DNA from: Sinorhizobium sp. 8-89
GTDB taxonomy: Bacteria; Pseudomonadota; Alphaproteobacteria; Rhizobiales; Rhizobiaceae
Length of the DNA: 64,000 bases
Direction: 5' to 3'
Assembly: GCF_030124325.1 (NCBI RefSeq)
Contig: NZ_JASKLR010000001.1
Span: forward strand, 770,200 to 834,199
Below the pieces are notes generated by a model. The model did not search any database. It saw nothing but the letters and a program-made list of their open reading frames with translations, and was not told where the DNA came from. Both the position numbers and the translations under genes were made by a program. Of this stretch, positions 1-64,000 are shown in pieces. The stretch's first letter is position 1, and each line of letters opens with the position of its first letter.

Positions 1-107
1 TGTCGCGCGGGACGCGTGCCCGTCAGTAACCATTCACAGGCTTTAACCGAAGCGCGCCCGCTTCACGCTGTCTTGGATATTGGATCGACAACACGGAGGA
101 CTCCCCG

Positions 108-506
108 ATGGAAATCATGGAATGCGGATCGCGGCCTTCTGTGCGCGGGGCGACGGAGTACTTCACTGGATCGGTGCGGCAGGATCCCGTGATGGAGGCA
201 CCTGAGCCGGCGCGCGTTCGCGCCGTCACCGTGACGTTCGAGCCCGGCGCACGCACGGCCTGGCATACGCATCCGCTCGGCCAGACCTTGATCGTGACAG
301 CTGGCCGTGGACTCGCACAAAGCTGGGGCGGGGCGCTGCGTGAGATTCGCGCGGGCGACGTCGTGTGGTTTCCGCCGGGCGAAAAACACTGGCACGGTGC
401 CGGGCCGAACACGGCCATGACCCATATCGCGATCCAGGAAGCACTCGACGGCAAGGTCGTGGATTGGCTCGAACACGTGACGGTTGAGCAGTATAGCGGA
501 ACGTGA
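108..506 (+). CDS. Small cupin-domain protein
   Basis: A 132-residue single-domain cupin. Both cupin motifs are visible: motif 1 around residues 48-66 (G48, H53, H55, then Q59 where glutamate is usual, G66) and motif 2 around 83-101 (G83, P89, G91, H94, N101). This predicts a small beta-barrel binding one divalent metal through H53, H55 and H94. A GGAGG ribosome-binding site lies at 95-99, 8 bases before the ATG. Related proteins are often annotated as carboxymuconolactone decarboxylase-associated or quercetinase-like cupins, but no substrate can be inferred here. It stands alone upstream of a minus-strand tRNA, so context gives no help. Confidence 0.85.
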
Positions 507-570
507 CGAGGAGATGTTCTTAGAGAGGCAGTGCCGTTGCGCTCAAATCGTCGACGATACTGGGATGAAA

Positions 571-646
571 TGGTGGGCGATGAGAGACTCGAACTCCCGA
601 CATCCTCGGTGTAAACGAGGCGCTCTACCAACTGAGCTAATCGCCC
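571..646 (-). tRNA. tRNA-Val (anticodon TAC)
   Basis: The minus strand folds as a complete 76-base tRNA. Acceptor arms GGGCGAT and ATCGCCC pair, the anticodon stem is CCTCG/CGAGG around loop TTTACAC, so the anticodon is TAC (valine). The T-loop GTTCGAGTC is present and the 3' CCA is encoded in the DNA. Confidence 0.97.
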
Positions 647-704
647 TTTCGCGTTTCGAACACGTGTCCGCCGCGTCGGTGGGCGTGATCTATGCGCAAC
701 CGGG

Positions 705-735
705 AAAAACCGCAAGAGCATTTGCGAGGTTTTTT
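705..735. terminator. Hairpin with T tract, probable bidirectional terminator
   Basis: AAAAACCGCAA (705-715) pairs with TTGC-GA-GGTTTTT (722-734), with a 6-base loop and a 2-base bulge. It is followed by T residues on the plus strand and is preceded by an A run that becomes a T tract on the minus strand. It would separate the cupin/tRNA-Val segment from the tRNA-Asp/nuo segment. Confidence 0.55.
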
Positions 736-996
736 CGATTTTTTTTATGAACACCGTTTTCGCGCGCCGGAGCGCATCCCCGCCGCCTGTGGACAACCTC
801 CCGCGCGTGTGGCGGTGTCGTCAGACAAGGCACGGCTATCTCGTTGAGGTATCCGGCGGCGGGCGCAGCCGTCGGCGAAGAAAGTGTGCGGAGGCGACAG
901 GTCACCCATTGGCGTCTCGTTCAGTATCTGATTTCGTGTCGCGAAGTCGGCTGTGGATCAAAATTCGCTCCGTCACGGATTTGTCTTCAAACACGC

Positions 997-1025
997 TTGA
1001 CACCCAAATGCGAACCGCTTAGTTA
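997..1025 (+). promoter_or_regulatory. Possible promoter of the tRNA-Asp genes
   Basis: A TTGACA hexamer at 997-1002, preceded by C (the rhizobial -35 form CTTGAC), lies about 95 bases upstream of the first tRNA-Asp. The -10 region around 1019-1025 (TTAGTTA) is a poor match, so only the -35 element is persuasive. Confidence 0.3.
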
Positions 1026-1096
1026 GCCGCTCATCGAACGGCAGGGCCGCTTTGATGCGGGGCGTACGAAAGTCGCTCCGGCCTAGTCAAGATAAT

Positions 1097-1173
1097 GCGG
1101 GTGTAGCTCAGTCGGTTAGAGTGCCGGCCTGTCACGCCGGAGGTCGCGGGTTCGAGCCCCGTCACTCGCGCCA
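1097..1173 (+). tRNA. tRNA-Asp (anticodon GTC), copy 1
   Basis: A 77-base cloverleaf. Acceptor GCGGGTG pairs with CACTCGC, the anticodon stem GCCGG/CCGGC encloses CTGTCAC (anticodon GTC), the T-loop is GTTCGAGCC, and CCA is encoded. It is identical base for base to the copy at 1248-1324. Confidence 0.97.
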
Positions 1174-1224
1174 CTCTTGAAAGGCAAACCAGCGGCATTC
1201 TCAAAATGTGCCGATGATGTAATA

Positions 1225-1242
1225 ATGACCACGCGTGGTCAT
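1225..1242. repeat. 18-bp perfect palindrome between the two tRNA-Asp genes
   Basis: ATGACCACGCGTGGTCAT reads the same on both strands and ends 5 bases before tRNA-Asp copy 2. It could form an 8-bp hairpin in the precursor transcript. No T tract follows, so an intrinsic terminator is unlikely; a processing or protein-binding site is possible. Confidence 0.6.
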
Positions 1243-1247
1243 GATGC

Positions 1248-1324
1248 GCGGGTGTAGCTCAGTCGGTTAGAGTGCCGGCCTGTCACGCCGGAGGTCGCGG
1301 GTTCGAGCCCCGTCACTCGCGCCA
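1248..1324 (+). tRNA. tRNA-Asp (anticodon GTC), copy 2
   Basis: This is identical to the copy at 1097-1173 over all 77 bases, including the encoded CCA. The 74-base spacer between the copies has no obvious promoter of its own, so co-transcription of the pair is the simplest reading. Confidence 0.97.
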
Positions 1325-1631
1325 CTTCTCCTGTCCTTCGATCGGTTCTGATGGTCCGGACTTTGGCATTTTTTGCATTGCGGCAATCTGTCTCGGTGCG
1401 CCATTGTCTACGGCAAGGTTCGTCGATTCCCGCAAATGCGCGTTTTGTCGTTGCTGCGCCGAATAATGCCGCTTCATCCGGTGTCGCGAAGCGGTTTAAA
1501 TGCCCCTTCAAGGCTTGCGCGCGGGCGCGGGCTGCGCTAACCACTCTGGCGTTGCAACATATTTTTCGGCCTGCGAGATTTGTTGTTCAAGTGCCTCTCC
1601 GGCGCTCTCCCGCAGGCAGGGACGGATAACA
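1325..1631. other. Leader region of the nuo operon
   Basis: These 307 bases between tRNA-Asp and nuoA contain no plausible gene. The operon promoter is expected here, but no clear CTTGAC-N17-CTATAT type promoter or terminator hairpin could be recognised. The nuoA ribosome-binding site (AGGGACGGA) is at the 3' end. Confidence 0.5.
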
Positions 1632-1997
1632 ATGACTGAACTTCTCGGTTCCTATGTTCCGATCGCGATTTTCATTGGAATCGCTCTTGTGATCGGCCTC
1701 GCACTCTTGGTCGCCCCTTTTGCAGTCGCCTTCAAGGCGCCCGATTCGGAAAAGCTCTCGGCCTACGAATGCGGCTTCAACGCGTTCGACGACGCCCGCA
1801 TGAAGTTCGACATCCGTTTCTATCTCGTGTCGATCCTCTTCATCATCTTCGACCTGGAAGTGGCGTTCCTCTTCCCCTGGGCTGTTTCGTTCAGGGAAAT
1901 GGGCTGGTTCGGCTTCTGGTCGATGATGGTCTTCCTCCTGGTGCTGACGGTCGGCTTTATCTATGAATGGAAGAAGGGAGCGCTGGAATGGAACTAA
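1632..1997 (+). CDS. nuoA: NADH-quinone oxidoreductase subunit A
   Basis: NuoA is a small membrane subunit of respiratory complex I, which moves electrons from NADH to ubiquinone and pumps protons. The 121 residues contain three membrane helices (about 9-30, 63-83 and 92-112), matching the family. The conserved loop between helices 1 and 2 carries YECGF with Cys47, and [10 protein letters not shown] sits in helix 2. The ATG at 1632 was chosen because it gives the family N-terminus and follows a purine-rich ribosome-binding site; the longer open frame upstream is not homologous. Its end overlaps the nuoB start by 10 bases, so the two are translationally coupled. Confidence 0.97.
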
Positions 1998-2566
1998 CAT
2001 CCGGCACCACGCTCGTTGCGCCACAGCCGAAGGGGATCATCGATCCCTCGACCGGCAAGCCGATCGGCAGCAATGATGCCTTCTTCGGCGAGATCAACAA
2101 TGAGCTCGCCGATAAGGGTTTTCTCGTTACCTCGACCGATGAGCTGATCAACTGGGCGCGCACCGGTTCGCTGATGTGGATGACCTTCGGCCTTGCCTGT
2201 TGCGCCGTCGAAATGATGCAGATGTCGATGCCGCGCTATGACGCCGAACGTTTCGGCTTCGCGCCGCGTGCCTCGCCGCGCCAATCCGACGTCATGATCG
2301 TCGCCGGTACGCTGACCAACAAGATGGCGCCCGCGCTTCGCAAGGTCTACGACCAGATGCCGGAGCCGCGCTATGTCATCTCGATGGGCTCCTGCGCCAA
2401 CGGTGGTGGCTACTATCACTATTCCTATTCGGTCGTACGCGGTTGCGACCGTGTCGTGCCCGTCGACATCTACGTGCCAGGCTGTCCTCCCACAGCAGAA
2501 GCGCTGCTCTATGGCGTGCTTCTGCTGCAGAAGAAGATCCGCCGGACCGGCACGATCGAGCGCTAA
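1988..2566 (+). CDS. nuoB: NADH-quinone oxidoreductase subunit B
   Basis: NuoB carries the terminal [4Fe-4S] cluster N2 in the peripheral arm, next to the quinone site. The four expected cysteines are present at 71, 72, 136 and 166 ([22 protein letters not shown]). Length is 192 residues with a short rhizobial N-terminal extension. The ATG at 1988 overlaps the nuoA stop, which supports this start over the in-frame upstream codon. nuoC follows after 19 bases. Confidence 0.97.
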
Positions 2567-2585
2567 GGGCAGGGGGTTCTTTGAC

Positions 2586-3191
2586 ATGAGTGAAGCCCTG
2601 AACGAGCTTGCCTCCTATCTTCGCGAGACGCGCGGCGCGCTGATCGTCGACGCAGCCATCAGCTTCGGCGAACTGACGGTGACGACCAAGGCGGAAAACG
2701 TCGTGGCGCTGCTGACGTTCCTGCGCGATGACGTGCAGTGCGCCTTTATCAACCTGGTCGACGTCTGCGGCGTCGACTGGCCGCAGCGGCCCGATCGTTT
2801 CGACGTCGTCTATCACCTGCTCTCGCCGCGGCAGAACCTGCGCATCCGCGTGAAGGTCAAGACTGCGGAAGGCGAGCCTGTGCCGTCTGCGACGGCTGTT
2901 TACCCGGGCGCAGACTGGTTCGAGCGGGAAGCCTACGACCTTTACGGCATTCTCTTCACCGGCCATCCGGACCTGCGGCGCATCCTGACGGATTACGGCT
3001 TCGAGGGCCATCCGCTGCGCAAGGACTTCCCGGTCACCGGCTTCGTCGAAGTTCGTTACGACGACGAGGTCAAACGCGTCGTCTATGAGCCCGTCGAATT
3101 GAAGCAGGAATTCCGCAACTTCGACTTCCTCTCGCCATGGGAAGGGACCGAATACGTCCTGCCCGGCGATGAAAAGGCGAAGGCACGCTGA
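2586..3191 (+). CDS. nuoC: NADH-quinone oxidoreductase subunit C
   Basis: NuoC is a hydrophilic subunit of the complex I connecting fragment, packing against NuoD and NuoB. The 201-residue protein has the 30-kDa-subunit signature [12 protein letters not shown] at 111-122, followed by the conserved [23 protein letters not shown] block. It is a separate gene here, as in other alphaproteobacteria and mitochondria, not the NuoCD fusion seen in enterobacteria. The start at 2586 follows the nuoB stop closely and gives the expected N-terminus. Confidence 0.96.
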
Positions 3192-3247
3192 GTTAAGTCG
3201 GCCCGTGACGATCCGCCGAGGATGTCATCCGGCCTGGAGCAATCGGT

Positions 3248-4438
3248 ATGACCGAACACAACGTCCGCAACTTCAACATCAACTTCGGTCCGCAGCACCC
3301 GGCGGCGCACGGCGTTCTACGCCTCGTGCTGGAGCTCGACGGCGAGATCGTCGAGCGCGTCGATCCGCATATCGGCCTCCTGCATCGGGGCACCGAGAAG
3401 CTGATCGAGACCAAGACCTACCTGCAGGCGATACCTTATTTCGACCGGCTCGACTACGTCGCGCCGATGAACCAGGAGCACGCCTTCGCGTTGGCCGTTG
3501 AAAGGTTGACAGGCACGCAAGTGCCGATCCGGGGCCAGCTTATCCGCGTCCTCTATTCGGAAATCGGCCGTATCCTTTCGCATCTTCTCAACGTGACGAC
3601 GCAGGCGATGGACGTCGGCGCGTTGACGCCGCCGCTCTGGGGCTTCGAAGAGCGCGAGAAGCTGATGGTCTTCTACGAACGCGCCTGCGGCGCCCGCATG
3701 CACTCGGCCTATGTCCGTCCGGGCGGCGTGCATCAGGACCTGCCGCACCAGTTGGTCGAGGATATCGGCAAGTGGATCGACCCGTTCCTGAAGACTGTTG
3801 ACGATATCGACGAGCTCCTCACCGGAAACCGCATCTTCAAGCAACGCAACGTCGATATTGGCGTCGTCAAGCTGGAGGATGCATGGGCCTGGGGCTTCTC
3901 CGGCGTCATGGTGCGTGGCTCGGGTGCCGCCTGGGATCTCCGCCGTGCGCAGCCCTATGAATGCTATTCCGATCTCGAATTCGACATCCCGGTCGGCAAG
4001 AACGGCGACTGCTACGACCGCTATCTGATCCGCATGATCGAGATGCGCGAGGCGGCAAAAATCATGCGCCAGTGCGTGAACCGTCTGCTCGGCGACGCGA
4101 AGGCGGGGCCGGTCTCGTCGATGGACGGCAAGATCGTGCCTCCGAAGCGCGGCGAGATGAAGCGCTCTATGGAGGCGTTGATCCACCATTTCAAGCTCTA
4201 CACCGAGGGCTACCATGTACCGGCCGGCGAAGTTTACGCCGCGGTCGAAGCGCCGAAGGGCGAGTTCGGCGTCTATCTGGTCTCCGACGGCTCCAACAAG
4301 CCGTACCGGTGCAAGATCCGCGCCCCGGGCTACGCGCATCTGCAGGCTATGGACTTCCTCTGTCGCGGACACCAGCTTGCCGACGTCTCGGCTGTGCTGG
4401 GCTCTCTGGACATCGTTTTTGGCGAGGTAGACCGCTGA
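3248..4438 (+). CDS. nuoD: NADH-quinone oxidoreductase subunit D
   Basis: NuoD is the 49-kDa subunit homolog and forms much of the ubiquinone-binding cavity together with NuoB. At 396 residues it is the usual length. The family N-terminal block [18 protein letters not shown] and HRGTEKLIE, and the C-terminal [20 protein letters not shown] block, are intact. It descends from the large subunit of NiFe hydrogenases but has no nickel ligands. Its TGA shares one base with the ATG of the next small gene. Confidence 0.97.
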
Positions 4439-4692
4439 TGCGTCTGGCGCCGCTTGCCGTTCTCGGGCTTCTTGCGTTCACTTCTGCGGCATCGGCCCAG
4501 GAGGAAGTGGACAGCGCGTCGTCCCAGGCCCTGCGCGGCGGCTCCATGTCCGCACTCCTTTCGAAGGGCTATGAGATCAAGGCCGCGGTCGCCAACGGCA
4601 CGCGCTACATCGTATTTTTGCAGAAAGACCAGTCAGCCTATGCCTGCGAATTCGTCTCGGTGGCGAAATCGCGGTGTGGTTCGATTAACTGA
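4438..4692 (+). CDS. Small exported protein inside the nuo operon
   Basis: An 84-residue protein starting in the TGATG overlap with nuoD. Residues 1-20 look like a Sec signal peptide, with likely cleavage at ASA-QE (20/21). The mature 64 residues are soluble and contain two cysteines (70 and 80) that could form a disulfide in the periplasm. I recognise no enzyme family. Translational coupling to nuoD and its position before nuoE imply co-expression with complex I, but a role in assembly or stability is only a guess from location. Confidence 0.8.
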
Positions 4693-4708
4693 TAAGGTGT
4701 CCACTAGA

Positions 4709-5833
4709 ATGTCCGTTCGTCGACTAGCCGAAGACACTGTCCAGCCAGCGAGCTTTGCATTTAACAAAGAGAATGCGGCCTGGGCCAAGGCAACGATCAA
4801 GAAATATCCGAAGGGCCGCGAGCAGTCGGCAGTCATTCCCCTGCTGATGCGCGCTCAAGAGCAGGACGGGTGGGTGACGAAGGCGGCGATCGAGTCGATC
4901 GCAGACATGCTTGGCATGCCCTATATCCGCGTTCTCGAAGTTGCGACTTTCTACACGCAGTTCCAGCTGAAACCCGTCGGCACGCGCGCGCATGTGCAGG
5001 TTTGCGGAACGACGCCGTGCATGCTGCGGGGCGCCGAGGATCTGATCAAGGTCTGCAAGAGCAAGATCGCTTCGGAACCCTTTGCTCTGAACGAGAGTGG
5101 GACGCTGTCGTGGGAAGAAGTCGAATGTCAGGGCGCCTGCGTGAACGCTCCGATGGTGATGATCTTCAAGGATACTTTCGAAGACCTGACGCCTGAGCGG
5201 CTGGAACAGATCGTCGACGCTTTCGAAGCAGGCAAGGGCGCGGAGATCAAGCCCGGCCCCCAGATCGATCGCTTCTATTCCGCGCCCGTTGGCGGTCCGA
5301 CGACATTGCTCACGGCGGATCCGCCGATTAAGAACAGCCCCGCTCGGGCAAAGAAGGCGTCGAGCGAGCCGGCCGTCAGCGTGCCGCCGGCGAACGCGGG
5401 AAGGCCGAAGACCGCAAGCGCCGTCACCAACCCGACATTGAAGACTCCGGCGACCGCGAGAAAAGAAGCGGCCGCAATCGCCAAGGCCGAGGGCGAGACG
5501 GTTGACAAGTCCAAGCCGGCGAAGCCTGCGGTCACGGGCCGGCCCTCTCTCGAGGACAAGGACCGCCCTGCAGGCATTGAGAAGCCGCCTGTCGTCGACG
5601 ACCTCAAGCTGATCTCGGGCGTCGGTCCGAAGGTCGAAGGCATCCTGAACGAGCTTGGCATTTACACCTTCGCCCAGGTCGCTTCCTGGAAAAAGGCCGA
5701 GCGCGAATGGGTCGACGGGTATCTGAATTTCAGGGGCCGCATTGAGCGCGACGATTGGGTCAAGCAGGCCAAGGCGCTCGCCAAGGGCGGCGAAGCCGAA
5801 CACATCAAGGTTTTCGGCAAGAAGCCGCGGTAA
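4709..5833 (+). CDS. nuoE: NADH-quinone oxidoreductase subunit E with C-terminal helix-hairpin-helix-like extension
   Basis: NuoE is a subunit of the NADH-oxidising module and carries the [2Fe-2S] cluster N1a. Residues 1-190 form the standard domain with the four ligands Cys99, Cys104, Cys140 and Cys144. The protein runs to 374 residues, much longer than the usual 160-220. A low-complexity Ala/Lys/Pro linker (about 200-296) leads to a C-terminal domain (about 297-374) beginning [20 protein letters not shown]. That domain closely resembles the C-terminus of the protein at 7156-7782. Such extensions occur in rhizobial NuoE proteins; their role is not known to me. The ATG at 4709 gives the family N-terminus. 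Confidence 0.95.
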
Positions 5834-5844
5834 AGAGGTGAACC

Positions 5845-7149
5845 ATGCTAAAAGATGAAGATCGCATCTTTACCAATCTCTACGGCCTAAAGGACAAGTC
5901 CCTGAGCGGTGCCATGGCGCGCGGTCATTGGGACGGCACCAAGCAGATCCTTGAAAAGGGCCGCGACTGGATCATCAACGAGATGAAGGCTTCCGGCCTT
6001 CGCGGCCGTGGCGGCGCAGGCTTCCCGACAGGCCTGAAGTGGTCCTTCATGCCGAAGGAAAGTGACGGCAGGCCGCACTATCTGGTCGTCAATGCCGACG
6101 AGTCGGAGCCGGGGACCTGCAAAGACCGAGACATCATGCGCCACGATCCGCACACGCTGATCGAAGGCTGCGTGATTGCGAGCTTCGCCATGGGTGCCCA
6201 CACTGCCTACATCTATGTGCGCGGCGAATATATACGAGAGCGCGAGGCGCTGCAGGCTGCGATCGACGAGTGCTATGACGCGGGCCTGCTCGGGAAGAAC
6301 AACAAGCACGGCTGGGACATGGACATCTACGTCCATCACGGCGCCGGTGCCTATATCTGCGGTGAGGAGACCGCGCTGCTCGAAAGCCTCGAGGGCAAGA
6401 AGGGTCAACCGCGCCTGAAGCCGCCATTCCCGGCGAACATGGGTCTCTACGGCTGCCCGACGACCGTCAATAACGTCGAGTCGATCGCGGTTGCCCCGAC
6501 GATCCTGCGCCGCGGCGCCGGCTGGTTCTCTTCGATCGGTCGGCCGAACAACGTCGGCACGAAGCTGTTCATGATTTCCGGCCACGTCAACAAGCCGTGC
6601 ACGGTCGAAGAGGCGATGGGCATCACGTTCCGCGAGCTGATCGAAAAGCACGCCGGCGGCATCCGCGGTGGCTGGGATAACCTCCTGGCCGTCATCCCGG
6701 GAGGTGCGTCGTGCCCGGTGGTCAAGGCCGAAGACATCATCGACTGCCCGATGGACTTCGACGGCCTGCGCGAGGTGAAGTCGTCCTTCGGCACCGCTGC
6801 CGCGATCGTCATGGACCGGTCGACCGACATCATCAAGGCGATCGCCCGCATCTCGGCATTCTTCAAGCACGAGAGCTGCGGTCAGTGCACGCCGTGCCGG
6901 GAGGGCACGGGGTGGATGTGGCGCGTGATGGAGCGCATGGTGCAGGGCCGCGCGCAGAAGCGCGAGATCGACATGCTTTTCGACGTGACGAAGCAGATCG
7001 AGGGGCACACCATCTGTGCGCTCGGCGATGCGGCCGCCTGGCCGGTTCAGGGCCTCATCCGCAACTTCCGTCCGGAGATCGAAAAGCGCATCGACGAATA
7101 CACACGCAACGCGACGTCGCACGGCGCGGTGCTCGAAGCAGCGGAGTAA
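5845..7149 (+). CDS. nuoF: NADH-quinone oxidoreductase subunit F
   Basis: NuoF binds NADH and FMN and holds the [4Fe-4S] cluster N3, so it is the entry point for electrons. The glycine-rich nucleotide site [13 protein letters not shown] starts at about residue 51. The N3 ligands are in [15 protein letters not shown] (Cys345, Cys348, Cys351) plus Cys391. Length is 434 residues, normal for the family. The gene starts 11 bases after nuoE with a GAGGTG ribosome-binding site. Confidence 0.97.
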
Positions 7150-7155
7150 CGATCG

Positions 7156-7782
7156 ATGGCCGGGATACGCAAAGACGGACAGAGCAGCGAAAAGGTCGGC
7201 GTAGCCATTCCATTCGCGGCGCCCCTCGACGTCGACCCGGCCGATCCGTTCGGCATGGCCGAATGGATGAAAAACATGCCGAATCTCTCGTCGTACCCGC
7301 TAATGGCGCATCCGGCGGCGGCAGTTGCCGCAGCAACGGCGCTTGGTTTCGGCCTGTCCAGTCATATCGCCGGCATCATGTTCGGCGCCATGCAGGGCGC
7401 TGTCGGTGCCATGCAGAAAGGCATCCCGGCGCCGGTCGAGCCGGTGCCAACGGCTGCACCGGCCAGACAGGCGGTGCAGCAAGCGCCAGAAGCTTCGTCA
7501 CCCCCCGTTGTTGCGCGGTCTTCCAAGGTATCCAGGCCGAAGGCGAAAGCGAAGGCGCCCGCCAAGGCGTCGAGGCAGGTTGCGGCCGATGACCTCAAGC
7601 GGATTTCCGGCATCGGCCCGAAGCTTGAGCAGGTCTTGAACGCCAGGGGCATTCGCCGCTTTGCGGACATCGCCGGCTGGAGCGAGGCGGATGTGGCGCG
7701 GCTGGATAAGGAACTCGGCTTCGACGGCCGCATCCTGCGTGACGACTGGGTGGGGCAGGCGAAGGCGCTCAAGGGCGCGTGA
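7156..7782 (+). CDS. Helix-hairpin-helix-like domain protein encoded between nuoF and nuoG
   Basis: A 208-residue protein of no assigned function. The N-terminal half has a stretch of small and hydrophobic residues (about 52-85, Ala/Gly/Met rich). An Ala/Pro/Lys-rich linker follows, then a C-terminal domain (about 145-208) starting DDLKRISGIGPKLEQVLNAR and ending in RDDWVGQAKALKG. The ISGIGPK element resembles a helix-hairpin-helix loop. The same domain ends NuoE from this operon, so the two are probably duplicates. It starts 6 bases after nuoF. An interaction with NuoE or complex I assembly is plausible but inferred from location and shared domain only. Confidence 0.88.
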   Translation: MAGIRKDGQSSEKVGVAIPFAAPLDVDPADPFGMAEWMKNMPNLSSYPLMAHPAAAVAAATALGFGLSSHIAGIMFGAMQGAVGAMQKGIPAPVEPVPTAAPARQAVQQAPEASSPPVVARSSKVSRPKAKAKAPAKASRQVAADDLKRISGIGPKLEQVLNARGIRRFADIAGWSEADVARLDKELGFDGRILRDDWVGQAKALKGA

Positions 7783-7893
7783 TGAGAGATGAGGCGATGA
7801 CCCTCAGCGGCCATCGCCAGCAAGCGGCATCGCTATAAAGGAATTGTCTGCCGCCGAGAGGCAGGCGGACGGAAGACAGGATTGAGTGCGAAG

Positions 7894-9975
7894 ATGGCAA
7901 AGCTGAAAGTCGACGGAAAAGAGATCGAGGTCCCGGATCATTTCACGCTGCTTCAGGCGTGTGAAGAAGCCGGCGCCGAGGTTCCGCGCTTCTGTTTCCA
8001 TGAGCGGCTTTCGGTTGCCGGCAACTGCCGCATGTGTCTGATTGAGGTGAAGGGCGGGCCGCCGAAACCGGCCGCTTCCTGCGCCATGGGCGTGCGCGAT
8101 CTGCGCCCCGGCCCGAACGGCGAAGTGCCGGAAGTCTTCACGACCACGCCGATGGTCAAGAAGGCACGCGAAGGCGTCATGGAATTCCTGCTGATCAACC
8201 ATCCGCTCGACTGCCCGATCTGCGATCAGGGCGGTGAGTGCGACCTGCAGGACCAGGCCATGGCCTTCGGCATCGACAGCTCGCGCTATCAGGAGAACAA
8301 GCGCGCGGTCGAGGACAAGTATATCGGCCCGCTGGTGAAGACGGTAATGAACCGCTGCATCCACTGCACGCGTTGCGTCCGCTTCACGACTGAAGTCGCC
8401 GGCATTGCCGAACTCGGTCTCATAGGTCGCGGCGAGGACGCCGAGATCACCACCTATCTCGAGCAGGCGATGACGTCCGAGTTGCAGGGCAATGTCGTCG
8501 ACCTCTGCCCGGTCGGCGCCCTGACCTCCAAGCCATTCGCCTTCACGGCACGCCCGTGGGAACTGAACAAGACCGAATCGATCGACGTCATGGACGCGCT
8601 CGGCTCGGCGATCCGCGTCGACACGCGCGGCCGCGAAGTCATGCGCATCATGCCGCGCGTCAACGAGGACATCAACGAGGAATGGATCTCCGACAAGACC
8701 CGTTTCATCTGGGATGGCCTGAAGACACAGCGCCTTGACCGCCCCTACGTCAAGAAGGACGGCCGCCTTCAGCCCGCAAGCTGGAGCGAGGCGTTCCAGG
8801 CGATCAAGGCTGCCGTTGCGAAGACCTCGGGCGACAAGATCGGCGCGATCGCCGGCGATCTCGCTTCTGTCGAGGAAATGTACGCGCTGAAGGAACTCGT
8901 TTCGTCGCTCGGCTCGCAGAATATCGACTGCCGGCAGGATGGTGCAGCGCTCGACCCGTCGCTCGGCCGTGCGAGCTACATCTTCAATCCGACGATCCAG
9001 GGCGTCGAAAGCGCTGATGCGCTGCTTATCATCGGCTCCAATCCGCGTTTCGAAGCGTCCGTGCTCAATGCACGCATCCGCAAGCGCTACCGCATGGGCA
9101 ACTTCCCGATCGCCGTGATCGGCGAGCAGGGCGAACTGCGTTACGAATACGAATATCTCGGTGCCGGCAGCGAGACGCTGGCCGAACTTCTTTCCGGCAA
9201 GGCCAAGTTCTTCGCGACCCTGAAGAAAGCGCAGCGCCCGCTGATCATCGTCGGCCAGGGCGCGCTGGCAGGGGAGAGCGGTGCGGCCGTTCTCGCAAAC
9301 GCCGCGAAGCTCGCGGTCGCTGTCGTCGCGGTCGGCACAGACTGGAACGGTTTTGCCGTTCTTCATACGGCTGCCTCCCGCGTCGGCGCGCTCGATCTTG
9401 GCTTTGTCCCCGGCGAGGGCGGCAAGTCGGCAGGCGATATGGTCGGCAGCGCGGAAGTGCTGTTCCTGCTCGGCGCGGACGAGCTCGACCTTTCGGCGCG
9501 CAAAGGCGGCTTCACCATCTATATCGGTTCGCATGGCGACAACGGCGCACATGCAGCCGATGTCATCCTTCCGGGCGCGACCTACACCGAAAAGTCCGGG
9601 ATCTGGGTGAACACCGAAGGGCGGGTACAGATGGGCAACCGCGCCGGCTTCGCCCCTGGCGATGCGCGCGAAGACTGGGCCATCATCCGGGCGCTTTCCG
9701 ATGTGCTCGGCCGAAAGCTGCCCTTTGATTCGCTTGGTGAATTGCGCGCGAAGCTCTATGCGGCTCATCCGCATTTCGCGGAGAATGACGCGATTGCAGC
9801 GGGCAGCAGCGATGAAATTGCCGCACTCGCACAAAAAGCCGGTGAGATGGCGAAATCCGTGTTTGCGTCTCCGGTCAAAGACTTCTATTTGACGAACCCG
9901 ATAGCGCGCGCATCCGCCGTGATGGCCGAATGCTCGGCTTTGGCACGCAACAATTTCAAAGCTGCGGCGGAATGA
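7894..9975 (+). CDS. nuoG: NADH-quinone oxidoreductase subunit G
   Basis: NuoG is the largest subunit of the NADH module (693 residues) and relays electrons through several iron-sulfur clusters. The N-terminus is a [2Fe-2S] ferredoxin domain (Cys34, Cys45, Cys48, Cys63). Next come H103, Cys107, Cys110 and Cys116 for cluster N5 and the CIHCTRC motif (Cys155, 158, 161) for N4. The rest is a molybdopterin-oxidoreductase-like domain without cofactor function. A TTG at 7882 could also start translation, but the ATG at 7894 gives the family N-terminus MAKLKVDGKEI, so I chose it. Confidence 0.96.
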   Translation: MAKLKVDGKEIEVPDHFTLLQACEEAGAEVPRFCFHERLSVAGNCRMCLIEVKGGPPKPAASCAMGVRDLRPGPNGEVPEVFTTTPMVKKAREGVMEFLLINHPLDCPICDQGGECDLQDQAMAFGIDSSRYQENKRAVEDKYIGPLVKTVMNRCIHCTRCVRFTTEVAGIAELGLIGRGEDAEITTYLEQAMTSELQGNVVDLCPVGALTSKPFAFTARPWELNKTESIDVMDALGSAIRVDTRGREVMRIMPRVNEDINEEWISDKTRFIWDGLKTQRLDRPYVKKDGRLQPASWSEAFQAIKAAVAKTSGDKIGAIAGDLASVEEMYALKELVSSLGSQNIDCRQDGAALDPSLGRASYIFNPTIQGVESADALLIIGSNPRFEASVLNARIRKRYRMGNFPIAVIGEQGELRYEYEYLGAGSETLAELLSGKAKFFATLKKAQRPLIIVGQGALAGESGAAVLANAAKLAVAVVAVGTDWNGFAVLHTAASRVGALDLGFVPGEGGKSAGDMVGSAEVLFLLGADELDLSARKGGFTIYIGSHGDNGAHAADVILPGATYTEKSGIWVNTEGRVQMGNRAGFAPGDAREDWAIIRALSDVLGRKLPFDSLGELRAKLYAAHPHFAENDAIAAGSSDEIAALAQKAGEMAKSVFASPVKDFYLTNPIARASAVMAECSALARNNFKAAAE

Positions 9976-9995
9976 GCGCGAGGGAATAGAGTATC

Positions 9996-11039
9996 ATGGA
10001 CGCTTTCGTTTCGACCTATCTCTGGCCTGCGATCATCATGGTCGCCCAGTCGCTACTGCTGCTGGTCGCGCTGCTGCTCTTCATCGCCTACATTCTGCTC
10101 GCCGACCGAAAGATCTGGGCGGCCGTGCAGCTTCGCCGCGGCCCGAATGTCGTCGGTCCCTGGGGATTGTTCCAGTCCTTCGCCGACCTCCTGAAATTCG
10201 TCTTCAAGGAGCCGGTCATTCCGGCCGGCGCCAACAAGACGATCTTCCTGCTTGCGCCGCTGGTCTCGGTGACGCTTGCTCTCGCCGCCTGGGCGGTCAT
10301 TCCGCTCAACGCGAACTGGGTGATCGCGAACATCAACGTCGGTATCCTGTTCGTCTTCGCCATATCTTCTCTCGAAGTTTATGGCATCATCATGGGCGGT
10401 TGGGCGTCGAACTCGAAGTATCCCTTCCTTGGCGCGTTGCGTTCCGCCGCGCAGATGGTGTCCTACGAAGTCTCGATCGGCTTCGTCATCGTCACGGTTC
10501 TTCTTTGCGTCGGCTCGCTCAACCTAACGGACATCGTCATTGCCCAGACCGACGGCATCGGAACGATGATTGGCCTGCCAGCCTCCTTCCTCGACTGGCA
10601 CTGGCTGTCGCTCTTCCCGATGTTCATCGTGTTCTTCATCTCGGCCCTTGCCGAGACGAACCGTCCGCCCTTCGACCTGCCCGAAGCCGAATCCGAACTC
10701 GTCGCCGGCTTCATGGTCGAATACGGCTCCACCCCGTACATGATGTTCATGCTCGGCGAATATGCGGCGATCTGCCTGATGTGCGCGCTGACGACGATCC
10801 TGTTCCTCGGTGGCTGGCTGCCCCCGGTTGACATCTGGCTGCTGAACTGGGTCCCAGGAATCGTCTGGTTCGTGCTCAAGGCCTCGTTCGTCTTCTTCAT
10901 GTTCGCGATGGTCAAGGCGTTCGTGCCGCGCTACCGCTACGATCAGCTGATGCGCCTCGGCTGGAAGGTCTTCCTTCCGCTGTCGCTCGCCATGGTCGTG
11001 ATCGTCGCATTCGTTCTGAAGCTGATGGGATGGGCTTGA
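9996..11039 (+). CDS. nuoH: NADH-quinone oxidoreductase subunit H
   Basis: NuoH is the membrane subunit that joins the peripheral and membrane arms and lines the quinone entry channel. The 347-residue sequence has about eight hydrophobic helices. The conserved [19 protein letters not shown] loop near residues 210-230 is present, as is [11 protein letters not shown] in the first cytoplasmic loop (about 48-58). Length and order in the operon are standard. Confidence 0.97.
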
Positions 11040-11103
11040 TGTCCGCTCAAGCTTCGCTGAATACCGCCGGTGTCTTCGATGCCGGCAAGTTTGGAGGTAA
11101 ATG

Positions 11104-11595
11104 ATGGCCGGTCTTTCGCAAGCCGTCAACTCGCTGTTTCTCAAGGAATTCGTCGGCGCATTCTTCCTGTCGATGCGCTATTTCTTCAGGCCGAAGGCAA
11201 CCGTGAACTACCCCTTCGAAAAGGGCCCGGTCAGTCCGCGGTTCCGCGGCGAACATGCGCTTCGCCGCTATCCGAATGGGGAAGAGCGCTGCATCGCCTG
11301 CAAGCTGTGCGAGGCGATCTGTCCTGCCCAGGCAATCACCATCGAAGCCGGCCCGCGCCGCAACGACGGCACGCGTCGCACGGTGCGCTACGACATCGAC
11401 ATGGTGAAGTGCATCTATTGCGGCTTTTGCCAGGAGGCCTGTCCGGTCGACGCCATCGTCGAGGGGCCGAACTTCGAATTCGCCACCGAAACGCGTGAAG
11501 AGCTTTACTACGACAAGGAGAAGCTGCTCGCTAACGGCGACCGGTGGGAACGCGAAATCGCGCGTAACATCGCGATGGACTCGCCCTACCGCTGA
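11104..11595 (+). CDS. nuoI: NADH-quinone oxidoreductase subunit I
   Basis: NuoI is the TYKY homolog of complex I and carries two [4Fe-4S] clusters, N6a and N6b. Both CxxCxxCxxxCP motifs are present: Cys63, 66, 69, 73 and Cys103, 106, 109, 113. The gene begins ATGATG. GGAGG at 11093-11097 is 6 bases from the second ATG but only 3 from the first (11101), so I took 11104, giving 163 residues; one extra Met is possible. A 145-base gap separates it from nuoJ, the largest in the operon. Confidence 0.95.
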
Positions 11596-11655
11596 GGCTA
11601 TCCGCGTAACGCTGCATCGCGCCGCTTCCGAGCGGTGCATGTGAAACAGGTATTG

Positions 11656-11688
11656 GGCATTTGGCCGGACCGTGTCCGGCATTGCCCG
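11656..11688 (+). promoter_or_regulatory. Strong hairpin in the nuoI-nuoJ gap
   Basis: GGCCGGAC-CGT-GTCCGGC forms a near-perfect stem, extended by flanking GGGCA and TGCCC. A second, weaker inverted repeat (GCCGCT with AGCGGTGC) lies just upstream. There is no T tract, so it is more likely an mRNA-processing or stability element, or a mobile palindromic unit, than a terminator. Confidence 0.5.
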
Positions 11689-11740
11689 TGGAGTGGGGGC
11701 AGGCGCCTTCACGCCGAGCAAGACGAAAAAGGCACCGATC

Positions 11741-12355
11741 ATGGGTCTGCAGGTTCTTTTTTTCTATCTCTTTGCCTTCATTGCGGTGGCATCGGCATTC
11801 ATGGTCATTGCGGCTAAGAATCCGGTTTACTCCGTTCTGTTCCTGATCCTGACCTTCTTTAACTCGGCAGGGCTCTTCCTGCTGACGGGGGCCGAGTTCC
11901 TCGCGATGATCCTGCTCGTCGTCTATGTCGGCGCGGTGGCTGTTCTGTTCCTGTTCGTCGTCATGATGCTCGACATCGATTTCGCGGAACTGCGTGCGGG
12001 TGTTCTTGAATATGCGCCGATCGGCGCGCTGATCGGCTTGATCCTTGCGGCCGAGCTCATCATCGTCGTCGGCGGCACCACGTTCTCGCCGGAAATCGCC
12101 AAGGGCATCTCGATGCCGATCCCGCCGGCAACCGAGCGGACGAATACCGCCGCACTCGGCGACGTTCTCTACACCCACTACATCTACTTCTTCCAGATCG
12201 CGGGGCTCGTGCTGCTCGTCGCCATGATCGGCGCCATCGTGCTGACGCTCCGTCACCGCCAGAACATCAAGCGCCAGAGCATTCCGCGCCAGGTTGCCCG
12301 CACACCGGAGACGGCCGTCGAGGTGGTCACGGTCAAGCCCGGGCAGGGCATCTAA
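11741..12355 (+). CDS. nuoJ: NADH-quinone oxidoreductase subunit J
   Basis: NuoJ is the ND6-like membrane subunit of complex I. The 204-residue protein has five predicted membrane helices, with the conserved [20 protein letters not shown] helix (about 57-77) that contains the pi-bulge region seen in ND6. The ATG at 11741 yields [12 protein letters not shown], the typical start; longer in-frame starts run through the hairpin-containing gap and are rejected. Confidence 0.95.
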
Positions 12356-12383
12356 TCCGGACGCGAGGTCGAGGAACTACAAC

Positions 12384-12692
12384 ATGGAAATCGGAATTTC
12401 CCACTATCTGACCGTCAGCGCCATCCTGTTCACGCTCGGCGTCTTTGGCATCTTTCTCAATCGGAAGAACGTCATCGTCATCCTGATGTCGGTGGAACTC
12501 ATCCTGCTCGCGGTCAATATCAACATGGTGGCCTTCTCGGCCTTCCTCAACGACATCACCGGTCAGGTCTTCGCGCTGTTCATCCTGACCGTGGCGGCCG
12601 CCGAGGCGGCCATCGGGCTTGCAATTCTCGTCGTCTTCTATCGCAACCGCGGCTCGATTGCCGTCGAAGACGTCAACATGATGAAGGGCTGA
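12384..12692 (+). CDS. nuoK: NADH-quinone oxidoreductase subunit K
   Basis: NuoK is the ND4L-like subunit: 102 residues, three membrane helices. The two conserved membrane glutamates expected in proton translocation appear in the second and third helices (within [12 protein letters not shown] and [12 protein letters not shown]). The start at 12384 gives the usual [16 protein letters not shown]. nuoL follows after 7 bases. Confidence 0.97.
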
Positions 12693-12699
12693 TCGGGCT

Positions 12700-14694
12700 A
12701 TGGACACCATTATCAAGGCTATCGTCTTTTTGCCTCTGATCGGCTTTCTCATTGCGGGTCTTCTCGGCACGCAGATCGGTGCGAAGGCATCCGAATACGT
12801 GACAAGCGGATTGATGATCATCGCGGTCGCGCTGTCCTGGTTCGTTTTCTTCGACGTCGCGCTTGGCGAAGAGGAAATGATCAAGATCTCGGTGTTGCGC
12901 TGGATCCAGTCCGGCAGCTTCGATGTCGAATGGGCCTTCCGTGTCGACACCCTGACCGCGGTCATGTTCGTGGTGGTCAACACGGTTTCGACGCTCGTGC
13001 ACGTCTATTCGATCGGATACATGCATCATGATCCGCATCGGCCGCGCTTCTTCGCCTATCTGTCGCTCTTCACCTTTGCGATGCTGATGCTGATCACGTC
13101 GGACAACCTCTTGCAGATGTTCTTCGGCTGGGAAGGCGTGGGCCTGGCGTCCTATCTCTTGATCGGCTTCTGGTACAAGAAGCCTTCCGCCAATGCGGCG
13201 GCGATCAAGGCCTTCATCGTCAACCGTGTCGGCGACTTTGGTTTCTCGCTCGGAATCTTCTGCGTCTTCGTGCTCTTCGGTTCGATCAACCTCGAAACCA
13301 TCTTTGCCGCCGCACAAAGCTACCTGCCGGCAGAAGGCGCCGAGGCAGGGGAACCCGTCATCACGCTGTTCGGTATGCAGCTCGACAAGGCGCATGCCTT
13401 GACCGCCACCTGCCTGCTGCTCTTCATGGGCGCAATGGGCAAGTCGGCGCAGTTCCTGCTGCACACTTGGCTGCCGGACGCGATGGAGGGACCGACGCCA
13501 GTGTCGGCCCTCATCCATGCCGCAACCATGGTCACCGCCGGTGTCTTCCTCGTTGCCCGCATGTCGCCGCTGTTCGAGCTCTCGCCCGATGCGCTGACGG
13601 TCGTTACCCTGGTCGGTGCCATCACGGCATTCTTTGCCGCAACCGTCGGCCTCGTGCAGAACGATATCAAGCGCGTCATCGCCTACTCGACCTGCTCGCA
13701 GCTCGGTTACATGTTCGTGGCACTCGGCGTCGGCGCCTATGGTGCCGCTATCTTCCACCTCTTCACGCACGCCTTCTTCAAGGCGCTCCTGTTCCTCGGC
13801 GCCGGTTCGGTGATCCACGCCGTCGATGGAGAGCAGGACATGCGTTACATGGGCGGATTGCGCACGCACATCCCGGTCACCTACTGGATGATGTTCATCG
13901 GTACGATCGCGCTGACCGGCGTCGGCATTCCGGGGACCGTCATCGGCACGGCCGGCTTTTTCTCGAAGGATGCGATCATCGAATCCACCTTCGCCTCGCA
14001 TGGTGCCGTTTCCGGCGTCGCATTCATCCTTCTCGTGATCGCCGCTCTGTTCACGAGCTTCTATTCGTGGCGTCTGACCTTCATGACGTTCCACGGCAGG
14101 CCGCGGGCTTCTTCGGACGTCATGCATCACGTCCATGAGTCACCGCAGGTGATGCTGGTGCCGCTCTATATCCTCGGCGCCGGCGCGCTCTTCGCGGGCT
14201 TCCTGTTCCATGATTATTTCTTCGGCCATCACTATGTCGAGTTCTGGCAGGGCTCTCTCTTCACACTGCCTGAAAACGAAATTCTCGAGGAATACCACCA
14301 CGTTCCGCTTTGGGTGAAATGGAGCCCGTTCGTGGCCATGGCGCTTGGTCTCTACACCGCCTGGTACATGTACATCCGCTCGCCGGAAACACCGAAGTAT
14401 CTCGCACAGCAACACCGTGGTCTCTACCAGTTCCTGCTCAACAAGTGGTATTTCGACGAACTGTACGATTTCCTCTTCGTCCGCACCGCAAAGCGTCTCG
14501 GTACCTTCCTCTGGAAGGAGGGTGACGGCCGGGTCATCGACGGCGTCGGACCGAATGGTGTTGCGGCACGCGTTCTCGACGTGACCGACCGCGTCGTCCG
14601 GTTGCAGACCGGTTACCTCTATCACTACGCGTTCGCCATGCTGATCGGCATCGCTGCGCTCGTTACATGGATGATGCTCGGGAGTTCCTTCTGA
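12700..14694 (+). CDS. nuoL: NADH-quinone oxidoreductase subunit L
   Basis: NuoL is the distal antiporter-like subunit of complex I. It has 664 residues, a multi-helix Mrp/ND5 core, and a C-terminal amphipathic lateral helix region. The conserved [16 protein letters not shown] segment and the [20 protein letters not shown] proton-channel motif are clear. Its TGA overlaps the nuoM ATG by one base. Confidence 0.97.
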
Positions 14695-16205
14695 TGACCG
14701 ATTGGCCCGTACTTTCCGCGGTCACCTTCATGCCGCTCGTCGGCGTTCTGCTTCTCTTGCTGACAAGGGAAGACAGCGTCTACGGCCGCCGCAACATCCT
14801 GAACGTGTCGCTGCTGACGACGATCTTCACCTTCGCCGTATCGCTCTACATCTGGTATCAGTTCGATGCCTCGAACCCCGGCTTCCAGATGGTCGAGAAG
14901 CGCGAATGGCTCGGCGCCGGCATCTCCTATCATCTCGGCATTGACGGCATTTCCGTTCTGTTCGTGCCTCTGACGGCACTCTTGATGCCATTCTGCGTGC
15001 TCGCAAGCTGGTTCACGATCGAGAAGCGCCTGAAGGAATACATGATTGCGTTTCTGATACTGGAAACGCTTATGCTGGGCGTCTTCGTCTCGCTCGATAT
15101 CGTGCTCTTCTACGTGTTCTTCGAAGCGGGCCTCATTCCGATGTTCATCATCATCGGCGTCTGGGGCGGCAAGGATCGCGTTTATGCGAGTTACAAGTTC
15201 TTCCTTTACACGTTGCTTGGCTCGGTGCTGATGCTGCTTGCCATCATGGCGATGTACTGGCAGGCTGGCACGACCGACATCACGGAACTGCTCGCCTACA
15301 AGTTCCCACGCGGGATGCAGACCTGGCTATGGCTTGCCTTCTTCGCCTCCTTCGCGGTGAAGATGCCGATGTGGCCGGTTCACACCTGGCTTCCGGACGC
15401 GCACGTCCAGGCTCCGACAGCGGGTTCCGTGATCCTGGCCGGCATCCTGCTGAAGCTCGGCGGCTACGGCTTCCTGCGCTTCTCGCTGCCGATGTTCCCG
15501 CTCGCGTCGGACTATTTCGCGCCGTTCGTCTTCACGCTCTCGATCATCGCGATCATCTACACCTCGCTGGTGGCGATGATGCAGACCGACATCAAGAAGC
15601 TGATCGCCTATTCCTCGGTGGCGCACATGGGCTATGTGACCATGGGCACGTTCGCCGCCAACACGCAGGGCGTTCAGGGTGCCATCTTCCAGATGTTGTC
15701 GCACGGCGTCGTCTCCGGCGCGCTCTTCCTTTGCGTCGGCGTCGTCTATGATCGGCTGCACACCCGCGAGATCGCTGCCTATGGCGGCCTCGTCAACAAC
15801 ATGCCGAAATATGCGGTCGCCTTCATGGTCTTCACCATGGCGAACGTCGGCCTTCCCGGCACCTCCGGTTTCGTCGGCGAAGTGCTGACGCTGGTTGGCG
15901 CCTTCCGCGCCAATACCTGGGTCGCCTTCTTCGCGACGACCGGCGTCATTCTGTCGGCCGCCTATGCGCTCTGGCTCTACCGTCGGGTGATCTTCGGTGC
16001 GCTTGAGAAGGAGAGCCTGAAGGCGTTGCTCGATCTGTCGGCGCGCGAGAAGCTTATTCTTTACCCGCTGGTGATCCTGACGATCTTCTTCGGTGTCTAT
16101 CCGGCACCGGTCTTCGATGCGACGGCGGCTTCCGTGGATCTGCTCGTCAACAACTACTCCGCAGCCCTGCAGGCAGCGCAAGACGTTGCGCTTTCGGTGC
16201 AATGA
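14694..16205 (+). CDS. nuoM: NADH-quinone oxidoreductase subunit M
   Basis: NuoM is the ND4-like antiporter subunit, 503 residues. Recognisable are [18 protein letters not shown], the proton-channel block [20 protein letters not shown], and [16 protein letters not shown]. The ATG at 14694 overlaps the nuoL stop and gives [14 protein letters not shown]; the longer upstream reading frame lies inside nuoL and is not used. Confidence 0.97.
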
Positions 16206-16224
16206 CCACAGGACGTGACTGGAC

Positions 16225-17667
16225 ATGACTGCTGAAACCCTCTTTGCAAGCCTGCAACTCTCGGTCCCTGAACTGATCCTCGCGGTCGGCGCGATGGTAC
16301 TGTTGATGATCGGCGTCTTTTCGAGCGAACGGTCCACACCGACGGTAACCGGGCTTGCGGTCGCACTGCTGATCATCGCGGGGCTGTGGCTAGTCCTGAA
16401 GACCGGCGAGGGCGCGGCCTATGGCGGCGCCTTCCTCTCCGATCCCTTCGCCAAGTTCATGAAGGTCCTGGCGCTGATCGGCTCCATTACTGCGATGGTG
16501 ATGACCGTCGGTCACGCCCGCTCGGCCCAGATCGACCGTTTCGAGTTTCCGGTGCTCCTGGTTCTGGCGACCCTCGGCATGCTGCTGATGATCTCCGCCA
16601 ACGACCTGATCTCGCTCTACCTGTCGCTGGAACTGCAGTCGCTCGCCCTCTACGTCGTAGCGGCGATCAATCGTGACAGCATCCGTTCGACGGAAGCCGG
16701 GTTGAAATATTTCGTTCTGGGTGCCCTGTCGTCGGGCATGATGCTTTACGGCATGTCGCTTGTTTACGGTTTCACCGGCCATACCGGCTTCGACGAGATC
16801 GCTGCGGCGCTGACGGCGGAAGGCCGGTCGCTCGGGCTGGTCTTCGGCCTGGTATTCATCCTCGCCGGCCTCGCTTTCAAGATTTCCGCGGTTCCGTTCC
16901 ACATGTGGACGCCGGACGTTTACGAGGGCGCGCCGACCCCGGTCACGGCCTTCTTCGCCGCCGCTCCGAAGGTCGCGGCGATGTCGATCCTCGTTCGCAT
17001 CGTCATCAACGCCTTCGAACCGGTGGTGGCCGACTGGCAGCAGATCATCGTCTTCATCTCGATCGCTTCCATGCTGCTCGGTGCCTTCGCGGCAATCGGC
17101 CAGAGGAACATCAAACGGCTGATGGCCTATTCTTCGATCGGCCACATGGGCTATGCCCTGGTCGGCCTTGCGGCCGGCTCGATGGCCGGAGTGCGCGGCG
17201 TGATCCTCTACATGCTGATCTACATGATCATGACGCTCGGTACCTTTGCCTGCATTCTCGCCATGCGCCGCAAGGAAGGCGAGCACGTCGAGAACATCGA
17301 TGATCTTGCCGGCCTCTCGCAGACCAATCCGTTCATGGCAACGGTGCTGACGATCCTGATGTTTTCGCTGGCCGGCATTCCGCCGCTCGCAGGTTTCTTC
17401 GCGAAGTATTTCGTGTTCGTCGCCGCAATCGAGGCGCATCTCTACGCGCTCGCGATCATAGGCGTGCTCGCGTCCGTCGTCGGCGCCTATTATTACCTCC
17501 GTGTGATCAAGGTCATGTGGTTCGATGAAGCCAAGGGTGAATTTGCCCGCACTGCCGGCGAACTGCGTCTTGTCTTCGGCCTTTCCGGTCTGTTCGTTCT
17601 CGGTTACGTGCTGATCGGCGGCCCGCTCGGAAGCGCCGCGGAAGTTGCGGCCCGGACCTTCTTTTGA
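16225..17667 (+). CDS. nuoN: NADH-quinone oxidoreductase subunit N
   Basis: NuoN is the ND2-like antiporter subunit and the last nuo gene. The 480-residue protein has around 14 hydrophobic helices with the family blocks [36 protein letters not shown] and [16 protein letters not shown]. Its stop codon overlaps the presumed TTG start of birA, so the biotin ligase is probably translated from the same messenger. Confidence 0.97.
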
Positions 17668-18431
17668 CCGGCGGAAAGGGCGGCGGCCGGATTTCGCTTG
17701 ACGACTTCCGGCACGTCGCGCTTGCCGAGACCGTCTCGACCAACAGCGAGTGCCTGGCGAGGGCGCGCGAAGGCGATCCAGGTAATCTCTGGATCACCGC
17801 CCGGCGCCAGACGGGCGGTCGCGGCCGTCGCGGCCGCGCCTGGTTTTCCGAGCCTGGCAATCTCTACGCATCGCTGCTTCTCATCGATCCGGCACCGGTC
17901 GCGCGACTGCATTCCCTGCCTCTTGCAGTCGCGGTGGCGGCGCACCGCGCGATCCGGATGGTGATGCCGCCGGCGGCAGCGCCCGTTGAGATCAAATGGC
18001 CAAACGACATCCTCATCGACGGAAAGAAGGCATGCGGCATTCTTCTCGAAGGGGAGGAGCTTGCCGATGATCGGCGGGCGCTGGTCATCGGCTTCGGAGT
18101 GAATGTCGGTGTCGCGCCGGAGGGGGCGCTCTATCCTGCGACATCGCTTCGTCGCGAAGGGGCGTCGGCGTCGCCCGAGGAACTGTTCGCACATCTTTTT
18201 CTCGCCGTGGCCGAGATGCTCGCGCTCTGGGATCGCGGCACGGGTATCGGCAAGATCACAGAACTTTGGCGTTCGGCGGCGCGCGGCATTGGCGAGACGA
18301 TCACTGTCAACCTGCCGGATCGATCGCTTTCGGGCCGTTTTGTCGGTATTGACCACGACGGCAGGTTGTTGCTCGATACCGGCGCCGGCACGCAGCAGGC
18401 GATCGCCGCCGGTGATGTATTTTTTGGATGA
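17664..18431 (+). CDS. birA: Biotin--[acetyl-CoA-carboxylase] ligase, catalytic type without DNA-binding domain
   Basis: This enzyme activates biotin to biotinyl-AMP and transfers it to carboxylase carrier proteins such as the AccB at 63.3-63.8 kb. The 255 residues contain the biotin-binding loop [10 protein letters not shown] (about 51-60) and [20 protein letters not shown] (about 112-131). There is no N-terminal helix-turn-helix, so it should not act as the biotin repressor, unlike E. coli BirA. The TTG at 17664 overlaps the nuoN TGA; no better start is visible upstream of the conserved region. Confidence 0.93.
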
Positions 18432-18456
18432 TTGAAGAATAGGGGCGCGCAAAGAT

Positions 18457-20124
18457 ATGGCGCAGGAAGAAGAACTGGTGTTCTTGCCGCTCGGCGGCGT
18501 CGGCGAAATCGGCATGAACCTCGGCCTTTATGGCTACGGTCGGCCGGGCAACCGCCAGTGGATCATGGTTGACTGCGGCGTGACCTTTCCGGGCCCGGAA
18601 CTGCCCGGCGTCGAGCTCGTCTTGCCGGATATCGCCTTCCTCGCGGAGGAGCGCCGCAATCTGAAGGCGATCATCATCACGCATGCGCACGAGGACCACT
18701 ATGGTGCCTTGAACGATCTTTGGCCCGGCCTGAACGTGCCGGTCTATGCCTCGCCCTTCACCGCCGGCATGCTTGAGGCGAAGCGCGATTTCGAAAAGAG
18801 CCGCGGCGAAATTCCGATCACGATCTTCAAGCAGGGTGACCGGATCAATGTCGGCCCCTTCAGCATCGAGGCGGTCGGCGTCAATCATTCGATCCCGGAA
18901 CCGATGTCGCTCGTCATCCGCACGCCGCTTGGCACAGTCGTACACACGGGCGACTGGAAGATCGATCTCGAGCCGTCGCTCGGCCCAATCACGGATGAGG
19001 CGCGCTTCCGCCAGGTTGGCGAAGAAGGCGTGCTGGCGCTCGTCTGCGACTCCACCAACGCACTTCGCGATGGGGTTTCGCCTTCCGAACAGCAGGTTTC
19101 CGAAAGTCTGGCGAAGATCATCACCAACGCTGAAGGTCGTGTCGGCATCACCACGTTCTCCTCGAACGTCGGCCGCATTCGCTCCGTCGCGGAAGCGGCT
19201 GAGGCAGCGGGCAGGGAGGTCCTGCTGCTAGGCAGTTCGATGAAACGGGTCGTGGACGTAGCGAAGGACCTGGGCCTTATGGAAGGGCTGAAGCCGTTCC
19301 TGGCGGAGGACGAGTTCGGTTACATTCCTCGCGATAAGGTCGTCGTGATCCTGACCGGCAGCCAGGGCGAGCCCCGGGCAGCGCTTGCCAAGATTGCCCG
19401 GGACGAGATGCGCAATGTGGCGTTTTCTGCCGGCGACACGATCGTCTTCTCGTCGCGAACGATCCCCGGCAACGAGAAGGCCATCAACGATATCAAGAAC
19501 GGTTTGATCGAACAGGGCATTCACATCATCACCGACAGTGAGGCGCTGGTGCATGTTTCGGGTCACCCGCGGCGCAACGAACTGCAGCAGATGTACCAGT
19601 GGGTCAAGCCGCAGATCGTCGTGCCGGTCCACGGCGAGGCAGCCCACCTGACGGCGCATGCCGAACTGGCGCTGCATTCCGGGGTCGCCAGTGTACCGCG
19701 GCTGCGCAATGGCCAAGTCTTGCGCCTGGCTCCGGGCCCGGCGGAAGTGATCGACGAGGCGCCACACGGCCGCATCTACAAGGATGGAATCCTGATCGGC
19801 GATTTCGACGAGATGGGCATCGGCGAGCGGCGCAAGCTTTCCTTCGCCGGCCACGTCTCCGTCAATGTCGTGCTCGACAACCGCTATGATTTCCTCGGTG
19901 ATCCCGTTGTCGTGCCGATCGGACTTCCGGAGTTCGATGATGAGGGCGAGGACATGAATGACACGCTCTATGACGCGGTGCTGGGGGCAGTGGAAAGCAT
20001 TCCTCGGGCAAAGCGGAAGGACTTGGCCATGTTGCAGGAAGCGGTTCGCCGCGCCGTGCGCAGCACCGCCAATCAGGTCTGGGGCAAGAAGCCGGTGGTC
20101 ACGGTCTTTGTCACCAAAGTCTGA
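18457..20124 (+). CDS. rnj: Ribonuclease J
   Basis: RNase J is a metallo-beta-lactamase/beta-CASP ribonuclease with endo- and 5'-exonuclease activity, used for rRNA maturation and mRNA turnover in rhizobia. The zinc motif HAHEDH is at residues 76-81, and the beta-CASP motifs including the late HVSGHPRRNEL and VPVHGEA are present. Length 555 is typical. It starts 25 bases after birA, with a weak upstream ribosome-binding site. Confidence 0.95.
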   Translation: MAQEEELVFLPLGGVGEIGMNLGLYGYGRPGNRQWIMVDCGVTFPGPELPGVELVLPDIAFLAEERRNLKAIIITHAHEDHYGALNDLWPGLNVPVYASPFTAGMLEAKRDFEKSRGEIPITIFKQGDRINVGPFSIEAVGVNHSIPEPMSLVIRTPLGTVVHTGDWKIDLEPSLGPITDEARFRQVGEEGVLALVCDSTNALRDGVSPSEQQVSESLAKIITNAEGRVGITTFSSNVGRIRSVAEAAEAAGREVLLLGSSMKRVVDVAKDLGLMEGLKPFLAEDEFGYIPRDKVVVILTGSQGEPRAALAKIARDEMRNVAFSAGDTIVFSSRTIPGNEKAINDIKNGLIEQGIHIITDSEALVHVSGHPRRNELQQMYQWVKPQIVVPVHGEAAHLTAHAELALHSGVASVPRLRNGQVLRLAPGPAEVIDEAPHGRIYKDGILIGDFDEMGIGERRKLSFAGHVSVNVVLDNRYDFLGDPVVVPIGLPEFDDEGEDMNDTLYDAVLGAVESIPRAKRKDLAMLQEAVRRAVRSTANQVWGKKPVVTVFVTKV

Positions 20125-20199
20125 TTTCCTCGCCACCAAGGTACGATGTAAACGGACACGCAGCCATCGGCTTTGGTCTTCGAGCGAAGGGAGCATTCG

Positions 20200-20604
20200 A
20201 TGTTGGGAAGGGTAAACCACGTGGCGATCGCCGTGCCGGATCTGTCTTCGGCCGCTGAAAGCTATCGTTCGACGCTCGGTGCAAACGTCACCGAGCCACA
20301 GGCGCTTCCCGAACACGGTGTCACGGTCGTGTTCGTGACACTCCCGAACACGAAGGTGGAACTGCTGGAACCGCTGGGCGAGGCATCTCCGATTGCCGCT
20401 TTCCTTGCGAAGAACCCGGCGGGCGGCATGCACCACATTTGTTATGAGGTAACGGATATCATCGCGGCGCGCGACCGGTTGAAGCAGGCCGGCGCGCGGG
20501 TGCTCGGCGATGGAACGCCGAAAATCGGCGCCCATGGCAAACCGGTCCTGTTCCTCCATCCCAAGGATTTTCAGGGTACTCTGATAGAGCTGGAACAGGT
20601 GTGA
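20200..20604 (+). CDS. mce: Methylmalonyl-CoA epimerase
   Basis: This enzyme interconverts the (R) and (S) forms of methylmalonyl-CoA in propionate metabolism. It is a 134-residue vicinal-oxygen-chelate (glyoxalase-fold) protein with N-terminal MLGRVNHVAIAVPDL, putative metal ligands His7 and the second His in GGMHHICYEV, and a C-terminal glutamate in GTLIELEQV. The ATG at 20200 follows AAGGGAG at the right distance and was preferred to an upstream in-frame start. Confidence 0.93.
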   Translation: MLGRVNHVAIAVPDLSSAAESYRSTLGANVTEPQALPEHGVTVVFVTLPNTKVELLEPLGEASPIAAFLAKNPAGGMHHICYEVTDIIAARDRLKQAGARVLGDGTPKIGAHGKPVLFLHPKDFQGTLIELEQV

Positions 20605-20735
20605 CAGTCGGGCGCGGCCCACTTATTTGCCGGCTGGGCTGAGGGACGCTATAAGGCGGACGCGATAGCCTTGGCGGCAGTTCCGGCGGAAACGCCGGCG
20701 CTCGGCCTGTCCAGCGATTTGAATTGAGACCCGCA

Positions 20736-21005
20736 ATGTCCGCTTTTTCGACCCTTGCCATCTACTTCATCATTTGGTGGCTGACGCTGTTTGCCGTTCT
20801 GCCGCTGGGAGTCCGGACGCAGGCCGAGGAAAACGATATCGTGCCCGGCAGTGTCGAAAGCGCTCCGGCGCGGTTTCGTGCACTCCGTGTCGTTTTGCTG
20901 ACCACTGTCATCGCTGCGGCCATTCACCTCGGTTGGTACGTCGTTTCTGTCAAACTCGGATACGGGATCGATTCCATCCCGCGGTTCGCGCCGGAATTTT
21001 ACTGA
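20736..21005 (+). CDS. DUF1467 family small membrane protein
   Basis: An 89-residue protein with two predicted membrane helices (about 4-25 and 51-72). The N-terminal pattern IYFIIWWLTLFAVLPLGVRTQ is typical of the DUF1467 family found after mce in many rhizobia. Function is unknown. I chose the ATG at 20736 over the in-frame TTG at 20724, since it gives the family N-terminus. Confidence 0.88.
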   Translation: MSAFSTLAIYFIIWWLTLFAVLPLGVRTQAEENDIVPGSVESAPARFRALRVVLLTTVIAAAIHLGWYVVSVKLGYGIDSIPRFAPEFY

Positions 21006-21110
21006 ACGGTCGCCGGCCTGCCGAGTTCATGCCAAAAACATGCCAAGGTCAGAAGCCCACAGCCGTGTCGCCCATTCTGCCACGACATCTCGTGACGGCT
21101 CTACAGGCCC

Positions 21111-21192
21111 GCGCGTCTCATCAGACGCGCCAAAAGGAGCGTGTAGCACTTTGAATTGCTGCATGTTTTTATCTTAATCGATTAACATACAG
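21111..21192 (+). repeat. Rhizobial palindromic intergenic repeat, copy 1
   Basis: It begins with a GCGCGTCT/AGACGCGC hairpin and continues with GTGTAGCACTTTGAATTG, then a second imperfect hairpin CTGCATGTT...AACATACAG. The core CTTTGAATTxCTGCATG recurs at about 26361-26379, and in a weaker form at 61190-61204. It lies just after the DUF1467 gene. Confidence 0.7.
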
Positions 21193-21334
21193 TGGGATTC
21201 GAGGAAACTTGCAGCAGGAGGTGCGGGTAGCATTCCTGCCAGCCCTCGGTGCCGACGGGGAATTCGCGGGCTTGACAACCGAAGAATTGACATTTTTTAA
21301 AAAGTGCTTCGGTTCTGGGTTATCGTGAAAAAGC

Positions 21335-21366
21335 AAAAAAAAACAAGGCGTAAAGCCTTGTTTTTA
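21335..21366. terminator. Bidirectional rho-independent terminator
   Basis: AAACAAGGC (21341-21349), loop GTAAA, GCCTTGTTT (21355-21363). On the minus strand the stem is followed by nine T residues and ends the αr9-type RNA; on the plus strand it is followed by TTTTT and could stop readthrough from the mce/DUF1467 genes. Confidence 0.85.
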
Positions 21367-21484
21367 AGTTTCGCGTGATCTTTAAGCCGTTTCCGGCGGC
21401 AGCGAACGAGCGCGCCTAAGATCTTATCCTCCCAAGACTTGACCGCGAATTTCGGCAAGAATTTGGTCTTCTTGCCTGTTTTGT
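21335..21484 (-). ncRNA. αr9-type (Smr9C-like) trans-acting small RNA
   Basis: Read on the minus strand, a promoter-like pair ATGACA (21514-21519) and TAATTT (21491-21496) with a 17-base spacer would start a transcript near 21484. It begins with a perfect hairpin GGCAAGAA-GACCAAA-TTCTTGCC, then a larger fold closed by GATCTT and AAAGATC with an inner GCCG-CCGGAAA-CGGC. It ends in AAACAAGGC/GCCTTGTTT followed by nine T residues. The length of about 150 bases and the position beside proS match what I recall of the Sinorhizobium meliloti αr9 family member Smr9C; the name rests on memory, the structure is read directly. Confidence 0.78.
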
Positions 21485-21563
21485 GAGCCGAAATTAGCTC
21501 AAACATTGGGCGCTGTCATCTGCTTTTTTTGCATTTTTGCTACAGTCTGACAAAATTTTCCCG

Positions 21564-21593
21564 TTGACAGGAGCCGTCATTGTCCTGTTACTA
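21564..21593 (+). promoter_or_regulatory. Possible proS promoter
   Basis: TTGACA at 21564-21569 with a weak -10-like TTACTA at 21588-21593 (18-base spacer). An ACAGGA/TCCTGT inverted repeat overlaps the spacer. The -10 is poor, so this is tentative. Confidence 0.3.
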
Positions 21594-21879
21594 CCGTGCT
21601 CTTTTGACGCAGGCGAGCTCGGCGCATTTCCTGGCAAATCCCATCTGTTATGTGGCTTTCTTCCCGCCGCGGCAGGGTTTTCTTCCGCTCGCGAAGCGGT
21701 TATGAACGCTGAGCTCGAATGCTTTCCACACCGGCGGTGCCGGAGGAGAAATTCAAGAGTACGATCGCAGTAAGGCAAAGCCGCTTCTCCCAGCTTGCAG
21801 GTGAACGGCGGCCGAAGCACAACGTCATTTCGCCCGAATCCGCCGATAGTGCGAAGTCCACCAAGTTCTGGAACCCGTC

Positions 21880-23208
21880 ATGCGCCTGTCCCGCTATTTC
21901 ATGCCCATCTTGAAGGAAAATCCGAAGGAAGCGGAAATCGTTTCCCACCGCCTGATGCTGCGGACGGGCATGATCCGCCAGCAGTCTGCCGGCATCTACA
22001 CCTGGTTGCCGCTCGGCAAGCGCGTGCTCGACAAGGTCAACGCGATCATTCGCGAAGAGCAGAATCGCTCCGGCGCGATCGAGCTGCTGATGCCGACGCT
22101 GCAGTCGGCAGAGTTGTGGCAGGAGAGCGGGCGCTACGATGCCTATGGCAAGGAAATGCTGCGCATCAAGGACCGGCAGGACCGGCCGATGCTCTATGGT
22201 CCGACGAACGAGGAGATGATCACGGACGTGTTCCGCTCCTATGTGAGGTCCTACCGCGACCTGCCGCTGAACCTCTATCATATTCAGCTGAAGTTCCGCG
22301 ACGAGATCCGTCCGCGCTTCGGCACGATGCGTTCGCGCGAGTTCCTGATGAAGGATGCCTATTCCTTCGATCTTAACCGCGAAGGGGCGGAACATGCCTA
22401 TAACAGGATGTTCGCCGCCTATTTGCGTACTTTTGCCCGCATGGGCCTGCGCGCCATTCCGATGCGCGCCGATACCGGCCCCATCGGCGGCAATCTCAGC
22501 CACGAGTTTATCATTCTCGCCGACACCGGTGAGTCCGAAGTGTTCTGCCACAAGGACTTCCTCGGTTTCGATATTCCGGGTGAGGATACCAATTTCGATG
22601 ACGTCGCCGGCCTGAAGACGATCTTCGAAAAGTGGACATCGCGCTATGCGGCGACGTCGGAAATGCATGACGAGCCGGCTTTCAACGCGATCCCCGAGGG
22701 GGAGCGTCTTTCCGCGCGCGGCATCGAGGTTGGCCACATCTTCTATTTCGGTACAAAATACTCCGAAGCGATGGGCGCGAAGGTGCTTGGGCCGGACGGC
22801 AAGGAGCACGTCGTGCATATGGGCTCCTACGGCATCGGTCCGACGCGTCTCGTGCCGGCGATCATCGAAGCGTCGCACGACGAAAACGGCATCATCTGGC
22901 CGAAGTCGGTCGCCCCGTTCGATGTGGTGGTGATCAACATGAAAGCGGGTGATGCCGCTTGCGATGCAGCCTGCGGCACGCTCTACTCGGATCTCGGCAA
23001 GGCTCGATTCGACGTGCTTCTGGACGATACCGATGATCGCGCCGGCGCGAAATTCGCGACCGCCGATCTCATTGGCGTTCCGGTTCAGATCATCGTCGGC
23101 CCGCGTTCGGTCGCGAATGGCGAGATCGAGGTCAAGGACCGCAAGACCGGCGAACGCGAGACGATGACGATCGAAGCCGCGATCAACAAGCTGGTTGCGA
23201 CCAGATAG
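21880..23208 (+). CDS. proS: Proline--tRNA ligase, alphaproteobacterial short type
   Basis: This enzyme charges tRNA-Pro with proline. It is a class II aminoacyl-tRNA synthetase with motif 2 in [20 protein letters not shown] (about 140-159) and motif 3 in [15 protein letters not shown] (about 317-331), followed by the anticodon-binding domain. At 442 residues it lacks the roughly 180-residue INS editing insertion of the E. coli enzyme, as expected for alphaproteobacteria; editing must come from elsewhere. The ATG at 21880 gives the family N-terminus [15 protein letters not shown]. Confidence 0.96.
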
Positions 23209-23224
23209 AGACGAAGGAAGCGAG

Positions 23225-24535
23225 ATGACCGCGGCGACGGAAGACCAGGTGCAGGCTGCCGCTCCGTCTGGGGCGCCTTCCAGTCGTCCCTTTTCTGCGT
23301 TCGAGCGCATGGTGGCCTGGCGCTATCTGCGCTCGCGACGGAAGGAAGCCTTTATCTCGGTCATCGCCGGCTTTTCCTTCATCGGCATCATGCTGGGCGT
23401 GGGGACGCTGATCATCGTCATGGCGGTGATGAACGGATTCCGCACCGAGCTTATTTCGCGCATCCTCGGCATGAACGGCCATATCATCGTTCAGCCGCTC
23501 GATGGTCCGCTCACCAACTATGCCGATCTCGCCACCAAGTTTTCCGCGGTCCCCGGCGTCACCATGGCGATCCCTATGGTCGAAGGGCAGGTTCTCGCCC
23601 AAGGGCTGGGTGACGCGTCAACAGGAGCCCTCGTGCGAGGTGTCCGTGCCGACGACCTCTCGAAGATGAAATCCATCTCGGACCACATTCAGTCGGGCGA
23701 TCTTGTCGGTTTTGCGTCGGGCAGCGGCGTCGCCATTGGTTCGCGCATGGCCGAACAACTGGGCATCCGTGTCGGTGGCACGATCACGCTGACCTCGCCG
23801 AATGGTGATGTGACGCCCATGGGCATGAATCCGCGCGTCAAGGCCTATACGGTCTCGGCGATCTTCGAGATCGGAATGTCGGAATACGACGCAACGATCG
23901 TCTTCATGCCGCTTGAGGAGGCGCAGCTTTATTTCAATGCGGAAGGTCTCGTCCAATCGATCGAGATTTTCGCCGAGCATCCGGACGCCGTGGACGCCTT
24001 GCGCAAGCCCCTTGAAGACGCGGCCGGCCGGCAAATCTTCATCAGCGACTGGCGCGACCGCAACAAGACCTTCTTCTCCGCGCTCGAGGTCGAGCGGAAC
24101 GTCATGTTCATGATCCTGACGCTGATCGTGCTGGTGGCGGCCCTGAACATTATTTCCGGCCTCATCATGCTGGTGAAGGACAAGGGCAGCGACATCGCGA
24201 TTCTCAGAACGATGGGTGCGACATCCGGGTCGGTGATGCGCATCTTCTTCATGACCGGGGCTGCCATCGGCGTCGCCGGCACCATCGCCGGGGTGCTCCT
24301 TGGCGTCGTTGTCTGTCTCAATATCGAGTCGATCCGTCAGTTCTTCTCCTGGATTTCGGGAACGACGCTCTTCAATCCGGAACTTTATTTCCTGAGCCAG
24401 CTTCCCGCGGATATGAATGCCGACGAGACCGTCGCCGTCGTCATCATGGCGATTGCCCTTTCCTTCCTTGCCACGATCTTTCCAGCCTGGCGCGCCTCGC
24501 GCCTCGATCCGGTGCAGGCCCTGCGATACGAATAA
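23225..24535 (+). CDS. lolC: Lipoprotein-releasing ABC transporter permease LolC/LolE type
   Basis: This is the inner-membrane subunit of the Lol transporter, which extracts lipoproteins for delivery to the outer membrane. The 436-residue protein has one N-terminal helix (about 45-65), a large periplasmic domain, and three C-terminal helices carrying the FtsX domain. The conserved N-terminal block [24 protein letters not shown] is present. Alphaproteobacteria usually have a single LolC/E-like (LolF) permease, so lolF would be an equally good label. The ATG at 23225 follows GAAGGAAG. Confidence 0.94.
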
Positions 24536-24552
24536 CAAGGACAATAACGCAA

Positions 24553-25239
24553 ATGAATGCGCGTGTGGCACTGCAGCTCTCCGGCATCGAGCGGCACTAT
24601 GGCGAGGGCGACACCTACCTCCCGATTCTCAAGGGCGTCGATCTCACGCTGCGGGCTGGCGAGACGGTCGCGCTCGTGGCACCCTCCGGAACCGGAAAAT
24701 CGACGCTCCTGCATATAGCCGGCCTGCTTGAGCACCCGGATGCGGGTGAAGTCGTCGTGAGCGGGTTGGCCTGTAACGGGCTCAGCGATGACCGGCGCAC
24801 AGCGATCCGCCGCAAGGAGATCGGCTTCGTCTACCAGTTCCATCACCTTCTGCCTGAATTTTCGGCGCTGGAAAACATCATGATGCCGCAACTGATCGCC
24901 GGTCTTTCCAAGGCGGAAGCGGCGGAGAGAGCGACGGCGTTGCTCGATTACATGCGCATCGGGCACCGGGCCAGTCATCGGCCGACCGAACTTTCCGGCG
25001 GCGAGCAGCAGCGTGTCGCGATCGCCCGCGCCATGGCCAATGCGCCGCTCGTTCTCCTGGCCGATGAGCCGACCGGCAATCTCGATCCCGAGACCGCAGG
25101 CTATGTGTTCGAGGCGCTGGAGGCCTTGGCACGACAGTCGGGGCTCGCCGCACTGATCGCGACGCATAACCACGAACTCGCCTCGCTGATGGATCGCCGC
25201 GTAACGATCGAGGATGGCAAGGTCGTCGAACTGAAGTAG
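24553..25239 (+). CDS. lolD: Lipoprotein-releasing ABC transporter ATP-binding protein
   Basis: The ATPase of the Lol lipoprotein exporter. The 228 residues contain Walker [10 protein letters not shown] (43-51), the Q-loop in [13 protein letters not shown], the signature [14 protein letters not shown] and Walker [13 protein letters not shown]. The gene starts 17 bases after lolC and forms an operon with it and proS. Confidence 0.96.
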
Positions 25240-25305
25240 CCATACGGCAATTCAATGCGTTACGGCGACTTTTGCGTGTCCGAGGAGACGCGTAGCGTTG
25301 TCGCG

Positions 25306-25773
25306 TCAGGGAACGATGAGCCCGCCGCGATATTCAAGCTCATAGGCTTCTTCGCCATCGACGAAAATCACTTCGCGGCCGGAAAAGTGATCTGTCGCGC
25401 CGCGGCTGCTATCGACATAGCAACCATAGGCGTGCTGATACTCCATGCCGCCGAGGAAATGGCGCTTCTCGCGATACATCGTCTGCAGCGCGGCCTTGAT
25501 AACCGCGCCGGCTCGTTCAGCATCGATCAGGTCCGGACGAACGATGCGGCCGAAGTAATTCATGGCCCAGCGCGGATTGCCATCATGCCAGACCGCCTCC
25601 TGGCCGGCAAAATCCGTTCCGCCAAAATAGCTGTCGAGATAGCTCCACGCGCCGCGCTGATGTCCGATATCGCGAGAGCCGGGTCTGCAGGCGGGAAGCT
25701 CGGCACCGTTGCCGACATAGGTCTTCGATTTCGCCTCGACGATGAAGTCGGTGAGTTCCTGTATGCTGAACAT
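25306..25773 (-). CDS. DUF5680-type protein, probably SOS-regulated
   Basis: A 155-residue soluble protein starting MFSIQELTDFIVEAKSKTYV. The aromatic-rich pattern with GSRDIGHQRGAWSYLDSYFGG (shown in part) and NPRWAMNYFGRI matches the DUF5680 family, whose biochemical role is unknown to me. The ATG at 25773 was chosen because GGGAGC lies upstream and because the longer frame would run through the regulatory region. A GAAC-N7-GAAC LexA box sits 55-69 bases upstream, so expression is likely derepressed after DNA damage. It converges on lolD with no clear terminator between. Confidence 0.82.
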   Translation of the reverse strand: MFSIQELTDFIVEAKSKTYVGNGAELPACRPGSRDIGHQRGAWSYLDSYFGGTDFAGQEAVWHDGNPRWAMNYFGRIVRPDLIDAERAGAVIKAALQTMYREKRHFLGGMEYQHAYGCYVDSSRGATDHFSGREVIFVDGEEAYELEYRGGLIVP

Positions 25774-25827
25774 GAGCGTGCTCCCAATTCGGCCACAGAG
25801 GATGCCGGAACATTGCCGGCATGTAAA

Positions 25828-25850
25828 GAACAAAACAGGAACATGTGTTC
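25828..25850 (-). promoter_or_regulatory. LexA (SOS) box for the DUF5680 gene
   Basis: On the plus strand GAAC-AAAACAG-GAAC (25828-25842), i.e. GTTC-N7-GTTC on the minus strand, is the direct-repeat LexA site of alphaproteobacteria. A third half-site GTTC at 25847-25850 makes GAAC-N4-GTTC with the second half. The distance to the DUF5680 start codon (55 bases) suits promoter occlusion. Confidence 0.8.
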
Positions 25851-26032
25851 TGAATCGCGTAGCTACGAGTTGCCTGTCTCGGAGTCGACCCTTGAGGGAA
25901 GCCGTGAGTCCTTGATGCGCTTGGTTTGCCTCCCTTGGCCGAATCCGCAGCGGCATAGTCGCGGCGCCACGCTGGCTACGCTGGCGCATTAACCATGAAA
26001 GCTGAATAGCGGGATCTTTTATGCAGCCTTGC

Positions 26033-26056
26033 TTGACTATGGAACAAAAAAGGAAC
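26033..26056 (+). promoter_or_regulatory. LexA (SOS) box and -35 element for the 28-codon gene
   Basis: GAAC-AAAAAAG-GAAC at 26042-26056 is a perfect alphaproteobacterial SOS box. It starts 3 bases after TTGACT (26033-26038, with a preceding C), a good rhizobial -35. Binding of LexA here would cover the promoter of the small gene starting at 26091. Confidence 0.82.
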
Positions 26057-26090
26057 AAAAGAAAAACAATAGCGGAAAAGGAGCCATGTT

Positions 26091-26177
26091 ATGACTGATT
26101 TCGTTCGTGATCTCGCCGCCTTCGCCTCGATGAGCCTCTTCATCGCCAGCATTTCCGTGATTGCGCTCGGGTTGTAA
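26091..26177 (+). CDS. 28-residue single-helix membrane protein, predicted SOS-induced
   Basis: ATG at 26091, TAA at 26175-26177, with a perfect AAGGAG ribosome-binding site at 26078-26083 spaced 7 bases. The peptide has a short charged N-terminus (MTDFVRDL) and one hydrophobic helix from about residue 9 to the end (AAFASMSLFIASISVIALGL). A LexA box lies 35-49 bases upstream. Size, single helix and SOS control recall Caulobacter SidA, a 29-residue inhibitor of division, but I cannot show sequence homology by eye. The alternative is another small SOS or stress membrane peptide. That it is a real gene is well supported by the upstream signals. Confidence 0.75.
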   Translation: MTDFVRDLAAFASMSLFIASISVIALGL

Positions 26178-26318
26178 CCCTCCTGCTTCGGTGTGGTCTC
26201 GCAGGATAGAACCGCGCCGGGTCTGCGCTTCCTCGGATGCAGTGTTGAAAAAGACGGCGGTTCCGGTCGTTGCGCTGGACATGAGGGGCCGGAAACGGGA
26301 TATCCTCTGCTCCTACCT

Positions 26319-26410
26319 AGAGCGCTGCGCGTCTGCCAGACGCGTAAAAGGACGCTGCAGCACTTTGAATTACTGCATGTTTTTGTCCCTGAATCGGCTA
26401 CGATTGAGCA
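26319..26410 (+). repeat. Rhizobial palindromic intergenic repeat, copy 2
   Basis: The core GCGCGTCTGCCAGACGCG, then GGACGCTGCAGCACTTTG and AATTACTGCATGTTTTTG, match copy 1 at 21111-21192 with few changes. It lies in the gap before dnaE and ends about 30 bases upstream of its start, so it is probably in the dnaE leader. Confidence 0.7.
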
Positions 26411-26441
26411 AACAGGCGGTAGCGCGAATCGGAGTACGACG

Positions 26442-29936
<3,495 letters not shown>

Positions 29937-30013
29937 AAGTGTTTCCAGGAACGTGTGTGGCTGTTGTCCGGTTGGAATTGCATAATTCCCAGAGGCTTAG
30001 AGGCGGACAGTCG

Positions 30014-31246
30014 TCAGCGCGGGGCAGAGCGCGTGATGGTGATGAAGTCCGTTCCCTCGCCAGTTTCCTGGCCGCTCTCCGCGTCGGATATCGACAAGGA
30101 CGATCCGTTGACGAGAAGACCTGCGATCCGTGTACGCACATCAGGGGGTACCGTGAGCCGATCCAGCGTTCCTTGAAGCGTGTTGGAAGCAAGCGGATCG
30201 GCGTCGATGGAAATGCCGAGTCGTTTTTTCATCGACGCGGGAAGATGATTTTCAAGGGAAACGCCAAACCATTTGCCGCTGCCGCTTGCCGCATCGAGAT
30301 CCTGGAACTGCAGGAAGTGCGTTCCCAAGGCGACCTCCGGCTGCTCGATGTGGATGTCGGCCGAGAAGAGCGGCTGGAACTGTTGACGCACGAGCAAGAT
30401 GCCGTTCGACGGTTTCTCGCGACCGGCCTTGCGGAACACCGCATCAATCAGTTCCGGCGTTATTTTGCCGTCAGCTTGAAGACCTTGAGCCGACTGGAAA
30501 GCGCTGACCGCGTCAAACGTGGCGGACCCGGCCCAGCCATCCGGGACGCCGGCATCAAAACCGAGGCTGCTCAGCAGCGTCTGCAACTCGCGAACGACGT
30601 CACGGGTGCTGCGTCGGGTGATCAGAATGCGAATCGGTCGTTGGGATTGGCCGGAGGCGGCAGGCACGGAAGCCGTCTTTATCATTGCCACTTCGAGTGC
30701 GTCGGTCTCTTTCTCACTAAGCGCCGGACGTAAAGGGACGTCGGGAAGCGGGGCCGGCTCTTCCTCAAGCGCTTGGTTCGGCTGGAAAAGCGTGGCGTTC
30801 GAAACCTCGGCGGGGATCACCGGACGATCCGATATCAGAACGTGCATTCCGTGCTTGGTCATCTTGAACAGTTTCGCCGCAAATTTGCTGGGCAACCGCA
30901 CGCAACCGTGAGAGGCCGGGTATTTCGGTACATGGCTGGAGCCATGCAGGGCAATTCCCGACCAGGTCAGTCGCTGCATGAACGGCATCGGCGCGTTCGA
31001 ATAGATGTTGGACTTGTGGTGACGGCGTTTCTCGATGATCGAGAAGATGCCCGTGGGCGTCGAGTGACCGGCCTTCCCGGTCGATGCCTTTGACTTGGCT
31101 ACGACGGCATTGCCGTCATAGACGGTGATCGATTGCTGCTGCGTCGAGACGATCACCTGCAGCGGTCCATCGCTGGATGCAAACACGGACGAGGCCGACG
31201 CCAGCAGGAGGGCAAACCCGCCTCCGAGAGTGAAACGCAAAACCAT
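30014..31246 (-). CDS. L,D-transpeptidase with peptidoglycan-binding domain
   Basis: A periplasmic YkuD-family enzyme that would form 3-3 peptidoglycan crosslinks or attach proteins to the wall. From the ATG at 31246, residues 1-24 are a signal peptide ending near VFA-SS. The YkuD domain spans about 28-140 with the active-site motif SHGCVRLP (His113, Cys115, Arg117). A peptidoglycan-binding domain (RELQTLLSSLGFDAGVPDG) lies near the middle, followed by a C-terminal region of unclear fold. An in-frame TTG at 31291 would add 15 residues before the signal peptide and is less likely. Total 410 residues. Confidence 0.9.
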   Translation of the reverse strand: MVLRFTLGGGFALLLASASSVFASSDGPLQVIVSTQQQSITVYDGNAVVAKSKASTGKAGHSTPTGIFSIIEKRRHHKSNIYSNAPMPFMQRLTWSGIALHGSSHVPKYPASHGCVRLPSKFAAKLFKMTKHGMHVLISDRPVIPAEVSNATLFQPNQALEEEPAPLPDVPLRPALSEKETDALEVAMIKTASVPAASGQSQRPIRILITRRSTRDVVRELQTLLSSLGFDAGVPDGWAGSATFDAVSAFQSAQGLQADGKITPELIDAVFRKAGREKPSNGILLVRQQFQPLFSADIHIEQPEVALGTHFLQFQDLDAASGSGKWFGVSLENHLPASMKKRLGISIDADPLASNTLQGTLDRLTVPPDVRTRIAGLLVNGSSLSISDAESGQETGEGTDFITITRSAPR

Positions 31247-31335
31247 CCGCTCATTCCAACGCGAGAACTGTCGAATGAGCGTATCCGCCAATATTTAAGG
31301 AATTCGATCACAGCGGCCGTCCCCGCGCGAGAGCA

Positions 31336-32628
31336 TTATTGATCGCGACGCCGATGGCCGAAGGTGTAGCCCGTCTCGACGGTTGTTTTGCCGAACTTGT
31401 CACGCAGCTTGTTGATCGCATCTTCGGCAGCCGCGCGTCTCGTCGCCGCCGGGTCCACCAGATCCGGCGGATCGGCAAGACCGGGATCGGAGAGGTCGCT
31501 GACGCCGATGCCGATCAGCCTGTATCGGGTGCCGTCGGCTTCTTTTTCCAGAAGCTGAAGGCCGGTGCGGAAGATACGATCCGCCAGGCGCGTCGGGCTG
31601 TCGAGCCGCCGGTTACGCGTGCGGGTCTTGAAGTCGGCGGTCTTTAGCTTGAGCACCACGGTTTGCCCGGCAAGCTCTGCCTTGCGCAGCCGCAGCGCCA
31701 CCTGTTCGCTGAGCCTCCTCAGATGAGGGATCAGTTCTTCCGGACGCGAGAGGTCGTCGTTGAATGTGGTTTCCGACGACACGCTTTTCGCTTCCCCGTC
31801 CGTTTCCACGATCCGCTCGTCCTGACCGCGCGAGAGGCGGTAGAGCCTTTGGCCCATCGTGCCGTAGCGGCGCATCAGGTCGGCCTCCTCCATCATCTGC
31901 AACTGGCCGATCATGCGAATGCCATCCCGCTCGAGCGTCGCGGCAAAGGCCTTGCCGACTCCCCAGATCAGCGTGACGGGACGCTCCTTGAGGAAGTCGA
32001 CGGCCTCGGCCTGTCCGATGACGGAAAAACCTCGCGGCTTCTGCAGGTCGGAAGCGACCTTGGCGAGGAACTTGCAATAGGACAGGCCGACCGAGACGGT
32101 GATGCCGATTTCCTGCTCCACCCGCTTGGCGAACCGGGCGAGCGTTCGGGCCGGAGGATCATGGTGGAGCCGCTCGGTGCCGCTGAGATCGAGAAAAGCT
32201 TCGTCTATCGAAAGCGGCTGCACAAGCGGCGTCAATTCCAGCATCAGCGACCGCACTTCGCGCCCGACGCGGGAATATTTCTCCATGTTCGGCTTGATCA
32301 CGACCGCCTCCGGGCAGGCTTCCAGCGCCTTGAACATCGGCATGGCGGAGCGCACCCCGTGAATGCGGGCGATATAACACGCGGTGGAGACGACGCCGCG
32401 TTTACCGCCTCCGATGATCACCGGCTTGTCGGCGAGTTCCGGATCGTCGCGCTTTTCAATCGAGGCATAGAATGCGTCGCAGTCGATATGCGCCAAGGTC
32501 AGCTTGTAGAGTTCGGAATGGCGAAGAAGTCGCGGGCTGCCGCAGGAAAGGCACCGCCGCGCCACGACGGTTTGTTCCCTGAAGCAGTCTCGGCAGAAGC
32601 CAGGAATCGATGCAGCGCTGTCGGGCAT
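31336..32628 (-). CDS. dinB: DNA polymerase IV with N-terminal zinc-ribbon extension
   Basis: A Y-family translesion polymerase, 430 residues. The polymerase domain starts near residue 44 ([18 protein letters not shown]) with catalytic Asp49, and SIDEAFLDL provides the second acidic pair. Upstream, residues 10-33 contain CxxC at 12-15 and CxxC at 26-29, a likely zinc ribbon absent from E. coli DinB. GAAC-N7-GAAC lies immediately upstream (32634-32648), so the gene is probably LexA-controlled. If the true start were internal the zinc motif would be lost, but the composition and the conserved cysteines favour the longer form. Confidence 0.93.
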
Positions 32629-32633
32629 ATCCG

Positions 32634-32648
32634 GAACAAAAGTTGAAC
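32634..32648 (-). promoter_or_regulatory. LexA (SOS) box of dinB
   Basis: GAAC-AAAAGTT-GAAC on the plus strand matches the alphaproteobacterial direct-repeat SOS box. It begins 6 bases before the dinB start codon, so it overlaps the region where the ribosome-binding site or transcription start would be. Confidence 0.78.
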
Positions 32649-32703
32649 GCGGCGACTTTACGCTCTACGCTACTGAGTCTCAAGGCGGAGATCGGAGGGG
32701 AGT

Positions 32704-33291
32704 TTGGATATCGCCCTGGAATTTCAACCGGTCACGGCGGAGCGCTGGCAGGATTTCGAACAGCTCTTCGGCCGGCAAGGCGCCTTCTGCGGCTGCTGGT
32801 GCGTTGCCCTCCGACTGCCGCACGCGATCCGCACCCGCATGTCGGCCGATGAGCGCAAGGGCTTCATCAAGGATCGGATTACCGCCGGACCGCCACCCGG
32901 CATCCTCGGATATTGCGAGGGCGCGCCGGTTGCCTGGGTGCAGGTCGGTCCGCGTCATGACGTCCCCCAGTTCAATTCGCCACGCACGGTCTCGCGACCG
33001 CTTCACGATTTCGAGGCCGACGACCGAACGGTTTGGGCGCTGAGTTGTCTGTTTCTTCTGCCGCACCTGCGCGGCAACGGGTTGAGCCATCGCCTGCTTG
33101 CTGCGGCGATCGACTACGCAAGGGCAGGGCGCGCCCGCTTTCTCGACGCATGCCCGATCGACCACGCCAAGCAGTCGAAATCGGCGACCCTCTGCATCGG
33201 CTCCACGGCGATCTTTGACCTCGCCGGTTTCGAGACGGTTGCGCGACGCAAGGACGGCAGACCGCTGATGCGGCTGGATTTGAGTCAATGA
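32704..33291 (+). CDS. GNAT-family N-acetyltransferase
   Basis: A 195-residue protein with the acetyl-CoA-binding pattern LPHLRGNGLSHRLLAAAIDYAR (in part) near residues 119-140. N-terminal CGCWCV is a feature of a GNAT subfamily of unknown substrate. Translation is predicted from TTG at 32704, preceded by a strong GGAGGGGAG. It is divergent from dinB. Confidence 0.85.
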   Translation: MDIALEFQPVTAERWQDFEQLFGRQGAFCGCWCVALRLPHAIRTRMSADERKGFIKDRITAGPPPGILGYCEGAPVAWVQVGPRHDVPQFNSPRTVSRPLHDFEADDRTVWALSCLFLLPHLRGNGLSHRLLAAAIDYARAGRARFLDACPIDHAKQSKSATLCIGSTAIFDLAGFETVARRKDGRPLMRLDLSQ

Positions 33292-33389
33292 GTGCAACAG
33301 CGGGCATCACCTGGGCATTGGATTCGGCGGGCGTGGCCCTCCGCCGCAAGACGGCGCGCCGACAGGGCTGCTCAAGGCGCGGCGCTGAC

Positions 33390-34043
33390 TCAGCGGCTTG
33401 CCGTCGAACGTCCGAAGTGAGCGCGGATCAGGCGCGCTGCATCGGCCCAATCCGCAGCGGTATGGATGCCTATATCCGGGACCGGGGCGAGGGCGCGAAA
33501 TTCGGCGTTTGCCATCAGGTTTATGAGGAGGCAGGAAGGTGCGTAAGCCCTTACCGAGTGGAGATTGCGCAGGATGTCGTCGATAAAGACGACGGGGAGC
33601 TCCCGGGCGCCGTGCAGTCGCTCGACCAGCGGACCTTTGGGCTCTTCGGAGGCGAGCAGCGGATAGGAGAGATCGAGGGCGTCGAGCAGCGCACGCCGCA
33701 CGGCGGCGTGGCGCGGTGGCATAGCGGTCAGAAACACGATGTCCGCCTCGGCGGAGAGCTCCGCGAGCGTCTTGACCACCAGCGCGGCCGGTGTCTGCCA
33801 CTGCTCCTGCGCGGCGTAGAAGGCATCAAGCAGCGCCTTCACAGCGGCTTCGCTTGCCGCCTCACCGTTTTGCAGGTCGACTATGTTGCCTGCCAGGCGG
33901 AAGGAACGAGGCAGCAGCCTGTGCCGACGACTTTCGAGGAAGAGCTTGAAGGGCGTCAGAAATTCCAGGACGACTTCATCGACATCGCTGACGATCAGAG
34001 GCCTGTGCCCGAGAACGACGTCATCGCGTCGGTCGGTGGCCAC
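33390..34043 (-). CDS. HAD-superfamily hydrolase-like protein
   Basis: A 217-residue protein. HAD motif I appears as SDVDEVVLEF with Asp20 and Asp22, and the C-terminal FIDDILRNLHSV resembles HAD motif IV; VFLTAMP could supply the motif II threonine. A phosphatase or phosphotransferase is likely, substrate unknown. It lies 2 bases downstream of the DUF3572 gene and is probably co-transcribed with it. Confidence 0.85.
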   Translation of the reverse strand: MATDRRDDVVLGHRPLIVSDVDEVVLEFLTPFKLFLESRRHRLLPRSFRLAGNIVDLQNGEAASEAAVKALLDAFYAAQEQWQTPAALVVKTLAELSAEADIVFLTAMPPRHAAVRRALLDALDLSYPLLASEEPKGPLVERLHGARELPVVFIDDILRNLHSVRAYAPSCLLINLMANAEFRALAPVPDIGIHTAADWADAARLIRAHFGRSTASR

Positions 34044-34045
34044 GC

Positions 34046-34318
34046 TCAGCTATCCTCGAAATCCGACGCACCGGAGAGAAGCTGGTGCGCCCGCACGACG
34101 TCTTCCGGGGTTGTTTGCGTTGCTGCGCAAAAAGCCATCAGGGTCGGTTCGTGGTCCATCAGGAAAGCAACCAAACCGCCCATGAAACCCGGCTCGCCGA
34201 TTGCCGCGCGCAGCGAGCCGGGATCGGTTCCGGTCAGGGCGAGGAAACGCGACAGAAGTTCCGGTTCGTCAGCGAGCCAGGCGAGGATGGCGATAGCCGT
34301 TTCGTCAGCACTCTTCAT
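34046..34318 (-). CDS. DUF3572 family protein
   Basis: A 90-residue, mostly helical acidic protein starting MKSADETAIAILAWLADEPE. The segment LSRFLALTGTDPGSLRAA and the FMGGLVAFLMDHEPTLMAFC block identify the rhizobial DUF3572 family. Function unknown. It shares a probable operon with the HAD gene downstream. Confidence 0.87.
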   Translation of the reverse strand: MKSADETAIAILAWLADEPELLSRFLALTGTDPGSLRAAIGEPGFMGGLVAFLMDHEPTLMAFCAATQTTPEDVVRAHQLLSGASDFEDS

Positions 34319-34430
34319 GGTGTCGAACCTCTCGTCATCTTGCGCCCGGAATTACCTATTTTTCAACCAAATAGCGCTAGCCTGGCGACTGAGGAAATGG
34401 GCCGAGTCGTTGATTGTGCAACTTATATGT

Positions 34431-34490
34431 CTAGAGCGGGATGAGGAAAAGTGTTTGCGGTTTTCCGCTCGCATCCCGCTCGCACTTATT
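34431..34490. repeat. Rhizobial palindromic repeat of the AGCGGGATG type
   Basis: AGAGCGGGATGAGGAAAA is followed by TTTTCCGCTCGCATCCCGCT, giving a long imperfect hairpin. The sequence type is common in rhizobial intergenic DNA. It lies between the divergent DUF3572 and divK genes, so it may be part of the divK leader or promoter region. Confidence 0.65.
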
Positions 34491-34552
34491 AGGATCGATC
34501 ACAACGTGATCTCATGGACTTGCAAGGCGGCGGCGGACAGCAAGGTATCGAC

Positions 34553-34924
34553 ATGCCCAAACAGGTGATGATTGTTGAGGACAACGAGCTGAACATGAAG
34601 CTCTTCCGCGACCTGATTGAGGCTTCTGGCTATCAGACGATCCAGACGCGCAACGGCATGGAGGCGCTCGAGCTTGCGCGCAAGCACCGGCCCGATCTGA
34701 TCCTGATGGACATCCAGTTGCCCGAGGTTTCCGGCCTCGAGGTTACGAAATGGCTCAAGGAAGACGATGAACTCCATGTCATTCCGGTCATCGCGGTGAC
34801 CGCCTTCGCCATGAAGGGCGATGAGGAACGTATTCGTCAGGGCGGTTGCGAAGCCTATGTCTCCAAGCCGATTTCGGTTCCGAAATTCATCGAAACGATC
34901 AAGACCTATTTGGGCGATTGCTGA
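34553..34924 (+). CDS. divK: Cell-cycle response regulator DivK
   Basis: A single-domain receiver protein of 123 residues. Phosphoacceptor Asp53 lies in [13 protein letters not shown], with acidic pocket Glu9/Asp10, Thr83 and Lys105. In alphaproteobacteria DivK is phosphorylated by DivJ and dephosphorylated by PleC and controls CtrA through DivL and CckA. The ATG at 34553 gives [16 protein letters not shown], the family start. pleD follows 18 bases downstream, the standard arrangement. Confidence 0.96.
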
Positions 34925-34942
34925 GCGTCGGGGAAGATTGAG

Positions 34943-36310
34943 ATGACAGCGCGTATCCTCGTCGTCGATGACGTACCAGCCAATGTGAAGCTCCTGGAGG
35001 CGCGTCTGGTAGCTGAGTATTTCGACGTTTTAACGGCCGGGGATGGGCAATCGGCATTGGCGATCTGCGAAAGGACGCCGGTGGACCTGGTGCTGCTCGA
35101 TATCATGATGCCGGGCATGGACGGGTTCGAGGTTTGTGAGAGGTTGAAGGCAAACAGCCGTACCTCGCATATTCCGGTGGTCATGGTGACTGCGCTCGAT
35201 CAACCGTCCGACCGCGTGCGCGGGCTGAAGGCGGGGGCGGACGACTTCCTCACAAAACCGGTCAACGATTTGCAACTGATGTCGCGCGTGAAAAGCCTGG
35301 TGCGGCTGAAGAATGTCAGCGATGAATTGCGTCTGCGGGCGCAAACGGCACAAACGATCGGCCTTCAGGAACTTGCGCGGCCGGATCGTCCGGACGAGCC
35401 GGGCAACATCCTCCTGGTGGACGCACGCGCCTCATCCCAGGAACGCCTTGTGCGCGCGCTGAAACCGATCGCCGACGTTTCGGTCATAACGGATCCCCAG
35501 GCGGCCTTGTTCGAGGCGGCCGAAAGCAGTTTCGACCTCGTCATCGTCAACGCAAACTTCGATGACTACGATCCGTTGCGCTTGTGCTCGCAGCTGCGTT
35601 CGCTGGAGCGCACACGCTTCATACCGATCCTGCTCGTCACCGAGCAGGGGCGCGACGAGATGGTCGTTCGGGCGCTCGAACTTGGCGTGACGGACTATGT
35701 CATGCGCCCGGTCGATCCCAATGAGCTTGTGGCTCGTTCACTGACGCAGATTCGTCGCAAGCATTGCAATGACCGGCTGCGGGCCAGCGTCCAGCAGACG
35801 ATCGAATTGGCGATCACCGACGATCTCACTGGTCTGCACAATCGCCGTTATCTGGACAATCACCTGAAACTATTGATGGACCGCGCCGCTGCCCGCGGTC
35901 GGCCGCTTTCCATCTGCATCACCGATATCGATCGCTTCAAATACGTCAACGATACCTATGGCCATGACGCAGGCGACGAGGTGTTGCGCGAGTTTGCTAA
36001 CCGCGTGCGCGCGACGGTCCGTGGTGCCGATCTCGCGTGTCGGTTTGGCGGCGAGGAATTCGTGATCGTCATGCCGGACACCACGCCAGAAATGGCGGCA
36101 ATCGTCGCCGAGCGCCTTCGTCTGGCGGTTGAGAGCGGTGCATTCCCCATTTCGCGGACTGATACGCTTCATTCCGTCACGGCCTCTCTTGGCATCTCCA
36201 GCCTGAGAGCAGACGGCGACACGCCGGAAGCGTTGTTGAAGCGAGCCGATATGGCGCTGTATCAAGCAAAAAACAACGGCCGCAACAGGGTAGTGGCGGC
36301 AGCCGCCTGA
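34943..36310 (+). CDS. pleD: Response regulator/diguanylate cyclase PleD
   Basis: PleD makes cyclic di-GMP on phosphorylation and regulates polar development. The 455 residues contain a first receiver domain with Asp53 (VLLDIMMPGMDG), a second receiver-like domain (about 150-270) that lacks a clear phosphoacceptor, and a C-terminal GGDEF domain. The active-site GGEEF is at 369-373, and the product-inhibition site RGAD at 360-363 is intact. Co-transcribed with divK. Confidence 0.96.
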   Translation: MTARILVVDDVPANVKLLEARLVAEYFDVLTAGDGQSALAICERTPVDLVLLDIMMPGMDGFEVCERLKANSRTSHIPVVMVTALDQPSDRVRGLKAGADDFLTKPVNDLQLMSRVKSLVRLKNVSDELRLRAQTAQTIGLQELARPDRPDEPGNILLVDARASSQERLVRALKPIADVSVITDPQAALFEAAESSFDLVIVNANFDDYDPLRLCSQLRSLERTRFIPILLVTEQGRDEMVVRALELGVTDYVMRPVDPNELVARSLTQIRRKHCNDRLRASVQQTIELAITDDLTGLHNRRYLDNHLKLLMDRAAARGRPLSICITDIDRFKYVNDTYGHDAGDEVLREFANRVRATVRGADLACRFGGEEFVIVMPDTTPEMAAIVAERLRLAVESGAFPISRTDTLHSVTASLGISSLRADGDTPEALLKRADMALYQAKNNGRNRVVAAAA

Positions 36311-36554
36311 CCTTGATGCAGCAAGTAACACGGCCGCCCGACCGCGATTAGAATGCCTTTTTCGGGCTCTTGTTAAGTTTCTTTAAAGTTGTATTCTCCG
36401 CTCGACCGCTGGTGCTGGGGCAAAGCATTTCCATAAGCGGCAGATTCGGCGTTGTCCGAATATGAGACAGAATTAACCAAACGCCGAGCAACCTTGTTTC
36501 GGCGATTAAGAATTCGTTGATTTTTTTTTATTTTCAGGCAATGCTGATACGTAT

Positions 36555-36727
36555 GGAAGCATGCCTTCCGTCACCAATCGGTTACCCCATGATGCTCAGG
36601 TCCGCCGCATCTCCTGGGTCGTGGGGTCGGTCGGCTGGCTCTGATGTTCGCGGATTCCTCGTGCCGCAGTCGGAAGTCAGCCGGCCCCCTTTCAAAACGC
36701 CGCTTCGCAAGAGGCGGCGTTTTTCGT
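36555..36727 (+). ncRNA. Structured non-coding RNA candidate
   Basis: Four consecutive hairpins can be drawn. They are GGAAG-CATGC-CTTCC (36555-36569); CCCCA/TGGGG enclosing CTCAGG/CCTGGG (36585-36626); a 12-bp stem GGTCGGCTGGCT with AGTCAGCCGGCC (36629-36640 with 36675-36686); and a terminator AAAACGCCGC/GCGGCGTTTT followed by T residues. The arrangement is that of a 150-170 base sRNA. No confident promoter was found; a TTGATT at 36517-36522 is a possible -35. I cannot assign it to a named family. Confidence 0.6.
36694..36727 (+). terminator. Rho-independent terminator of the structured RNA candidate
   Basis: AAAACGCCGC (36694-36703) pairs with GCGGCGTTTT (36714-36723) around a 10-base loop, and T residues continue to 36724. 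It would also stop pleD readthrough. Confidence 0.85.
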
Positions 36728-36800
36728 TTCGGTTCAGCTAGATAGAGCTGTCCAGCGTCGGGAACGGCGCACCATTGAGGCCGTCGTCGAAGACAACAAG

Positions 36801-36837
36801 ATCAAAGAAAAAGCGCCGACCTTGCGGCCGGCGCTTT
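36801..36837 (-). terminator. Terminator downstream of rpmG
   Basis: On the minus strand AAAGCGCCG (rc of 36829-36837) pairs with CGGCGCTTT (rc of 36810-36818) and is followed by TTCTTTG. It begins about 22 bases after the rpmG stop. Confidence 0.8.
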
Positions 36838-36859
36838 AAAACAGACTGGAACGCTGATC

Positions 36860-37027
36860 TTACTTGATCTTCGTTTCCTTGAACTCGACATGCTTCTTCG
36901 CAATCGGGTCGTACTTGGTCTTCGTCATCTTTTCCGTCATCGTACGGCTGTTCTTGGTCGTGACGTAGAAGAAACCCGTGTCCGCTGTCGACAGAAGCTT
37001 GATCTTGATGGTGGTAGCTTTCGCCAT
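36860..37027 (-). CDS. rpmG: 50S ribosomal protein L33
   Basis: A 55-residue ribosomal protein. Translation gives [20 protein letters not shown], then [20 protein letters not shown] and a lysine-rich end, the standard L33 sequence without the zinc cysteines (the C-minus form). The ATG is at 37027 with AGGACG upstream. A terminator follows directly. Confidence 0.96.
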
Positions 37028-37120
37028 GGTCGTCCTGCCTTTATAAAGATGAAAGCCGTGGACAACCGGTTGCGGGCCACGGTCAAGGTTGGCGCGAAAC
37101 TACAAATCGCGACCGAAAAG

Positions 37121-38305
37121 TCAAGGCCGTTTTGGATTCAAAACGATCCGGACCACTGAAAGCGCAACATAAAGCCCGAAGAACGCCGCGATCGCCCAGG
37201 CAAAACCGCTGTTGCCGGTGACGTCCATCGCCGCTCCGATCACCTGCGGGCCGGCGACGGTGCCGACCGCGTAGGAGAAAACGAAGGCCGCATTCGCTGC
37301 GGCGAGGTCAGCGCCCTGGAGCCGGGAACCCAGATGGCTGAGGCCGACTGTGTAGAGACCTGAAACGCAACCGCCCCAGAACAACAGCACAAGGGCCATC
37401 AGAATCCAGCTTTCGATCAGCATCGGCAGGCACAGGGCGCCGATCAGGCCGATCACCGTCATCGCGGAAAGGAGCGTGCGGCGATCCTTGACTCGGTCGG
37501 ACAGCATGCCGAGCGGAATCTGGAAGATGAAGTTTCCGATGCCCATCACCGTCAACAGCAGCGCTGCCTGCGATTCGGTGAAGCCGGCCCGCGTCCCGAA
37601 AATCGGGAACAGCGAGAGTCCCCCCGATTCGACGGCGCCGAAAATGAATACCGCGGCGGTTGCCGTGGGCACGAGGAAGACATAGCGCATGAAATGGCGC
37701 TCGGGCTTCTCGTCGAGCACGGGACTTTCATTGCGCGCCAGAAAGATCGGTATGGCCGCAAGCAGAATCACGCCGGCGCCAACGGCGAAGGGTAATATCC
37801 CGTCGCTACCGAGAATCGAGAAGAGCAGGGGACCGCTCGCGAAACCGAGCGAAAGCACGGTGCCGTAGATGCCGAGCACGAACCCCCGCCGGTTAGGGGG
37901 CGCCGTCGCATTGATCCAGAATTCAGAGAGGATGAAAAGGACGGTGATCGCGCCGTGGAAGACGACGCGCAAGGGGAACCAGAGCCAGAAATTGGTGATG
38001 TAGTAAAAGCCGAGCGCGCTCGCGGCGGCAAACAATATCGCCAGGAGCATTGTCGGCGCGACGCCATGGCGGTGCGCGAACTTCGTCGTGAACGGGGCGG
38101 CTGCCATGGAGGCGAGGCCGGCCATTGCCGAGTTGAACCCGATCAGCGTCGACGGAATTCCGCGCTTCTCCATGATGATGCTGAGCAACGGCAGCCCCAG
38201 GCCGATGGCAATGCCGACCGCGGTGATTGCGGCGACGGCGGCAATCAGCGAAAGCCAGTGAATTTCGTCAACCGGTGCAGGCGTACCGGACGGCGGCTTT
38301 GACAT
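37121..38305 (-). CDS. Major facilitator superfamily transporter
   Basis: A 394-residue membrane protein with about 12 hydrophobic segments in two halves. The cytoplasmic loop between the halves contains an MFS-type GMLSDRVKDRRTLLSAM motif (motif A-like, second half). Substrate is not predictable; relatives are annotated as YcaD-like or general MFS carriers. The ATG at 38305 (MSKPPSGTPAP) follows AAGGG and is preferred to an upstream in-frame start. Confidence 0.88.
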   Translation of the reverse strand: MSKPPSGTPAPVDEIHWLSLIAAVAAITAVGIAIGLGLPLLSIIMEKRGIPSTLIGFNSAMAGLASMAAAPFTTKFAHRHGVAPTMLLAILFAAASALGFYYITNFWLWFPLRVVFHGAITVLFILSEFWINATAPPNRRGFVLGIYGTVLSLGFASGPLLFSILGSDGILPFAVGAGVILLAAIPIFLARNESPVLDEKPERHFMRYVFLVPTATAAVFIFGAVESGGLSLFPIFGTRAGFTESQAALLLTVMGIGNFIFQIPLGMLSDRVKDRRTLLSAMTVIGLIGALCLPMLIESWILMALVLLFWGGCVSGLYTVGLSHLGSRLQGADLAAANAAFVFSYAVGTVAGPQVIGAAMDVTGNSGFAWAIAAFFGLYVALSVVRIVLNPKRP

Positions 38306-38318
38306 TCGAAAAGAACCC

Positions 38319-39035
38319 TTAGAGGAGCGTGCGGACAAAGCGCCCACGGCGCGTGAAGTAAAACGGCACTGACCTCTCACGAGGAAGGGAGGGATCGGAT
38401 TCGAGGCTGCTCCTCAGGTCCGCAAGGATTAGGGCGGTGATCTCCGGTATTTGGAGGGGCGGAAATTCGTTCACATCGATCCACTGCAAGTCCTGAAGCT
38501 CCCGGCTTTCCAGAATCAGCGAAGCATCGATGTCAGCCTCATCCGCGAAAACCGCGAAGAAACGCGTGTCGAACCGCCTCGGGTATCCCGGAGGAGTGAT
38601 GGCCCGAGCCATATAGCGCAAGTTTGCAAGATCGGGAAGGAAGGGAAGCTCGGCGTTTGGTTCAAGCCTCGGCTTGCCGACACGGACGCCGGCCTCCTCG
38701 TAGAGTTCTCTTAGGGCCGCCAGCGCCAGCGCCCGCGCGCGTGCATCGGTCACCGCTCGCCCGTCGACCGACCTCAGCGACCGCAGAACGGCCGGATGGA
38801 GATCACCCGCAAAGGCCAGCCGGTGGTCGGAGGGATCGCGCCTGCCGCCGGGAAAAACATAGAGGTCTGGCATGAACGCATGGGCGCTGTGCCGCCTGCC
38901 CATCAGCACGCGCACGCGCGCGTCGGAGCGGTCGAGGAGCATGATGGAAGCGGCGTCTCGCGGCCTCGCGAGCCGGCTTTTTGTTGCCTCCGATTGCGGC
39001 GAAGGTGCCCTGCCGCTGATGCACTCCGACGTCAT
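38319..39035 (-). CDS. NUDIX hydrolase with an insertion in the Nudix box (NUDT19-like)
   Basis: A 238-residue Nudix protein. The Nudix box is split: FPGGRRDPSD at about 61-70 supplies the first glycine, and RELYEEAGV at 109-117 supplies the catalytic helix, with about 35 residues inserted between. This layout is that of NUDT19-type coenzyme A diphosphatases, so CoA or a related pyrophosphate is a possible substrate. The ATG at 39035 overlaps the stop of the DUF983 gene (ATGA), which supports this start and a shared messenger. Confidence 0.85.
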   Translation of the reverse strand: MTSECISGRAPSPQSEATKSRLARPRDAASIMLLDRSDARVRVLMGRRHSAHAFMPDLYVFPGGRRDPSDHRLAFAGDLHPAVLRSLRSVDGRAVTDARARALALAALRELYEEAGVRVGKPRLEPNAELPFLPDLANLRYMARAITPPGYPRRFDTRFFAVFADEADIDASLILESRELQDLQWIDVNEFPPLQIPEITALILADLRSSLESDPSLPRERSVPFYFTRRGRFVRTLL

Positions 39036-39487
39036 GCCGAAGGGTCTCGCGCCGGAAGAACGTCCTCCGGGGCATCCTCCTTGCCGCCGAAACCGTGCAT
39101 CTTCATGGCCCATTGTAGCCCGATGACGGCACCCTTGACCGGCTGCAGCAGTGCCAAAGAACTGGCGACCGTGACCGGCGCCCAGATCGCCAGATGCTGC
39201 CAGGTTGAAAGGGGGAAGACGAGGTCGGTCATCATGTAGCCCCCGAGCACCAGGTGGCCGATGATCGTGACGACGATATAAGGGGGGAAATCATCGGCGC
39301 GATGATGATCCATGCGCTCGCCGCAGACGGCACAGGCGTCGACCGACCTGATGAAGGCGCGGAAAAGACGCGCTTCGCCGCAGGCGGGGCACCGGCTGAG
39401 AAAGCCGCGCTTGATCGAGCGCATCACGGGACGTTCGCCATCCTGCATTCCCCCGAGCTGTAGCTCTTCCGTGGCCGTTGCCTTCAT
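39032..39487 (-). CDS. DUF983 family membrane protein with zinc-binding cysteines
   Basis: A 151-residue protein. Two CxxC pairs (Cys33/36 and Cys52/55, in SRCPACGEARLF and CAVCGERM) form a likely zinc ribbon, followed by HHRADDFPPYIV and two membrane helices (about 69-90 and 98-118). This is the DUF983 pattern; in other bacteria such genes often occur near cytochrome oxidase genes, but here the neighbour is rnr. Function unknown. I chose the ATG at 39487 because AAGGA lies 7 bases upstream; ATGs at 39502 and 39514 are alternatives. Confidence 0.85.
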   Translation of the reverse strand: MKATATEELQLGGMQDGERPVMRSIKRGFLSRCPACGEARLFRAFIRSVDACAVCGERMDHHRADDFPPYIVVTIIGHLVLGGYMMTDLVFPLSTWQHLAIWAPVTVASSLALLQPVKGAVIGLQWAMKMHGFGGKEDAPEDVLPARDPSA

Positions 39488-39526
39488 AGCGATATCCTTC
39501 ATGTCCGACCGCATTCCTGTCGGCCG

Positions 39527-41896
39527 CTATCGTCTGCCTCGCGGTGCTCGCGTTCCCGGTCGTTTGCCCGCGCCAGGTCGCTCGCGGCGACCGGCCTTGT
39601 GAAAGGAGCGTGTTGCGGTCGGCATCTTTCGCCCTTCGCTCAACATCTCGAAGCGGAGCGCGCCGGCAAGCGGCACGGCCTCTTCCAGTTTGACGCGCAC
39701 CGGATCACCGAGGCGATAGCCAAGTCCGGATTTTTCACCGGACAGGGCCTGATGGGCCTCATCATAGATGTAATAGTCGCGACCGAGCGTAGATATAGGG
39801 ACAAAGCCGTCGGCGCCATAGGCGGGGAGGGTGACAAAAAGTCCCGCCCTCGTGACTCCGGAGACGCGCCCGTCGAATTCCTCACCGACGCGTCCGTTCA
39901 GGTGATGCGCGATCAACCGATCGATCGTGTCGCGTTCGGCCGCCATTGCGCGCCGCTCGAACGTCGAAATCTCGGCGGCGACGTCGTCAAGCGTACCTTC
40001 CTCCTGCGGTGTCGTCCCACCCGCGCCGAGGCCGAGCGCGGTGATCAGGGCGCGATGCACGACCAGATCCGCATAGCGCCGGATGGGAGAGGTGAAGTGG
40101 GCATACTTCATCAGGTTCAAGCCGAAATGGCCGATATTCTCCGGGCTGTAGATCGCCTGGCTTTGTGAGCGCAGCACCATTTCGTTGACCATGGTCTCGT
40201 AGGGTTTGCCCTCGGCCTTCGAGAGCACGCCGTTGAAATGGTTCGAACGCATGTTACCGCCCTTGACGAGCGAGATGTCGAGCGTCGCCAGGAACTCGCG
40301 AAGCGTCTCCTGCTTGGCGAGCGACGGCTGATCGTGAACACGGTAGATAAGTGCCTGCTGCTTCTGCTCCAGCGTCTCTGCCGCCGCGACATTGGCCTGG
40401 ATCATCATTTCCTCGATCAGCTTGTGCGCGTCGAGTCGTTCCGGCACGAAGACACGGTCGACGGTGCCGTCCGGTTTCAGGATGATCTTGCGCTCTGGCA
40501 TGTTGAGCTCGAGCGGCTGGCGACGATCGCGCCCGCGCGTCAGTATTCGATAGGCTTCCCAGAGTGGCTTCAGGATCGTTTCCAGGATCGGCCCGGTCTT
40601 CTCGTCCGGCGCCCCGTCGATTGCGGCCTGAGCCTGGTTGTAGGAAAGCTTGGCTGCGCTGCGCATCATGATGCGGTGGAACGTGTGTCCGGCCTTGCGA
40701 CCCTCTTTCGAAAAGCGCATCCGAACAGCGATTGCGGGGCGGTCGACGCCTTCCTTCAGTGAGCAAAGATCGTTTGAAATGCGCTCGGGCAGCATCGGTA
40801 CGACACGGTCGGGAAAATAGACCGAATTCCCGCGCTTCAATGCTTCCAGATCGAGCGCAGACTTCGGCTGCACATACCAGGAGACGTCGGCAATCGCGAC
40901 GGTGACGATCACGCCGCCCGGATTGTCGAGTGAGGGATCCGGCTCGGCGTAAACGGCGTCGTCGTGGTCCTTGGCATCGGCGGGATCGATCGTGATCAGC
41001 GGCAGCGACCGCCAGTCCTCGCGGTGTTCCATCGTCGCCGGGCGCGCTGCCTCGGCCTCCTTCAGCACGCGCTCGGAAAAGACGTAGGGTATCCCATGTG
41101 CATGGATGGCGATCATCGAGATCGCCTTCTCCGACGCCACGGAACCGATGACGTTCTGCACCTGGGCGCGCGGCAGCCCGTAGCGTCCGAGGCGGGCAAG
41201 GTGCACCTCCACGAGATCGCCGTCCTGAGCGTCGCCGGTGAAGTCCGGGTCGACCAAAATCTCTTCACCGCGTTTGTCGATCGGCATCAGCCGTCCGCCA
41301 CCGCCGGGCGTGGCTCGAAAGACACCGAGCACGGCATCTTTGCGCTTGTCGAGAATCTTGATGATGCGAGCCGTAAAGGCGGGGCCGCCGCGGTCCTTTG
41401 AGGGGAATATCTTTGCCAGCACCCGGTCGCCGAGGCCGCCGATCGGCGCCTTGCCCTTTGCCTTGCCGACAGCGGATTGCTTGATAAGAACCGCGGGCGC
41501 AACGCCGTCGTCATCCAGCCACTCCGCCGGCCGGCCGATCAATTCGCCATCGATGTCGCGTATCGTGATGTCGAGCACTGTGACAGGCGGCAGGGCACCC
41601 GGACGGACGAGCGATTTGCGCTTCTTTTCGACCAGCCCGTCTTCCTCGAGCGAGCGCAGCAGCGCCTTCAGCTCGACGCGTGCCTCCCCCTTCAAGCCGA
41701 AGGCCTTCGCGATTTCCCGCTTCGACGCCTGCTGCGGGTTCTCGGCGATGAAACGCATCAGCACATCGCGAGGCGGAACCGCGCCGTGAATGATCGTTTC
41801 CTTTTCGGCGGCAGGTGCCGTCTCGGCCGCGCTGCCGTTCTTCTTGCCTGCGCCCTTTACGGGCCGTTGGGTCGGGTCGCGCGGGATTCTGGTCAA
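39527..41896 (-). CDS. rnr: Ribonuclease R
   Basis: A 3'-5' exoribonuclease that degrades structured RNA, 789 residues. The RNB catalytic domain has DPADAKDHDDAVYAE with the metal-binding aspartates, and LCSLKEGVDRPAIAVRM-type blocks follow. An S1 RNA-binding domain and a basic Arg/Lys/Gly-rich tail end the protein. Translation begins at TTG (41896) after AAGGAC, 2 bases downstream of the topA stop, so topA and rnr are tightly linked. Confidence 0.95.
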   Translation of the reverse strand: MTRIPRDPTQRPVKGAGKKNGSAAETAPAAEKETIIHGAVPPRDVLMRFIAENPQQASKREIAKAFGLKGEARVELKALLRSLEEDGLVEKKRKSLVRPGALPPVTVLDITIRDIDGELIGRPAEWLDDDGVAPAVLIKQSAVGKAKGKAPIGGLGDRVLAKIFPSKDRGGPAFTARIIKILDKRKDAVLGVFRATPGGGGRLMPIDKRGEEILVDPDFTGDAQDGDLVEVHLARLGRYGLPRAQVQNVIGSVASEKAISMIAIHAHGIPYVFSERVLKEAEAARPATMEHREDWRSLPLITIDPADAKDHDDAVYAEPDPSLDNPGGVIVTVAIADVSWYVQPKSALDLEALKRGNSVYFPDRVVPMLPERISNDLCSLKEGVDRPAIAVRMRFSKEGRKAGHTFHRIMMRSAAKLSYNQAQAAIDGAPDEKTGPILETILKPLWEAYRILTRGRDRRQPLELNMPERKIILKPDGTVDRVFVPERLDAHKLIEEMMIQANVAAAETLEQKQQALIYRVHDQPSLAKQETLREFLATLDISLVKGGNMRSNHFNGVLSKAEGKPYETMVNEMVLRSQSQAIYSPENIGHFGLNLMKYAHFTSPIRRYADLVVHRALITALGLGAGGTTPQEEGTLDDVAAEISTFERRAMAAERDTIDRLIAHHLNGRVGEEFDGRVSGVTRAGLFVTLPAYGADGFVPISTLGRDYYIYDEAHQALSGEKSGLGYRLGDPVRVKLEEAVPLAGALRFEMLSEGRKMPTATRSFHKAGRRERPGAGKRPGTRAPRGRR

Positions 41897-41898
41897 CG

Positions 41899-44574
41899 TC
41901 AGTCCTTCTTGGCCTTCGCGGCCGTTTTCGATTTGGCCTTCGCGGCGGTCTTCGGCTTGGCGGCCTTTGCCGCGCCGTTCGAGGCAGACTTGGTGGCCCT
42001 TGCCGCCGTTGATTTCGCTTTGGACGCCTTGCCTTTTGTTGGACCGCCCCTGGCCGCGCGTTCGGCAATGAGCGTCAGTGCCTCTTCCACGGTCACGGAT
42101 TGCGGATCCTTGCCCTTCGGCAACGTCGCATTGACCTTGCCCCAGTTAACATAGGGGCCAAACCGCCCGTCGCGCACGGTGATCGGGCCGCCGTCTGGGT
42201 GCTCTCCAAGTTCCTTGAGCGCGGCCGCGGTAGTGCGTCCGCGGGAGCCGTTGGCGCCCTTCGACTCCTTGTCTGCGAGCACCGAAACCGCGCGGTTGAG
42301 CCCGATCGCGAAAACATCCTCGATCGAATCCAGGTTGGCGTAGGTACCGTTGTGAAGGACGAAGGGTCCATAGCGGCCGAGCCCGGTGGAGATCATCTTG
42401 CCGGTTTCCGGATGCGCGCCGATATCGCGCGGCAGCGACAGCAGCGCGATGGCCTTTTCATGGTCGATCGATGCCGGCGTCCAGCCCTTCGGCAGGCTGG
42501 AGCGCTTTGCTTCCTTGCCGTCACCGCGCTGGACGTAGGGTCCGAAGCGGCCGCTGCGGAGCGTGATTTCCTCGCCGGTATGCGGATCCTTGCCGAGGTT
42601 CAGCGGCTCGTTCGACACCGAGGCTTCCGCGTCGCCGTTGGTTTCGGAGGAAAGCTGGCGTGTGTAGTTGCACTCCGGATAGTTGGAGCAGCCGACGAAC
42701 GCACCGTATTTGCCGAGCTTCAGCGAAAGTTTTCCCGTTCCGCAGACCTGGCAGATGCGCGGGTCGCTGCCATCTTCCCGTTTCGGGAAGACGAGTGGCG
42801 CCAGTTCCTCGTTGAGGGCGTCGAGCACGTTGGTGACGCGCAGTTCCTTGGTGTCTTCGACCTGCGAGAAGAAGTCTTTCCAGAACTCGCGCAGGACGTC
42901 CTTCCAGTTGAGGTCGCCAGCGGAAATCTGATCGAGCTTTTCCTCCAGCGACGCGGTGAAATCATATTCCACATAGCGCGTGAAGAAGCTCTCCAGAAAC
43001 GCTGTCACGAGACGGCCCTTGGCCTGGGGCACAAGCTTGCGCTTGTCCGTCGTCACATAGTCCCGGTCAATGAGCGTCGTGACCGTTGCGGCATAGGTCG
43101 AAGGGCGGCCGATGCCGAGTTCTTCCATCTTCTTGATCAGTGTCGCTTCCGAGTAGCGCGGCGGCGGCTCGGTGAAGTGCTGGGTGGCATTGATCTTCTG
43201 CTTGGCGAGATTTTCTCGCGCGTTGATCTCCGGCAGCCGACCTCCCTCGTCGCCATCGTCGGGCTGCTCGCCGTCTTCCTTCATATCGGTGTAAGCGGCA
43301 ATGAAGCCGTCGAAACGGATGACCGAACCGGTAGCTCTGAGACCAGCTTTCTTGCCGCCGTTGTCAGCGGTGATCTCGGCGGTCGTCCGCTCGATTTCGG
43401 CTGAAGCCATCTGGCTCGCGATGCCGCGCTTCCAGACGAGATCGTAAAGTTTGAGCATATCGCCGTCGAGGAAACGGCGCACCTGGTCGGGCACGCGGTT
43501 GAAATCCGTCGGGCGGATGGCCTCGTGCGCTTCCTGGGCGTTCTTCGCCTTGGTGGAATAGAAGCGGGGCTTCTCCGGCAGATACCGTTCACCGAACTGG
43601 GTGCCGATCGCCAGGCGCGCAGCCTCGATCGCTTCGGGCGCCATCTGTACGCCATCGGTACGCATATAGGTGATGAGACCGACGGTCTCGCCGCCGATGT
43701 CGACGCCTTCGTAGAGTTTCTGCGCCACCTGCATCGTGCGCGAGGCCGAGAAGCCGAGCTTGGAAGAGGCGGCCTGCTGCAGCGTCGAGGTGGTGAAGGG
43801 CGGCGCCGGATTGCGCTTGACCGGCTTCGCGTCGACGCTGTCGACGACATAGGTCGCGCCATCGAGCAGCGTTTTCAGCCGGTTGGCCTCCTCGCCGTTG
43901 CCGATCGCCTTCGGCTGCAGCCGCTTGCCGTCGGCGGAAACGAGGCGCGCCTCGAATTCATCGCCGCGCGGCGTCTTCAGGAGCGCCGAGAGGTTCCAGT
44001 ATTCCTCGGTGACGAAGCGTTCGATTTCGGCTTCGCGATCGCAGACGAGACGCAGCGCTACCGATTGCACCCGGCCGGCCGAGCGCGCGCCCGGCAACTT
44101 GCGCCAGAGGACGGGGGAGAGATTGAAACCGACGAGATAGTCGAGCGCCCGTCTGGCGAGATAGGCGTCGACCAGCGAGATATCGATATCACGAGGGTCG
44201 GCCATGGCATCGAGCACGGCCTTTTTCGTGATCGCGTTGAAGACAACACGCTTGACCGGCTTGTCACCGATGACCTTCTTCTTCTTGAGAAGGTCCAGCA
44301 CGTGCCAGGAGATTGCCTCGCCCTCGCGATCCGGGTCAGTCGCGAGGATCAGTCCATCGGACGATTTCACGGCGTCGGCGATATCCTTCATGCGTTTCGC
44401 CGAGGCGCCGTCGACCTCCCAGGACATCTCGAAATCTTCATCCGGGCGGACGGACCCATCCTTGGCAGGCAGGTCCCGCACGTGGCCGAACGAGGCAAGC
44501 ACCTTGTAGCCGGGGCCTAGGTACTTGTTGATCGTCTTGGCCTTGGAAGGCGATTCCACCACTACAACATTCAT
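41899..44574 (-). CDS. topA: DNA topoisomerase I
   Basis: A type IA topoisomerase that relaxes negative supercoils, 891 residues. The TOPRIM domain starts at residue 1 (MNVVVVESPSKAKTINKYLG). The active-site tyrosine is in GLITYMRTDG. One four-cysteine zinc motif is visible (CQVCGTGKLSL then GCSNYPEC), followed by further degenerate repeats. The C-terminus is an Ala/Lys-rich tail typical of high-GC alphaproteobacteria. The ATG at 44574 was preferred to those at 44580 and 44592. Confidence 0.96.
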   Translation of the reverse strand: MNVVVVESPSKAKTINKYLGPGYKVLASFGHVRDLPAKDGSVRPDEDFEMSWEVDGASAKRMKDIADAVKSSDGLILATDPDREGEAISWHVLDLLKKKKVIGDKPVKRVVFNAITKKAVLDAMADPRDIDISLVDAYLARRALDYLVGFNLSPVLWRKLPGARSAGRVQSVALRLVCDREAEIERFVTEEYWNLSALLKTPRGDEFEARLVSADGKRLQPKAIGNGEEANRLKTLLDGATYVVDSVDAKPVKRNPAPPFTTSTLQQAASSKLGFSASRTMQVAQKLYEGVDIGGETVGLITYMRTDGVQMAPEAIEAARLAIGTQFGERYLPEKPRFYSTKAKNAQEAHEAIRPTDFNRVPDQVRRFLDGDMLKLYDLVWKRGIASQMASAEIERTTAEITADNGGKKAGLRATGSVIRFDGFIAAYTDMKEDGEQPDDGDEGGRLPEINARENLAKQKINATQHFTEPPPRYSEATLIKKMEELGIGRPSTYAATVTTLIDRDYVTTDKRKLVPQAKGRLVTAFLESFFTRYVEYDFTASLEEKLDQISAGDLNWKDVLREFWKDFFSQVEDTKELRVTNVLDALNEELAPLVFPKREDGSDPRICQVCGTGKLSLKLGKYGAFVGCSNYPECNYTRQLSSETNGDAEASVSNEPLNLGKDPHTGEEITLRSGRFGPYVQRGDGKEAKRSSLPKGWTPASIDHEKAIALLSLPRDIGAHPETGKMISTGLGRYGPFVLHNGTYANLDSIEDVFAIGLNRAVSVLADKESKGANGSRGRTTAAALKELGEHPDGGPITVRDGRFGPYVNWGKVNATLPKGKDPQSVTVEEALTLIAERAARGGPTKGKASKAKSTAARATKSASNGAAKAAKPKTAAKAKSKTAAKAKKD

Positions 44575-44805
44575 CGTCATTCTCTGAGACAATCTCTTTT
44601 GGCAAAGCGCAAATGCTGCGCGCCGGATGTTGACGCCACGAAATGGACAGGGATTCGGGCGCGGTCAAGGGGTTTCATTGAAAATAGCAACATCGCCATG
44701 GACTGCAACCAAGCGGCAATATCCGAAATTCCGCAACCGAAGGTCGTTTCGTCCTGCGAGTTTGCATGTGCCCCAATGGCGCGTGGCCTTGCCTTTTCTG
44801 GCACG

Positions 44806-45960
44806 TCACTCCTTGGGATTAAGAGACACCAGGCCGGCGCCGTGCCGGCAAAGCTGGCCTGCGAGATCCAGTTCCAGAAGCACGAGGTGGACCTGGGAGG
44901 CGGAGAGCGCGGTATGGCGGATGATGTCGTCGATTTCGACCGGCGTTGGCCCAAGCGCTTCGACGATGCGGTTGCGCTCGCCGTCATCGGGCGCCGCAGG
45001 TGCCGTGCGCGTGTTCTCGATCGCCGGTTCCTTGATGTCGAGGCGCGTAAGGAGGTCGTTGCGCGTGAGCGGCGCGAGCGCTTCCAGAACGTCCGCCGAA
45101 GAGGTCGTGACGGTCGCGCCCTGTTTCAAGAGGTCGTTCGTACCGTGGCAGCGCGGATCGAGTGGCGATCCGGGAACCGCGAAGACCAGCCTGCCGAAGT
45201 CGGCCGCGTAACGGGCGGTGATTAGTGAACCGGAGCGGTTGGCCGCCTCGACGATGGTAACGCCAAGGCTGACGCCGGCGATGAGCCGGTTTCGCCGCGG
45301 AAAATCACGCGCGCGGGGTTCCCAGCCGAATGGCATTTCGCTGATCGCCAGTCCTTCGCCGGATGTCATCTCCTGCAACAGCCCGATATTCTCCGGCGGA
45401 TAAGGCTGGTCGAGGCCGCCGGCAAGCGCTGCGATCGTGCCGGTCTGGAGACTTGCGCGGTGGGCGGCCGTATCGATGCCACGGGCAAGCCCCGAGGTGA
45501 TGACATAGCCTGCAGCCCCCGCATCGCGCGCGACCATGGCGGCGAATTTCGCGCCGCTCACGGAGGCATTGCGCGAACCGACGATGCCGAGGGAGGGGCG
45601 CGTTGCCGCCTGGATATGACCCTTCATGGCAAGTAGCGGCGGAGCGCCGTCGATCTCTCTCAATGCCGGCGGATAGTCCGGCTCGCCGATCCCGACAAAA
45701 ACGGCGCCGAACCGGTGCGCCGCCTCGAGCTCGCGTTCCGCATCTACCGCCGTCGCAATGCGAAATGCACGCTCCGAGCCGCCGCGCCGGGAAAGCTCCG
45801 GCAGTGCTTCAAGAGCGGCCTCTGCCGTGCCGAAGTGATTGATCAGGTCTCGGAAGGTGGCAGGTCCGACATTGTCGCTGCGAATGAGCCTCAGCCAGGC
45901 GATTTTCTGCCGTTCCGTCAGCGCGATTCCTCTTTGTTGGGCGCTGACGTTCAGCATCAT
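44806..45960 (-). CDS. dprA: DNA-processing protein DprA
   Basis: DprA binds single-stranded DNA and loads RecA during natural transformation. The 384 residues include an N-terminal helical domain, a Rossmann fold with [12 protein letters not shown] and [16 protein letters not shown], and a C-terminal winged-helix domain ([20 protein letters not shown]). The gene overlaps plsY by ATGA. Rhizobia are not known as naturally competent, but dprA is conserved in them. Confidence 0.94.
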
Positions 45961-46568
45961 CCCTTTTCTCCGATCCGGCTTTCCGTGCCGCTGAGCAACC
46001 GCTGGATGTTCGCACGGTGTTTGATCCAGGTGATGACGGTCATGATTGCGAACAGCAGCGCTACTTTCCCATATCCGGTGGCATAAAGCACCAGCGGCAC
46101 GATAGCGGTCGCAGTGAGGGCGCTGAGCGACGAGTAGCGCGTGACCTTGGCCATGGTGAGCCAGATTGCGCCGAAGACGAGCACCATGACCGGTGCAAGG
46201 CCCAGCAACACGCCGATGTAGGTTGCGACGCCCTTGCCGCCCTTGAACGAAAGCCAGACTGGATAAAGATGTCCGAGGAAAGCGGCGAGGCCGGCGGCAA
46301 TACCGGCCTCAATACCCCAAAGAGAGGCGACGACGGCGGCGGCTGTGCCTTTGAGGGCATCGAGGAGCAGCGTTGCCGCAGCAAGCTTCTTGTTGCCGGT
46401 TCGAAGCACGTTCGTTGCGCCGATGTTACCCGAGCCGATCTTGCGAACATCGCCGAGGCCTCCCATGCGGGTGAGAACGAGTCCGAAGGGGATCGATCCC
46501 AGAAGATAGCCGAAGACGAGACATACGAACGTCGCGGGCAGCCCGAGCTGCCAGGATAATAACTCCAC
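45957..46568 (-). CDS. plsY: Glycerol-3-phosphate acyltransferase PlsY
   Basis: PlsY transfers an acyl group from acyl-phosphate to glycerol-3-phosphate, the first step of phospholipid synthesis. The 203-residue integral membrane protein has five or more helices and the three conserved motifs GSIPFG, the [12 protein letters not shown] block and FKGGKGVAT. It lies between pyrC-prime and dprA on the same strand. Confidence 0.96.
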
Positions 46569-46597
46569 CGGTTCCTCCCCGCCTGACAGCTCCGGCC

Positions 46598-47890
46598 TTA
46601 CGCTGAATGCACCAGCTTGCCTGCAACATAAGTTTGGACGACCCGTCCGGTAAAGCGGGCATTTTCAAAAGGTGTGTTCTTCGAGCGGGAAACCAGCGCC
46701 TTTTCGTAGAGGACCCAAGGCTCTTCCAGATCGAGAACTGTGATGTCCGCTTTCGCGCCTGGTTTCAGCGTGCCTGCATCGAGGCCGAAGATCGCGGCCG
46801 GGCGCGTCGACATCGCATCGATCAGGCGCATCAGCGGTACTTGGCCGCTGTGGTAGAGCCGAAGGGCTGCCGCCGCGAGGGTTTCGAGGCCGATCGCACC
46901 GTCGGCCGCGTCGGAGAAGGGCAGGCGCTTGGTGTCGACATCCTGCGGATCGTGCGACGATACGATGATGTCGATGGTCCCGTTGGCAAGCGCCTCTGTC
47001 ATTGCGACGCGGTCGTCTTCGCCGCGCAACGGAGGCGACAATTTGAAGAAGGTCCGATATTCGCCGATGTCGTTCTCGTTCAACGTCAGATGATTGATCG
47101 AGATGCCGCAGGTGACATTGGTCCCGCGCTCTCGCGCGGCGCGCACGGCATCGGCCGATTCCGGTACGGAAATCTCCGCGGCGTGGTAAGCGACCCTGGT
47201 CAATCCGGCGATGCGAAGGTCGCGTTCGAGTGGAATGATCTCCGCTTCGCGCGGCACGCCCGCGAGGCCGAGCCAGCTTGCGAGCAGGCCTTCGTTCATG
47301 ACGCCGTTGGCGCCAAGGTATTTGTCGCGGGTCTCAAGAGCGATAACCGCTCCGAATTCGCGCGCATACGTCATCGCGCGGCGCAACACGAGCGTGTCGT
47401 GAACCGGTTGCCGGCCGTTGGTGAAGCAGACAGCGCCCGCGTCGCGAAGTAGTCCGATTTCGGTCATTTCTTCGCCGAGCAGTCCCTTGGTGAGGGCTGC
47501 AGCAGGGTGGACATTGACGAGCGCCTTGTCGCGCGCCGTCTTCTGTACGAATTCCACGAGGGCAATTTCGTCGATGACGGGATCGGTGTCCGGCATGGCG
47601 ATGAACGACGTGACGCCACCCGTCGCTGCAGCCCGCGCAGCCGATTCGATCGTCTCACGATGCTCGCTTCCGGGCTCGCCGACGAAGACACGTGCATCGA
47701 CGAGGCCCGGGACAGCCGCAAGGCCCCCGCAATCCTTCACGAAGGCACCATCCGGTGCGCCCTGGTTCTGGGCGTCGCTACCGGCTGCAAGGATGCGGCC
47801 GTCGCTGCCGACGATGATCGAGCCCGTTTCGTCGAGATTGCGCGAAGGATCGACAATGCGCAGGTTTTTCAGAACGAGTGGTCTGGTCAT
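46598..47890 (-). CDS. pyrC: Dihydroorotase-like protein PyrC', predicted non-catalytic partner of PyrB
   Basis: A 430-residue amidohydrolase-fold protein related to class I dihydroorotase. The zinc motif PGLVDxHxHxREPG is changed to [14 protein letters not shown]: the two histidines are Arg67 and Phe69 and the substrate-binding arginine is Gly71. The later TDHAPH motif reads SSHDPQ. It therefore very probably lacks dihydroorotase activity. In other bacteria such a PyrC-prime (pyrX) is a structural subunit of aspartate transcarbamoylase, and here it overlaps the pyrB stop by 4 bases. An active PyrC must be encoded elsewhere. Confidence 0.93.
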
Positions 47891-48828
47891 AGGCGCGGCC
47901 CCTGGTTCTGCGAAAGGAGAAGCGTTTCCATCACCGCCATGCGCACGGCAACACCCATCTCGACCTGTTGCTCGATGACGCTCTGCGGACCGTCGGCGAC
48001 TTCGGAAGCGATCTCGACGCCGCGATTCATCGGGCCCGGGTGCATCACCAGCGCATCGTCCTTGGCTGCCTTCAGCTTTTCAGCGTCGAGGCCGTAATAG
48101 TGGAAATATTCGCGCACCGAGGGCACGAAAGAGCCGGTCATGCGCTCGCGCTGGAGCCGCAGCATCATCACTACGTCCGCGTCCTTCAAGCCTTCCGCCA
48201 TGGAATGATAGACCTCGACACCCATCTGCGCGATGCCGGCGGGCAGCAGCGTCGCCGGTGCGACGACGCGCACGCGCGCTCCCATCTCGTTGAGCAGCAG
48301 AATGTTGGACCGGGCGACACGCGAATGCAGCACATCGCCACAGATTGCGACGATGATCCGCGAGAGCTTGCCCTTGGCGCGGCGGATCGTCAGCGCGTCG
48401 AGGAGCGCTTGGGTCGGATGTTCGTGCTGACCGTCGCCGGCATTGACGACCGAGCAGGAGACCTTCTGGGCGAGCAGAGCCGCCGCGCCCGCCGAGGAGT
48501 GGCGCACGACCAGCACGTCGGGATGCATTGCGTTCAGCGTCATCGCCGTGTCGATCAGCGTTTCGCCCTTCTTCACCGAGGAATTGCCGACGGACATGTT
48601 CATGACGTCGGCGCCGAGGCGCTTGCCCGCCAGTTCGAAGGAGGATTGCGTCCGGGTCGAGGCTTCGAAGAAAAGATTGATCTGCGTCAGCCCGCGCAGC
48701 GAGGAGGTTTTCTTCTCCCTCTGCCGGGAGATCTTGACGGCTTCGTCGGCGCGATCGAGCAGGAGGGTGATGTCCTGTTCCGTGAGGCCCTTGATGCCGA
48801 GCAGGTGGCGATGCGGGAAAGTGATCAT
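47887..48828 (-). CDS. pyrB: Aspartate carbamoyltransferase catalytic subunit
   Basis: PyrB condenses carbamoyl phosphate and aspartate in pyrimidine synthesis. The 313 residues have the carbamoyl-phosphate motif [13 protein letters not shown] (53-65) and the [10 protein letters not shown] block. The start [11 protein letters not shown] at 48828 follows AAGG; an upstream in-frame GTG is rejected. It is coupled to the inactive PyrC-prime, and no pyrI-type regulatory gene is nearby, consistent with the dodecameric PyrB-PyrC' type. Confidence 0.95.
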
Positions 48829-48977
48829 GAGCCGCCCTTGCACTCTATAATTTGGCTCGCTCTATAAAGCGTGGTCAGGGGCCGGGCAAGCGGCGCGCCA
48901 CCCCTTCCGCAGAAAACTTGCGTGGGCCTCAGGGCGCGCCTGTTTCGCGCCTGCGAAACTTGCGCTAGAACCGGCCC

Positions 48978-50630
48978 ATGAATCAGATGAACCGGACTGA
49001 ACAGAAACTCGCCGAGCTGAACCAGCCAAAACCCTGGTCCGGTGTCAACGCCTATCGCTCCGATCCTCTCGTCGTCGATATCACGTCGAGCATGCCGAAG
49101 ACGTTGCGCGACGAATTTGACGTGCTCGGACGGTACGTCACGTCGCCGGAAGCGCAGGAACTGGCGCGCATGGCCAATGAGGGCGTGCCAAAGTTGAAGA
49201 CCCACGGACCTCGCGGCGAGCGCCTCGATGTCGTCGACTTCCATCCGGCCTGGCATGCGCTGATGCGCCGGTCGATGACGACGGGTCTGCATTCGTCCGC
49301 CTGGGAGAACCTGGCGGATGAAAGAGGCCGCTCGCACAAGGCGAGGGCGATCCGCTTCTATCTGACAGCCCAGCTGGAATGCGGTCATCTCTGCCCGCTG
49401 ACGATGACGAGTGCGTCGGTTGCCGCTATCACGGCGTCTCCGGCAGTCCAGAAAGAATGGGCGCCGAAGATCCTCTCGCGCAAATATGACTCCTCCAACC
49501 GCCCCTGGATGCAGAAGACCGCCGTCACCATCGGCATGGGCATGACGGAGAAGCAGGGCGGCACCGATGTGCGGGCCAACACCTCGACTGCAGAGCGCGT
49601 GGGGGAGGGTATCTACCGTCTGAACGGCCACAAGTGGTTCATGTCGGCGCCGATGAGCGATGCTTTCGTGATGCTCGCGCAGACGCGCGACGGGCTCGGC
49701 TGCTTCCTAGTGCCGAGGCTGCTCGAGGATGGTTCCGCCAACGGACTGCGCTTTCAGCGCCTGAAGGACAAGCTCGGCAATCGCTCCAATGCTTCGTCGG
49801 AGGTGGAGTTTTCCGACACGTTCGGCTTCGTTCTTGGAACTCCCGACGCCGGCATCCGCACCATCCTCGACATGGTGACATTGACGCGGCTCGACTGTGC
49901 GCTTGCTTCGGCGGGCATGATGCGGGCTTCGCTCGCCGAAGCCGTGCACCACACCCGCGGCCGCAAGGTCTTTGGAAAGGCGCTGGTCAGCCAGCCGATG
50001 ATGACGCGTGTTTTGGCCGACATGGCGCTCGACGTCGCCGCGGCGAGCGCACTGTCGTTCCGTCTTGCCGATGCCTTCGACAAGGCCCACGGCAGCGCCG
50101 AGGAAGCCGCCTATGCCCGCATCATGACGCCGGTCGCAAAATATTGGTGCTGCAAGATCGCGCCCGCCTTGATCTACGAGGCGATGGAATGTCTCGGTGG
50201 CAACGGCTACGTCGAGGAGCGGGCACTCGCCCGACACTATCGCGAGGCGCCGGTCAATGCCATTTGGGAGGGATCCGGCAACGTCATGGCGCTTGACGTT
50301 CTGCGCGTGCTCGGGCGCCGCAAGGAATTGTTCGAACAGCTTTTCGGTGTCTTCAGCCGTGATCTCGGCCCCGCCGGCCGAAAGACGATCGATGTCCTTC
50401 GCGCCGCCATGTCGCTCTGCGAGCGCGACGAAGGTGCCGCCCGCATGCTGGTCGAACAGCTTGCGCTTGCCGCTGCTGCTGCTGAACTTTATCGGCTCGG
50501 GGCCGGGCGCATCGCCGACGCCTTCCTCGAGTCGCGTCTCGCGGCGGGTTGGCGCTCCACTTACGGCATGCTCGATTCGCGCTTCGATTCGGGCTATGTG
50601 CTCGATCTGCTCTACCCGGCCGCGACGTAA
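48978..50630 (+). CDS. Acyl-CoA dehydrogenase of the AidB family
   Basis: A 550-residue flavoprotein. The AidB-specific long N-terminal domain with QPKPWSGVNAYRSDPLV and the acyl-CoA dehydrogenase core (MGMTEKQGGTDVRANTS, LGGNGYVEE, IWEGSGN) are evident. E. coli AidB is induced by alkylating agents, but no Ada-type box could be identified here. A role in isovaleryl-CoA or other acyl-CoA oxidation is the alternative. It converges with and overlaps the transporter gene at 50612 by 19 bases. Confidence 0.9.
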   Translation: MNQMNRTEQKLAELNQPKPWSGVNAYRSDPLVVDITSSMPKTLRDEFDVLGRYVTSPEAQELARMANEGVPKLKTHGPRGERLDVVDFHPAWHALMRRSMTTGLHSSAWENLADERGRSHKARAIRFYLTAQLECGHLCPLTMTSASVAAITASPAVQKEWAPKILSRKYDSSNRPWMQKTAVTIGMGMTEKQGGTDVRANTSTAERVGEGIYRLNGHKWFMSAPMSDAFVMLAQTRDGLGCFLVPRLLEDGSANGLRFQRLKDKLGNRSNASSEVEFSDTFGFVLGTPDAGIRTILDMVTLTRLDCALASAGMMRASLAEAVHHTRGRKVFGKALVSQPMMTRVLADMALDVAAASALSFRLADAFDKAHGSAEEAAYARIMTPVAKYWCCKIAPALIYEAMECLGGNGYVEERALARHYREAPVNAIWEGSGNVMALDVLRVLGRRKELFEQLFGVFSRDLGPAGRKTIDVLRAAMSLCERDEGAARMLVEQLALAAAAAELYRLGAGRIADAFLESRLAAGWRSTYGMLDSRFDSGYVLDLLYPAAT

Positions 50631-51547
50631 CCGGTGGCGGAAAGGACGAGCGGTATCGTAAAGAAGGATAACGCCGTCTGAACCGTCGCGACCGCGGCAT
50701 AGAGTTCTGCATCTCCCCCCATCTGCTTGGCGAGAAGATAGCCGTTCATGGCTGTCGGAACGGCCGCTCCCAGCGCTATCACCAGCAGCGCATCGCCGCG
50801 GATGCCGAGCAGCGCACTGGCTCCGACCATAAAAGCCGGCATGACGATTAGCTTGAGCGTGACCGCCAGAATCGCGGCGCTGCTCGGCCTCAAGGCGTCT
50901 GCGATCTTGAGACCGGCACCAACCATGATCAGGCCGAGGCTAAGTGAGGCCGTCGCCAGCATGTCGATTGCCGTCATCACCGGTGCATAGAGCTCGATGC
51001 CGGTGATGTTGAACAATATCCCAAGCGCCGACGAAATGATCAAAGGATTGGTGATGATCTTCAGGAAGAAGAACCCGAGACCGCGACCGCCGCCGCCGAA
51101 CCAGACGAGCACGGCGACATTGTAGAAATTGATCGGGATGATGATCAGCGTCATCACCAGCGCGGTCAGGCTGAGACCGATCGCGCCGTAGAGCTTTTGC
51201 GCAACGGCCAGCGCGATGAAGGCGTTCCAACGCGTCGCGGTCTGAAAGATCGAGGTGAAGGCAGCGCCGGAGATCTGGCGGCCGCGCAGGAGCGGCCAGC
51301 TCAGAAGGAGTGCGGTCGACATAGCTGTAACGCTGCCGATGGTCGCGATCGCCGTTGCGTCGGCCTTCATTCCGGTGAAGTCCGCCTCGGCCAAGGTCGA
51401 GAAAAGCAGCGCGGGGAAAAGAAGATAGTACCCGAACTGCTCGAGCCCCATCCACAGCCCCTGATCGATGAGCTTCGACCGTCGAAGCCAGACCCCAAGA
51501 AGCACGAGCAGGAAGATAGGCAGAATGCTCTCGAAGATGACAGTCAT
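50612..51547 (-). CDS. AEC (auxin efflux carrier) family transporter
   Basis: A 311-residue membrane protein with about ten helices in the AEC/BASS-like fold. It begins MTVIFESILPIFLLVLLGVW, the usual start of bacterial AEC permeases, which carry malonate, malate or related anions. Substrate is not predictable. The ATG at 51547 is chosen because the longer upstream frame adds a non-membrane, cysteine-rich leader unlike the family. Confidence 0.9.
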   Translation of the reverse strand: MTVIFESILPIFLLVLLGVWLRRSKLIDQGLWMGLEQFGYYLLFPALLFSTLAEADFTGMKADATAIATIGSVTAMSTALLLSWPLLRGRQISGAAFTSIFQTATRWNAFIALAVAQKLYGAIGLSLTALVMTLIIIPINFYNVAVLVWFGGGGRGLGFFFLKIITNPLIISSALGILFNITGIELYAPVMTAIDMLATASLSLGLIMVGAGLKIADALRPSSAAILAVTLKLIVMPAFMVGASALLGIRGDALLVIALGAAVPTAMNGYLLAKQMGGDAELYAAVATVQTALSFFTIPLVLSATGYVAAG

Positions 51548-51705
51548 GACGGGTCCATGCACAGGGAGGCTTACGCATAGTTCGCACCACGGCCAGTCGC
51601 AAGCCGAACTTCGCTTGTAAATGTTAACCTTAACAAATGGTTTACGTTGCAGGCGCGTGCCCAAGGGTGGAGATTGGGGCAGGAAATCGAGAACGGAGCG
51701 GTTCG

Positions 51706-51861
51706 ATGAGAACTGGTTTGTTGATCATCATGATGATTTTTTTTGCCGGCCTGGCACTCGACATCGGGGTGCTTGCGGCCGCTCTTCTGGCGTTTGTGCT
51801 GGTCGAGAGAGCGCTCTATCCGCTGCTCCGCCGGCGGATCTCGGAAAGGGCGAGCGTATGA
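51706..51861 (+). CDS. Small hydrophobic membrane protein
   Basis: A 51-residue protein with a long hydrophobic stretch (about 4-34) and a basic C-terminus ([12 protein letters not shown]). GGAG lies about 7 bases before the ATG. Its TGA overlaps the ATG of the next gene, so the two are coupled. No family assigned. Confidence 0.75.
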   Translation: MRTGLLIIMMIFFAGLALDIGVLAAALLAFVLVERALYPLLRRRISERASV

Positions 51862-52199
51862 AGTGGCTCCTGATCTTTTGGGGCGCCCCGGTTACCCTGC
51901 TGACCGGCTGGTATGGTCTTTCCTATTACGACATGAGCTTCGGCGTCTTCATGTTGACGCGTCAGGCGCATGACCTGGTTTTCGCGATCTATGGCCACGT
52001 GCTCGGAATTCCGCCCGAAACCATTCCGCCGCTCGTCGCGCGGGCAATGGTGGTGGATAGCGCCATCGTATTTGCGCTGGTCGCGGTCAGGAAACGCCGG
52101 GAGATCCTTGCCTGGTACCGACGTCGTTTCGGCAGGCGCGGCACCGCTCAATCGCGGGAGGCGTTTGCGAGCGACGCCAACCTGTCTAGCGCTCCCTGA
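51858..52199 (+). CDS. DUF6105-type small membrane protein
   Basis: A 113-residue protein starting [20 protein letters not shown]. It has a membrane helix at the N-terminus, another near residues 65-78, and an arginine-rich tail. It resembles the rhizobial DUF6105 family; function unknown. Its 3' end overlaps the convergent ruvX gene by 52 bases. Confidence 0.78.
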
Positions 52200-52630
52200 A
52201 GAATGAAGGAAGCGGCGGCGGAGTCGATGCGCTCGGCTCGCTTCTTCCGAGATACGTCCATCTCGATCAGCACCCGCTCCGCGGCGACCGTCGAAAGCCG
52301 CTCGTCCCAGAGGACAAAGGGGATATCGGTTTTCTCTCCCATATTTCTGACGAAGGCGCGTGTCGCCTGGCAGCGCGGCCCCTCGGTCCCGTCCATATTG
52401 ACGGGCAGGCCGATGATAAAGGCTGCGACCTTTTCTTTCTCCGCCACGGAGAGAAGCGCCTGCGCATCGACGCCGAACTTGACGCGCCGGATCACGTCGC
52501 GCGGTGTCGCGAAGCGCCGTCCGAGATCGGAGACCGACAGCCCGATCGTCCTCGTGCCGAGGTCGAGCCCGGCAATCGCCTGGTTGGGCGGCAAACGCGC
52601 TGCCAGTTCTTCGATCGTAAGAATTGCCAT
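52148..52630 (-). CDS. ruvX: Putative Holliday junction resolvase / pre-16S rRNA nuclease RuvX (YqgF)
   Basis: A 160-residue RNase-H-fold nuclease. The motif [18 protein letters not shown] (about 19-35, Asp23) and [10 protein letters not shown] are conserved, with a late aspartate pair in [12 protein letters not shown]. In E. coli YqgF processes the 5' end of 16S rRNA. It converges with the DUF6105 gene, sharing 52 bases. Confidence 0.92.
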
Positions 52631-52795
52631 GGGATTTCCCGATTCGATCTTTCCACTTGTGTCGTCTGATCCATATGCTGGTCCAACACATAAATCATCA
52701 GCGCGGTTCGCCCTAACTCTTTAAGAACGACAACGCCCTCAGGTTCGGTTGCCCGGGTTGCTCGCTCAAACTTACCCTGGTCCAAGGAGAACATC

Positions 52796-53500
52796 ATGAA
52801 GATCAAATGGCTCGGCCATTCCGCCTTCCACATCGAGACGGCGAAAGCCAAAATCCTGATCGATCCCTTCTTCACCGGAAACCCGGCGTTCCGTGAAAGC
52901 GATCGCAAGGCGGCCACCGCGGGGCTCACGCATATCCTGCTCACGCATGGCCATGGCGATCATGTCGGCGACACCGTCGCGATTGCCAAGGAAACGGGGG
53001 CCACGGTGCTTGGCAACTTCGACCTTTGCATGTGGCTTGGGCGGCAGGGCGTGTCGAAGATGGAACCGGGCAATACCGGCGGCACGATTCAGCTTGACGG
53101 CTTTTCCGCAACATTCGTCAATGCGGTTCATTCCTCGGCGCAGATCACCGAAGATGGCGTTTCCCATTCGCTCGGCAGCGCCGGCGGCCTCGTGCTCCAC
53201 TTCGAGGACGAACCGACGCTCTATCATATGGGCGACACGGATATTTTCTCGGATATGGCCCTGATCCACGAACTGCACGAACCGGACATCGGCATCGTGC
53301 CGATCGGCGACCGCTTCACCATGGGCGGCGCCGTGGCCGCTCTCGCCTGTCAGCGCTATTTCAGATTCAACACTGCCATCCCCTGCCACTATGGTTCGTT
53401 TCCGATCGTCGATCAGACGCCCCAGACCTTCGTCGCCGGCATGGATGGCGCCTCGACGCTGGTGGCAACGCCGGAAGTCGGTGGGATTGTCACTCTTTAA
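52796..53500 (+). CDS. UPF0173 metal-dependent hydrolase
   Basis: A 234-residue metallo-beta-lactamase-fold protein. The zinc motif THGHGDH (His51, His53, Asp55, His56) is intact, as are HYGSFP and the N-terminal [11 protein letters not shown]. The family is conserved and of unknown substrate. A strong AAGGAG ribosome-binding site lies upstream. Confidence 0.93.
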
Positions 53501-53604
53501 AGAGCAATGGTTGCCGGCGCGAAGCCTGCCGGTGACATTCGCCCGTTGCACGTTGTGCAACTCGTCTTTATAGCGGGGGAAACTTTGAGATACCGGAGAC
53601 GATC

Positions 53605-53892
53605 ATGTCCGTAGACCTTGCCACCGTGAAGCGCGTCGCGCGCCTTGCCCGCATCGCCGTCAGCGAAGAGGAAGCCGCGCGGATGATGGGCGAGCTCAAT
53701 GGCATCCTCGGCTTCGTCGAGCAACTGTCCGAAGTGAATGTCGACGGCGTCGAGCCGATGACTTCGGTAACGCCGATGAACATGAAGAAGCGCGCAGACA
53801 TCGTCGCCGACGGCGGCAAGGCGGCTGACGTTGTCGCCAATGCGCCGAATTCGGACCGCAACTTCTTCGTCGTCCCGAAAGTGGTCGAGTAA
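53605..53892 (+). CDS. gatC: Aspartyl/glutamyl-tRNA amidotransferase subunit C
   Basis: A 95-residue subunit of the GatCAB complex, which converts Glu-tRNA-Gln and Asp-tRNA-Asn to the amide forms. It wraps round GatA and GatB. The family start [20 protein letters not shown] is present. It is 50 bases upstream of gatA. Confidence 0.95.
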
Positions 53893-53942
53893 GAAACCGC
53901 CTCCCGCCCCGACGTTTCCGATTGCGAAAGCCCGAATACATC

Positions 53943-55424
53943 ATGACCGAACTTACAAGCCTCACGATTGCCGAAGCCCGCGCGAAGCTTTCCGCCAAGG
54001 AAATCACGGCGGTCGAATTGACGGATGCCTACATCGCCGCGATCGAGGCGGCCAACGACACGATCAACGCTTATGTCGCCGTGACGCCGGAAAAGGCCCG
54101 CGAGATGGCGAAGACTTCCGATGCCCGTATCGCGGCCGGCAAAGCCGGTGCCCTGGAAGGCATTCCGCTCGGCATCAAGGATCTCTTCGGTACCGAGGGC
54201 GTTCACACGCAGGCCTGTAGTCATATTCTTGATGGTTTCGAGCCGCGCTACGAATCGACGGTTACCCAGAACCTCTGGAACGACGGTGCCGTGATGCTCG
54301 GCAAGCTCAACATGGACGAGTTCGCCATGGGCTCTTCCAACGAGACGTCCTACTACGGACCGGTCAAGAACCCGTGGCGCGCCAAGGGCTCCAACCTTGA
54401 CCTCGTGCCGGGCGGTTCTTCCGGCGGTTCTGCGGCCGCGGTCGCGGCCCATCTCTGCGCCGGTGCGACGGCGACGGATACCGGCGGCTCGATCCGCCAG
54501 CCGGCCGCCTTCACCGGTACTGTCGGCATCAAGCCGACCTATGGCCGTTGCTCGCGCTGGGGCGTCGTCGCCTTTGCCTCCTCGCTCGACCAGGCCGGCC
54601 CGATCGCGCGAGACGTGCGCGATGCGGCGATCCTCTTGAAGTCGATGGCCAGCATCGATCCGAAGGATACGACCTCCGTCGACTTGCCCGTGCCCGATTA
54701 TGAGGCGTCGATCGGCCAGTCGATCAAGGGCATGAGGATCGGCATCCCGAAGGAATACCGCGTTGACGGCATGCCGGAGGAGATCGAGGCGCTCTGGCAG
54801 CAGGGCATTGCCTGGCTGAGGGACGCCGGTGCCGAGATCGTCGACATCTCGCTGCCGCACACGAAATACGCGTTGCCGGCCTATTATATCGTCGCGCCCG
54901 CCGAGGCGTCGTCGAACCTCGCGCGCTACGACGGTGTCCGTTACGGCCTGCGCGTCGACGGCAAGGATATCATTGACATGTATGAGAAGACGCGGGCTGC
55001 CGGCTTCGGCCAGGAGGTCAAGCGCCGCATCATGATCGGCACCTACGTGCTCTCCGCCGGCTACTACGACGCCTATTATCTGCGCGCGCAGAAGGTCCGG
55101 ACGCTGATCAAACGCGACTTTGAGGTCGTTTTCGATGCAGGTATCGACGCGATCCTGACGCCGGCGACGCCGTCCTCTGCCTTCGGCATTGCCGACGAGG
55201 ATCTCGCAGCCGATCCGGTGAAGATGTACTTGAACGACATCTTCACCGTTACCGTCAACATGGCCGGGCTGCCGGGCATTGCGGTGCCGGGTGGGCTCGA
55301 TCGCAAGGGCCTTCCGCTTGGCCTACAGCTCATCGGCAAGCCGTTCGAGGAAGAAACGCTCTTCAAGACGGCGCATGTTATCGAACAGTCGGCTGGCCGC
55401 TTCACACCGTCCAAATGGTGGTAA
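53943..55424 (+). CDS. gatA: Aspartyl/glutamyl-tRNA amidotransferase subunit A
   Basis: GatA hydrolyses glutamine or asparagine to supply ammonia to GatB. The amidase Ser-cisSer-Lys triad is complete: Lys79 in [10 protein letters not shown], Ser159 in PGGSSGGS and Ser183 in [10 protein letters not shown]. Length 493 is standard. The ATG at 53943 gives [16 protein letters not shown]; the longer frame upstream is rejected. gatB lies 2 kb downstream, beyond three unrelated genes. Confidence 0.96.
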
Positions 55425-55732
55425 CAGGCCCAGCCGATCGCTGGCCACGCAGCGGAAGAAATGATGTAGTGGAGCGGAAAGGGACCGCTCCATGTTCATT
55501 GTCCGCCATGCCCGTCAAAGCGAAATTCGGCTTCTCGCCGATCTGGTTATCGCGTGAATTGGCTATCGACGGCCTATTCGCAGAAGCTCGATCGTGACGT
55601 CCAATTCATCGGGCTAAGCAAACCGCTCATCTCAGACTCGACCGACGAGTTTCCTCAGAACTAATTTCAGCAAGTTGATGCCGGGATCTCGCGACCACGG
55701 CGCTGACGATGATTGTCTGCCTCTTGACTTAG
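55425..55732. other. Decayed region after gatA
   Basis: No intact gene. A perfect 7-bp hairpin GGAGCGG-AAAGGGA-CCGCTCC (55471-55491) lies 46 bases after gatA but has no T tract. An ATG at 55492 opens 21 codons that look like the start of a GNAT acetyltransferase (MFIVRHARQSEIRLLADL) before a TGA. Nothing continuous follows in any frame, so this appears to be a gene remnant. Confidence 0.5.
55492..55557 (+). pseudogene. Possible 5' remnant of a GNAT acetyltransferase gene
   Basis: Twenty-one codons, MFIVRHARQSEIRLLADLVI then Ala and TGA. The pattern resembles the first beta strand and helix of GNAT proteins, and no continuation was found downstream. It has no clear ribosome-binding site. Interpretation is tentative because of the short length. 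Confidence 0.35.
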
Positions 55733-56500
55733 ATGACGGTTGCCTCTGGCGCCTTGCGCCTTGGGGTGAGCGGCGTTGCCGAAGCGACGCTGACATCGAC
55801 CCGGCTTGGGATAACGCTGCTTGCCCTCGGGCTTTTGACGGTGTCGAGCATCGACATGGCGCGCCGCAGCCTGATCGCCCGCCTTTCACATGCGGTCAAC
55901 TACGACTCTCTTACCCACTGTCTGGCGCGCGCGAGCGCCTTGATTGCGCGGCTGGAGAAGAGCAACGAAAGCGCCTTCGCGATGATGCTCGACATCGACC
56001 ATTTCAAGGCCATCAACGATACTCACGGGCATGCCGTCGGCGACCGTGTGTTGCAGGTCGTGGCACGAACCATGTCCGGCACCCTGCGGGCAGATGATCT
56101 CCTGGGCCGGCTCGACGGCGAAGAGTTCGCGATCGTGCTCGCGCGCCAGTCCCTGCAAGACGCAAGCGACGCGGCAGAGCGCGTCGTGCACGGCGTGCGT
56201 TCTGCGACCGTCGATCTCGAACACGGCGGTAAGTTGAGTGTCACGGCAAGCGTCGGCGTCACAATGCTGGCATCGCCGAAGCTGGGGCTCTCATACCTGC
56301 TGTCGCAAGCCGATATCGCCCTCTACGGCGCCAAGGCGGCGGGGGCGGGACCGCGTCGTTGGACCGGTCCCCGCCGAAAGGGCGATACCGGCGTAAGCGA
56401 TCGTTCAAACGTGAGGCCGATCCAGACGGATCCCGTCAACGCCCCGGAGATCGCAACATCTCCGGGGATGATCGGAGTTGGAGCACTCAGCGGTTGTTGA
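55733..56500 (+). pseudogene. N-terminally truncated GGDEF-domain protein, probably degenerate
   Basis: The open frame encodes 255 residues with a partial hydrophobic N-terminus and a GGDEF domain (about 60-210). The nucleotide-binding helix DIDHFKAINDTHGHAVGD is good and the RADD inhibition site is kept, but the active-site motif is DGEEF instead of GGEEF. An in-frame TAG at 55730-55732 interrupts a hydrophobic helix that continues directly upstream (ALTMIVCLL), so the sensor part seems lost. No ribosome-binding site precedes the ATG. The last 60 codons cross an inverted repeat and may be spurious. A functional short cyclase cannot be excluded. Confidence 0.6.
56442..56467. terminator. 10-bp inverted repeat between convergent genes
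   Basis: CCCCGGAGAT (56442-56451), loop CGCAAC, ATCTCCGGGG (56458-56467). It lies between the GGDEF gene (within its apparent C-terminal tail) and the end of the minus-strand yjhX-type gene, 20 bases past the latter's stop. It has no T tract, so it is at best an unconventional bidirectional terminator. Confidence 0.45.
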
Positions 56501-56741
56501 GTTCCGATCTGACGAGATAGAGACCGCGCTCCGTGATGCGGTAGGGCTTTCCGCCCGAGGACTTGATCGCCTTTTTTTGTTTCAGCTTGCGAAAAAGCTC
56601 GAGATCGACGCCGGGATAGACCCAGCCGTCTCGTGTGAAACAACGGATTTCGGCGATAGCCTTGCCTTCGCGGGTAATTTCAATGCGGCCGCCTTGGGCC
56701 AAATGATGAAGAATGCGCTGTTCCGCGCGCGAGATGTCCAT
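56487..56741 (-). CDS. YjhX family (UPF0386) protein
   Basis: An 84-residue basic protein starting MDISRAEQRILHHLAQGGRI, with an apparent winged-helix pattern ending ITERGLYLVRSELNNR. It matches the UPF0386/YjhX family, one E. coli member of which is described as the toxin of YjhX-YjhQ. No antitoxin-like GNAT gene is adjacent on the same strand, so a toxin role is not supported here; a small DNA-binding protein is as likely. Confidence 0.88.
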   Translation of the reverse strand: MDISRAEQRILHHLAQGGRIEITREGKAIAEIRCFTRDGWVYPGVDLELFRKLKQKKAIKSSGGKPYRITERGLYLVRSELNNR

Positions 56742-56917
56742 GGTTTGAGTATTCCGGAATGGCGCTCGTGAGAACGCAAGAAAACGTTCCGCAAATCCTG
56801 GGATGAGCGGGGTTCACGTTTCCGGCCCGTGCGCGCAGGTCGTGGTGACCGCGGGCAGGGCCCTTACCGGGACTCAGACTGAAAGAACATCAAGACTCCA
56901 TTCGGACGGTGATTCTT

Positions 56918-57232
56918 CTAAGAAATGGCCGCCCAGGCGTCAAGAAGTGACGGCAGTTCTGGATCTGTAAGAGCAATGGCGACAACCAGGCCGATGTGGA
57001 ACGCGACGATGGCGAGAAGCAAGGTCCGGAATGGTTCTTTGCGTGTCTTGTGTCGATGCACATGACACGCGACGAGCGCACCGAGTGAGCCGCCGGCAGC
57101 GGCAAACGTCAGCAGCATGCGCTCCGACACGCGCCAAGCGGTCCGTTGCGCCGCCCGTTTGTCCAGCCAATACAAACAGTAGGTGGCAAGGTTGATACTT
57201 GCGACAGTGATGAGGGTCATCGTTGGCGACAT
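56918..57232 (-). CDS. DUF1294 family membrane protein
   Basis: A 104-residue protein with three hydrophobic segments. [25 protein letters not shown] and [19 protein letters not shown] (given in part) are DUF1294 features. Function unknown. The ATG at 57232 gives [10 protein letters not shown]; the Met at 57220 is an alternative. The longer upstream frame lies inside the gatB gene on the opposite strand and is rejected. Divergent from gatB. Confidence 0.85.
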
Positions 57233-57383
57233 GGGTGATAGTAGGCACGAGGTGCCCAAAGCTTCGTTAATCGCGGCCGCCGGTCTCGGCGGCCCGTCTT
57301 CCCCGGCCTCACAAGCCTTGCGCCAGCGGTCCAATTGCTCTACCGAGAAACCTCGAAATTCAGGCTTCAAAGAAGAGCATGAC

Positions 57384-58886
57384 ATGAGCATTGTCGACGT
57401 CCGCACTCCCGATCCGAAACGCTTCATTCCCGGTGCAACCGGCGACTGGGAAGTGGTCATCGGCATGGAAGTCCATGCCCAGGTGCTCAGCAACTCGAAA
57501 CTGTTCTCGGGTGCGTCGACGGAATTCGGCAATGCGCCCAATGCCAATGTCTCGCTGGTCGATGCCGCTATGCCGGGCATGCTGCCTGTCATCAACGAGG
57601 AGTGCGTCAAGCAGGCGGTTCGCACCGGTCTCGGCCTCAAGGCCAAGATCAACAATCGCTCGATCTTTGACCGGAAGAATTACTTCTATCCGGACCTGCC
57701 GCAGGGCTATCAGATCTCGCAGTACAAGGATCCGGTCGTCGGCGAAGGCAAGATCATCATTTCGATCGGGCCGGACCGCCAGGGACAGTTCGAGGATGTC
57801 GAGATCGGCATCGAGCGTCTGCATCTGGAGCAGGATGCCGGAAAGTCCATGCACGATCAGCATCCGTCCATGTCCTATGTCGATCTCAATCGCTCGGGCG
57901 TCGCATTGATGGAAATCGTTTCGAAGCCGGACTTGCGGTCGTCGGACGAGGCGAAGGCGTATCTCACCAAGCTGCGCTCGATCGTGCGTTATCTCGGCAC
58001 CTGCGACGGCAACATGGACGAAGGCTCGATGCGGGCAGACGTCAACGTTTCCGTCCGCCGCCCCGGCGAGCCTTTCGGCACGCGCTGCGAAATCAAGAAC
58101 GTCAACTCGATCCGCTTCGTCGGCCAGGCGATCGAATACGAGGCGCGCCGTCAGATCGCGATCCTCGAGGATGGCGGCGTCGTCGATCAGGAAACGCGGC
58201 TCTTCGACGCGAACAAGGGCGAGACGCGTTCCATGCGCTCGAAGGAAGAGGCGCATGACTATCGTTACTTCCCAGATCCGGACCTGCTGCCGCTCGAATT
58301 CGACGACGCGTTCGTCGAGGCCTTGAAGGCCGATCTTCCGGAACTGCCGGACGACAAGAAGGAGCGCTTCGTCCGCGACATGGGCCTTTCGATCTACGAC
58401 GCCTCGGTTCTCGTGTCGGAGAAAGCGATTGCCGACTATTTCGAGGCGGTGGCCGCCGGACGCGACGGCAAGATGGCAGCCAACTGGGTCATCAACGACC
58501 TGCTGGGCGCCTTGAACAAAGCCGGCAAAACCATTGAAGAGACTCCGGTTTCTGCCGCTCAGCTCGGCGGTATCATCGACCTCATCAAGGCCGAAACCAT
58601 CTCCGGCAAGATCGCCAAGGACGTCTTCGAGATCATCTGGAACGAGGGCGGCGACCCGGCTGAGATCGTCGAGACACGCGGCATGAAGCAGGTCACCGAT
58701 ACCGGTGCAATCGAGAAGGCCGTCGATGAAATCATTGCCGCCAATCCGGACCAGGTGGAGAAGGCCAAGGCAAAGCCTTCGCTCGCCGGCTGGTTCGTCG
58801 GCCAGGTCATGAAGGCAACGGGCGGCAAGGCGAACCCGCAGGCTGTCCAGGCGCTGGTCAAGGCCAAGCTCGGCATCGAGGAATGA
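57384..58886 (+). CDS. gatB: Aspartyl/glutamyl-tRNA amidotransferase subunit B
   Basis: GatB phosphorylates the tRNA-bound Glu or Asp and uses ammonia from GatA to form the amide. The 500 residues include the family start [34 protein letters not shown], and the C-terminal YqeY-like domain ([16 protein letters not shown]). The ATG at 57384 was chosen over a longer in-frame start at 57183 that would overlap the divergent DUF1294 gene. It overlaps the following GNAT gene by 4 bases. Confidence 0.96.
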
Positions 58887-59386
58887 CCATGTTTTTCGTC
58901 CGCACGGCCAGCGAGCGCGACCTCGAAAAGGTCCGCGCCTTGCTGGCCGAGACGTGGCATGCGACCTACGACACGCTTTACGGAGCCGACAAAGTCGACG
59001 AACTCACCGCCAGATGGCATTCGATCGACGCCTTGAGAAAGCGCCTGCAGCGAAAGAATGCCGAATTCGTCGTTGCTGACAACGGCAGAGAGCTCGCCGG
59101 CATGGGCTATGCGGCGATGTCGGACTCGCTTGCGAAAACCGCCGTCCTCCATCAACTCTACGTTCTTCCGAAATATCAAGGACAGGGCATCGGCCGCGAC
59201 ATGTTTGCCGAACTCGAAACCTGTTTTCCGGATGCTGAGCGCATGCGCTTGGAAGTCGAGCCACAAAACCTTCACGCATTGGCATTCTATCGGGCGCATG
59301 GCTTTTCCGAAGTCGGAAGGACGGAGAATTGCGGAGACGAACAGTCGGGCGTGCCGGCGCTTATCCTGGAGAAGCGCCTTCCCTAG
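58883..59386 (+). CDS. GNAT-family N-acetyltransferase
   Basis: A 167-residue acetyltransferase. The acetyl-CoA pyrophosphate-binding motif is [18 protein letters not shown] (about 94-111), and [21 protein letters not shown] provides the C-terminal GNAT strand. Its ATG overlaps the gatB stop, so it is expressed with gatB. Substrate unknown. Confidence 0.9.
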
Positions 59387-59489
59387 CCCTCGCGGTCAGT
59401 TTCGATGCGAATACGCTCCGGTTGTCATGAAATTGTAGCCTCCTGGTGATTGATGCGCCGCAGCGTTGATGGCACGGGAAAAACGGGAA

Positions 59490-59954
59490 ATGACGATCGA
59501 CCTCGAAATCCGCCAAGCCGAGCGCGGGGACTTGCCCGCGATCATTGCCCTTTTTGCCAACGATCGGCTCGGCGGGCACGGCGATACGACTGAACCGGAA
59601 GCTTTCGGCGACTATCTCTCGGCGTTCGAAGAGATCAGCGGGTCGCCCCACCAGACCCTGTATGTAGCTAGTCTCCGCGGCGAGGTGGTAGGCACGTTCC
59701 AGACGGCGCTTCTGACATCGCTTCCCGGGCGAGGCAGTTCGAGCCTCGTGATCGAGGCCGTACAGACACGCGAAGACATGCGGGGTCTCGGCATCGGCGA
59801 GAGCATGGTTCGTCATGCGATCGCCGAGGCTCGGGAGAAGGGAGCTTCGAAGGTCCAACTGACCTCCAACGTCGTGCGAGCCGATGCGCATCGATTTTAC
59901 GAGCGTCTTGGTTTTGAGCGCAGTCATATCGGCTTCAAGATGCGGCTGAAATGA
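59490..59954 (+). CDS. GNAT-family N-acetyltransferase
   Basis: A 154-residue acetyltransferase with the motif TREDMRGLGIGESMVRHAI (about 91-109) and LTSNVVRADAHRFYERLGFE. The ATG at 59490 gives MTIDLEIRQAE; an in-frame ATG at 59469 would add 7 residues, and neither has a strong ribosome-binding site. Substrate unknown. Confidence 0.87.
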   Translation: MTIDLEIRQAERGDLPAIIALFANDRLGGHGDTTEPEAFGDYLSAFEEISGSPHQTLYVASLRGEVVGTFQTALLTSLPGRGSSSLVIEAVQTREDMRGLGIGESMVRHAIAEAREKGASKVQLTSNVVRADAHRFYERLGFERSHIGFKMRLK

Positions 59955-60062
59955 CTGGCGGAAAAGCAGAATCACTGGACAAGGCATGAGTGGCGGGGCA
60001 TAAGCGGGAGCATGATATTGATGTCCGGCTGCTTTCCCAACAGCCGGTGAAGGAAGACACCC

Positions 60063-60458
60063 ATGAAGCTTCTGCTGCAGATTTTCACCTGGTGGAACCA
60101 ACAGACGATAGGTACGCGTTTTCATACCTGGCGCTTTGGCAAGCGCGTGGGGGAAGACGAGTTCGGCAACGTCTACTATCAGGGTGGCACGGATTCCGAA
60201 GGTCGTACGCGGCGCTGGGTGATCTACAGTGGGCCTGCAGAGGCTTCGGCGATCCCGCCGGGCTGGCACGGCTGGATGCATCACCGTACGGACATTTCCC
60301 CCGCCGACGAGAAATACGTAGCCCGCGAGTGGCAGAAGCCGCATCGTTCGAACCAGACGGGCACGCCGAACGCCTATCGCCCGAAAGGGTCGATCGCGGG
60401 CGCGGGCGAGCGCCCGCGCGTTACCGGCGACTACGACGCCTGGACGCCACGCTCCTGA
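60063..60458 (+). CDS. Complex I accessory subunit NDUFA12 (B17.2) homolog
   Basis: A 131-residue homolog of a mitochondrial complex I supernumerary subunit kept in alphaproteobacteria. Features are WWNQQTIGTRFHTWRFGKRVG at the start (in part), DEFGNVYYQGG, RRWVIYSG, and PPGWHGWMHH. It binds the peripheral arm near the NADH module in relatives. It is encoded 43 kb from the nuo operon, as is usual. A GAAGGA ribosome-binding site lies upstream. Confidence 0.93.
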   Translation: MKLLLQIFTWWNQQTIGTRFHTWRFGKRVGEDEFGNVYYQGGTDSEGRTRRWVIYSGPAEASAIPPGWHGWMHHRTDISPADEKYVAREWQKPHRSNQTGTPNAYRPKGSIAGAGERPRVTGDYDAWTPRS

Positions 60459-60671
60459 GCCCGGTTCATCTGTACAAGATATGAGCGAACCCCTCGATCA
60501 TGGCGCAGCCACATTTCGGGTTTAGCGCCTGAAGGCCGGAGCAGTTCCAGGTGACGCGGAAATCGGTTGCCGTCCGGAAATGCGGCAAACAGAAGTTGGA
60601 GTTGGTGCATGGTTCAACTGGAACGAACCACTCCCGGCACGAATAGGAAAGCGCGGGGGAGACTGGCGTAA

Positions 60672-61124
60672 ATGGCAGGTTTCTGTCTGCAGAATTGGAT
60701 CGGCCGGGCGGCTCGTCGAGCGAGCCTTGCGCTGCTGATGGCGCTGCCGTTGATGTCCTCCACCGATATCGCGCGTGCAACGCGTCTTTCCAATCCCGTC
60801 GCGGTTTTTTCCGGTATCGACAAGATCACCGGCCGCATCACAACGTTCGACGTCTATATCGGCGAGACCGTGCAATTCGGCGCGCTGCAGGTAACGCCGC
60901 GCGTCTGCTACAGCCGCGACGACACCGAGGCGCCGAAGACCACGACCTTCGTGGAAGTCGAAGAGATCACGCTCGATCGCAAGATCCGGCGCATCTTCAC
61001 CGGCTGGATGTTCGCTGACAGCCCGGGCCTGAATGCCGTTGAACACCCCGTCTATGACGTCTGGCTGCAATCCTGCAAGACGACGTCCGACCTACCGCCG
61101 CCGGACACTGCAGCGAAGCAGTAG
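60672..61124 (+). CDS. DUF2155 family exported protein
   Basis: A 150-residue protein with a long N-terminal signal region (hydrophobic about 16-30, cleavage near ARA-TR at 37). The mature part contains FSGIDKITGRITTFDVYIGE and GALQVTPRVCYSRD, the DUF2155 pattern. Two cysteines in the mature part (RVCYS and QSCKT) may form a disulfide. The family is often found between NDUFA12 and aat in alphaproteobacteria, as here. Function unknown. Confidence 0.9.
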   Translation: MAGFCLQNWIGRAARRASLALLMALPLMSSTDIARATRLSNPVAVFSGIDKITGRITTFDVYIGETVQFGALQVTPRVCYSRDDTEAPKTTTFVEVEEITLDRKIRRIFTGWMFADSPGLNAVEHPVYDVWLQSCKTTSDLPPPDTAAKQ

Positions 61125-61160
61125 ATTCCTGGCAACCGTCGCTGCGACATATCTTTCAGC

Positions 61161-61239
61161 GCCGCCCGTCTTGTCACACGCGCAAAGACTTCGAATTGCT
61201 GCATGGCTGACCTTGAACCGGCAAGCAATGATGCAGTAG
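61161..61239 (+). repeat. Degenerate copy of the rhizobial palindromic repeat, copy 3
   Basis: It keeps ACACGCGCAAAGACTTCGAA, then TTGCTGCATG and ATGATGCAGTAG, the outer arms of the element at 21111-21192 and 26319-26410, while the centre differs. It lies between the convergent DUF2155 and aat genes. Confidence 0.5.
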
Positions 61240-61337
61240 CCGAAGCCGATTTAACGACAAGGTTTATTTGAAGCGCAAAAACGCTGTGGTGCGGCGCCTA
61301 TCGATGACAGGCCGCCGCGTCCTGGGCAAGCGCGCAG

Positions 61338-61952
61338 CTAAAACGGCAAGTCCGACGAGGCCATCGCTCTCGCCAGCAGAACCTCGTACTCGGCTTTGGG
61401 CACATCGATCGCGCCGAACGATTTCAGGTGCTCGGTCGTGAACTGGGTATCGAGGAGCTGAAATCCCTTCGCCCGCAGGCGCTCGACGAGGTGGACGAGG
61501 CAGATCTTGGAGGCATCGCTGCGCAGCGAGAACATGCTCTCGCCGAAAAAGGCGGCCCCGAGCGAGACTCCATAGAGACCGCCCACAAGCGCGTTATCCT
61601 GCCAGGCTTCGACGCTGTGGGCATAACCCATCCGGTGAAGGGCCGCATAGAGCGAGCGGATTTTGTCGTTGATCCAGGTCGTGGGCCGGTCCGGCGCTGG
61701 TTTTGCGCATCCTTCGATCACCGCGTCGAAAGCGGTGTTGTAGCGTATCTCGAACGGACGCCGGCGAATTGTCTTCGCCAGGCTGCGCGAGATATGGAAG
61801 GCGTCAAGCGGAATGATGCCGCGTATTTCCGGCTCGACCCAGAAGAGTTCCGGATCATCGGCCGAGTCGGCCATTGGGAAGAGGCCGATCGAATAGGCGC
61901 GCAGCAACATGTCCGGCGTTATGTCCGGTTGTTTGCTGCGCGTCCCTTTCAA
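61338..61952 (-). CDS. aat: Leucyl/phenylalanyl-tRNA--protein transferase
   Basis: This enzyme adds Leu or Phe to proteins with N-terminal Arg or Lys, feeding the N-end rule and ClpAP degradation. The 204 residues include [40 protein letters not shown] and the [11 protein letters not shown] block, all family signatures. It is 9 bases downstream of accC. Confidence 0.95.
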
Positions 61953-61961
61953 CTCTTTGTC

Positions 61962-63311
61962 CTATGCGGATGTTGTGGCCAGATGGTGCTCCAGCCAATG
62001 GATGTCATAGTCGCCGTTGGCGATGTCCTGATTGTTGATCAGTTCCTGGAACAGAGGCAAGGTCGTCTTGATGCCATCGATGACGAATTCATCGAGTACG
62101 CGGCGAAGCCGCATCATGCACTCGACGCGCGTCCGGCCGTGGACGATCAACTTGCCGATCAGGCTGTCGTAATAGGGCGGAATGCGGTAGCCCTGATAGG
62201 CGCCGCTGTCGACACGGACCCCGAGACCGCCCGGCGCGTGGAAATGCGTGATCGTACCCGGCGAGGGCACGAAGGTGCGTGGGTCTTCCGCATTGATGCG
62301 GCATTCGATGGCGTGGCCCGAGAAAACGATATCTTCCTGCTTGACCGAGAGACCGGCGCCCGATGCCACGCGGATCTGTTCGTGCACCAGGTCGATGCCG
62401 GTGATTGCCTCGGTAATCGGGTGCTCCACCTGCAGGCGCGTATTCATTTCGATGAAATAGAACTCGCCGTCCTCATAGAGGAACTCGATCGTCCCGGCGC
62501 CGCGATACTTCATCTTCTTCATCGCATCGGCACAGATCTGGCCGATCTTCATGCGCTGATCGACGTTGAGGGCAGGCGAGTTGGCTTCTTCCCAGACCTT
62601 CTGGTGGCGGCGCTGCAGCGAGCAGTCGCGTTCACCGAGATGGATGGCATTGCCTTCGCCGTCGCCGACGATCTGGACTTCGATATGGCGCGGCCTGCCG
62701 AGAAACTTTTCCATATAGACGGCTTCGTTGCCGAAAGCCGCTGCCGCTTCGGCACGCGCCGTCGCGACGGCATGCTCAAGATCGTCTTCGGTTCTCGCGA
62801 CTTTCATACCGCGGCCACCGCCGCCGGCCGTCGCCTTGATCAGCACCGGGAAGCCGATCTTGCGGGCGACTTCAAGCGCATTCTCGGGCTTCACCTCGCC
62901 TTCGGAACCAGGCACGACCGGAATGCCAAGCGCTTCCGCTGTCTTCTTGGCAGTGATCTTGTCGCCCATGAGGCGAATATGTTCGGCCGTCGGACCAATG
63001 AAGGTTATGTCATGCGCGTCGAGGATGTCCGCGAACTTGGCGTTTTCCGAGAGGAAGCCGTAGCCCGGATGCACGGCATCCGCACCGGTGATTTCACAGG
63101 CGGCGACGATCTGATGGATATTCAGATAGCTCTCGCGTGAAGGCGGCGGTCCAATGCAGACGCTTTCGTCCGCCAGCCGAACATGCATCGCGTCGCTATC
63201 GGCCGTCGAATGCACAGCAACAGTTGCGATGCCGAGCTCCTTGCAGGCGCGCAGCACCCGCAGAGCGATTTCGCCGCGATTGGCAATGAGGATTTTCGAG
63301 ATCATCGCCAT
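61962..63311 (-). CDS. accC: Acetyl-CoA carboxylase biotin carboxylase subunit
   Basis: AccC carboxylates the biotin on AccB using ATP and bicarbonate, the first half of malonyl-CoA synthesis. The ATP-grasp enzyme has about 449 residues, with the N-terminal KILIANRGEIALRVLRACKE, the glycine-rich ATP loop KATAGGGGRGMKVA, and EMNTRLQVEHPITE. The ATG at 63311 is 4 bases from AAGG; an alternative at 63305 removes two residues. It follows accB by 6 bases. Confidence 0.96.
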   Translation of the reverse strand: MAMISKILIANRGEIALRVLRACKELGIATVAVHSTADSDAMHVRLADESVCIGPPPSRESYLNIHQIVAACEITGADAVHPGYGFLSENAKFADILDAHDITFIGPTAEHIRLMGDKITAKKTAEALGIPVVPGSEGEVKPENALEVARKIGFPVLIKATAGGGGRGMKVARTEDDLEHAVATARAEAAAAFGNEAVYMEKFLGRPRHIEVQIVGDGEGNAIHLGERDCSLQRRHQKVWEEANSPALNVDQRMKIGQICADAMKKMKYRGAGTIEFLYEDGEFYFIEMNTRLQVEHPITEAITGIDLVHEQIRVASGAGLSVKQEDIVFSGHAIECRINAEDPRTFVPSPGTITHFHAPGGLGVRVDSGAYQGYRIPPYYDSLIGKLIVHGRTRVECMMRLRRVLDEFVIDGIKTTLPLFQELINNQDIANGDYDIHWLEHHLATTSA

Positions 63312-63317
63312 CGTGCC

Positions 63318-63794
63318 TTACTCGATCACGATCAGGGGTTCGCCATATTCTACAGGGGCCGCGTCCTGAACGAGAATCTCGGTGACCTTGCCGGCGCGCG
63401 GTGCCGGAATCTGGTTCATCGTCTTCATAGCCTCGATGATCAGGATCGTCTGGCCTTCCTTGACCAGCGCGCCGACTTCGATGAACGGGCGGGCGCCCGG
63501 CGCAGGAGACAGATAGGCGGTACCGACCATCGGTGCCGTTACGGCATTCTTGGAATTGCGGCCGCCTTCGGCAACCGGCTGAGGAGCGGCGGCGGGCTGG
63601 GCCGCGGCGACCGGGGGCGGCGCCTGATAGGTGGGCATTGCCGGCATCGACATCGCGACAGGCGTGCCATTGCGCGAAACGCGGATGCGCAGATCGTCCT
63701 GCTCCACCTCGATCTCGGTCAGATCGGTATCATTGAGGATATTGGCGAGATCGCGGATCAGCGCCTGATCGATACCCGGTTTCTTTTCAGCCAT
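63318..63794 (-). CDS. accB: Acetyl-CoA carboxylase biotin carboxyl carrier protein
   Basis: AccB carries the biotin that shuttles CO2 between AccC and the carboxyltransferase. The 158 residues comprise an N-terminal domain, a Pro/Ala-rich linker (about 50-80) and a biotinyl domain with EAMKTMNQIPA, Lys124 being the biotin site. The usual EAMKMMN is altered by one residue. The BirA encoded at 17.7 kb is the expected modifying enzyme. Confidence 0.96.
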   Translation of the reverse strand: MAEKKPGIDQALIRDLANILNDTDLTEIEVEQDDLRIRVSRNGTPVAMSMPAMPTYQAPPPVAAAQPAAAPQPVAEGGRNSKNAVTAPMVGTAYLSPAPGARPFIEVGALVKEGQTILIIEAMKTMNQIPAPRAGKVTEILVQDAAPVEYGEPLIVIE

Positions 63795-63818
63795 GGGAGT
63801 ATGAGCCTCGTGTTCTTT

Positions 63819-64000
63819 TTATTTCGATTTGTCCGTCAGGATCTTTAGCGCATGCAGCGCCAGAATGTAACTCTGCGCGCCGAACCCGCAGATCACGCCC
63901 TTGACGGCCGGTGCGATCATCGACTTGTGGCGGAATTCCTCGCGCGCATGGATGTTGGAAAGATGCAGTTCCACGACGGGAACAGCAATCGCACGAATGG
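63819..64000 (-). CDS. aroQ: 3-dehydroquinate dehydratase, type II (partial, cut by window end)
   Basis: The last 59 codons are seen, ending [10 protein letters not shown] and a TAA at 63819-63821. The sequence includes [19 protein letters not shown] and [18 protein letters not shown], the C-terminal third of the type II enzyme of the shikimate pathway (about 145 residues in full). The start lies beyond the window. It is 24 bases upstream of accB on the same strand, the usual aroQ-accB-accC order. Confidence 0.93.

Follow-up and report, generated by a model that had tools for sequence, protein, structure and literature searches.

The gene for the replicative DNA polymerase of Sinorhizobium sp. 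8-89 is preceded by an open reading frame (ORF) of 28 codons, which raises the question of whether so short an ORF is a gene and what its product might do. A sequence-only reading of the window (the 64,000-nucleotide stretch of contig NZ_JASKLR010000001.1 analysed here) had proposed a LexA-controlled membrane peptide and possible counterpart of SidA, the division inhibitor of Caulobacter. The elements on which that proposal stood were found in place (Table 1). A 28-codon gene with an AAGGAG site and one hydrophobic helix can be read directly from the DNA; the best 19-residue Kyte-Doolittle mean of its product is 2.23, starting at residue 8. The GAAC-N7-GAAC box behind TTGAC, a probable -35 element, was likewise confirmed to the exact base, its first base lying at -49 and its last at -35 nt relative to the ATG.

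Table 1. Coordinates of the features discussed. Positions are those of the window unless a locus or accession is named.
Feature	Position	Strand	Basis or remark
TTGACT, probable -35 element	26033-26038	+	Read from sequence
LexA-type SOS box GAAC-N7-GAAC, GAACAAAAAAGGAAC	26042-26056	+	Sequence; strict in 74/74 distinct relatives
Degenerate third half-site AAAC	26064-26067	+	Keeps the 11-nt period of the box; GAAC in many relatives
Ribosome-binding site AAGGAG, 7 nt ahead of ATG	26078-26083	+	SD-like core in 74/74 distinct relatives
28-residue single-helix membrane peptide MTDFVRDLAAFASMSLFIASISVIALGL, SidA-type family	26091-26177	+	ATG at 26091, TAA ends at 26177; conservation, profile tests
DUF5680 gene (PF18931)	25306-25773	-	Own LexA-type box at 25828-25842
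dnaE, replicative DNA polymerase III alpha	26442-29936	+	TIGR00594 match at G000:C1:796692-799775
Phage 42-residue homologues	L272 2480-2608; L273 2480-2608; MW960030.1 5770-5895		Annotated hypothetical protein
Viral-contig 29-residue homologue	L274, L275 4001-4087		Also L252, L253 (G267)

A strict box is not by itself rare inside the window, where five were observed with 2.3 expected, a count also reached in 7 of 100 shuffles; the case for SOS control therefore rests on conservation and comparison. The combined pattern TTGAC-N2-8-GAAC-N7-GAAC occurred four times in the 7.06-Mb genome and its reversed control pattern not at all. Among distinct Rhizobiaceae loci, TTGAC stood no more than 12 nt ahead of a LexA-type box in 70 of 74. 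A consensus-based sigma-70 promoter scan gave no full match in the region of 26033, and a -10 element was not found. Elsewhere in the genome, GAACACATATGGAAC begins 63 nt ahead of the lexA start, and recA possesses a strict box farther up together with a one-mismatch GAAC-N7-GTAC closer to its start. Control of the peptide gene by the predicted LexA box is thus well supported at the level of sequence. The neighbouring DUF5680 gene is probably a second LexA-controlled gene beside the first: its promoter reads GTTC-N7-GTTC then TTTACA in 50 of the 52 gene-bearing loci (36 of 38 when only distinct ones are counted), L029 and L061 being the exceptions.

Conservation was assessed in 95 Rhizobiaceae loci retrieved through similarity to the peptide, which represent 74 distinct upstream-plus-CDS sequences, several genomes having been reached by two routes. 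An ATG start and a length of exactly 28 codons were kept in 95/95. A strict box lay 20 to 75 nt ahead of the start in all 74 distinct loci, compared with 0.2% per locus in mononucleotide shuffles. The peptide was present in 24/24 same-genus genomes searched (counting the source genome), and a family-level profile search gave some match at E<=1 in 296 of 394 genomes, the tail of this list being weak. In a scan of named genomes, which gave 48 loci, the genera represented included Sinorhizobium, Ensifer, Rhizobium, Pararhizobium, Agrobacterium and Ahrensia. Relatives thus retain all three features whose loss would have spoken against the earlier proposal, namely the start codon, the helix and the SOS box.

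The manner in which these sequences vary is that of a protein-coding gene. The dN/dS ratio was approximately 0.18 (1123 of 2080 pairs; pS 0.05-0.6), and pN/pS over all pairs was 0.27, where column shuffles gave 0.87 (minimum 0.50); entropies at the three codon positions were 0.58, 0.15 and 1.23. Antisense frame 1 across the ORF is also free of stops in 65/65 distinct sequences, so the open frame alone proves little and the codon pattern is the proof. On this pattern, ORF 26091-26177 is a protein gene under purifying selection, situated behind a predicted LexA-type promoter.

No Pfam or NCBIfam family scored above the cut-off when searched with the window peptide. The YmiC family was considered on account of a weak match to one relative (E=0.068) and rejected; no instance was found across 115 genomes of the class. 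The gene had also been described as easy to miss in annotation. This holds insofar as no CDS is listed for the peptide in the S. meliloti record examined, the gene table of which is incomplete, but the ORF has probably already been detected by ribosome profiling. A translated small ORF, sORF25, is reported within the dnaE1 5'-UTR of S. meliloti 2011 (PMC10117765), and in the dnaE leader of the S. meliloti record, this peptide gene is the sole ORF of 8 to 75 codons to have a strong ribosome site. We take sORF25 to be probably the same ORF. The main text of PMC10117765 makes no mention of LexA or SOS. Among the literature matches listed, no paper linked SidA to rhizobia or to dnaE and none described a rhizobial SOS division inhibitor, most subscription papers being outside the search. 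As a side observation, dnaE and the lipoprotein-transport genes are present on CP090106.1, a 3.7-Mb S. meliloti record whose title names it plasmid pSymB, so that this record is probably the mislabelled chromosome.

The position of the gene is as constant as its sequence. The dnaE gene followed downstream on the same strand in 99/99 loci (L001-L099); this includes four from other families of the order (L025-L028) in which the peptide matches were weak (E 0.11-0.40) and dnaE was nevertheless downstream. In the remainder of that set (L001-L024 and L029-L099), the box was always near dnaE. When 20 further family matches were chosen so as to cover E-values between 7e-9 and 1e-3, dnaE was next in 13 and a strict box present in 13. 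Six of these (L252-L256 and L259) had neither dnaE in the fetched flank nor a strict box, L257 had dnaE and no strict box, and L267 had the box with no dnaE within about 1 kb. In close relatives, a conserved promoter-like block, TGGACA...GGAAACGGGATAT, separates peptide and dnaE. It may be a promoter of dnaE itself, in which case dnaE would perhaps be served by both promoters. The spacer between peptide and dnaE varies in length, being approximately 105 nt longer (window ~26315-26420) in the source genome and L007 than in L001, L002 and L005, and longer still in L013.

The arrangement of LexA box, small membrane peptide and dnaE extends beyond the family. Leaders of the main dnaE were obtained from 110 of 113 dnaE-bearing genomes, out of 115 genomes of the class; L100 (126 nt before dnaE, leader misread) and L145 (397 nt) were kept among the 110 as misses. 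The combination of a strict box with a hydrophobic ORF of 22 to 50 residues, a rule framed after initial inspection of the leaders and placing relaxed boxes outside it, was found in 16/110, with none on the opposite strand and a mean of 0.1 (maximum 1) in shuffled leaders. Examples are MSEWVKDTAALFVLGAVMWSGFALTAAAQAAG (L126) and MITDFVKDFLALSSVVGVLWAVTIWSPVLGNALA (L239). Beyond the 16, a 29-residue ORF with a strict box was recognised by eye in L173, and by these criteria 93/110 leaders had no strict box with peptide. The strict rule picked out 16 of 24 Caulobacteraceae loci, again with none on the opposite strand, and six more carried the peptide without the strict box.

Caulobacter genomes were located through the DnaN sequence of PDB 5wce, which we take to be that of C. 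crescentus. The DnaN proteins of three genomes (G656, G675 and G709) were 100% identical to it, and each of these genomes possesses the strict box GAACATCTTGTGAAC and a 29-residue ORF behind GGAG directly ahead of dnaE. Counted from the ATG that follows GGAG, the ORF has 29 residues. Starts farther up in the same frame would give 33 or 40 residues in L195 and L200, and 33 residues in L196; the frame stays open far enough for a product of 33 or 40 residues in L195-L198, L200-L202, L206 and L211. The SidA protein has 29 residues, is induced in the SOS response, resides in the inner membrane and interacts with FtsW (PMC4211646). The sidA start codon has been corrected once (PMC4117421), which the open 33/40-residue frame may explain. 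The sidA locus is CCNA_02004 (PMC10769358) and C. crescentus dnaE is CC1926 (PMC1839093), two numbering schemes under which the genes would be adjacent. From length, box, position and these locus numbers, rather than from a labelled SidA record, we infer with some strength that the C. crescentus dnaE-leader ORF is SidA. Changes at FtsW F145 and A246 are published as overcoming SidA in Caulobacter. FtsW of G656 and G675 possesses F at 145 and A at 246, and the source Sinorhizobium genome has the same residues; since FtsW is conserved in general, this lends weak support.

Ungapped placement of the window peptide against the Caulobacter peptide revealed M1, R6, an acidic residue at 7, A10, F/L at 11, S13 and F17 in common. 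A charged R/K-D/E pair near the N-terminus, then A-[FL]-x-S, is common to many members. The Rhizobiaceae peptide profile was compared with its own column-permuted versions, which keep its composition. Across 14 families of the class, p was below 0.05 in nine, and the Fisher sum was 1.7e-11 with L209, one of three hand-picked peptides, representing the Caulobacteraceae. Twenty Caulobacteraceae peptides scored a median of 7.0 bits versus -0.05 (sd 1.16), and 0/300 permuted profiles scored as high; for this set, L195, L200 and L214 had been missed by the pattern, L208 and L216 were not found, and peptides of the one family do not count as independent observations. The C. crescentus type (L195) taken alone did not match the rhizobial profile significantly (0.8 bits, p=0.25), nor did L196, L197, L199, L201 and L202 (p 0.09-0.18). 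The homology link to the C. crescentus type thus runs via other Caulobacteraceae members. When 3842 six-frame fragments were searched with the unpermuted profile, dnaE-leader peptides took all of the first 12 places (E 0.12-1.6, none significant alone) and the next match, L115, was a false one. A count-based version of the profile test was set aside as unconvincing because the Caulobacteraceae peptides are near-identical: 7 of the top 12 in the real search were rule-based, and 40 permuted profiles gave a mean of 0.9 but a maximum of 9. Taken as a sequence comparison, the homology of rhizobial and Caulobacteraceae dnaE-leader peptides is well supported.

We consider it probable that the 28-codon ORF is the rhizobial orthologue of SidA, encoding an SOS-induced inhibitor that would act at the FtsW step of division. 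The sequence-only reading had suggested a functional counterpart; the profile match, together with the shared site before dnaE (occupied in Caulobacter by a LexA-boxed 29-residue ORF), upholds that suggestion and makes 'orthologue' the better-fitting term, with the function extrapolated from SidA. In such a pathway, LexA bound to GAAC-N7-GAAC just behind the -35 element would keep the peptide gene off, and removal of LexA upon DNA damage would allow the 28-residue peptide to be made. The peptide would insert in the inner membrane as one helix and hold the divisome inactive at the FtsW/FtsI step until repair is complete. Since the peptide gene precedes dnaE, transcripts from its promoter could also run on into dnaE.

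In comparison with known inhibitors, the window peptide shares with SidA the LexA box, one membrane helix, a length of 28-29 residues, similarity by profile to Caulobacteraceae peptides and (for sidA, as deduced from the locus numbers) a position directly before dnaE, and differs in that the C. crescentus type alone lacks significant similarity to the rhizobial profile. YneA, SosA and other Gram-positive SOS division inhibitors are larger than the window peptide, and we know of no dnaE linkage for them. Like the window peptide by prediction, these inhibitors are SOS-induced, and YneA is single-helix (PMC13396833, PMC6851548). DidA of Caulobacter is also a small single-helix division inhibitor acting after DNA damage, with 71 residues and SOS-independent (PMC4211646); the window peptide, at 28 residues with an SOS box, was not assigned to it.

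A different role for an SOS-induced membrane peptide is also conceivable, for example that of a TisB-like depolariser or of a regulator of a different envelope protein. The window peptide has its small size, its helix and its predicted SOS control in common with such peptides in general. Homology and position, however, point to SidA, and the R/K-D/E pair with A-[FL]-x-S common to many members suggests a specific partner. We regard this alternative as unlikely.

Homologues of the peptide were also found away from dnaE. Rhizobium phage V1VFA-S encodes a 42-residue homologue, MNNDRVTLKDIARDGAAFLSMSLFIIAISIACVAMKPVVLPV, of which B1VFA carries a 95% copy and RHph_X66 a 93% match. The V1VFA-S peptide scored 22.8 bits with the rhizobial profile, against a permuted maximum of 6.4. 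Two IMG/VR viral contigs from one source genome encode the 29-residue MTGFIQDLCAFASMSIFVAVFLTYIGAFS or a 90% copy of it (33.3 bits with the rhizobial profile); profile A1 gave no match to viral contigs. In L274 the peptide gene adjoins genes for an Erf-type annealing protein and a RecE-like exonuclease. The same neighbour ORF, an Erf-like recombination gene, stands beside the peptide in L252, so G267 is probably the same organism as the source of the viral contigs. The nearest strict box was 1.2 kb off in L272 and 2.9 kb off in L274, the two loci checked. The peptide is therefore separable from both dnaE and LexA, which argues for action in trans; that phages use it to block host division is a conjecture. 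A further genome (G316) contains three copies (L254, L255 and L256) of a 44-residue homologue (MIRDLAALASIGLFLASFYG... and a variant) with neither strict box nor dnaE, and the ORFs upstream of L254 and L255 resemble each other, as would be expected of a repeated neighbourhood.

These homologues bear on a second alternative, that the ORF is a cis-acting leader peptide or upstream ORF whose translation tunes dnaE and whose product has no function away from the mRNA. The linkage to dnaE in 99/99 loci suits a leader role, and small ORFs in 5'-UTRs, including sORF25 of dnaE1, have been suggested as possible upstream ORFs in S. meliloti (PMC10117765). A peptide of this type would be confined to the dnaE leader, whereas homologous peptides occur in viral or prophage-like surroundings, unlinked to dnaE, and selection acts at the amino-acid level across the helix. 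Scans of this strand of the leader revealed neither an Rfam family nor a terminator-like hairpin, and the TGGACA...GGATAT block between peptide and dnaE means that dnaE may have its own start. Additionally, SidA itself works in trans, on the divisome (PMC4211646). We judge a purely cis-acting role to be slightly less probable still than a TisB-like one. A third alternative, in which the ORF would have arisen by chance and the LexA box would serve solely to place dnaE under SOS control, would agree with the constant proximity of box and dnaE (L001-L024, L029-L099) and with the equally open antisense frame 1 (65/65), but is already contradicted by the pN/pS ratio relative to column shuffles and by the invariant ATG and 28 codons in 95/95 loci, and is highly improbable.

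SidA orthology of the rhizobial peptide also permits a broader proposal, which we offer tentatively and hold with rather less confidence. SidA would be an old alphaproteobacterial checkpoint, a LexA-controlled micropeptide at the front of the replicative-polymerase operon, such that one damage signal halts division and can boost the polymerase; rhizobial phages would have captured the peptide, freed from LexA, in order to stop host division during infection.

The 28-residue peptide looks like an overlooked relative of the Caulobacter division-stop peptide. Rhizobial bacteroids also stop dividing, and if the proposed function is true, symbionts would gain a DNA-damage division checkpoint. A checkpoint known from Caulobacter would become tied to one chromosomal address, dnaE, and orthologues too short for similarity searches could be found by this position together with a LexA box. 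The viral homologues further suggest that phages may turn this very small peptide on the bacteria they infect.
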